DNA from: Gammaproteobacteria bacterium
GTDB lineage: Bacteria; Pseudomonadota; Gammaproteobacteria; Pseudomonadales; Pseudohongiellaceae
Assembly (NCBI GenBank): GCA_947458495.1
Contig: CANHAR010000002.1
Span: 1-34,980 of the forward strand
Direction: 5' to 3'
Length of the DNA stretch: 34,980 bases
Positions within the stretch are counted from its first letter, which is position 1; each line of letters begins with the position of its first letter. Below, piece after piece: positions 1 through 34,980 of the stretch. The translations under genes were made by a program, and so were the position numbers. The notes below the pieces were generated by a model that made no database searches, was not told the DNA's origin, and was given only the letters and a program-made list of their open reading frames with translations.

Positions 1-18
1 ATGGAGATATAAAAACAA

Positions 19-459
19 ATGAACCCTGTCAATTTTGATTTATTAAAAGGCCTTTTTAGTGGGTCAGATAGTGAAAGCAATTCAAAGCAACTATTGAAAG
101 AAATTCTGCTATTAGTGCTTGCTCGAGCCACTCGCGCAGACACAAACATCGAAGCCGATGAGTTGACAACCGTGCAATCCATCCTGAACGAAGTGCTGGG
201 TGAGACCATCAGTCTGGCCGATGTCAAACTGGCGGCAACCTCGGAGATGTTTGAACGCAGATCCCTTGACCGCTCACTGACAAAAGCCACCCGCAAGCTC
301 ACTGACGAAGATCGCATACTGATCTTGCAATGCCTGGCTCAGGTCTTCCGTGCAGATAACCAGATCCGCGAGAGTGAACTCGATTACTTTGATCGTGTAG
401 CCAATGCCCTTAAAGCGACACCCTCTGAAATTGCCGGGTTGCGCGTCGGCCCAATCTGA
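19..459 (+). CDS. TerB-like (tellurite resistance TerB family) protein
   Basis: 146-aa ORF, acidic helical protein with two halves of the type 'LLxLARATRADTNIEADEL...' and 'CLAQVFRADNQIRESELDYFDRVANAL', typical of the TerB fold. Confidence 0.75.
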   Translation: MNPVNFDLLKGLFSGSDSESNSKQLLKEILLLVLARATRADTNIEADELTTVQSILNEVLGETISLADVKLAATSEMFERRSLDRSLTKATRKLTDEDRILILQCLAQVFRADNQIRESELDYFDRVANALKATPSEIAGLRVGPI

Positions 460-474
460 TAAAAATTGTTGTTG

Positions 475-499
475 GGGCTCTTTTCACTTAGAAGAGCCT
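475..499 (+). terminator. possible terminator hairpin after TerB-like gene
   Basis: GGCTCTT (476-482) pairs with AAGAGCC (492-498), loop of 9 nt; no clear T-tract follows. Confidence 0.35.
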
Positions 500-755
500 C
501 TCGACGCAAACAGCCATCTGCCATACCCGTACTGCAGATCACCAAACCGCGATTACAAAGCCGGCCACCGGGGCCAGGCACTCTCTGGACCATACCAGTG
601 TGCGGCAACGTCTAACCTAAAGAACTTGTCTTAAACAAACGACAATCAAGACTCATCGGCAATGCCGACGCAATATTTTGCATGAAAATTTCTCTCTGAT
701 GTGGTATCGGTATAGGCGAAATTTCATTTCAAACCAACAACAAAAGGACCCATCT

Positions 756-1694
756 ATGATCAGACCACTCCGCCAGCTCCTGTCTGGCTCTGCACTCTTA
801 ACCGTCAGCATGACAGCTGCATTGCTCACTGCGGCACCGGCTGCGCTGGCTCAGGAAACCATCGATATAACCGGCTGGGGTACCGGTGCAGTACAACCAG
901 TGCCCATCCATGAAGGCCGTCCTTGGGGCTGGGCGGTACGCGACTACATGGAGAATCCTGACCGCGAGCTCTATAACACGGCAAAAGCCAAGCTGCTGCG
1001 CGGCGAACAGATATTCAGCCACTCGATCTCAACATTTGATATCGAGCGCTACTGCAGAGAAGCACCGGACTATGACTACACCTGGTTCGAGATGCAGCAC
1101 AGCACGCTGAGTTATGACGAAGTTGCCAAAATGTTCGCGGCCTGCCCGAATGTTGGCGCCACACCTATCCTGCGTGTACCCGATGCACTGGAAGGTAGCG
1201 TTCAGAAGGCCATGGATATGGGTATGCTCGGCATCATAGTACCAACGGTCAACGACGCAATTCAGGCGCGCGAGGCAGCACGCTACGCCCGCTTCCCACC
1301 CATTGCACGACGCAGCGCCGGTGGTGGACAAGGCACTGGCCTCTGGACCCCCTTCCTGCCAGAGGGTGAAACCTTCCGTAACAGTGTTAATGACAACATG
1401 CTGGTAGTAGTGATGATCGAAACCGTGGAAGGCGTTAACAACGCGCACGAGATCGCATCAGTACCCGGTGTGGATGTGGTCTTGTTAGGTAACGCCGATC
1501 TGGCAGGTTTCTCGGGTTTCGCGCAGAACTCCCCTGAGTATCGGGATCTGCAGATCAGGACGCGCAACGCCACATATCGTGCTGGCAAAATCTGGGCAAA
1601 TGCCTCTACTCAGATGGCAGAAGGCACGCCGCTCTCCCACGAATCACTGATGTACCTGATGGGCCCGAGCATCTCTGAACGGGCTGCGCGTTAA
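756..1694 (+). CDS. exported HpcH/HpaI aldolase / citrate lyase family protein
   Basis: ORF with start at ATG 756 (AAAGGA upstream); signal peptide MIRPLRQLLSGSALLTVSMTAALLTAAPAALAQ; 'WFEMQHSTLSYDEV', 'PILRVPD...VQKAMDMGMLGIIVPTVNDAIQAREAARYARFPPIARRSAG' and 'VVMIETVEGVNNAHEIASVPGVDVVLLGNADLAG' match the HpcH/HpaI fold. Confidence 0.85.
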   Translation: MIRPLRQLLSGSALLTVSMTAALLTAAPAALAQETIDITGWGTGAVQPVPIHEGRPWGWAVRDYMENPDRELYNTAKAKLLRGEQIFSHSISTFDIERYCREAPDYDYTWFEMQHSTLSYDEVAKMFAACPNVGATPILRVPDALEGSVQKAMDMGMLGIIVPTVNDAIQAREAARYARFPPIARRSAGGGQGTGLWTPFLPEGETFRNSVNDNMLVVVMIETVEGVNNAHEIASVPGVDVVLLGNADLAGFSGFAQNSPEYRDLQIRTRNATYRAGKIWANASTQMAEGTPLSHESLMYLMGPSISERAAR

Positions 1695-1710
1695 CAGTTA
1701 GTTCTGTTGG

Positions 1711-1753
1711 TTCCGCTGACGTTATGCCAATGCATAGCGACAGCGGAATTTTT
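1711..1753 (+). terminator. rho-independent terminator of the HpcH/HpaI gene
   Basis: TTCCGCTG (1711-1718) / CAGCGGAA (1741-1748) stem followed by TTTTT (1749-1753). Confidence 0.8.
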
Positions 1754-1855
1754 GATCTCCTGCCCCAGACCCAACATGCTAGAATCCCCTCCAGTTAAAA
1801 GTCGCCGCCAAGGCAATTCCTGCGCAGCACATCTATCCCGGAGATTAACAGCGTT

Positions 1856-3523
1856 ATGGCACAGTTCGTTTACACCATGCACCGCGTGGGCAAAGTTGTC
1901 CCGCCCAAAAAAGAAATCCTCAAAGACATTTCTCTGTCATTTTTCCCCGGCGCCAAAATTGGCGTATTGGGTTTAAACGGTTCAGGCAAATCCACACTGC
2001 TGCGCATCATGGCGGGCGTGGACAAAGAATATAACGGCGAAGCGCGCGCGCAGACCGGCATCAACGTTGGTTACCTGCCGCAGGAGCCAGCATTAAATCC
2101 AGCCAAAGACGTGCGTGGCAACATTGAAGAAGGCATGGGCGACATCATCAAACTGCTCGAAGAATTCAACGCCATCAGCGATCGCTTTGCCGAGCCGATG
2201 AGCGATGATGAAATGAATGATCTTCTTGAAAAACAAGGAGAACTGCAAAACGCCATCGACGCCGCCAACGGCTGGGATCTGGAGCGCACTCTGGAGCGCG
2301 CCGCCGATGCATTGCGTCTGCCGCCATGGGACGCAGACGTGACCAAACTGTCAGGTGGTGAAAAGCGCCGTGTTGCGCTGTGTCGTCTGCTGTTGTCCAA
2401 CCCCGATATGCTGTTGCTCGACGAGCCTACCAACCACCTGGACGCCGAAAGCGTGGCCTGGCTGGAGCGCTTCCTGGTGGAATTCCCCGGCACCGTGGTA
2501 GCGATTACACACGATCGTTATTTCCTCGATAACGCTGCCGGCTGGATTCTGGAACTCGACCGTGGTCACGGCATTCCCTACGAAGGCAACTACACCAACT
2601 GGCTGGAAACCAAAGAATCGCGGCTGGAAACTGAAGCCAAGCAGGAAGCCGCGCGTGAGAAAACTATCCGCTCTGAACTCGAATGGGTGCGCAGCAATCC
2701 AAAGGGGCGTCAGGCCAAGAGCAAAGCGCGTATGGCGCGTTTTGAAGAGTTGAACTCACAGGAATATCAGAAGCGCAACGAGACCACCGAACTATACATT
2801 CCGCCGGGGCCACGTCTGGGCGACAAAGTGCTGGAAGTGAAAAACCTGTGCAAAGGTTTTGGTGATCGCATGCTCATTAACGACCTGACGTTCTCAGTGC
2901 CAAAAGGCGCGATCGTCGGCATTATTGGTGGTAACGGTGCGGGTAAAACCACCTTCCTGCGCATGCTGACCGGTGTTGAAAAGCCCGACAGCGGCACCAT
3001 TGAACTGGGCGAAACCGTGGATCTGGCCTATGTCGATCAGAGCCGCGACTCACTCAACGGCGACAAAACCGTGTGGGAAGAACTGTCCGACGGCCAGGAT
3101 ATCCTGCAGATCGGCCGGTACGAGATTCCCTCACGCGCCTACGCCGGACGCTTTAACTTCCGTGGCGGCGACCAGCAGAAGTTCATCAAGGATTTGTCCG
3201 GCGGAGAGCGCAACCGTCTGCATCTGGCAAAACTGCTCAAGCGTGGCGCCAATGTGCTGTTGCTCGACGAACCAACCAACGATCTTGATGTGGAAACCTT
3301 GCGGGCACTGGAAGAAGGTCTGCTGAACTTCCCCGGCGCCGCCATTGTGGTGTCGCACGATCGCTGGTTCCTTGACCGTATCTGCACACACATTCTGGCG
3401 TTTGAAGGCGATAGCCAAGTGGTGTTCCACGAAGGTAACTACTCCGACTACGAAGCCGATCGCCGCAAACGCCTCGGTTCGGAATATCAGCCGACACGCA
3501 TCAAGTACCGCAAGCTCGGGTAA
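1856..3523 (+). CDS. ettA: energy-dependent translational throttle protein EttA (ABC-F ATPase)
   Basis: 555 aa; two Walker A motifs ([18 protein letters not shown]), LSGGE signatures, [22 protein letters not shown]; EttA-like start [47 protein letters not shown]. Confidence 0.97.
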
Positions 3524-3529
3524 ATTCAG

Positions 3530-4183
3530 TTAGACACAGAGGCTGGCGCGCAGATCTTTCAACCGGTTCTGCCGCTCCTCATACGTGAGCGGGCGCGACG
3601 GGTTTTCAGGCAAGGCCTGCACCATCGGCACCTCCAGCTGTTCGCCACGCATCACGCGCTCACACAACTGTTTGTAGTAGTACGAAAACAGCGGGAACAC
3701 TTTGTCTTCCGGCTCTGTCGCCAGCAGGTACCAGTCGGCAGCTTTGCCGGCAAAATACACTGCCGGGTGACTCCAGGTATGCAGATGTTTGGGCGCGGGT
3801 GCACGACAGGCTTCGGTGTAGGCTTCCCACTCCGAGGGCAGTCCAAACAAATCAAATGATTGTTCACAGGCGCGGATCATCGTTGAGATGGTCGGCAGAT
3901 AATCCTGACTTTTCACCAGCCGGCGCGCGGCGGTCACCAGCTGCAGCGGATGAAAATCTGACAGGCATTCCAGCCAGTATTTTTTGGCCAGGATCAGCCG
4001 GTCCGGATCGCCGTACGCTTTGTGATACTGGTTGTGATAGGCGAGCTCAAACTCGGCAAACATCTGGTTGATGGCATCAATCAGATCCGGGCCGTTACTC
4101 GGCCCAGCTGCGGTCGGTGAAACGCTTGAATGCGGCTTCAAGGCCTTGCCCGCCTCGTTCAGCAGCGAATTGATCTTTTGCAT
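3530..4183 (-). CDS. phage lambda replication protein P-like protein
   Basis: 217 aa; 'DAINQMFAEFELAYHNQYHKAYGD...LAKKYWLECLSDFHPLQLVTAARRLVKSQDYLPTISTMIRACE' resembles the replication protein P family; next to a DnaT-like gene. Confidence 0.65.
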   Translation of the reverse strand: MQKINSLLNEAGKALKPHSSVSPTAAGPSNGPDLIDAINQMFAEFELAYHNQYHKAYGDPDRLILAKKYWLECLSDFHPLQLVTAARRLVKSQDYLPTISTMIRACEQSFDLFGLPSEWEAYTEACRAPAPKHLHTWSHPAVYFAGKAADWYLLATEPEDKVFPLFSYYYKQLCERVMRGEQLEVPMVQALPENPSRPLTYEERQNRLKDLRASLCV

Positions 4184-5348
4184 AACGATCCGTTAATCCT
4201 GTTTTGATGGCTTCCGGGCGCCGCGCCCAGCTGTATTTCACAAACTGCAAAAAGCGCGTGTTCCATGATGACTGCGGCTGCCCAGTATCGCGCCAGTAGA
4301 GCACAAACTCGGCGACTTTGCCGCGTGCAAAGGTCTCGTCGATTTCGGCCAGGCGCAGCACTTCAAACACATCCGGGCTGGGCTGCCAGTCTTCGGCAAT
4401 CGGGCGCGGCACACCGTCGTTAACCACCGAGACCTGATAACGCGCCCATTGTCGGCGAATGTGCTCAATAAAGCGGGTATTCCACGCGCCATTCTGAGCG
4501 CCGCGTTCGCGCCAGTAAAGCACAAACTCCGGCACTGCATCGTCGATAAACGCCTCGCTGATGCCGGCATTGTGCAGGATCGACACGGCATCCGCATTGG
4601 GCCGCCAGTCTGCGGACATCGGCGCATCCAACTCGGCCGAGCCACGGCGGGTCTGCTCCATGCGCCACTCGCGCAGCACATGTTTGTAAAACGCATTGCC
4701 CCAGGAGAATCGTGATTGCGCACGATCACGCCAGTACATCACAAAACCCGGCACCAGACTGAGCGCAAACGCATCAGGCACACCGTGCTGCCGACACAAG
4801 GACAACCACTCCTGATCCGGCTGCCAGTCGTTAGAAATATAGGCTGCTGAACCATCGCGCGTGCGCACGCCCGACACCGCCGCGCTGCCATTGTGCGCAC
4901 GTTGGGACATACGTTGTGGCACTCGTTGTGGCACACGCTGAGGTGCTGAATGAGGTGCGGAATGCGGTGCTGAATGAGGTGCTGAATGGGCTGCAGGCTG
5001 TGGCGCCGACTGTAACGCCGGAGCTGGCTCGGACTGCAAGACCGGCCGCTGATTGATCGCAAACAGCCAGCTGTCATCGCGCCCGGTAATCGGATCAATC
5101 AGAATCAGCCCAAGATCCTGCAGACTTTTTTGCACCCGCTTGACATCAATCCACGCCCAGAATGGCAGCGCGTCGAGCAGCGCCTGCTGATCCAACTCCA
5201 GCCAGTTCAGACCCTGGCGCAGCACACCGGCTTTATACATCATCAGCTCGCTGAGCACGTGCAGCAACACGGCCTCTTCCAGACCGATGGTTGCCGCCAG
5301 TGTTGGCGAAATGATTAATGGACGTTCGGGTATCAGTGAGGATTGCAT
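4095..5348 (-). CDS. protein with three tandem DnaT-like ssDNA-binding domains
   Basis: 417 aa; three similar segments: 'DWQPDQEWLSLCRQHGVPDAFALSLVPGFVMYWRDRAQSRFSWGNAFYKHVLREW', 'DWRPNADAVSILHNAGISEAFIDDAVPEFVLYWRERGAQNGAWNTRFIEHIRRQW', 'DWQPSPDVFEVLRLAEIDETFARGKVAEFVLYWRDTGQPQSSWNTRFLQFVKYSW'. Confidence 0.8.
   Translation of the reverse strand: MQSSLIPERPLIISPTLAATIGLEEAVLLHVLSELMMYKAGVLRQGLNWLELDQQALLDALPFWAWIDVKRVQKSLQDLGLILIDPITGRDDSWLFAINQRPVLQSEPAPALQSAPQPAAHSAPHSAPHSAPHSAPQRVPQRVPQRMSQRAHNGSAAVSGVRTRDGSAAYISNDWQPDQEWLSLCRQHGVPDAFALSLVPGFVMYWRDRAQSRFSWGNAFYKHVLREWRMEQTRRGSAELDAPMSADWRPNADAVSILHNAGISEAFIDDAVPEFVLYWRERGAQNGAWNTRFIEHIRRQWARYQVSVVNDGVPRPIAEDWQPSPDVFEVLRLAEIDETFARGKVAEFVLYWRDTGQPQSSWNTRFLQFVKYSWARRPEAIKTGLTDRYAKDQFAAERGGQGLEAAFKRFTDRSWAE
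4909..4996 (-). repeat. 12-bp coding tandem repeat (linker of the DnaT-like protein)
   Basis: Successive 12-bp units such as AGGTGCTGAATG/AGGTGCGGAATG/CGGTGCTGAATG/AGGTGCTGAATG and ACGTTGTGGCAC/TCGTTGTGGCAC; encodes HSAPHSAPHSAPHSAPQRVPQRVPQRMSQRA. Confidence 0.85.
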
Positions 5349-5367
5349 GGCGCGCCTGGGCGTTGGT

Positions 5368-6624
5368 TCAGCGTGATTCTGTTTCTGTGTTCGAGCCCGA
5401 GCTTACCACATCAGACGCTGCCACCGCCCGCTGCCGGGCACTGATCAGGATCAAAAATCCGGCAAATACAAACGCTGCGCTAGAGACCACCGGCGACAAC
5501 AGCCAACCGTCAAACCACCACGGCAGCAGCGCACACAGCCCCCAGAATACTGCGCTGTGCATCACCGCATCGCGCCGGCCTTCCAGTATCCGGCCGTTCA
5601 GCCAAAGACCCGCGCCCAGCGGAATAAAATGCACCAGCGCCTGGGTAAAGTTATCCACCGGCACCCACAACAGAAACGCCATCATGACCAATACCAGCAA
5701 CACATGCACCGTCAGCACGGCCGCTGACAAGGCTGCTGGTATTGACGGGTTAAACTTCTGCTGAGTCTGCGGCAGACAACGCGGCAGCGGATAACGCTCA
5801 TTGACATCCGCTGGCCGCCAGCCGGTAGGCATAAACCACAAGCGCACTTTGTCCCACCAGCGCTCGGCGTGCCAACTGTCCTGCAGCAATTGCCAGTGCA
5901 CCTGCGCATTGGCAAAAAACGGGTTCCAGCTGTGCAGCGCCTTTCGCACTCCGTAAGCACAGGGCTCTTCTGCCAGTTCCGCCTGATAGGTACCAAACAG
6001 CCGGTCCCACAGAATAAACACCCCTCCATAATTGCGGTCGATGTACGGATCATTGATGGCGTGATGCACTCGGTGGTTCATCGGCGTCACAAACACCAGC
6101 TCCATCCAGCCCAAGGTGCCGATCAGACGTGTGTGCACCCAATACTGATAAAGCAGATTCAGCGAACCCACGGTGGCAATGACTTCTGGCGGGAAACCCA
6201 TAAACAGCAGCGGCAGGTAAAACACCGATCCGACGATAAAACTATTAAAGGGCTGACGCAGTGCGGTGGTGAGGTTGTACTCCTCACTTTGATGGTGCAC
6301 CACATGAATGCCCCATAACACATTGATGCTGTGTTGGGCGCGGTGACTCCAGTAATAACAGGCGTCGTACAACACAAAAGCCACCACCCACAACAGCGGC
6401 GTCATGGTCAATTCACCATGCGGCAACACCGTCCACAGTGTTGTGTAGCCCAGGAAACTCACCAGGCGCGTAGCAAATCCCGTGGTCATGCTGATCATGC
6501 CGGTGCTCAGCGACGCCACTGCATCGTTGAGCCGGTAAACGCCCGCCTTGCGGTAATGGTTGACCACCAGCTCCACTAAAATCAGCAAAATAAACATCGG
6601 TATGGCTAAAAGAATCAGGTTCAT
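5368..6624 (-). CDS. sterol desaturase / fatty acid hydroxylase family membrane protein
   Basis: Histidine motifs 'YYWSHRAQHSINVLWGIHVVHHQSEEYN' and 'MNHRVHHAIN'; multiple TM segments; start taken at MNLILLAIP (ORF opens at 6648). Confidence 0.9.
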   Translation of the reverse strand: MNLILLAIPMFILLILVELVVNHYRKAGVYRLNDAVASLSTGMISMTTGFATRLVSFLGYTTLWTVLPHGELTMTPLLWVVAFVLYDACYYWSHRAQHSINVLWGIHVVHHQSEEYNLTTALRQPFNSFIVGSVFYLPLLFMGFPPEVIATVGSLNLLYQYWVHTRLIGTLGWMELVFVTPMNHRVHHAINDPYIDRNYGGVFILWDRLFGTYQAELAEEPCAYGVRKALHSWNPFFANAQVHWQLLQDSWHAERWWDKVRLWFMPTGWRPADVNERYPLPRCLPQTQQKFNPSIPAALSAAVLTVHVLLVLVMMAFLLWVPVDNFTQALVHFIPLGAGLWLNGRILEGRRDAVMHSAVFWGLCALLPWWFDGWLLSPVVSSAAFVFAGFLILISARQRAVAASDVVSSGSNTETESR

Positions 6625-6655
6625 GGTTATTGTTCTCTGATGATCCAATCAGCTG

Positions 6656-8392
6656 TTACATATACTCCAGCGTGCCAATTCGTGCCAGCATTTCAGTGAC
6701 AATCTGCAGATCCATCTCAAATTGTTCAATGGTTTTGAATTCATTGTCTGTATGCCCGGTGTACTTCACCCCCGGCATCGCCAGTCCAAACTGCACACCA
6801 TTCGGCAGATCATGAATCGAAGTCGAGCCATCGGAGGACATAAACTCGCGCGGCAGATTCAGATTCTCGGTGGCTACATCCAGCAGCGTCTGTATCCACT
6901 GACCTTCCGGGTTGCGGAACATTGGTTCGGCAATCGACAGCTGCAGATCCAACGGCAGATTGCTCAGCGCCGACCACTCATTCAGGCGGTCCAAAATATC
7001 TTGCTGCAACTCCGCGATGTCACGCCCCTTGGGCACACGCAGATTGGTGATCAGCTGCATGCCACTGCTGTCCACCTGCACAAAGGTCAGCGACGCCGTC
7101 AGCGGCCCCATAAAGTCATCACTAAAATCAATGCCCAGCTGCCGCCCGGTGTAGTCCAGCCCAAAATTGCTGACCGCATACAAAATCGCATCGGTCAGAT
7201 GATTGTTTTTGATGGGCACCACCAGCCCGCTTTCAAAGATAAAATCAAACAGTCGCGCCACCGGATTGACGCCTGTCCACGGCTCCGACGAATGCGCCGA
7301 CACCCCGGTTACCCGCAGCTCCACACGATCGGCCAGCGCCGTGGCGCTGATGGCAAAGTCCGAGCCATTTAACGCCACATAATTAATGCTCAACTGTTGC
7401 AGGCGTGCCGCCAACACCGCCGGATCTGCCACCAACAAGGTCGCTGTCGCTGCTCCCGGAATCTGATTACCCGCCAGACCGCCGGTCAGATGAATCAACT
7501 CCGCGCCCTCACCCATCGCCGCGCGATACGGAAACTGCGCCAGCAAGGTGCCATAACCCTTCTCGGCAATAATCACCGGATACCCGCCATCCAGGGCAAT
7601 GTTGAAGTCCGGCAGCGCATTACGTTCCAGATAATAAGGCATGGCCTCGCCCGTGGTTTCCTCCGTTGTATCAATCAACAGCCGCAGGGTGCGCTGCAGC
7701 GGCAACTGCTCCTGCACAATCACCCTCATGGCAAACATCACCGCCACAATACCGTTTTTATTGTCCTCCGCACCGCGCCCATACAAACGCCCGTCTATCT
7801 GCGTCAGCGTAAACGGATCCAGTTGAGTACCGTCATCCAGCACCCAATCTGCAGCGTTGGCGGGGACAACGTCGGCGTGGGCGTGCAAAGCCACCAGCTC
7901 CGTATTGCCAGCCGGCGCGCCCGGTAAGGTGATCTCATAGACGCGGTGATCAACATTGCGGAAGGTCAGGCCAAACTCCAGCGCCAAGGCCTCCAGCCGC
8001 GCTGCTATCCGATGGAAAGCCGGATTGTCATACTGCGCCACCGACGCATCCAGAAACGTGGGAATTGCCACCAGCTCTTTTAAAACCTCACGGGCTTCGT
8101 CGGCGTAACGCACTCGGGTGTAGATACCCAGCAACCGGAACAGCTGTGCCTGTTGCTCCGCGTCCGTCACTGCCTGCCCGGATTGGTAAACCTCGGTTAT
8201 CGCCGCCAGATCCGGATATATGGATGATACCTGCGAGAGAAAGTCATCAAAACTTTGAACGCTCTGCGCCGACAACTGCTGAAGCAGCGCGTCAGTGTGC
8301 GCTTTGGTCAGATTAGCGGCATTGCCCGGCACAGACACCGCCAGGCTCAGACTCAGAAAAACAAGCTTAAACAGCATTTTCAACATATACAC
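6656..8392 (-). CDS. M20 family metallopeptidase (dipeptidase, PepV/Sapep-like), exported
   Basis: N-terminal signal peptide; 'LVALHAHADVVPAN', 'GRGAEDNKNGIVAVMFAMRVI', 'DTTEETTGEAMPYYLE', 'SAHSSEPWTGVNPVARL', 'FGLAMPGVKYTGHTDNEF'. Confidence 0.88.
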   Translation of the reverse strand: MYMLKMLFKLVFLSLSLAVSVPGNAANLTKAHTDALLQQLSAQSVQSFDDFLSQVSSIYPDLAAITEVYQSGQAVTDAEQQAQLFRLLGIYTRVRYADEAREVLKELVAIPTFLDASVAQYDNPAFHRIAARLEALALEFGLTFRNVDHRVYEITLPGAPAGNTELVALHAHADVVPANAADWVLDDGTQLDPFTLTQIDGRLYGRGAEDNKNGIVAVMFAMRVIVQEQLPLQRTLRLLIDTTEETTGEAMPYYLERNALPDFNIALDGGYPVIIAEKGYGTLLAQFPYRAAMGEGAELIHLTGGLAGNQIPGAATATLLVADPAVLAARLQQLSINYVALNGSDFAISATALADRVELRVTGVSAHSSEPWTGVNPVARLFDFIFESGLVVPIKNNHLTDAILYAVSNFGLDYTGRQLGIDFSDDFMGPLTASLTFVQVDSSGMQLITNLRVPKGRDIAELQQDILDRLNEWSALSNLPLDLQLSIAEPMFRNPEGQWIQTLLDVATENLNLPREFMSSDGSTSIHDLPNGVQFGLAMPGVKYTGHTDNEFKTIEQFEMDLQIVTEMLARIGTLEYM

Positions 8393-8454
8393 GCCCTCAG
8401 ATAAGGCGGTATCTTAGCGCCCGGACCCAATAAAAACACTCAGGAGAATCACCC

Positions 8455-8883
8455 ATGCTGCAACAACTCAGCAGTCTCATCACCACGGTATCTAACCCTC
8501 TCGGCCGCTTTATTCTCGGCATCTATTTTCTGCTGCCCGGCCTCGCAAAGTTCACCAGCTACGACTTCCACGTCGAGTACATGGCCTCCAAAGGCATGAT
8601 GTTTATCCCCTTCTTCCTGATCCTCAGCGGCCTCATGCAAGTCGGCGGTGCCGCTGCGCTGTTTGCCGGATTCCAGGTGCGCATCACCGCCTTCCTGCTC
8701 GCCGGACTCACCCTCATCATCAGCCTGGTCATGCACGACTTCTGGACCCTGGAAGAAGGTTTGCAACGCTCACACGAAACCCAGAACTTCTTCAAGAACA
8801 TGGGCATCATGGCGGGTTTGCTGATTCTGACCAATGCCGGAGCTGGCGCGTTTAGTGTGGATAATCACAAGAAGTCAGCGTGA
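8455..8883 (+). CDS. DoxX family protein
   Basis: 'NPLGRFILGIYFLLPGLAKFTSYDFHVEYMASKGMMF...LSGLMQVGGAAALFAGFQVRITAFLLAGLTLIISLVMHDFWT' typical DoxX. Confidence 0.9.
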   Translation: MLQQLSSLITTVSNPLGRFILGIYFLLPGLAKFTSYDFHVEYMASKGMMFIPFFLILSGLMQVGGAAALFAGFQVRITAFLLAGLTLIISLVMHDFWTLEEGLQRSHETQNFFKNMGIMAGLLILTNAGAGAFSVDNHKKSA

Positions 8884-8969
8884 GTGGTAGTTGGCAAAGC
8901 GCAGGCCAGAGGCCAGCGAAACCAAAAAATAGACAAGGAAAGAACCCGGATTTTTTCTCGGGCAGGCTC

Positions 8970-9000
8970 TTGGAAAGCCCCCCGGGTTCTGACATATAAT
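8970..9000 (+). promoter_or_regulatory. putative sigma70 promoter of tRNA-Pro
   Basis: TTGGAA (8970-8975), 19-bp spacer, perfect TATAAT (8995-9000), followed by GC-rich TCGACCCG discriminator-like sequence upstream of the tRNA. Confidence 0.55.
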
Positions 9001-9073
9001 TCGACCCGTTCAGACAGCCGCAACATCGGCATCCGCGTCGCAGCCCTTGCGACACCTGAACAGTCAAAATATT

Positions 9074-9150
9074 CGGAGTGTAGCTCAGTCCGGTAGAGCA
9101 CCGCCTTCGGGAGGCGGGGGTCGGAGGTTCGAATCCTCTCACTCCGACCA
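9074..9150 (+). tRNA. tRNA-Pro (anticodon CGG)
   Basis: Acceptor CGGAGTG/CACTCCG, anticodon stem-loop CCGCC-TTCGGGA-GGCGG, T-arm GGAGGTTCGAATCCTC, encoded ACCA end. Confidence 0.97.
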
Positions 9151-9163
9151 GTTAAATCAAGAC

Positions 9164-10330
9164 TCAGCCCGCCTGTTGCGTGCTACGCGCCTGCGCCGCA
9201 CGCAGAGTCTGCTTCAACTCCATCTCGCACGTAATCAGTTGTTTCTCAGCCTCAACGCGCTGACGTCGGCCCTCGTCGGCGATGCGCAGCGCATCGTCAA
9301 TGGTGGCGATGAGTGCGTCATTGGCCTGCTTCACCGACGCGATGTCGACCACGCCGCGCTCGATCTGTGTGCGAATCGTTGCGCTGGAGGTTCGCAGCGC
9401 TTCGGCGTTTGACGTCAGCAGCTCGTTGGTGAGGTCGGAGGCCTGCTTCAAGGTGTTACCGGCTTCCGCTGAACGTGCAATGGTCACCGCCATGGCCAAC
9501 TGCTGGCGCCACAGCGGAATGGTGTTGGCCATGGTCGAACCAATCTTGCTCACCAGGGCCTTGTCGTTCTCCTGCACCAGGCGAATGGACGGCAGGCTCT
9601 GCATGGTCACCTGGCGGGTGAGTTTCAGGTCGTGGACGCGGCGTTCCAGATCGTCGCGCTTGGCACGCATATCCCGCAGCGCCTGGGCCTTCAGCATTTC
9701 GCCGCTGCTTTCGGCCTCGCGGGCCAGAGCCGGCAGGGTCACTTCGTCGAGACGGCGCAGCGACTCCTCTCCCGCAGCGATATACACCGCCAGCGTATGG
9801 AAGTACGCCAGCGTTTTGTCATAGAGCCGATCGAGCATGCCGATGTCTTTCATCAGCTCGCTGGTGTGGTCATCGAGGCGATTGCTGATTTTGTCGATGT
9901 GGCGGCGCACCTCTTCGTACTGCTGCAGGATGCGCGCGATGGGTCGGGCTTTGCCTAACAGGCGCGCCAGCAGACCACGCTTACGGTTCGGGTCGAGCTC
10001 TTCCACCGGAAATCCACGCAAGGTGGTCACCATCTCGCTCAGCGCCTGACCGGCCGGCCCGGTGTCCTTGTTACGCACGCCCTCCAGCATCTCGTCGGCC
10101 ACCGTGGTGACTTCGCCTTGGGCGGCAGTACCAAAGAACAGGATGGAATTGCTGTCGTTGATATCAATCTCGGCCAGGGCGCGCTCGATCCTGGCGAGCT
10201 CGCTACCTGTGGCTGTGCGGTAGGCGGTGATCCCGGTAGCGGGCAAAGGCTGCTTGTCGTCTACAGTGGAACCGCTGGAGCTGGAACCACTTGTACTGGA
10301 ACCACTTGCACTGAAAATAGTCTCGTTCAT
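9164..10330 (-). CDS. toxic anion resistance protein, TelA/KlaA family
   Basis: 'LLARLLGKARPIARILQQYEEVRRHIDKISNRLDDHTSELMKDIGMLDRLYDKTLAYFHTLAVYIAAGEE' and 'SIRLVQENDKALVSKIGSTMANTIPLWRQQLAMAVTI' are characteristic TelA segments. Confidence 0.95.
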   Translation of the reverse strand: MNETIFSASGSSTSGSSSSGSTVDDKQPLPATGITAYRTATGSELARIERALAEIDINDSNSILFFGTAAQGEVTTVADEMLEGVRNKDTGPAGQALSEMVTTLRGFPVEELDPNRKRGLLARLLGKARPIARILQQYEEVRRHIDKISNRLDDHTSELMKDIGMLDRLYDKTLAYFHTLAVYIAAGEESLRRLDEVTLPALAREAESSGEMLKAQALRDMRAKRDDLERRVHDLKLTRQVTMQSLPSIRLVQENDKALVSKIGSTMANTIPLWRQQLAMAVTIARSAEAGNTLKQASDLTNELLTSNAEALRTSSATIRTQIERGVVDIASVKQANDALIATIDDALRIADEGRRQRVEAEKQLITCEMELKQTLRAAQARSTQQAG

Positions 10331-10342
10331 GTGATGATCTCC

Positions 10343-11176
10343 TTAATTGATGCCTTCGCGCTTGAGCCGCGCGTTTAAAACTTCGATCTCGACGTCCAGG
10401 GTGAGCATGTCGTTTTCCAACAGCTTCTGATGTTGCGCCACAAACGTCTGTTCCATATCAATCAGCAGTTGCCGGAAGTTGCCCTCGAGCGGGCGGTTGC
10501 GAACCTGGCGGTGGGTGCGAGCGTACTCCACCGTCACCTTCTCGGCGCTGTCCAGGTACAGATGCAGGAAGCGCCGCGCCCGGGCGGCATCGCGCGGATC
10601 CCGCTCGATTTCCGCAAGGATCTGCTTACCGATACCAATGATGCGTTTCAAGCGCTCGCCAAACTCCGGCACGGCAATGGAGCGGGCAGCAGCCTCGATA
10701 CCCTGCAACCGCCCGTAGGCCTGCTTGAGCTGGACAATGACAGCGTCGCGGTCAACACCAGCCACTTCCGGCACGTCGATGCGCTTACGCTTGGGGTCGC
10801 GGCCATAGAAGCAGAAGTAACCCACCGCCGCCAGCACAGCAAAAGCGCCGACGCCGGCCGGACCATGCCCGCCAGCAGCAGCGGCGAGGCCGGCGCCGAG
10901 CGCGGTAAGAATCGCACTCACCATCTTCAGCGGCACCGCCGGTGGATCAAGTTGTTGGCCAAGAAAGAAGCGCGCCTGGGCGACCAGGCCGCGCCAGGTA
11001 AGAACGCCGGCGCAAAAGAATGAGCAGATGGCACCGCTGATGGCGGCAAGTCGACCAATGTCGCCGCTGATCAGCGCAACAAAGAAGGCAATCACTAGCG
11101 GAAACGGCAACAGAAACAGAGCTGCCGACTTCAACACCGGCACCCAGGCCCGACCCTGGCGGAGCAATTCGTCCAT
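10343..11176 (-). CDS. XpaC-like 5-bromo-4-chloroindolyl phosphate hydrolysis family protein
   Basis: Directly upstream of telA in the same orientation; TM segments followed by helical domain with 'FLHLYLDSAEKVTVEYA'. Start taken at ATG 11176 preceded by GGAGG; the track uses TTG at 11188. Confidence 0.75.
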   Translation of the reverse strand: MDELLRQGRAWVPVLKSAALFLLPFPLVIAFFVALISGDIGRLAAISGAICSFFCAGVLTWRGLVAQARFFLGQQLDPPAVPLKMVSAILTALGAGLAAAAGGHGPAGVGAFAVLAAVGYFCFYGRDPKRKRIDVPEVAGVDRDAVIVQLKQAYGRLQGIEAAARSIAVPEFGERLKRIIGIGKQILAEIERDPRDAARARRFLHLYLDSAEKVTVEYARTHRQVRNRPLEGNFRQLLIDMEQTFVAQHQKLLENDMLTLDVEIEVLNARLKREGIN

Positions 11177-11184
11177 GGCTTGGA

Positions 11185-11319
11185 TCAATCCTCCGTGAAT
11201 TCAAGAACCGCCGGTATCGACGGCAGCGCGGCCCCATTTAACATGGCCTGGCAACTCGACACGGTGATGGTAGCCGTCAGCAGTAGCAAACCCAGAAGGC
11301 GGAGCGGAAGTCGGGCCAT
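11185..11319 (-). CDS. small lipoprotein-like peptide (44 aa), not in the ORF track
   Basis: Reverse strand ATG at 11319: MARLPLRLLGLLLLTATITVSSCQAMLNGAALPSIPAVLEFTED*; AGAGGT upstream, hydrophobic leader plus Cys; stop lies next to the xpaC Shine-Dalgarno. Confidence 0.55.
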   Translation of the reverse strand: MARLPLRLLGLLLLTATITVSSCQAMLNGAALPSIPAVLEFTED

Positions 11320-11333
11320 TGTTACCTCTGATG

Positions 11334-11362
11334 TTTATGTTGATGTTGATGTTGATGTTGAT
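11334..11362. repeat. short hexanucleotide tandem repeat (GTTGAT)n
   Basis: ATGTTGATGTTGATGTTGATGTTGATG, about 4 perfect units immediately upstream of the small lipoprotein ORF/xpaC/telA operon. Confidence 0.85.
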
Positions 11363-11479
11363 GGGACGAGCGAAAGGTATCTGTATACCAGAACCTTGTC
11401 CAGTTGCGTTACAGACGCGAATTTATACCGTGCCTTCCGTTATCGCTAGCCGGCCTTTATACCGCTCCTTCCCTTATTG

Positions 11480-11914
11480 CTAGCCGGCCCTTACCGAGCC
11501 GGCCCGCACAGCCTGTGCATAATTGGAATCAATAATCGTCTTGCCGATAGGCGCCAGCGCCAGCTTCGCCAGTTTCAGATGCTGGATGCCAAATGGAATA
11601 CCGATGATCACAATAAAACACACAATGGCGATCAACAGGTGCCCGAGCGCAAGCCAGAGCCCGGCGAACAAAAACCAGATGATATTACCCAGCACACCCA
11701 ACACGCCGGTGCCGACATTAAACTGATCGAGTTCGGTGCGCGAGATGGCTTCCCTGCCGAACGGAAAAAATGAGAACTCCCCGATGACAAAACAGGCCCG
11801 GCCCCAGGGAATGCCGACAATGGTCACAAACGCGATCAGGCCAATCAGCCACCAGCCCAGCCCCATAACAAGCCCCCCGCAGAGTAACCAGATGACATTG
11901 CCAATTGTACGCAT
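11480..11914 (-). CDS. YccF domain-containing membrane protein
   Basis: MRTIGNVIWLLCGGLVMGLGWWLIGLIAFVTIVGIPWGRACFVIGEFSFFPFGREAI... and second YccF repeat 'NIIWFLFAGLWLALGHLLIAIVCFIVIIGIPFGIQHLKLAKLALAPIGKTI'. Confidence 0.95.
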   Translation of the reverse strand: MRTIGNVIWLLCGGLVMGLGWWLIGLIAFVTIVGIPWGRACFVIGEFSFFPFGREAISRTELDQFNVGTGVLGVLGNIIWFLFAGLWLALGHLLIAIVCFIVIIGIPFGIQHLKLAKLALAPIGKTIIDSNYAQAVRAGSVRAG

Positions 11915-12123
11915 GAGTGCTCCTGAAAATTCGTTATGTGACGATTGATGATGGGTGATTGTAACAAGCACCAGCAAAATGCATACCACTACGTAATCAT
12001 TTGTTTTTAATCATTTTTTATCCAATCAAACACAAAGGCTCTGGCGAATTTCCTCAACATTTAGCGCAAAATCCAGAGAAACACTCACCGTTTAGCACTT
12101 CGACTCTTAGCGTCTGAACATCC

Positions 12124-13227
12124 CTACAGTCGAATCACATGCCCCTCCTGCGGCGTCACACCACCCGCCAGCAACTGCGCAAACACCTGCTGCGCCGCGT
12201 CAAGGCCGTGACCCTCAACGATCCTGAGCAACTCCCGTTGTGGATCATTAACGTGAGCACCAAAACGCGACCAGGCATTGCCCAGCTGCTCGCCAAAGGT
12301 CTGTGCACCCCACTCCGCCGTGCGTTTGAGAATCTGCTCGGGCGCAAAGAAAAACGTCGGTGCTGGTCCGGGTAGCGTTTGTTTTTTGGGCACCTGTCCC
12401 GGCAAAACCACCGTCTGCGCCGAGCCCACCACACAGCTATACCTCAGCTCACGGCAATGATGGTGAATGGCACTACGCAGCTCGCGATCACCCGAGAAAT
12501 CCACATACAGCGTGGGCATCTCAGCATCCAGCGTGTCCAGTTCCGCATACGTCAGCGTATGCCGGTAACAACCAGAGCCGGCCACAAAATCACGATTACG
12601 TTCCGACGTCAGACCAATGGTTTCCACCGCGTCGCCAATACAAAAACCCGTACCGTAAGCCGTCTTGCTGGACGCACTCGAGATCACCACCCGCTCCGCG
12701 CCAAACCAGTTGTTGTCCGCCAGAAAGTCAGCCAACGTAAATGAGGTGATAAACAGCGGCCGGTAGATCGCCTGAAATGCCTCGCTGCTTGCGGTGTACA
12801 GCGGATCAACATCACAACGCACATACTGATTGTAAGCCGCCGGCAAGGCCTGACGATGTGCCGTGCCATCACGGAATCCCCGCTTGCCCACATTCGCGGC
12901 CTGCACACGCAACACACTCGCCGGCGGAAAATAACCATAGAAGCGCTCACCCTCACTGATACCCTCAACCGCCGACGCCACCACATTGGCAAAACCCCAT
13001 ACCGGCACCAGTCCCCAATCTGCATCGTCGGTGGGGAAGAAGTCCCAGTAGCGCATGGCTGCGCCGTAGGCGGCGTAGGTTACGTTGTTGGTGGTCAGGG
13101 AGAACAGATCTGGGGCCAGGAGGAGTTCGCCTGGGGCAAGTGTTGCTGGTGGTGGCTGATTGTCGATACAGATCTGGGTTAAGACTTGTTTGTTGATTAG
13201 CAGTCGGGCGTGGGGGTGTTGGGGCAT
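12124..13227 (-). CDS. DUF2855 family protein
   Basis: 'YAAYGAAMRYWDFFPTDDADWGLVPVWGFANVVASAVEGISEGERFYGYFPPAS' and 'VVISSASSKTAYGTGFCI' typical of DUF2855; start at MPQHPH with CAGGAAA upstream. Confidence 0.9.
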   Translation of the reverse strand: MPQHPHARLLINKQVLTQICIDNQPPPATLAPGELLLAPDLFSLTTNNVTYAAYGAAMRYWDFFPTDDADWGLVPVWGFANVVASAVEGISEGERFYGYFPPASVLRVQAANVGKRGFRDGTAHRQALPAAYNQYVRCDVDPLYTASSEAFQAIYRPLFITSFTLADFLADNNWFGAERVVISSASSKTAYGTGFCIGDAVETIGLTSERNRDFVAGSGCYRHTLTYAELDTLDAEMPTLYVDFSGDRELRSAIHHHCRELRYSCVVGSAQTVVLPGQVPKKQTLPGPAPTFFFAPEQILKRTAEWGAQTFGEQLGNAWSRFGAHVNDPQRELLRIVEGHGLDAAQQVFAQLLAGGVTPQEGHVIRL

Positions 13228-13331
13228 GGTGTTTTCCTGTTGCTGGGATTTTTGTCTGTTGTTCATTCTGAAAGAATACTCCATGTTTCGGAAACTTTAG
13301 CTGGGCTGAATTGAATATCTAACACTTATCG

Positions 13332-13550
13332 CTAATCATCCCCTTCAAGTTTCATATCCCCTTCGAATTGCGTAACGGCAGCCGTTTTCATAACGAGCGA
13401 TAAAAATTCTTCGTACGAAAAATGAGTAGTTTTAAACCTTGTGTATTCAGCTACCGCCTGTTTACAATCGGTTACATTACTGGTTTCGGTATGAGCTGTA
13501 GTGATCATTCGTGCAGGTGGGTTAGAAAATCGTTCTTGCTCACTGTTCAA
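13332..13550 (-). CDS. hypothetical small protein (uncertain)
   Basis: 72-aa ORF (TTG start, or internal ATG), hydrophilic; no recognised family. Confidence 0.3.
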   Translation of the reverse strand: MNSEQERFSNPPARMITTAHTETSNVTDCKQAVAEYTRFKTTHFSYEEFLSLVMKTAAVTQFEGDMKLEGDD

Positions 13551-13552
13551 CT

Positions 13553-13560
13553 GTTAGGGC
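13553..13560 (+). other. integron core-site-like sequence (GTTAGGGC) at the start of the FRG cassette
   Basis: Identical to the R' core at 14387-14394; FRG gene ATG begins 10 bp downstream. No matching R'' box found upstream. Confidence 0.4.
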
Positions 13561-13570
13561 GAGCTTAGAC

Positions 13571-14269
13571 ATGATCGAGATCAAAATTGAATCTTTTGAG
13601 AGCTATCACCGAGAGGTCGTCCTTAAGTTCTCACTTGGCGCCCTATATCGTGGCGTGACGAACAAGAACCATGAGTTGATTCCATCCGTTGGAAGGTATT
13701 TGCCTGATTATCAGAAGAATGGAAGAGACAAATCCAAGTTGTTGAACCATGAGCGATTCGCATTGGAGATATTCGAGAAGGATTCGGCAGGTTTTCTCCC
13801 TAGTAAAGTTTCTGATCCGTGGGAGCTTATAGTCCTCGCTCAGCATCATGGGCTACCAACAAGGCTGCTGGACTGGACGCATAATCCGCTCGTTGCGCTC
13901 TTCTTTGCAGTGCAGTCGAATGATGACACCGATGCAGCGGTATATGCCTTGGAGGCAGGAGTTGTTCTGGATGTTATGGATACTGGAGAGCTTGGAAAGC
14001 ATCCCTTGGAACTCCAAGAAACACGGCAGTTAGTTCCGAACAGTTCTTCTCCTCGGATCTCTGCTCAGTCGAGCGTGTTCACTGTCCATGCTCAACCCAC
14101 AGATCCATGGACAGCTTCCGGGATGAAGAAGCTCACCATCCCTAAGGAGCAGAAGATGCAACTGAGGGCTGTTCTCTACAAATACGGCGTATCCTCAAAA
14201 AAGCTATTCCCCGGGCTGGATGGCATAGGGCGTACAGTTCGCTATCTGAAATTTGGAGGCCAAGCTTGA
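13571..14269 (+). CDS. FRG domain-containing protein
   Basis: 'ALYRGVTNKNHELIPSVGRYLP...HERFALEIFEKDSAGFL...WELIVLAQHHGLPTRLLDWTHNPLVALFFAV' matches the FRG domain pattern. Confidence 0.9.
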   Translation: MIEIKIESFESYHREVVLKFSLGALYRGVTNKNHELIPSVGRYLPDYQKNGRDKSKLLNHERFALEIFEKDSAGFLPSKVSDPWELIVLAQHHGLPTRLLDWTHNPLVALFFAVQSNDDTDAAVYALEAGVVLDVMDTGELGKHPLELQETRQLVPNSSSPRISAQSSVFTVHAQPTDPWTASGMKKLTIPKEQKMQLRAVLYKYGVSSKKLFPGLDGIGRTVRYLKFGGQA

Positions 14270-14278
14270 AGCCAGAAG

Positions 14279-14394
14279 GCGCTAACAAAAAGCTCATGTC
14301 GGACGCAGCAGACTACGAAGTAGCCACGTATGGCTTCGCCATTTTATGCGTAGCTACCGCTCCGCTACTGCACCGCATAGCTTGGCGTTAGGGC
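14279..14394 (+). other. attC-like site (integron cassette recombination site)
   Basis: R'' GCGCTAAC (14279-14286) complementary to R' GTTAGGGC (14387-14394); inner L-like boxes AAGCT (14290-14294) and AGCTT (14379-14383); symmetry continues (CATGTCGGACGCAG vs ATGCGGTGCAG); 116 bp; next ORF starts 3 bp after the core. Confidence 0.7.
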
Positions 14395-14396
14395 CC

Positions 14397-15146
14397 ATGA
14401 ATCAAATCTCCAATAGCTGGCAAGTACAAATTCAAGGTTGCAAATCTGACCTAGATCATCTTGCGCGCCACTTTGTATCCTCACCGTACCGAATTTCGGT
14501 TGATGAGCGAGGTGATGGTTTTGTTTTTTTGTCGGATTCGTTTTTGGCTTGTCAAACCTCCCAACAGGTGCTGAAACTCGCGAATGAAGAGTTGACTGTA
14601 CTATCTGGAGTGTTACGGGTAACCCTCAGGTCACCTGAGCCATTACGCGCAGGAGCCGTGTATAAATGCAACGCATCTGGTGGAAGAGATGTCTTCGTCC
14701 ACATTCACGAGGGAGTCCAAACTCGCGCAGAGTTTGGAGAGGTTACTGTCACAGTTACTGGTGCAAATGGCAACATTATCACCATGCCAGCTCTTCCTCC
14801 TAGAACAGTGTCCATTGCTCAACTTGCCTCAACTGACATTGCCGTTACAAAGGCCATGCGCTTAATTGCGTTGCCAGACCACAAAACTTGGGTTGGCATG
14901 TATCGAATTTTCGAAGTTATTGTGAGCGATGTGGGAGGTGAGCGCATTATAAAGAGGCGCGGCTGGGGGTCAGCTCAAGACTTGAATCGGTTCAAGCATT
15001 CTGCAAATTCAGTTGCTGTTGCGGGTGATTCTGCGCGGCATGGCAAAGAAAAGGACGAGCCCCCTAGGAAACCTATGTCGTTAGTTGAGGCTTCGGCGTA
15101 TTTGAATAATATCTTGCACTTGTGGTTGTCGTCGAAAGGTGTGTAA
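14397..15146 (+). CDS. hypothetical cassette-borne protein
   Basis: 249-aa ORF MNQISNSWQVQIQGCKSDLDHLARHF...; track start (14346) lies inside the attC-like site. No family assigned. Confidence 0.75.
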   Translation: MNQISNSWQVQIQGCKSDLDHLARHFVSSPYRISVDERGDGFVFLSDSFLACQTSQQVLKLANEELTVLSGVLRVTLRSPEPLRAGAVYKCNASGGRDVFVHIHEGVQTRAEFGEVTVTVTGANGNIITMPALPPRTVSIAQLASTDIAVTKAMRLIALPDHKTWVGMYRIFEVIVSDVGGERIIKRRGWGSAQDLNRFKHSANSVAVAGDSARHGKEKDEPPRKPMSLVEASAYLNNILHLWLSSKGV

Positions 15147-15150
15147 TGCG

Positions 15151-15235
15151 GTCTAACAAACAGAACAACTACGAGCCTTCGGCGCGGGCCGCAACGTGCC
15201 GCTGCGGCCGTCTTCATGGGCGATATTCGGTAGAC
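15151..15235 (+). other. degenerate attC-like site
   Basis: R''-like GTCTAAC (15151-15157) and R'-like GGTAGAC (15229-15235, one mismatch from GTTAGAC), internal hairpin GGCCGCA/TGCGGCC; L boxes not convincing. Confidence 0.4.
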
Positions 15236-15257
15236 TGAGCGCCAAAGAGAGAACCGC

Positions 15258-16174
15258 ATGAAGAACGAAAATCTATTTGATTTCGACGGGAAACAGAGTT
15301 ATCACGCTTCGTGGAGAGCAATTTCCGAGGCAAAGGAATCTGATAAAAGAGAGATTTGTAATAATCTATACTCGAAGTTCAAGAATTTTTCTGACAATGA
15401 TTTTAAAAAAAATTTAAGTTAGAGTTTTTCCCTGCTTTTTGGGAGATGGATCTCGCATGCACGTTACTTGATAGTGGTTTTAAACTCTCAGAAGAACACA
15501 GTGGGAATGAGGGCCCTGATTTATGTGTAATCAACGATCAGGGAAATCGTATTTGGATCGAAGCGATCTGCGCTACAAGAGGAATAACATTGGATAAGGT
15601 TTCAATAGGTGAGCCCGGCCAAGCTCTATCCATTGATAGTGAAAGAATTATGCTCAGGTTAACTAGCGCTATTGCACAAAAAAGTAAAGTGCATAAATGC
15701 TATCTGGAGAAAGGTATATGCAGAAAGGATGAGCCATTCATCATTGCAGTCAACGGTTCGCTTCTCACACCGGGGCCGGGACTCGACGATTGTACACCCA
15801 GGATCGTAAAAGTAGTATTTGAAGGTGGGCGGAATGAAGTTATCTTTGACAAAATCACAGGCCAAATAGAAAGAAAACAAATTGAATATCGCCCAGGAAT
15901 ACATAAACACAACAACAGTCCGGTTAATCTGAACTTCTTTCGAATAAAAGAATTTGAAAATGTTAGCGCCCTACTATTTTCGGAGAGCTCCTTATGGTCA
16001 AGGCCTTGTGAAACTGGCAGTGATTATATAACGGTTCATAACCCATTAGCGGCCAATCCGCTGGCCGAAGGTCTTTTCCAGTTTGGATCGGAATTCATAC
16101 TGGAACATAGTAAAGGCGAGCGCGAATTCCTTAAAATGAATAGCTATCGGAGATTCGAATTTCTATATGAATAA
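15258..16174 (+). pseudogene. restriction-endonuclease-like (PD-(D/E)XK-like?) protein, reading frame interrupted at an A8 tract
   Basis: Frame from ATG 15258 runs MKNENLFDFDGKQSYHASWRAISEAKESDKREICNNLYSKFKNFSDNDFKKNLS*; the -1 frame continues KKFKLEFFPAFWEMDLACTLLDSGFKLSEEHSGNEGPDLCVINDQGNRIWIEAICATRG... to 16174. One extra A, or a -1 slip at A8 (15405-15412), would join them. Confidence 0.6.
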
Positions 16175-16389
16175 GATAGCTGTTTGGCAAAAAAAAGCTG
16201 CTAGACTGACGCCAAAACTACGCGTTTTTGTGTTACTCGCTTCGCTTAAACAATAACTCGGGTTCTACCTCGATTTTACGGACACTTCAGAAAAGCCACT
16301 AGACTTACCCCAATACTGCAGCGGGGCAAGTCCAAAAAGTTGTCTGTGAAAGCAGGTTAGAACCCCACACTAATTTTACGAGTACCACC

Positions 16390-18090
16390 ATGATTCGTTT
16401 ACTGACCCATCTGTTGGGCCCTTCTCGAACCGCCACCCCCAGGCTTTTCACTACCGCACTCCTACTCATCCTCACATCCACCCAACCCCTCATCGCCGCC
16501 ACCAACGACCAACCATTTGCCGTGCTGGAAGCAAGCATTCCCGAGATGCAACGAGCCATGGAATCCGGCCAGATGACCTCCCGTGAACTGGTAGAACAGT
16601 ATCTGATTCGTATCGCGCTCTACGAGGAACGGGTTAACGCGGTGATCGCGGTCAATCCGAATGCGTTGGCAGAGGCTGACCGGCTCGACGCAGAACGCGC
16701 TGCGGGACAGGTACGTGGGCCGCTTCATGGCATTCCCGTTGCCCTGAAGGACAATATCCATACCACCGACATGCCGACCACCGGCGGCGCGCTGGTGTTC
16801 CGGGATTTTGTGCCGCCCTATGAGGCCACGCTGACCACCAATCTGCGCAACGCGGGTGCCATCATTATGGCCAAGACGGTGATGACTGAACTGGCTAATT
16901 TTCTCGGGTCTGGCATGCCGGGCAACTATAGTGCGATTGGCGGCTATGGGCTGAACCCTTACGATCCCCGTCGTGACCCGCGGCAAGGTTTGGATGATGG
17001 CAGGCCGGTGATGGGGGTGGGTGGTTCGAGTTCGGGCATCGGCACGGCCATGAGTTTCTGGGCGGCCAATGTGGGCACGGAAACCTCAGGCTCAATCCTC
17101 TCTCCCGCCAACGCCAATATGCTGGCGGCCATCAAGCCAACGGTTGGGAGGATAAGCCGCTGGGGAATCATTCCCATCACCGCCGATCAGGACACTGCGG
17201 GGCCGATGGCGCGCTCGGTGACGGATGCCGCTATCATGTTGGGGGTGCTGGAGAGCATGGAACCTGATCCTCGTGATGCGGCAAGCAGCCGTTGTGAGGC
17301 GCCGGTCAACAACGATTACACGCCCCATCTGCAGGCCGATGGTTTGCGAGGCGCGCGGATTGGTATACCCAGAGCGTTTTACTACGATCAGGCACAAGTC
17401 CCCGGCAATGACGAAACCCAGGGCGGCCTGGACGATGAGGCGCGCGCGGTCATGGCGGCAGCCATCGAGGTGTTGCGACAGCAGGGCGCGATTATTGTGG
17501 ACCCCGCCAATATACCCAGCGTTATGGATCAGGATCCGGCGCGCAACCTGCTTGCCAGCCCGCCCAGCAGTGTTCTGTCGTATGGCATGAAACGCGACTT
17601 TAATGCCTGGCTGGCTTCACTGGGAGACATGGCACCTGTGAGTACCCTGACGCAACTGCGGGAATGGAATCTGGCCAATGAAGGTCGGGGAGCAATCCCC
17701 TACGGACAGGCACGCATTGATGAGGCCGATGCACTGGATTTGCTTGAATCGCTTCCCGCCTACCAGAGCGACCGGGCACGCGATCTTTTTGTGAGTGCCG
17801 AACACGGCATAGACGAGGTCATGGCCGAACTAGAGCTTGATGCGCTGTTATTTCCTGGCTCCTCTGGCGCCGGCATAGCGGCAAGGGCCGGCTACCCCAC
17901 GGTCATCGTTCCGTTTAGTCGTGTGGCGAATGCATTAAATCCGCCGCTGCCCGAGGGCTTTAATGCCGAGCCACGCCCCTTTGGTATCAGCTTTAGCGGC
18001 ACGGCCTGCAGCGAAGCCCGACTGATCGAGCTGGCGTATAGTTTTGAGCAGGCGACGCGTGCGCGGATTGCGCCGGTGGATTTTCCTTGA
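16390..18090 (+). CDS. exported amidase (amidase signature family)
   Basis: Signal-like N-terminus; 'LHGIPVALKDNIHTTDMPTTGGA', 'VGGSSSGIGTAMSFWAANVGTETSGSILSPANANMLAAIKPTVGRISRWGIIPI' amidase signature. Confidence 0.95.
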   Translation: MIRLLTHLLGPSRTATPRLFTTALLLILTSTQPLIAATNDQPFAVLEASIPEMQRAMESGQMTSRELVEQYLIRIALYEERVNAVIAVNPNALAEADRLDAERAAGQVRGPLHGIPVALKDNIHTTDMPTTGGALVFRDFVPPYEATLTTNLRNAGAIIMAKTVMTELANFLGSGMPGNYSAIGGYGLNPYDPRRDPRQGLDDGRPVMGVGGSSSGIGTAMSFWAANVGTETSGSILSPANANMLAAIKPTVGRISRWGIIPITADQDTAGPMARSVTDAAIMLGVLESMEPDPRDAASSRCEAPVNNDYTPHLQADGLRGARIGIPRAFYYDQAQVPGNDETQGGLDDEARAVMAAAIEVLRQQGAIIVDPANIPSVMDQDPARNLLASPPSSVLSYGMKRDFNAWLASLGDMAPVSTLTQLREWNLANEGRGAIPYGQARIDEADALDLLESLPAYQSDRARDLFVSAEHGIDEVMAELELDALLFPGSSGAGIAARAGYPTVIVPFSRVANALNPPLPEGFNAEPRPFGISFSGTACSEARLIELAYSFEQATRARIAPVDFP

Positions 18091-18215
18091 GTTGAGCCCG
18101 GGGCTTTGGGTATTGAGGATAGATGGCTTGCGTGACAGTGCCGAAATCCAAGGAAAATAAAACATTTGATAGCTGCGCGATAACCACCTATAAAGTTCAA
18201 AGGAGGAACTAACCA

Positions 18216-19153
18216 ATGCCCAAAGGGAAAACATCGCAATCTCTGCAAATCCGCAACAGCACTGCTGAATTCTTGATCTTCACGGCTCAGGCTGGTGAAG
18301 GCAGCATTGAGGTACGGGTGGAGGATGAAACCGTCTGGTTGACTCAGAAGCTGATGGCGGAGTTGTTTGGTGTCGACGTCAGAACCGTCAGCGAGCACCT
18401 GCAAAACATACTTAAAAACAACGAACTGGAAGAGGATTCAGTTATCCGGAAATTCCGGACAACTGCCGCCGATGGCAAACAATACAACACCCAGTTCTAC
18501 AACCTCGACGCCATTATCTCAGTAGGCTACCGCGTCAATTCCACCCGTGCTACCCAATTCCGCCAATGGGCGACCGGCATCCTGCGCGAGTTTGCCATCA
18601 AGGGTTTTGTGCTGGACCGGAAGCGATTGGAAAATGGCAGTTTTCTGGGCGAGGATTATTTTGAACGCCTGCTGGAAGAAATTCGCGAGATTCGCCTAAG
18701 CGAACGCAGGTTTTACCAGAAGATTGCCGATATTTATGCAACCAGCATGGATTACAGAAAAGATGCTGAACTGACCCAGCAGTTTTTTGCCAAAGTCCAA
18801 AACAAACTGCACTACGCCATTCACGGCAGCACGGCAGCGGAGTTGGTGATGGCGAGGGCCGATGCTGACAAAGAACACATGGGGCTGACCAGCTGGGAAA
18901 AAGCACCTGACGGGAAAGCATGGCCTTGCGAAAAATGCCAATGACCATGGAAGATTGGGCGACAAAACTTGATGCGTTTTTGCAATTTAATGAGCAGGAT
19001 ATTCTGGATGCCTCAGGCAAGGTCACCGCAGAGGTCGCCAAGGCATTTGCGCTGACAGAATTTGAAAAATACAGGATTGTGCAGGATCGTTTGTTCAGAT
19101 CGGACTTTGACAAAATGCTGGAAAGTCTGCCGACACTAGACCCCGAAAAATAA
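18216..19153 (+). pseudogene. RhuM family (virulence RhuM) protein with internal out-of-frame deletion
   Basis: 18216-18944 encodes the RhuM N-terminal part (EVRVEDETVWLTQKLMAELFGVDVRTVSEHLQNI...MGLTSWEKAPDGKA) then runs out of frame; 18920-19153 encodes the C-terminal part (MALRKMPMTMEDWATKLDAFLQFNEQDILDASGKVTAEVAKAFALTEFEKYRIVQDRL). The expected intervening segment is missing. Confidence 0.75.
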
Positions 19154-19272
19154 TGGCCAGTCGGCTCACGTAACCCCTACTTCAGCGTCTTTCTTGCTGC
19201 TTGCAATCGGGCTATCCTGAATGTCGGGGTAGAACCCTTGTTAAAGGCACCAGATCGAGGGCATTACAAAAC

Positions 19273-19818
19273 ATGGATTCCATAGCAGCAGCACAAAACG
19301 ATATGCGGGTCGCTTATTTTGGTGGAGCGCCGGGCATTGTTACCTCAGCAACAGCGTGGTTGGCCGCGGCAGTCGTTGCCGCTGTGGTCACGCCGCAGGC
19401 AGGTGTTTTTACGTTGGTGTTTGCTGGCATGCTCATATTCCCGGTGTCTGTTCTGCTGTGCCGTTTGATAGGCGCTCCCGGCAAACACAGCAAAGATAAT
19501 CCTCTTGGGCCACTGGCACTTGAGGGAACCTTTTGGATGCTGCTGTCTATGCTTATTGCAATCGCCGTCTCGTTATACCGGGTTGAATGGTTCTTTCCGG
19601 CCATGCTGTTTGTGATAGCCGGTCGCTACCTGACCTTTTCAACTTTATATGGCATGCGTATTTTCTGGCTGCTCAGCGCCGCGCTTGTGGCGGCCGCAAG
19701 CATGTCGACTGTCTTTCAGGCGCCTGTGTTTGTGGGCGCATTAGCCGGTGCATTGGTCGAGTACGTGGTCGGGATTTTTGTGTTTGTGACGCACAGGCGT
19801 ACGCTAGCGCAGCATTGA
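19273..19818 (+). CDS. integral membrane protein (possibly DUF7010-like)
   Basis: Start at MDSIAAAQNDMRVAYFGGAPG; several hydrophobic segments; 'GGAPGIVTSATAWLAAAVVA...GKHSKDNPLGPLALEGTFWML' pattern. Confidence 0.7.
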   Translation: MDSIAAAQNDMRVAYFGGAPGIVTSATAWLAAAVVAAVVTPQAGVFTLVFAGMLIFPVSVLLCRLIGAPGKHSKDNPLGPLALEGTFWMLLSMLIAIAVSLYRVEWFFPAMLFVIAGRYLTFSTLYGMRIFWLLSAALVAAASMSTVFQAPVFVGALAGALVEYVVGIFVFVTHRRTLAQH

Positions 19819-19827
19819 GGGTTTGTT

Positions 19828-20244
19828 ATGTCTACCGTTATTGGCACTCAAGACATTGATGTCATCCCAACCTTACCCAGCCGGTCATTACCCGCAACCA
19901 TCGCCTTTTATGCCAAGCTCGGTTTTGAAGGTGAATTGATTGATGACAATTACGCGATACTGTGTCGCGGGCCCATCGAACTGCATTTTTTCCCTCATCC
20001 CGAATTAAATCCCGCTGAGTGCTACTCAGGATGTTATGTTCGATTGAACAACGTGGATGATCTGCACGCTGAGTTTATGGCGGCGAACTTGCCGGCGCGT
20101 GGCATTCCCAGACTGGAACGTGTCGACGACAAACCATGGGGCATGCGGGAGTTTGCGCTGCTCGACAATGACGGCAATCTGATCAGGTTTGGTCGTGTCC
20201 AAAACCACCCGTCCAAAAATCTGCAACGAATTGTCTCGGTTTGA
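19828..20244 (+). CDS. VOC / bleomycin resistance-like protein
   Basis: 'IPTLPSRSLPATIAFYAKLGFEGELIDDNYAILCRGPIELHFFPHPELNPAECYSGCYVRLNNVDDLHAEF...WGMREFALLDNDGNLIRFG'. Confidence 0.92.
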   Translation: MSTVIGTQDIDVIPTLPSRSLPATIAFYAKLGFEGELIDDNYAILCRGPIELHFFPHPELNPAECYSGCYVRLNNVDDLHAEFMAANLPARGIPRLERVDDKPWGMREFALLDNDGNLIRFGRVQNHPSKNLQRIVSV

Positions 20245-20305
20245 CAAACAACACACTCTCTAGCGTATATTCCACCCAGATTTTGTTTGCCAAATCCCTC
20301 TAGAG

Positions 20306-22717
20306 ATGCCTCTGATGACTCATTTTTTCCAACATCTGCAACGCAGATTGTTAATCCTGACGCTGGTTCTTTCCTTTAATGTGGGAGGTACGGCGCTAGC
20401 GCAGGACAGTGTTTCGGCGCTGACCAAAGCGGATGAAAGCGAATTTGATTTTACGCTGGACGGCAAGCTTGATGAGGCGATCTGGGGCCGCATACCTTAT
20501 TTTGATGGCATGCGCGTGATTACGCCTGATACCTTGGCGCCCGCTGCCTATGAGACGCACACGCGCATTTTTTACACGGAACGGGGCATCTATCTGGGGG
20601 TGATGAACTATCAACCTGAGGGCTCGATTGTTGCGCGCATGACGTCGCGGGATCGTCAGATTGTGCGCGATGGTTTTGTGCTGATGATCGACCCGTCTGG
20701 GGAAGGGCTTTACGGTTATGGCATGCGCGTGAATGTTGGTGGGTCGATGAATGACATCACCATCCTGCCTGAACGCCAGTACAACACGCAGTGGGATGGC
20801 GCGTGGGATGGCAAAGCCACCGTGGTTGAGGACGGCTGGATAGCTGAGATGTTTATCCCCTGGTCGATGATGGCGCTGCCGCAGGTGACCGGAGAGAAGC
20901 GCCGCATCGGCGTGTATACAGAGCGTCAGATTGGTGCGAGCGGAGAGACCTGGTCATCGCCTGCGCTGCCGGGCACAGGCGCGCAGTTTTTGTCGTCGTT
21001 TGATCTTTATGAACTTGAAGATATCGAGCCGCGCCGGCAAATCACCTATTACCCCTACGTCGCCACCACCCACGACGCGATCCGCAATGACACGCCACTG
21101 CGTGCCGGTGCCGAAGTGTTCTGGCGTCCGTCGTCCAACACGCAATTGTCCGCGAGTTTAAATCCGGATTTTGGCAACGTGGAATCTGACGACGTGGTGG
21201 TTAATCTGACCGCCTTTGAGATATTTTTTGAAGAGAAGCGCTCGTTTTTTCTGGAAGGGCAAGATGTGTTTATCACCTCGCCGCGCGCCCGCACCAGCAG
21301 TGGTCCAAACGGACCAACCTCCATGCTCAATACCCGGCGCATCGGCAGCGCGCCCCGTTGGGAAATCCCTGCGGGTATCAGCGTGTCACCCACCGATCAA
21401 AGTCAACCCAGCGATCTGTTGGGGGCGGTGAAACTCACCGGTCAGAGTGGCAACTGGCGCTATGGCAGCCTTGTTGCGTCTGAAGATGATATGCAGATCC
21501 GGGGCACAAACAAGGCCGGGCAGCGTGTCACACTGAACAGCGAAGGTCGCGATTTCCTTGTTGGCCGCCTGGTGTATGAAGACACCTCGGCAGGGGGTCG
21601 ACGTTCTATTGGCTGGATGGGGACGGATGTCTCACATACGAGTATTGATGCCGTTGTTAATGGCATTGATCTGCACTATTTTTCAGCCGACACACGCTGG
21701 GCCATTGATGCGCAGTTGCTGCACAGTGACGTGGGCGGCACAACCGGTGCCGGTGGTTTTGCTGATATCAGTTACCAGCCGCAACGTGGCCGGCAGCACC
21801 GAGTAGCACTGGGTTACCTGGACGATTCCCTTGAACTGAACAACCTGGGTTTTGTGAGCCGAAATGATTTTGTGCAAGCAGACTATACCTTCAGCAATGA
21901 CCGGTCCGATGTTGAAGGTTTGCGGGCATTAAGCGACAGCATCAGTGTCGTCAATCAGTGGACTACGTCTGGGCGACCAACACGCTTATCGTTGTTTCTG
22001 AACCGCAGATATACCTTTCTGGACAATAGTGTGCTCAGTGCCAGTGCACGTTATTTCCCGCCGCGCGTGGATGACCGTCTGGGCCGCGGCAGTGGCATTT
22101 TTAGAATTCCCGAGCGTTGGGGGATGACGCTGAACTGGAATGACGACCCCAGTAAAAAACTGTCACCCGAGGCAGGTATCACCGCAGCACAAGAGGATCT
22201 TGGCGCCAGATCACTGACGTTCTCCGCCGGCATGACGTATCGACCCGTCGACAATTTCTCCGTGTTGTTTAACCTCAGTTATACCGACAGGGAAGCGCTG
22301 CTGGTGTATCGGAATAATGGCCGCTATACCAGTTTTGAAGCCACTCAATGGTCGCCAAATCTGAGCATGGATTATTTCTTGTCTGCAAAACAACAGCTGC
22401 GTTTCAGTATGCAATGGACCGGACTAAAAGCGTTCGAGGATAGATTTTTCTCGGTCAATCCCGATGAAGTAGCCAGGCTGCGCGTTGTCAATAAACCAAA
22501 CGCAACGCCCGATAACTTTGTGATTAGCCGCATGACTTTTCAGGCCCGTTACCGCTGGGAAATTGCCCCGCTGTCCGACCTGTTTGTGGTCTACACGCGA
22601 GGCTCGAATCTACCGGGCTCTCAGTTCGACGATTACGGCAACTTGCTGATAGACGCGTGGGACCAGCCGATTGTGGACACCATCGCGGTGAAATTACGAT
22701 ACCGTTTTGGTTCTTAG
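20306..22717 (+). CDS. DUF5916 domain / carbohydrate-binding family 9-like outer-membrane protein
   Basis: N-terminal 'FDFTLDGKLDEAIWGRIPYFDGMRVITP' CBM9-like, then 'EIFFEEKRSFFLEGQDVF' and beta-barrel-like C-terminal region typical of DUF5916. Confidence 0.88.
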   Translation: MPLMTHFFQHLQRRLLILTLVLSFNVGGTALAQDSVSALTKADESEFDFTLDGKLDEAIWGRIPYFDGMRVITPDTLAPAAYETHTRIFYTERGIYLGVMNYQPEGSIVARMTSRDRQIVRDGFVLMIDPSGEGLYGYGMRVNVGGSMNDITILPERQYNTQWDGAWDGKATVVEDGWIAEMFIPWSMMALPQVTGEKRRIGVYTERQIGASGETWSSPALPGTGAQFLSSFDLYELEDIEPRRQITYYPYVATTHDAIRNDTPLRAGAEVFWRPSSNTQLSASLNPDFGNVESDDVVVNLTAFEIFFEEKRSFFLEGQDVFITSPRARTSSGPNGPTSMLNTRRIGSAPRWEIPAGISVSPTDQSQPSDLLGAVKLTGQSGNWRYGSLVASEDDMQIRGTNKAGQRVTLNSEGRDFLVGRLVYEDTSAGGRRSIGWMGTDVSHTSIDAVVNGIDLHYFSADTRWAIDAQLLHSDVGGTTGAGGFADISYQPQRGRQHRVALGYLDDSLELNNLGFVSRNDFVQADYTFSNDRSDVEGLRALSDSISVVNQWTTSGRPTRLSLFLNRRYTFLDNSVLSASARYFPPRVDDRLGRGSGIFRIPERWGMTLNWNDDPSKKLSPEAGITAAQEDLGARSLTFSAGMTYRPVDNFSVLFNLSYTDREALLVYRNNGRYTSFEATQWSPNLSMDYFLSAKQQLRFSMQWTGLKAFEDRFFSVNPDEVARLRVVNKPNATPDNFVISRMTFQARYRWEIAPLSDLFVVYTRGSNLPGSQFDDYGNLLIDAWDQPIVDTIAVKLRYRFGS

Positions 22718-22724
22718 TGAAAGT

Positions 22725-22755
22725 GAGTGGCCCGGCAGCGCTCAATTGGCCACTC
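22725..22755. terminator. inverted repeat between convergent genes, possible terminator
   Basis: GAGTGGCC (22725-22732) / GGCCACTC (22748-22755), perfect 8-bp stem; no T-tract. Confidence 0.4.
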
Positions 22756-22766
22756 TGACCTAAGTA

Positions 22767-23192
22767 CTACAACTGGCGCTGCCAGGTCTGGGTCTGACAT
22801 ATCCTGAACATACAGCCCGTGACCAACAAGGTATCGCCTGACAGCTCAAGGCGCGAGTTGACGGTGCGGTCATTGCGGGGATCCCAGATCTTCCCATCGC
22901 CCCAATTGGTAGGACCGCTGGCGAGCATGTCCCAGATCATACGCTTGCCGCTATGCTCGTAAGGTTGCTCATTGCCTTGCGGATCTCGAGCCCGAAGAAT
23001 CGTGCCACACAGCAGGTTGGTATCGCAGGCGGCAATGCTGACCTCCAGATAACCATCTTCTGTCAATTCAGTACGCCAGATGCCATGAACATCTTGCGCC
23101 AGCGCACTGAACGAGACACTCATCAACAGAGCAGAAACAAACGTGGAAACAAGGGCGGCATTGCTTTTGCGTTGAAGAGCGGGGGTCATCAC
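22767..23192 (-). CDS. DUF2147 domain-containing exported protein
   Basis: Signal peptide then 'GIWRTELTEDGYLEVSIAACDTNLLCGTILRARDPQG...GKIWDPRNDRTVNSRLELSGDTLLVTGCMF'. Confidence 0.9.
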   Translation of the reverse strand: MMTPALQRKSNAALVSTFVSALLMSVSFSALAQDVHGIWRTELTEDGYLEVSIAACDTNLLCGTILRARDPQGNEQPYEHSGKRMIWDMLASGPTNWGDGKIWDPRNDRTVNSRLELSGDTLLVTGCMFRICQTQTWQRQL

Positions 23193-23228
23193 CAGTTCCT
23201 TTTAATTGAATTCTATACAGTTACAGGT

Positions 23229-23969
23229 TCAGAGTAGTTTTTCCTGACCAGCCGAAGAATGCCTCACAATCCCCAGACAAATCAACAGCTGCGCGCAGTA
23301 ATACGTGCTCATCACGGCGATGCCAGAGTATGCAAACGGCGACACAAACCGTTCAACGGCAATCAGCGTGTCGCTGATCATAAAAATCAACGCGCCCATG
23401 GCCACCCACAGGAACTGCTGATCGTTGCGAAAACCCGCCGCAATAGCCATCAGGCTGATGGCAATCATGTAAGCCGTCACCGGCAACTGCATGTCACCCG
23501 CCGCCGGCAAGATCACCAGCGTACACACCAGTCCATACACCAGAATGAGCGCGGCCCACGGCAGGCGCCGGGGTTGCCAGTTACGCTGGGTGACAAACAG
23601 CACCGTGTAGGTGACCTGAGCCAACAAAAAGGCCGCCAGCCCCTGCACAAACAACCCATCCATCGCCAATAACACATCACCCATCGCTGACAGTACCAGC
23701 CCCAACCCCAGCAGCGCCCGCACCCTGCCCTCGGTTCTGGTCAGCGCCAGAAACAGCAGCAAGGCAATCGGGATGATCTTGAACAACCAGCGCCAGCCCG
23801 TGGGGATCAGGCCTGGCAGTGCGATGTAAAACAGGCTGAAACCCACAAAGGCCGCCAGCCACAGCAGGGGGACCTGCGCGAGGATGTGAGTGTTGTCGAT
23901 GTGGATGTGGTTGTGGCGGGGTATTGATGAGGGTTCATTCGAAACAGTTGTCATGGTTTTTTTTCTCAT
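23229..23969 (-). CDS. lysoplasmalogenase family (YhhN) membrane protein
   Basis: Multi-TM protein; 'GRVRALLGLGLVLSAMGDVLLAMDG...FLLAQVTYTVLF' and 'MGALIFMISDTLIAVERF'. Start taken at MRKKTMTT, so it does not overlap the upstream PIN gene. Confidence 0.85.
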   Translation of the reverse strand: MRKKTMTTVSNEPSSIPRHNHIHIDNTHILAQVPLLWLAAFVGFSLFYIALPGLIPTGWRWLFKIIPIALLLFLALTRTEGRVRALLGLGLVLSAMGDVLLAMDGLFVQGLAAFLLAQVTYTVLFVTQRNWQPRRLPWAALILVYGLVCTLVILPAAGDMQLPVTAYMIAISLMAIAAGFRNDQQFLWVAMGALIFMISDTLIAVERFVSPFAYSGIAVMSTYYCAQLLICLGIVRHSSAGQEKLL

Positions 23970-24018
23970 TTTTTTGAACAAAGTCTTATTAACGAAAAGA
24001 GTGCGAATTCTATTAAAG

Positions 24019-24438
24019 TCAGAAACGGTTCCGCCCCCAACGCAGGTATTCACCGGCAGTCATGGCAATGTTGGGAAAAGTCTGAATTAATTTTTGATCG
24101 CTGGTAATCAGTTTCAAGCTCAGTGATGTCGCCAAGGACACAAACTCACAGTCACATGCTGAGCAACCAGACTGTTGAGCCAACCTTAAAACATCCATTG
24201 AGTTGACCGTATATTCATTATCCGCAAGCTGTTGTTCCGCTTGCGCTTGAATCGCGATCGCCGTGCTCAGATCGATGATGCTTTTTCTGACATACATCGC
24301 CAATACGTTACGCAATTCGCTTCGCCAGAGTAATGGAGCAATCCACTGTGAATCGATGTGCAGTAATGAAACAACATTGTCGGTTTGATCCGTAGGCAGA
24401 TACAGGTACGCAATGGTATTCGTGTCCGTTACGATCAT
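24019..24438 (-). CDS. PIN domain (VapC-like) toxin
   Basis: 'MIVTDTNTIAYLYLP', 'WIAPLLWRSELRNVLAMY', 'CSACDCEFVSLATSLSLKLITSDQKLIQTFP' PIN acidic residues; paired with the upstream antitoxin. Confidence 0.88.
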   Translation of the reverse strand: MIVTDTNTIAYLYLPTDQTDNVVSLLHIDSQWIAPLLWRSELRNVLAMYVRKSIIDLSTAIAIQAQAEQQLADNEYTVNSMDVLRLAQQSGCSACDCEFVSLATSLSLKLITSDQKLIQTFPNIAMTAGEYLRWGRNRF

Positions 24439-24677
24439 TCTCTTCCCTGATGAATGGCTGCATTGATTTCAGCAGTGTCCAATCGTTCAACGGTGACTCT
24501 GTTACGCAGTGCTTGCGCTTTCTCGGCCAGCTCAACTGCGGAGGCACGCATGGGTTTGAATGTTTTTTCCAAACAATAAATCAGCTCACTGTTCACGCTT
24601 CTGTGGTGAGTGCTAGCCGCTTGTCTAAGTTTCTCGTACAAGTCGTCGGGGATGTTTTTAAACGTGACCGTTGCCAT
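24435..24677 (-). CDS. FitA/Arc-like ribbon-helix-helix antitoxin
   Basis: MATVTFKNIPDDLYEKLRQAASTHHRSVNSELIYCLEKTF; 4-bp overlap with the PIN gene; start at ATG 24677 (track start 24752). Confidence 0.88.
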   Translation of the reverse strand: MATVTFKNIPDDLYEKLRQAASTHHRSVNSELIYCLEKTFKPMRASAVELAEKAQALRNRVTVERLDTAEINAAIHQGRE

Positions 24678-24702
24678 CAGCAAGCCTCCGTTCTTTAACA
24701 GT

Positions 24703-24730
24703 GGTTTCATAATGGTTTCATTATGGTTTC
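24703..24730 (-). promoter_or_regulatory. candidate operator: 11-bp direct repeats upstream of antitoxin
   Basis: GGTTTCATAAT / GGTTTCATTAT / GGTTTC- in tandem with 11-bp period. Confidence 0.5.
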
Positions 24731-24888
24731 CTTGGCGATTGATAGTCAACAACCTATCCGGCTAATACCATAGTTGGGCTTTTAAGCAGTTTCAGAATTT
24801 TTGGTGGGCTGACGCCTCCCGTGAGCAGCGCCGAGAGGTACAAACGGTTTTCCTGTAGCGCTGGCTTAGGGCGTACTAGCAGTCCGCC

Positions 24889-25821
24889 CTACTCACTCAG
24901 CCGCTGAACATTGGCTTGATACGTTTGTTCAGGCAGTGGCAGATAACCGGTGAAGTGCATCCAGCTGCCGATGTTGGAAAACAGATGGCCCAGAAACTGC
25001 GTCGCGGGTGTTGGCTCCGTGCCTTCAACGCCCAAGGCGTCAGATCGCACATACAGAAACAGCGGGCGCGTTAACGGCTGGTAACTGCCATCTAACGCAG
25101 ATTGCAGCGAGGGATACGCGGGGCCATTGCCAGCGTCGAGAGCAACCAGGCGCAGTGTATCCCAGTGACGATGATAGGCGCCCAGACCAAAAAATCCGAA
25201 GGCATTCGGATCGGCGGCTATTTCTGCGGCCAGAAATTCTTCGTCTTCACTGGCAACATAATCCATGCGGCTGCGACGTACTTCGCCGGTTACCTGAGTG
25301 GTGAAATAGTCGTAGGTCCCGGAGTCTTGTCCGCGACCATACAAATTCAAAGGTGCATCTGGCCAAGAGGCATTTACCGACTGCCAGTTGTTAACTTGCC
25401 CCTCAGAAGCAACCGCCCACATCTGTTCAAGCTCATCCAGCGTCAGGCTGCTTAACCATTCATTGCGCGGATGAGTCACCAGCGCGATGGCATCGGTGCC
25501 CAGATCAAAGCGTTGATACGGCACATTGTTGCCCACACAAATCGCAACCTCCTCGGCGTTGATCTCGCGAGAAGCGGCGCTGATCTGTATCTCTCCGTCA
25601 CAAAAGCGCCTGAAGCCGCCGGTTGTTCCCGAAAAATTCACGGCTACCTGAGTTTCGGGATTTGCAGTGGCATACAAACGCGCTGCTTGCACCATGATCG
25701 GGTAAACCGTGCTGGAGCCATCCACAATAATGTCAGCCCGACTCTCATCGACTGATTCAAATTCAGGGGAGCAGGCCATCACAGCAGAGGTCGCGCAGAT
25801 TAGCAGTAGTCTTGACTTCAT
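24889..25821 (-). CDS. PstS-family phosphate-binding lipoprotein
   Basis: Lipoprotein signal (MKSRLLLICATSAVMAC); 'IIVDGSSTVYPIMVQAARLYA...VAVNFSGTTGGFRRFCDGEIQISAASREI', 'LYGRGQDSGTYDYFTTQVTGE'. Confidence 0.93.
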   Translation of the reverse strand: MKSRLLLICATSAVMACSPEFESVDESRADIIVDGSSTVYPIMVQAARLYATANPETQVAVNFSGTTGGFRRFCDGEIQISAASREINAEEVAICVGNNVPYQRFDLGTDAIALVTHPRNEWLSSLTLDELEQMWAVASEGQVNNWQSVNASWPDAPLNLYGRGQDSGTYDYFTTQVTGEVRRSRMDYVASEDEEFLAAEIAADPNAFGFFGLGAYHRHWDTLRLVALDAGNGPAYPSLQSALDGSYQPLTRPLFLYVRSDALGVEGTEPTPATQFLGHLFSNIGSWMHFTGYLPLPEQTYQANVQRLSE

Positions 25822-25877
25822 GGGGCACTATCTCCGCATAAACAGGGCATCTGTCCTGACTCGGGATGAGTCTTTAC

Positions 25878-26096
25878 TTACGTTTTATCATTACTCCAGT
25901 CAGACTTGAGTGTTGACCAGAATATTTTCAGGTTATGGAACTTTGTTTCCACCACTGCAAAGTGTTCATCCAGATGGTCAATGGCCTGATGAAGCTCAAG
26001 CTCTTTATCCTTCTCGAGTTCAGTCTCCAGCCGAGCAATGGCTTCACGTAACTCAACCAGCTTTTTTTGCTTTTCCTGTCGATTAGATATTGTCAT
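25878..26096 (-). CDS. small coiled-coil protein between Na/Pi transporter and PstS genes
   Basis: 72 aa, MTISNRQEKQKKLVELREAIARLETELEKDKELELHQAIDHLDEHFAVVETKFHNLKIFWSTLKSDWSNDKT; same strand and operon-like spacing. Confidence 0.65.
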   Translation of the reverse strand: MTISNRQEKQKKLVELREAIARLETELEKDKELELHQAIDHLDEHFAVVETKFHNLKIFWSTLKSDWSNDKT

Positions 26097-26120
26097 TTGA
26101 TCTCCGAAAACATCCCGCTA

Positions 26121-27296
26121 TCAGAACAGCCTGCTGATGGCAATCAGCAGTAATGGAATTACAAAAAACACGCCGGCAATATAGGCAACAACGTACCACT
26201 TGCTGCGCATCGCAAGGGTGGCCAGTGTTTCAGCCATTTTAATGGGAACGTTTCGGGTGAACGGAATACCGTAAAGAATGGCGATAGCAAACACGTTAAA
26301 AAACAGATGGACCAGTGCAATCGCCAACGCTGTATCAGCCATCGGACCAGTGATAGCCGTGACCGCGAGTAATGCGGTGATGGTGGTACCAATGTTGGAA
26401 CCCAGCACAAACGGATAAATCTGTTGAATAGTGAACACCCCGGAGCCTGCCAATGGCACGATCAGCGACGTCGTAGTTGATGACGACTGCACCAGCATTG
26501 TGATTGCGGTACCGGAGACCATTCCCGCTATTGGCCCCCTGCCGACCGCAGCATGCATGATGTCTCTGGCTTTACCGACCAGTAATTTCCTCAGGATTTG
26601 TCCCATGCTGGATATCACCAGCAGAATCATGACTACGCCAATAACAATCATCGCAATGCCGGCAAAAATGCCCGGCAGCCAGGACGTGATCAACTCCAGC
26701 ACCTGCGACGCTGGTGATAACAGCGTACCCATAAAGTTTACATCACTCATACTCAGACTGGCTTCGGAGTACAGCATTTCAGCCAGTGCGGTCGCCACGC
26801 GTTCCAGCGGTCTGAACAGAATTTCCAGGGGCAGCAGAATGGCCACCGCACATAAATTGAAACTGTCATGCACGGTAGCGGCTGCAAAAGCCCTGCGAAA
26901 TTCCTCACCGTTGCGCACATGCCCGAGACTCACCAGAGTGCTGGTCAGCGAGGTACCGATATTGGCGCCCATCACCATGGGGATTGCTATACCCAGTGGC
27001 AAGCCACCGGCAACCAGGCCAACGATGATAGAAGTCACGGTACTTGAGCTTTGTATGACCGCCGTAACAACCAAACCAATCACCAGCGCAATGATTGGAT
27101 TGGAGGCAAAGGCAAACAGCTCCCGGGCATTGTCACCGGCTGCCAATTTAAATCCATCACCAATACCGGCAACGGCGGCCAATAACAGATAGACCAGCGC
27201 CAGTACCAAGAGCCATGACAGCCAGTTATTGCGATTATCGGCGGCTCCGCCGGGCTGTTCGTGATTAACTGTTGATGTTTTGTTGCTTGTGGACAC
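26121..27296 (-). CDS. Na/Pi cotransporter family protein
   Basis: 'GLVVTAVIQSSSTVTSIIVGLVAGGLPL' and 'GTAITMLVQSSSTTTSLIVPLAGSG' QSSS repeats and 'MGANIGTSLTSTLVSLGH'; GTG 27296 (GGGA upstream) preferred over track start 27335. Confidence 0.93.
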   Translation of the reverse strand: MSTSNKTSTVNHEQPGGAADNRNNWLSWLLVLALVYLLLAAVAGIGDGFKLAAGDNARELFAFASNPIIALVIGLVVTAVIQSSSTVTSIIVGLVAGGLPLGIAIPMVMGANIGTSLTSTLVSLGHVRNGEEFRRAFAAATVHDSFNLCAVAILLPLEILFRPLERVATALAEMLYSEASLSMSDVNFMGTLLSPASQVLELITSWLPGIFAGIAMIVIGVVMILLVISSMGQILRKLLVGKARDIMHAAVGRGPIAGMVSGTAITMLVQSSSTTTSLIVPLAGSGVFTIQQIYPFVLGSNIGTTITALLAVTAITGPMADTALAIALVHLFFNVFAIAILYGIPFTRNVPIKMAETLATLAMRSKWYVVAYIAGVFFVIPLLLIAISRLF

Positions 27297-27347
27297 AAGA
27301 AATCCCTTTGGCTTGTTATTTGGATAAACACACAATTACTGAAAAAT

Positions 27348-27365
27348 GTGACAAGCTGATGAAAG
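27348..27365 (-). promoter_or_regulatory. candidate single Pho box upstream of Na/Pi cotransporter operon
   Basis: Minus strand CTTTCAT-CAGC-TTGTCAC compared with CTGTCAT-N4-CTGTCAY; two mismatches over 14 half-site positions. Confidence 0.45.
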
Positions 27366-27461
27366 CACACCAACTCAGCAGCGGGCGGCGATTGTAATAC
27401 AAGTGCCAGCTGTCCGGTCAGCTTGGCATCGTAAACCTCACTGACTGCAGAGAATCTCAAT

Positions 27462-27878
27462 ATGACCAAACCTGTCGCAAAGCCCACCGGCAACCCATGG
27501 ATTCGCACACTGATAATCGTGGCCTTTACGGTGCTGATCGGCGCTGTTTTATGGCTGTTGTTGCCAAAAGGTTCGTTCTCCAACGATCTGACCCGCGTGG
27601 GCCAAGGCCAGCCGGCACTGGTGATGCTGCGCGAAGTGCATGTGATGGGCGGGGATCTGGTCATGGAACAGATGCTGCACATCCAAGCTGAATTTCAGGA
27701 CTCGGTAGAGTTTCTGGTGGTACACACCGGACATCCGGATGGACAGGCGTTTGCGGCAGAGCACAATATCAGCGATGGCTCGCTGGTGTTGTTTGATGCG
27801 CAGGGGCAAGTGCTGGGTCGCAGCGCGCGCCCGGAGTCTGCGGACGCGCTGCGGCAGTTCATTACAGAGCTTCTGTAA
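27462..27878 (+). CDS. membrane-anchored hypothetical protein, possibly thioredoxin-like
   Basis: One N-terminal TM then 'QPALVMLREVHVMGGDLVMEQMLHIQAEFQDSVEFLVVHTGHPDGQAFAAEHNISDGSLVLFDAQGQVLGRSARP', thioredoxin-fold-like pattern. Confidence 0.65.
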   Translation: MTKPVAKPTGNPWIRTLIIVAFTVLIGAVLWLLLPKGSFSNDLTRVGQGQPALVMLREVHVMGGDLVMEQMLHIQAEFQDSVEFLVVHTGHPDGQAFAAEHNISDGSLVLFDAQGQVLGRSARPESADALRQFITELL

Positions 27879-27897
27879 AAGCAGAACTGAATTTCTT

Positions 27898-27931
27898 TCA
27901 CAACAACCACCACAACAACAACAACAACAAC
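27898..27931. repeat. CAA-rich trinucleotide repeat
   Basis: CACAACAACCACCACAACAACAACAACAACAACAG, about 6 perfect CAA units at the end. Confidence 0.85.
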
Positions 27932-27950
27932 AGGGCATCCCTGCCCTGTT
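27929..27950 (-). terminator. hairpin terminator between convergent genes
   Basis: AACAGGGCA (27929-27937) / TGCCCTGTT (27942-27950), perfect 9-bp stem with 4-nt loop; on the minus strand followed by a GTTGTTGTT... tail. Confidence 0.65.
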
Positions 27951-27956
27951 ACGTCA

Positions 27957-30755
27957 TCAGAAGTTTACGCGGGCACCGAGGAAGTACAGTGACCCAAACT
28001 TCTCGTACTCGTAGGTACGCTGACGATCGCCGTAGTAGCGCGCACCGGGTGTGTCGCTGAGGTTTTTGCCTTCGAAGAACACTTCATAGGTGTCGTTGAT
28101 GGCATAACTGGCGGTCAGATCCAGCTGTGAACGGCCCTCCCAATACAGATCCAGGCGGCCGTCATTGGCATTGATCTCATTCAGATAATCGCTGCGATCG
28201 GTATACGACAGACGCACGCTCAGGCCATCTGCTTCATAAAACGCTGACAGATTGTAGGTGTGCTCAGACTGGCCTGGCAGATCAAAACGGCTGCGACCAC
28301 TGTAAGAGCGGCCCAGATTCATGTGTGCATCGGTGTAGGTGTAGTTAGCAAACACACCAAAGTCTGACCAGAATCCCGGCAACATGGTCAGTTGCTGCTG
28401 CCAGCTGACTTCTGCGCCAAAAATGCGGCCATCCGGTGCATTTTCCGGACGTGTGATCAGTGCATTGTCGCCCTCAAATGTGCCGCTCAGCGTCAGCTCG
28501 TAGCGGTAATCCGCCAGATCCTTATAGAACACACCACCAGAAATCAGACCCAGCGGCTCGATGTAGTACTCAAGCATAAAGTCGACGTTGTTGGTCAGTG
28601 TCGGGTTCAGATCCGGGTTACCGGCCGCCACACGCACGATGGCGGACGAATCGTTTTCCACCAATCGCGGTACGATTTGCGGGAAGTTAGGCCGTGAAAT
28701 GGAGCGGGTAATCGCCGCACGACCAATCAGGTTTTCACTGAAGCTGTAACGCAGTGTGGCACCGGGGAAGAAGTTCGTGTAGCTGTTGCCCGCCGTGCGT
28801 TTGCCAATGGCACTGGTCACTTCGTTAAACGAGGGTGAACTGGAATTCTGTTCGGTGCGTTCCATACGCAGACCCAGCAGCAACTCCGCGCGATCATACT
28901 CAACGCGAGCAGAACCGTAGGCTGATGAGATGTCTTCATCCACACTGTAGTCTGAAGTGATGGACTGCGGGATACGACGCTGGGTGATGGAACTGGCCTT
29001 GATACCATCAAGATAGGCGGTGACCAGTACCGGGTCCATTTTGACGCCGAGGTTATAACCGTAGTTGATCGATGGCTCATCGGTCAGGAATGTCAGCAGG
29101 GGCTGCGTCGGCGCTGATGTGGTACGACGATCCCGGTAACGCTCTTCGTCATGGGTCTTTTCACGACCACGGAATTTGATGCCCCACTGATAGGTTGTGG
29201 GCTGACTGAACAGCATGCCGGGCATCTCGACGTTAGCTTGCGCACTGACTTCGTCTTCAACACCGCTGTTAGAACGGAAGGTGTTTTCGCGGAAGCTCAT
29301 GCTACTCACACGCGTCAATTCGCCGGTGGCAAACACGGAGTACGCGGGGTTATTGGCATCCTGCGAAAAATCATAACTGACGTTTGGACGCAGGCTGGAG
29401 CGCAGCAGCAACTCATCACGATTCGGATAGGTTTGTTTGGCGCTTGATACTGATGCAGAGTAATCCAGCGTGTAATTGCTCAACTCATTCTCGCCGCCAA
29501 ATGTCACTGACGAAATGGTGTTCTGCTGCACGCGGTGGCGGAAGTGCTTCTGTAAACGCACCGTGTTAACGGTGCCGCTCAGATTGGTGGCGCCAGGCTG
29601 CAAAGTGCCCTCTTCCCACAGAATATCCGCACGGTTGCGGAACTCGTCATCGGTAAACTGTGCCCACGAGCCACGCAGGTAATAACTGTCGGTATCCGTT
29701 GGACGCCATTCCAGTGACGTGGTCGCCGCCATACGCTCACGACGGGTATCGTAGTCCTTGAACAGCGTTTCGATCAGGCTCAGTACCTCACCCTGCGGGC
29801 GATTGAGCACGGTCCAGACGTTCTCAACGTTATCCACCTGACGGCGTGTCTTGGAATAACTCAGTGACACCAGTGCGCCAAACTGCTGCTCGCTGCCAAA
29901 CAGATTGCTGGCCTGCAAGGAGCCACGTGTGTCGCTTTTGCCGTATTCGTTGTCGCTGATACCGGCAGAGCCACCCAACTGCGGGCCACGGGTATCAAAC
30001 GGTGAGCGCGTGACAATGTTGACCGCGCCAGCAATGGAATCGGCATCCTGATCAGGCCGCAGGGTTTTGGAGACTTCAATCTGGCTGACGATGTCGGACG
30101 GGATGGTGTCGAGGTCAACCGCGCGTGTAAAGGGATCCGGCGCGGGCATGCTCACGCCATTAATCGCCACCGCTGAGAATTCTGCCGGGGCACCACGCAC
30201 GTTGATGTAACGTCCCTCACCCTGGTCACGCTGAATGCCCACACCGGGCGCGCGCTGCAAGGCTTCTGCAATGTTGGAATCCGGAAACCGGCCAATCGCG
30301 TCGGATGAAATCACGTTGCTGACGTTGTCGGCCATACGCTGCTGGTTCAGAGCACGTGCCTGACTGTCCACAATCGGCGACGCACGCACAATGATCTCTT
30401 CAATGACACCGGCGGGCAGCAGTGCCTGGGAAATGTTGGCACGCTGGCCGTCAGCCACGGTAATGCTCTGTGTGGTTGACTCATAACCCAGATAGTCGAT
30501 GACCACGGTATAAGTGCCTGCAGGCAGGCTGCCCAGCGTGAATTCGCCCTGCGTGTTGGTCACGCCACGAACGTTCAGTTCCTGAATAGTGATCTGTGCG
30601 CCCGGCAATGCAGAGCCGGAGCGATCTTCAATACGGCCGGCAACAACGCCGGTTTGTGCAAAGGCTTCAGCTGCAAACATCAAGGCAATGGCAGGCACGG
30701 CGGTGCGTATCATCACCGGTAGAATTTTTTTGCGGAATCTTGATAGCGAAGACAT
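27957..30755 (-). CDS. TonB-dependent receptor with N-terminal carboxypeptidase-regulatory-like domain
   Basis: 932 aa; signal peptide, 'VVAGRIEDRSGSALPGAQITIQELNVRGVTNTQGEFTLGSLPAGTYTVVIDYLGYE', plug 'RMADNVSNVISSDAIGRFPDSNIAEALQRAPGVGIQRDQGEGRYINVRGAPAEFSAVAINGV', C-terminal 'YFLGARVNF'. Confidence 0.96.
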   Translation of the reverse strand: MSSLSRFRKKILPVMIRTAVPAIALMFAAEAFAQTGVVAGRIEDRSGSALPGAQITIQELNVRGVTNTQGEFTLGSLPAGTYTVVIDYLGYESTTQSITVADGQRANISQALLPAGVIEEIIVRASPIVDSQARALNQQRMADNVSNVISSDAIGRFPDSNIAEALQRAPGVGIQRDQGEGRYINVRGAPAEFSAVAINGVSMPAPDPFTRAVDLDTIPSDIVSQIEVSKTLRPDQDADSIAGAVNIVTRSPFDTRGPQLGGSAGISDNEYGKSDTRGSLQASNLFGSEQQFGALVSLSYSKTRRQVDNVENVWTVLNRPQGEVLSLIETLFKDYDTRRERMAATTSLEWRPTDTDSYYLRGSWAQFTDDEFRNRADILWEEGTLQPGATNLSGTVNTVRLQKHFRHRVQQNTISSVTFGGENELSNYTLDYSASVSSAKQTYPNRDELLLRSSLRPNVSYDFSQDANNPAYSVFATGELTRVSSMSFRENTFRSNSGVEDEVSAQANVEMPGMLFSQPTTYQWGIKFRGREKTHDEERYRDRRTTSAPTQPLLTFLTDEPSINYGYNLGVKMDPVLVTAYLDGIKASSITQRRIPQSITSDYSVDEDISSAYGSARVEYDRAELLLGLRMERTEQNSSSPSFNEVTSAIGKRTAGNSYTNFFPGATLRYSFSENLIGRAAITRSISRPNFPQIVPRLVENDSSAIVRVAAGNPDLNPTLTNNVDFMLEYYIEPLGLISGGVFYKDLADYRYELTLSGTFEGDNALITRPENAPDGRIFGAEVSWQQQLTMLPGFWSDFGVFANYTYTDAHMNLGRSYSGRSRFDLPGQSEHTYNLSAFYEADGLSVRLSYTDRSDYLNEINANDGRLDLYWEGRSQLDLTASYAINDTYEVFFEGKNLSDTPGARYYGDRQRTYEYEKFGSLYFLGARVNF

Positions 30756-30830
30756 TCATCGGCTCCAGGGCTTATATCGTGGGTTTGGGGTCGGTTTGAG
30801 ATACCCTGCCGGCGAGTCTATGAAGTTTGT

Positions 30831-30870
30831 TTGACAGCTATGTGAAGGAAAGATGACAGTTGTGTGACAG
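30831..30870 (-). promoter_or_regulatory. tandem Pho boxes (four half-sites) upstream of TonB-dependent receptor
   Basis: Minus strand CTGTCAC-ACAA-CTGTCAT-CTTT-CCTTCAC-ATAG-CTGTCAA: four 7-mers in exact 11-bp register, 76-115 bp upstream of the start codon. Confidence 0.75.
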
Positions 30871-30958
30871 TATGACCAATCTGTCACAAATGCCCGGATG
30901 ACGAGATGATTGTGTCTTGGTTACACTGCCTGCTTTCATCCCCGATCAGGAATCCACG

Positions 30959-31570
30959 ATGTACGTACCGCAGCATTTCAGCGAAAGCGACACCAGCAAA
31001 CTGCAGCAAACCATCCGCGACTACGGATTGGGCCTGCTGATTGTGGCCGACAACGCCGGCATTGAGGCCAACCATGTGCCTTTTCATCTGTGTTGTGATC
31101 AAGGAAATGAGCTAGGCACCTTGCAGTGCCACGTGGCGCGCAGCAATCCGGTGTGGCAACGTCTGCAGGCGGGAGCCTCTGCTCTGGTGGTCTTTCAGGG
31201 ACCGGACGCCTATGTATCGCCGTCGTGGTATCCAAGCAAAGCTGAAAACGGTCGCGCGGTACCCACCTGGAACTATCTGGCGGTGCATGCAGAAGGCAGC
31301 GTGCGGGTCATTGAGGATGCCGGCTGGCTGAAACAACACGTGCGCAATCTGACGAATCAACATGAATCCGGCAGGCTAAACCCGTGGTCGGTTGATGATG
31401 CGCCAACAGACTACACAGAGCGGATGTTACAGGCCGTAGTGGGCCTTGAGATCAGCATTCAGAAACTCACCGGCAAACTCAAGGCCAGTCAGAATCAACC
31501 GGAGCGCAACAAAGTCGGGGTGATCGCCGGACTGAGTGCGGAGCATCCGATGGCTAAACTGATTAGCTGA
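30959..31570 (+). CDS. PaiB-like FMN-binding negative transcriptional regulator family protein
   Basis: 'MYVPQHFSESDTSKLQQTIRDYGLGLLIV...ANHVPFHL...LGTLQCHVARSNPVWQRL...FQGPDAYVSPSWYPSKAENGRAVPTWNYLAVHAEG...VGLEISIQKLTGKLKASQNQPERNKVGVIAGL'. Confidence 0.95.
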   Translation: MYVPQHFSESDTSKLQQTIRDYGLGLLIVADNAGIEANHVPFHLCCDQGNELGTLQCHVARSNPVWQRLQAGASALVVFQGPDAYVSPSWYPSKAENGRAVPTWNYLAVHAEGSVRVIEDAGWLKQHVRNLTNQHESGRLNPWSVDDAPTDYTERMLQAVVGLEISIQKLTGKLKASQNQPERNKVGVIAGLSAEHPMAKLIS

Positions 31571-31604
31571 AACAAAATTCTCTTATTTTCAACCCGAGCA
31601 CCTC

Positions 31605-32525
31605 ATGATGAGCAATAGCCAGCCTTCAAGATTCTTGCTGCTTGCAGTCGTACTGCTGTCAGTACTGCAATTATCCACCGCACACGCAGCCGAACTGATC
31701 AGACACAATGTTGATGCCGATGACCATGCGATGGCGTTGTGGGAAAAATCAGTCCCCGATCCCAAGGGTCATATCCTGCTGCATCACGGACGCACCTGGA
31801 GTTCGTTGCCGGATTTTGATCTGCAGGTACCCGGAGAAGAGCTGTCACTGATGGACGGGTTTAATGCCATGGGTTTCAGTGTATGGGCACTCGATGCGCG
31901 CGGGTACGGTGGCACAGCGCGTGACAGCAGCGGCTGGAACACGCCGGACCGCGCCGCACAGGATCTGGCCATTGTGCTGGATTGGCTGCAGGCACGTAAC
32001 GGCGAAAAAACCCACGTCTGGGGCTGGTCGTATGGATCGATGGTGGCGCAGCTGACCGCACAACGGTATCCGGATGCCTTCCGCTCAGTGACGCTTTTTG
32101 GTTATCCCACCGACCCGGATACAGACGTGCCTGTTGACACCAACAGCGGCGAGCCGCCACGTCGCCCGACAACAGCAGAAGCCGCCGCCTCGGATTTTAT
32201 TGTGCCCGGCGCCATCAGTCAGCACGCTATCGATACCTTTGTGGCGGCTGCATTGGCGGCCGATCCGGTGCGCGCTGACTGGAACCAGTTGCATCAATGG
32301 AATGCACTTGACGGCGCGCTGCTCAACGTCCCGGTGTTGTTATTGCAGGCTGAATTTGATCCGCTGGCCAATACCGATGCCCACGCCCGTCTGTTTGTAA
32401 AAATCCCCAACGCCAACAAACAATGGGTGGTGCTGGCCGGTGGTGCACATGCCGCGCTGCTGGAAACGCCAAGAGCACGGCTGATCAAAGCGTCGGTGGA
32501 TTTTATGCAGTGGATGGAGCAGTGA
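31605..32525 (+). CDS. exported alpha/beta hydrolase
   Basis: Signal peptide; 'HILLHHGRTWSSL', 'VWALDARGYGGTARDS', 'HVWGWSYGSMVAQLTAQRYP' (nucleophile elbow), 'VPVLLLQAEFDPLAN', 'GGAHAALLETP'. Confidence 0.9.
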   Translation: MMSNSQPSRFLLLAVVLLSVLQLSTAHAAELIRHNVDADDHAMALWEKSVPDPKGHILLHHGRTWSSLPDFDLQVPGEELSLMDGFNAMGFSVWALDARGYGGTARDSSGWNTPDRAAQDLAIVLDWLQARNGEKTHVWGWSYGSMVAQLTAQRYPDAFRSVTLFGYPTDPDTDVPVDTNSGEPPRRPTTAEAAASDFIVPGAISQHAIDTFVAAALAADPVRADWNQLHQWNALDGALLNVPVLLLQAEFDPLANTDAHARLFVKIPNANKQWVVLAGGAHAALLETPRARLIKASVDFMQWMEQ

Positions 32526-32569
32526 GATAACAGCTCAAACAATGATGAGCGATCCAAACTATTCCATGG

Positions 32570-32597
32570 TTGATAATCCAGACATTGCACATATAAT
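32570..32597 (+). promoter_or_regulatory. sigma70 promoter of TA operon
   Basis: TTGATA (32570-32575), 16-bp spacer, TATAAT (32592-32597); direct repeats CACATATA at 32588-32595 and 32600-32607 overlap the -10. Confidence 0.6.
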
Positions 32598-32624
32598 GAC
32601 ACATATACTTAAGGAGGAGATTAT

Positions 32625-32855
32625 ATGGGCCAGGTCACGATTTATCTAGACGACGACATTGAGCGCAAAATGAATGATGCAGTCAAATCTGCTCAGATAT
32701 CCAAAAGTAAATGGATAGCGCAACTCGTTCAGGAAAAAGTGGCCAATCATTGGCCTGACTCCATTGCTGAGATGGCCGGCAGCTGGGATGACTTTCCTTC
32801 ATTGGCAGAAATCAGGCACGCCCAAGCCTCTGATACTGAAAGAGAATCACTTTGA
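32625..32855 (+). CDS. ribbon-helix-helix type antitoxin
   Basis: 'MGQVTIYLDDDIERKMNDAVKSAQISKSKWIAQLVQEKV'; AAGGAGGAG ribosome-binding site; abuts PIN toxin. Confidence 0.88.
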   Translation: MGQVTIYLDDDIERKMNDAVKSAQISKSKWIAQLVQEKVANHWPDSIAEMAGSWDDFPSLAEIRHAQASDTERESL

Positions 32856-33250
32856 TGTATGTGCTTGACACTAATATCCTAATTTACTTCTTCAAAGGCA
32901 TGGGTAATGTCTCAAAGAAGCTGTTGTCGGTTTCACCCAAGGATATTGGTATTCCTGCTATCGTCATTTACGAACTGGAATACGGCATTCACAAATCCAG
33001 CTTCCCGGAAAAGCGTCAACAGCAGCTAACTGAATTATGCTCCCTCGTAAACGTACTACCTTTTGGCGGCGCAGAGGCCAGATTGACTGCCGACATCCGG
33101 GCAAAACTTGAGAAAAGTGCCACACCCATTGGGCCCTATGATCTGCTTATTGCCGGCACGGCTATGTCAAACAATGCTGTGCTGATTACTAACAACACCA
33201 AAGAGTTTTCCAGAGTTCCCAACTTACTGATTGAGAACTGGTTTGATTAA
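32855..33250 (+). CDS. vapC: VapC-like PIN domain toxin
   Basis: 'MYVLDTNILIYFFKG', 'IPAIVIYELEYGI', 'ATPIGPYDLLIAGTAMSNNAVLITNNTKEFSRVPNLLIENW'; ATG overlaps the antitoxin TGA. Confidence 0.93.
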   Translation: MYVLDTNILIYFFKGMGNVSKKLLSVSPKDIGIPAIVIYELEYGIHKSSFPEKRQQQLTELCSLVNVLPFGGAEARLTADIRAKLEKSATPIGPYDLLIAGTAMSNNAVLITNNTKEFSRVPNLLIENWFD

Positions 33251-33261
33251 CACTGTAGCAA

Positions 33262-34980
33262 TCATTTAAAGCTGTAATTGACCCCCGCATACAACGATCG
33301 CCCCATACCCGGCACACCGATTCCAAACGGAATGCCATTGATGGACATGGTCATCCCTTGCGCAACATAGGTGCCTCCAGCGGGCAAGAAGTAGAACTGG
33401 TCCAGCAGATTCTCGACGCCCAGATCCAGTCTGACGGATTCCCAGCTGTGGCTTAAGCGCAGGTTAAACAGCGAGTAACTGTCTGTGCCGCGTTCATTGC
33501 GCACCCCCGACACGTCGTCTTTTTTGCCGGCAAACACCCATTCGAGACTGTTATCCCAGCCGCCCAGTTCCTGCGACAGAGCCAATCGTCCCTGCATGGG
33601 CACAATGTTGTACAAGCCTGCGCCTGTGTCGGTATTCTCGGCATCGATAAAACTCAGGTTACCGGCCAGTGTCCAATCGCCGCTGGCATTGTTGGCCAGT
33701 TGTGATGCCAGTGTCAGGTCAACGCCTTTAAGCTCAGCCTGCTGATTCTGGTATTTGAGTACGTTGTACTGACCAGGGCGCCACATGGCATTAATAGCCA
33801 CCGCATCAATGTAGTCATCAACGCGAGTGATGTAAGGATTGATACTGAATTCATGACGGGTATCTGCGCTGCGCCAGTTAAGGCTGCCCGACAGGGTCTG
33901 TGCCTTTTCAGGATTCAGTGCCAGATTGCCCACATAACCGTTGCCATCACCGACCAGATTATTCATGGATGCAGCCATGGTCCACGAGGACCATGGGTAA
34001 ACCTCGTAAAGGTTGGCAGAGCGCACTTTTTGCGCCACACCCAGCTCCAGGTCAATCTGGCTGCTCAGCGCATAGCGGGTGAGCAAGGTCAAATCGACAT
34101 TGGTATCCGTATTTTTCCGAGTGGCGCGGTTAAAGGCACTCGCCTCCATGGCTTGCATACCCATGGCGTTCATGGCGGTTGAGTAGCCATGTACGTCGTC
34201 GGCGTTGCGCATCACACGCTCGACCCGCGCTCCGTACATGAGCAGCCAATCGTCTGCGAGATTCAGTTCGTGTTCGGCAAAAATGGCCGTTCTATCACGC
34301 TGGCCATTGTTGATGTTTTCAAAGGTGCCAGGACCCATGGCGCCACCGGAGGCAGTCCAATAGTCTTCAAGCCGGAACTGCTGTAATTCTGCGCCGACAC
34401 GCACCATGCCTCGGGCCGGCAAATCTATCTCTGCGGTCAGACTGAGCCCTGAATTTTTGGAATCAGAAAACATCGGCATACCGGAAGCGCAGGTGCCGGC
34501 CGGATCACCGTGGAATGCCATGGGCGAACATGCTGCACCACCCACCGCTTTTGATCCGTACCAGAACTGTCGGTCTGGACCAAAGTCCATGCCATGCTCA
34601 ACTTGTTCGCGGTAAAAACGGCTTTGTATCTGTCCCCAGCCAGTCTCGCGCTGCCAGTTCAGATTCACCCGCGTCTGTTGATTATCCAACAAGTCCATAC
34701 GCTGATTGGGATACATCTGGCTGGGCATGTTCTGATAACCGATCTGCACATCAAAGGTGTCAGCGCCGGTTTTATAGGCGACGCGCAGAGTGTGATTCTG
34801 AGTCTCGTACGCGGTTGAGCCAACCTCATCCAGAGGCAAGGTATGACCCGGCCGGCCGGTCTGTGCGATGGTTTTGAAATCTTTGGCAGCCGTGTAGTTG
34901 TCACCCTGACTGTAGCTGCCACTGTAGCTGGTGAACAGATTTTCACTGGTTCTGCTGAGCCGGACATTCAACCCAGTTGC
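33262..34980 (-). CDS. TonB-dependent receptor (possibly copper-type), C-terminal part, runs off window edge
   Basis: Beta-barrel sequence; 'MYPNQRMDLLDNQQTRVNLNW', 'LALNPEKAQTLSGSLNWRSAD', 'VRLDLGVENLLDQFYFLPAGGTYVAQGMTMSINGIPFGIGVPGMGRSLYAGVNYSF'; no plug domain within window. Confidence 0.85.
   Translation of the reverse strand, partial: ATGLNVRLSRTSENLFTSYSGSYSQGDNYTAAKDFKTIAQTGRPGHTLPLDEVGSTAYETQNHTLRVAYKTGADTFDVQIGYQNMPSQMYPNQRMDLLDNQQTRVNLNWQRETGWGQIQSRFYREQVEHGMDFGPDRQFWYGSKAVGGAACSPMAFHGDPAGTCASGMPMFSDSKNSGLSLTAEIDLPARGMVRVGAELQQFRLEDYWTASGGAMGPGTFENINNGQRDRTAIFAEHELNLADDWLLMYGARVERVMRNADDVHGYSTAMNAMGMQAMEASAFNRATRKNTDTNVDLTLLTRYALSSQIDLELGVAQKVRSANLYEVYPWSSWTMAASMNNLVGDGNGYVGNLALNPEKAQTLSGSLNWRSADTRHEFSINPYITRVDDYIDAVAINAMWRPGQYNVLKYQNQQAELKGVDLTLASQLANNASGDWTLAGNLSFIDAENTDTGAGLYNIVPMQGRLALSQELGGWDNSLEWVFAGKKDDVSGVRNERGTDSYSLFNLRLSHSWESVRLDLGVENLLDQFYFLPAGGTYVAQGMTMSINGIPFGIGVPGMGRSLYAGVNYSFK

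Follow-up and report, generated by a model that had tools for sequence, protein, structure and literature searches.

A cassette platform in a Pseudohongiellaceae genome that probably starts at an orphan attI site, with no integrase gene beside it

The window analysed here is a stretch of 34,980 nucleotides (contig CANHAR010000002.1) from a gammaproteobacterial MAG of the family Pseudohongiellaceae (G000; 2.7 Mb, 85% complete). Between a DUF2855 gene and an amidase gene, it holds a leader and three cassettes (Table 1), the first of which begins exactly where the leader ends. The last two cassettes are decayed, as judged from the succession of one full attC site, one degenerate site beginning 4 bp past the stop codon of cassette 2, and one attC fragment of 61 bp. 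For the protein of cassette 2, no relative was found in the contigs of the compared genomes. In the gene of cassette 3, the frame changes close to an A-run at about 15410, which reflects either decay or a sequencing error. The same DUF2855 gene adjoins the platform in G013, G009, G010, G011 and G006. The sister genomes with this locus are recorded as Pseudohongiella sp., one of them being the isolate LSUCC0112; the record of G013 (CALQJO020000002.1) is labelled Rhodoferax sp. OV413, apparently in error, its genes and kinship being Pseudohongiella-like.

Table 1. Features of the cassette platform and its flanks (positions within the window; E-values of R1 and R2, our own attC and attI models, are rough)
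Feature	Position	Strand	Evidence
Left chromosomal flank, DUF2855 gene	12124–13284	-	Pfam PF11017, E=1.7e-105
Leader, ~220 bp, ending at the attI crossover	13338–13560	+	Copies with 78–80% identity: G000:C20, G000:C3, G013
Putative orphan attI, recombination point CAACTG^TTAGGG at 13553/13554	13475–13556	+	R2 70 bits, pairwise similarity, sister-species breakpoint
Cassette 1 gene, FRG-domain protein, PADLOC candidate defence family PDC-S15	13571–14269	+	Pfam PF08867, E=5.7e-23; PADLOC, E=9.4e-65
attC of cassette 1	14279–14394	+	R1 29.4 bits, E=9.1e-6; fold
Cassette 2 gene, 249 aa	14397–15146	+	No Pfam or PADLOC match
Degenerate attC of cassette 2, R' lost	15151–15228	+	8.4 bits, E=0.62 (filters off); mainly position
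Cassette 3 gene, frame broken near 15420	15259–16174	+	3' ORF 15446–16174 resembles PADLOC PD-T7-5/PD-T7-1, E=7e-11 and 1e-8
attC fragment of cassette 3, arms lost	16197–16257	+	As much as 90% identical to attCs in the G014 array, which bears intI
Right chromosomal flank, amidase gene	16390–18090	+	Pfam PF01425; kept in G005, G006, G010, G011 and G013 at 89–94% identity

Three further features lie downstream of the array. A repeat of ~38 bp at 16260–16297 recurs in many genomes of the genus (85–97% identity) and is perhaps the end of an insertion sequence. A RhuM-family gene (18216–18944; Pfam E=3e-75, PADLOC candidate PDC-S05) covers only the first ~60% of the Pfam model and is probably truncated. 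At 24019–24752, two overlapping minus-strand ORFs were judged by eye to be toxin–antitoxin-like, with a PIN-like and a small DNA-binding-like member.

The integron integrase IntI recombines attC sites as a folded bottom strand. At the attC of cassette 1, a preliminary description had made out an imperfect palindrome with R- and L-type arms, placed between two co-oriented genes and ending in an R' that departs from GTTRRRY, and each of these points holds. The sequence and the arms are as described; the site stands between the stop codon of the FRG gene (14267–14269) and the ATG of the next gene, in the orientation of the array; and the R' reads GTTAGGG, with a final G in place of Y, an ending shared by one attC of G014, from its intI-bearing array. 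The covariance search and the bottom-strand folding proposed there likewise came out in favour of an attC. Covariance model R1, trained on 30 aligned attCs, all from intI-bearing arrays of other genomes, and showing covariation at paired columns, gave a single match in the 35-kb window, at 14280–14393, and returned it with the same score when the filters were off. When the bottom strand is folded, the R and L arms pair and one G, flanked by CAT and AGCTT, stays extrahelical; the fold energy is not exceptional for the composition (z=-1.57) and is uninformative as an attC test. A home-made arm-pairing scan of the window gave one match on the plus strand and none on the minus strand, with zero to one in shuffled windows, and an Rfam scan returned tRNA only, with nothing at this site. 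In G013, an attC 73% identical to that of the window is accompanied by other genes. Judged by the R1 match, the canonical form of the R and L arms and the extrahelical base, the site is to be regarded as a true attC.

The leader is a recurrent element. G000 has further copies at C20 (beside a tRNA-Arg gene) and at C3, G013 has one at the corresponding locus, and in all of them conservation ends at CAAYTG^TT and is followed each time by another gene. The three sites of G000 have only ~208 bp of leader in common, and the length shared between attI copies ranges from 160 to 260 bp. In the integrons of G014 and G011, the attI is, by position, the segment that separates intI from the first cassette, and the last ~80 bp of the leader resemble it (z=7.1 for G014 and z=4.6 for G011; none of 500 shuffles was as good). 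A ATACAAAT^GTTA core is common to six integrons of the family and is present in the intI-adjacent attIs of G029, G072, G023 and G108. The score of R2, an attI profile built from nine sites, at 13475–13556 is not independent, since the window's own leader was part of the training set; independent support for this attI comes from the pairwise test and from the breakpoints between relatives, where the first cassette joins at G^TT and the differences are cassette-precise. The neighbour of the site is DUF2855 rather than intI, and no intI remnant is present; we thus use the label “orphan attI”, which is given by homology and junction. That the leader might be a coding remnant of intI was considered and rejected, there being no such similarity, and leader matches in G137 and G153 were judged to be chance, as neither leader nor array is found there. 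Strict scanning of the leader for sigma-70 promoters and terminators yielded nothing, so no cassette promoter is claimed.

Most of the type I attIs, as we call the sites matched by R2, carry a short palindrome ~8–25 bp upstream of the crossover, as intI-adjacent ones typically do; its arms covary between sites (4.66 of 6 pairs matched versus 4.19 when permuted; 0 of 2000 permutations as high). In the attI group to which the window belongs, the palindrome is lost (2–3.5 of 6 pairs, close to what shuffled sequences give), so these sites may be weak or dead.

Such attI sites are dispersed across the genus. At E<1e-3 (rough, as above), R2 detects 36 type I sites in 13 of the 15 genus genomes, 27 of them outside the training set, while over 137 genomes of the family the matches fall in the genus and in only six genomes outside it. 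An intact intI occurs in four of the 15 genus genomes, in one copy each; it adjoins two of the 36 sites, and an intI fragment or pseudogene adjoins seven. Attached arrays obey one polarity: among 20 extracted type I loci, 16 have attCs, and all 55 attC matches lie downstream on the attI strand, a pattern repeated in a second batch of loci. Other intI genes are accompanied by a second attI type, which is not similar to the first and is scattered in the same way in other genera, with 39 matches in 19 family genomes. This type has a hairpin at the corresponding position too, and most of 19 extracted loci carry attCs, again on the same strand and downstream (46 of 46); G078 combines one complete intI with six further sites of this type. 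In the 99%-complete genome G008, a region on contig C1 (440000–459000; L184) holds about 30 attCs on one strand, and no intI was found in that genome.

Comparison between sister species places the turnover of cassettes at the attI. Eleven pairs of orthologous attI loci, representing about six independent loci, were aligned with the crossover set to zero; in ten of them homology extends to the crossover, give or take a few bases, and then ends (e.g., after 1269 bp at 96.5% for G001/G012 and 1309 bp at 90% for G006/G010), the exception being the tRNA-Arg pair, which diverges 180 bp before it. Between the window and G013, as the preliminary description had proposed to examine, homology ends at the crossover and returns only before the amidase gene, and the cassettes in between differ. 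That description had set against its own reading the lack of an attC covariance match and conservation of the segment without cassette-precise differences in relatives; on both counts the opposite was found, namely the R1 match and cassette-precise differences versus G013. At the window locus, the first cassettes of G000, G013, G009, G010 and G011 are mutually unrelated, the first genes encoding FRG in G000, a ThsB-like TIR protein in G013, an AbiU2-type HEPN protein in G009 and PtuA in G010, while G011 has an insertion sequence at attI. Antiphage-like cassettes at the platforms include FRG, ThsB-like TIR, PtuA, TIR-TPR and HEPN AbiU2. Turnover of such precision is expected from integrase-mediated capture at attI but not from vertical inheritance. 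A search for cassettes common to different platforms of one genome, meant to detect recent movement in trans, returned nothing beyond leaders, overlapping extracts and apparent contig-end repeats.

Three attI loci, G011:C113 (L101), G001:C1 near 2349270 (L158) and G010:C534 (L167), have an insertion-sequence-like sequence whose start coincides with the crossover (ACAAAT^AATGATATGGACGCC), looking as though it targeted attI. The transposase of the G011 element is IS110/IS1111-like by eye. A presumed complete integron of G005 at the window locus was rejected, the DUF2855 gene of G005 lying elsewhere.

The statement that the window lacks an integrase gene is borne out at the genome level: a search of G000 for the integron integrase (TIGR02249) gave no match above the cut-off, with only Xer-like matches on another contig, although, the MAG being 85% complete, the assembly could have missed an intact intI. 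G000 has at least four attI sites, and its sole intI trace, a fragment of 23 codons, lies beside the fourth (C60). Remnants of intI are absent at the window locus, at C20, at C3 and at most other attI sites; fragments adjoin attI at G012:C33 and in G001 (both amino acids 1–174), at G006:C1 (1–181) and at G002:C23 (1–92), and a pseudogene does so at G009:C5. At the window locus, no intI is found in cis in any species examined.

The region 13338–16257 is thus very probably an integrase-less platform of integron cassettes, its attI-bearing leader having been loaded by IntI-mediated recombination. In the proposed mechanism, the leader would sit between the two chromosomal genes, and IntI would recombine circular cassettes into its attI at the crossover, giving the FRG gene with its attC, then a gene followed by the degenerate attC and a disrupted gene followed by the attC fragment. 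IntI would act in trans at each insertion, supplied from another G000 locus while intI was intact there, or from elsewhere. Cassette capture at attI is well supported; that the window attI was served in trans by a distant IntI is what we infer. Given that intI is missing in cis in every species examined, either IntI acted in trans or a local intI was lost early; the former agrees with genomes that combine a single intI with many sites, the latter with the intI fragments at some loci, and the two may both apply. Among the shared leaders, some look like pieces of the intI–attI intergenic region, either copied or left behind. The platform is probably frozen now, as intI in G000 is represented by the C60 fragment only. 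The CALIN-type reading of the preliminary description is therefore supported, in that a real attC stands in a cassette cluster without an integrase, but it is incomplete: the region, far from being otherwise ordinary, is a recurrent cassette platform of the genus that starts at an orphan attI.

A distributed integron, in which, within this family, one integrase gene serves or served many dispersed attIs in trans and the integrase-less arrays are satellites rather than only degraded integrons, has in our estimation not quite an even chance of being the correct account; if true, it would provide several independent cassette platforms per genome. Alternatively, each array could be an ordinary CALIN, the leftover of a complete integron at that very locus that lost its own intI and kept its attI. 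This would have the same attC and attI anatomy and differ only in where the integrase was. The intI fragments and the pseudogene beside some attIs, C60 among them, speak for it; yet most sites, the window locus, C20 and C3 included, have no remnant, the copies have only the leader in common, and many complete integrons per genome would be required where the genus maximum is one intact intI, so that this account is possible but rather doubtful. Insertion at non-classical genomic sites (attG), with the leader as an unrelated repeat, has a precedent in documented cassette insertion of this kind (Loot et al. 2024, as cited in PMC12444791), but attG sites would have only a short core in common, whereas the junction here is a conserved site of 60–80 bp, homologous to intI-adjacent attI, at dozens of loci; it is strongly disfavoured and very improbable. 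A terminator or a regulatory hairpin of another kind between vertically inherited genes, as the place of the palindrome between co-oriented genes and its ordinary fold energy would allow, is scarcely credible in view of the attC model match, the conserved R boxes and the extrahelical base, and is refuted by the sister-species comparison, with its 73%-identical attC beside other genes and its cassette turnover.

Integrons are usually described with a single attI adjoining intI, and CALINs as integron debris. Orphan attIs at many conserved loci, each with a same-strand array, would offer a concrete origin for multi-locus CALINs, and they make the loading of several chromosomal platforms by one IntI testable. 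In our literature search, dispersed orphan attI sites were nowhere described; the subscription literature was incompletely covered and the novelty is thus provisional. Outside class 1, attI sites are poorly described and not detected by IntegronFinder, according to its authors (PMC9024848); such attIs would be missed elsewhere, since standard software is not looking for them.

Compared with known systems, the window array resembles the CALINs of IntegronFinder in having attC-bearing cassettes with no intI nearby; it differs in beginning at a recognisable attI and, with one full site, one degenerate site and one fragment, in having a single full-length attC, under the default threshold of two. 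With sedentary chromosomal integrons it shares an attI, cassettes in one orientation, attCs with an extrahelical base and turnover at attI; those have one attI next to intI, whereas the window genome has several attIs at separate loci with no intI in cis. In Xanthomonas, CALINs occur at conserved chromosomal loci other than ilvD (PMC12444791), likewise integrase-less arrays at several conserved positions; the part of that report drawn on here names no attI for those loci, whereas the loci of the window genus each have their own. The delta-attI cassettes of mobile integrons (PMC12901181), finally, also carry attI sequence away from its usual place, but there a partial attI replaces the attC at the end of a cassette, whereas here a whole leader with its attI heads a chromosomal array.

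Follow-up and report, generated by a model that had tools for sequence, protein, structure and literature searches.

Which signal switches on a TonB-dependent receptor known by its class name alone, and what does this receptor import? An answer would attach to it a regulator, a stress signal and a substrate class that can be put to the test, and would help in predicting the uptake of organic phosphorus from genomic and metagenomic data, in which TonB receptors are common and mostly lack an assigned ligand. The receptor lies in a window of 34,980 nucleotides, the whole stretch of DNA analyzed here. A sequence-only reading of this window had proposed four PhoB half-sites in perfect 11-bp register, 76 to 115 bp upstream of the receptor gene, and had linked the receptor to phosphate (Pi) stress. 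The four half-sites are present exactly as quoted, from 30870 to 30831 on the minus strand, but that description missed a fifth half-site, a second Pho box, a Na/Pi symporter gene and a PstS-like gene. The features of the locus are as follows.

30831-30870, minus strand: tandem Pho box of four half-sites in 11-bp register (sequence, PhoB matrix, shuffles, conservation in five orthologues)
30820-30826, minus strand: fifth in-register half-site, ACTTCAT (sequence and promoter alignment; CTTCAT in orthologues)
30815-30820, minus strand: possible -10 element, TAGACT (predicted from sequence and promoter alignment)
27957-30755, minus strand: TonB-dependent receptor of 932 aa, with signal, CarboxypepD_reg domain, plug and beta-barrel (Pfam, NCBIfam TIGR01782)
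30917-31570, plus strand: divergent FMN-binding protein (PF04299, PaiB-like; Pfam), sharing the intergenic region with the receptor
27462-27878, plus strand: small membrane-anchored protein between receptor and symporter, with no family match in Pfam or NCBIfam
27348-27365, minus strand: second Pho box, CTTTCAT CAGC TTGTCAC, upstream of the Na/Pi symporter (match of at least 13/14; genus-trained matrix; alignment)
26121-27335, minus strand: Na/Pi symporter (PF02690; Pfam E = 1.7e-35; NCBIfam NF037997 above cut-off)
24889-25821, minus strand: PstS-family phosphate-binding protein with lipobox VMAC (PBP_like_2; TIGR02136)

The receptor promoter

Read on the minus strand, the box is CTGTCAC-ACAA-CTGTCAT-CTTT-CCTTCAC-ATAG-CTGTCAA. 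Its half-sites start at 30870, 30859, 30848 and 30837, in steps of exactly 11 bp; the third, CCTTCAC, is weak (5/7 match to YTGTCAY), while the other three are good. This arrangement recalls the E. coli pstS promoter (CTGTCAT AAAA CTGTCAT ATTC CTTACAT ATAA CTGTCAC), with which it has in common the four halves, the 11-bp register, the weak third half and a position just upstream of the gene. The fifth half-site is an element of the Pseudohongiella promoter, unlike E. coli pstS, and the product differs as well: the E. coli promoter drives a periplasmic binding protein, the Pseudohongiella box an outer-membrane receptor. The last base of the box lies 75 bp ahead of the ATG at 30755, in agreement with the distance first given, and both orientation and spacing suit activation. 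The -10 element, and with it the transcription start site, may lie at TAGACT, which begins 11 nt past the last TGTCA and reads TAAACT or TAAAAT in the promoter alignment of the orthologues.

How often would such an array arise by chance? The four halves together score 25/28; of 300 dinucleotide shuffles none got that far, the highest reaching 22. A scan with a PhoB matrix, which the sequence-only reading had set beforehand as a check, gave a clear match: with a matrix made from 47 motif instances of E. coli PhoB ChIP-seq (PMC10294691), the receptor box is the top site in the window, at 21.75 bits (p = 6.6e-9), and E. coli phoA falls below it at 20.0 bits. The corresponding E-value is 4.6e-4 per window, or 0.036 over 2.74 Mb. 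Three more sites that overlap in the same register reach 15.1, 14.9 and 12.7 bits, the last of these being formed by the fourth and fifth half-sites together. We also trained a small matrix on other sites of this genus, leaving out the receptor and symporter boxes; within the window it gives the receptor box the highest score and the symporter box the next. These two boxes are also the only sites of the window matching at least 13/14, and both are upstream of genes of the locus. At the genome level, where our figures come from pattern searches and the analytical E-value, the 2.7-Mb genome has a single CTGTCAYN4CTGTCAY and three matches to the looser YTGTCAYN4YTGTCAY.

Conservation of the box upstream of orthologues was another check set beforehand, and it holds for the orthologues of the genus: the receptor has five close orthologues (87-97% identity), and the promoter alignment retains an in-register array in all five. 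Its most conserved part is the proximal TTCA-N5/6-TGTCAA-N5-CTTCATA, and the distal half-sites vary. In one relative, G028, the divergent neighbour is an AbgT transporter instead of the FMN-binding gene and the box is still present, which argues that the box goes with the receptor.

Phosphate carriers and the PhoB regulon

The Pho box of the symporter is conserved in the five promoters aligned. Orthologue lengths indicate that the true start of the symporter is probably a GTG near 27296. Of the five orthologous loci, four (G032, G025, G029 and G028) keep the receptor and symporter together; for G023 no symporter was found. The PstS-like gene comes after the symporter in G029 and G028, and the G032 contig stops at that point. 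The PstS-like protein scores 198.9 bits with TIGR02136, slightly below the cut-off of 206.6. We found no Pho box at 13/14 upstream of its gene, which may therefore share the symporter transcript. The gene for the small membrane-anchored protein is not at the corresponding place in G028. With a PhoB box at the receptor and a second box at a phosphate carrier, this is very probably a phosphate-scavenging locus.

Other genes of the window are of a different kind. A FitA-like ribbon-helix-helix antitoxin and a PIN-domain toxin form a pair directly behind the PstS-like gene (24019-24752, minus strand), and another PIN protein is encoded at 32852-33250 (plus strand). Mobile- or defence-type genes are scattered through the window, encoding a phage-lambda-P-like replication protein (3530-4183, minus strand), an FRG-domain protein (13571-14269, plus strand) and a RhuM-family protein (18216-18944, plus strand).

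Does the genome encode a regulator for these boxes? It has its own PhoB (TIGR02154, 329 bits, above cut-off), and a search of seven genomes found PhoB in every one. If no more than one mismatch is allowed, Pho boxes in this genome lie upstream of pstS, of the genes for a PhoD phosphatase and another TonB receptor, and of the type II secretion secretin gene; in relatives they precede pstS, ppk and the gene for an NptA-type Na/Pi transporter. Genome-wide, 24 one-mismatch boxes compare with 11 for a reversed-pattern control; this excess is only about twofold, so that single weak sites elsewhere should not be over-read. Many PhoB sites of E. coli are transcriptionally inert, mostly intragenic ones (PMC10294691).

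Several members of this set deserve a description of their own. The PhoD-like phosphatase gene has the Pho box CTGTCACTAATTTGTCGT 18 bp ahead of its called start (L192:1501-1518; contig C4:30618-30635), and the same box lies upstream of the homologous gene in G024, G025 and G028. The genome also has a PhoX gene, near which no Pho box at 12/14 was found. The other TonB-dependent receptor has the Pho-like box CTGTCCTGAAACTGTCAT about 65 bp upstream (L202; contig C92:3868-3885), with a further in-register half-site upstream of it, and G028 encodes a second TonB-receptor paralogue of 1001 aa (L075:5435-8440) with a multi-half Pho-like array upstream at 5319-5369. The secretin gene, gspD, is preceded at about 57 bp by six half-sites in 11-bp register (L208:826-887, on contig C232 of this genome), CTGTCAC CGAT CTGTAAT ATCC CGGTCAC ATCA CTGTCAC ATGC GAGTCAT ACCA TTGTCAT; matches to this type of array occur in relatives at G025:C13:297277-297316 and G023:C123:3560-3599. 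This suggests that the type II secretion system may be under PhoB control, as reported for Caulobacter.

The receptor family and its substrate

The 932-aa open reading frame had been named a TonB-dependent receptor, and the TIGR01782 model leaves this assignment firmly in place (E = 5e-177; 590.9 bits against a cut-off of 310); Pfam finds both the plug and the barrel domain, as befits a member of the TIGR01782 subfamily. The predicted structure is a confident TonB-transporter fold (pLDDT 85), and its comparison with the PDB returned generic TonB transporters only, with no hint of a ligand. Conserved Arg and Lys residues of the barrel were considered as a sign of an anionic ligand and set aside, many of them looking generic to the TIGR01782 family.

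We sampled 80 homologues of the receptor from several phyla. For GC-rich loci, neighbours were sought by tblastn, since longest-ORF gene calling hid them. A phosphatase-family gene lies at most 600 bp away in 49 of the 80, a gene-level count for receptor homologues only, and BLAST fragments place one within 1.2 kb in 51 of the 80 loci. Searched up to 7 kb on each side, 56 of 68 gene-level phosphatase hits fall within 600 bp. Beta-propeller phytase is the commonest neighbour, followed by purple acid phosphatase, type I phosphodiesterase and histidine phosphatase; Sphingomonas homologues with about 51-52% identity, on plasmid records, have an annotated phytase beside the receptor. Many of these homologues have a Pho box as well: a match of at least 12/14 occurs within 350 bp upstream of 34 of the 80 homologues, compared with 12 of 505 other genes in the same loci and with 1 of the 80 for the reversed pattern. 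Fisher's test gives p = 4e-23 with relatedness ignored, a figure to be read as a strong tendency only. A TonB-receptor subfamily of several phyla thus travels with phosphatases, and many of its proteobacterial members have Pho boxes. Two of the metagenome-assembled records, titled Rhodoferax (CALQJO020000043.1) and Klebsiella pneumoniae (CAMDWI010000031.1), hold homologues at 97% and 54% respectively; both have probably been labelled with the wrong organism.

A maximum-likelihood tree groups the Pseudohongiella receptors on a single branch within a mostly alphaproteobacterial clade of phytase- or phosphatase-linked receptors. This placement makes organic phosphate the most economical ligand, and the substrate is most likely a phosphate ester such as an inositol phosphate. 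The broad range of phosphorus sources first envisaged is in this way narrowed by the phosphatase neighbours of the homologues; its phytate option, in contrast, loses ground, and phytate as the only substrate is weakened by the lack of both phytase families tested, PF02333 and PF00328, in this genome (assembly 85% complete). These families are also absent in G032, G025, G029 and G023; in G028 there is a phytase at a different locus, with a Pho-like box upstream. As no phosphatase gene was found beside the receptor in this genome, and neither tested phytase within it, we infer ester import from the relatives; the products of the PhoX and PhoD genes could hydrolyse the esters. In G024, a 173-aa open reading frame directly behind a divergent receptor homologue (L069:8230-8751) gives a partial phytase match (PF02333 positions 203-325), and is possibly a phytase remnant or a diverged phytase.

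How new is this assignment? The link between receptor and Pi stress is supported, but it is less novel than the sequence-only reading implied. In Caulobacter crescentus, TonB receptors under PhoB control were proposed to import alternative phosphate donors (PMC11208175); the likeness is one of described regulons, not receptor-by-receptor, and the Caulobacter regulon includes a phytase, whereas our genome has none of the tested families. Flavobacterium johnsoniae has TonB-dependent transporters (TBDTs) induced at low Pi, such as Fjoh_1368 beside a phytase (PMC8115612). Likened by description, this TBDT and our receptor both have a plug and a CarbopepD_reg domain, but F. johnsoniae belongs to the Bacteroidota and has the phytase as partner, where the partners here are a Na/Pi symporter and a PstS-like protein. 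Phytase-adjacent TBDTs are also known from marine bacteria, as in Citromicrobium (PMC3400609), and those of Sphingomonas, Shewanella and Cellvibrio are homologous to our receptor (30-53% identity among those fetched). The tree groups our receptor with phytase- or phosphatase-adjacent ones; there is no phytase at or near its own locus, nor PF02333 anywhere in the assembly. The SusCD-like Pus complexes of Bacteroidota are TonB-dependent, induced by Pi depletion and placed with phosphatases (PMC8115612); they differ from our receptor, which scores 39.7 bits with the SusC model TIGR04056 (cut-off 368) and has no SusD gene among its annotated neighbours. PhoB-controlled importers of this type are therefore already known in other bacteria, and it is the gene pairing that is unusual: in a limited literature search we met no other receptor, Na/Pi symporter and PstS-like gene arranged under two boxes, and found nothing useful on Pseudohongiella and phosphate.

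Mechanism and alternatives

The predicted induction of the receptor by Pi stress is well supported by the box statistics, by conservation and by the Pho boxes and phosphatase neighbours of the homologues. Taking the locus as a whole, we consider it likely that the box acts as a pstS-type promoter activated by PhoB, and that it serves a low-Pi-induced receptor importing phosphate esters, with Pi carriers next door. When phosphate is low, phosphorylated PhoB would bind the tandem 11-bp half-sites and recruit RNA polymerase to the weak -10 element TAGACT, switching on the receptor; the adjacent symporter would be switched on through its own Pho box, the gene for the PstS-like lipoprotein being next to it. 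The receptor would then bind inositol phosphates or other phosphomonoesters and bring them into the periplasm with TonB energy. Phosphatases encoded elsewhere, PhoD (with its own Pho box) and PhoX, may release Pi, to be captured by the PstS-like protein and the symporter.

Could the receptor import Pi itself, a Pi complex or polyphosphate under the same regulation? The pairing with Pi carriers, kept for the symporter at least in four of five orthologous loci, leaves room for this less likely reading, as do the lack of an adjacent phosphatase and of PF02333 and PF00328 phytases in the genome. Pseudohongiella would then possess a dedicated phosphate route from the outer membrane to the cytoplasm: the TonB receptor would take up Pi, polyphosphate or a Pi complex, and a Na/Pi symporter and a solitary PstS-like lipoprotein would complete the route, under two Pho boxes and with no phosphatase next door. 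If true, phosphate itself would be taken up with TonB energy, and such a transport activity would be new. However, porins are the usual way for Pi across the outer membrane, the receptor sits within a clade whose members adjoin phytases and phosphatases, and PhoX and PhoD can supply Pi from esters. We regard such a route as unlikely.

Less probable still is that Pho control is real and the ligand a metal complex, for instance iron-phosphate or iron-phytate, meeting a need for iron or another micronutrient that rises under Pi stress. Phytate chelates iron (PMC3400609), and the PDB fold neighbours of the receptor model are mostly siderophore and haem receptors. This match is generic, however, at 13-16% identity, and a metal ligand agrees poorly with homologues that adjoin phosphatases and with downstream genes that handle phosphate.

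It is most improbable that the repeats are a chance match, or that the box serves the divergent FMN-binding gene alone: in spite of the 11 control hits against 24 real ones and the shared divergent intergenic region, we rejected the former on the shuffle scores, which four to five in-register halves surpass, and the latter on the box tracking the receptor in G028, where the divergent neighbour is a different one, and on an orientation and -10 spacing that fit the receptor.
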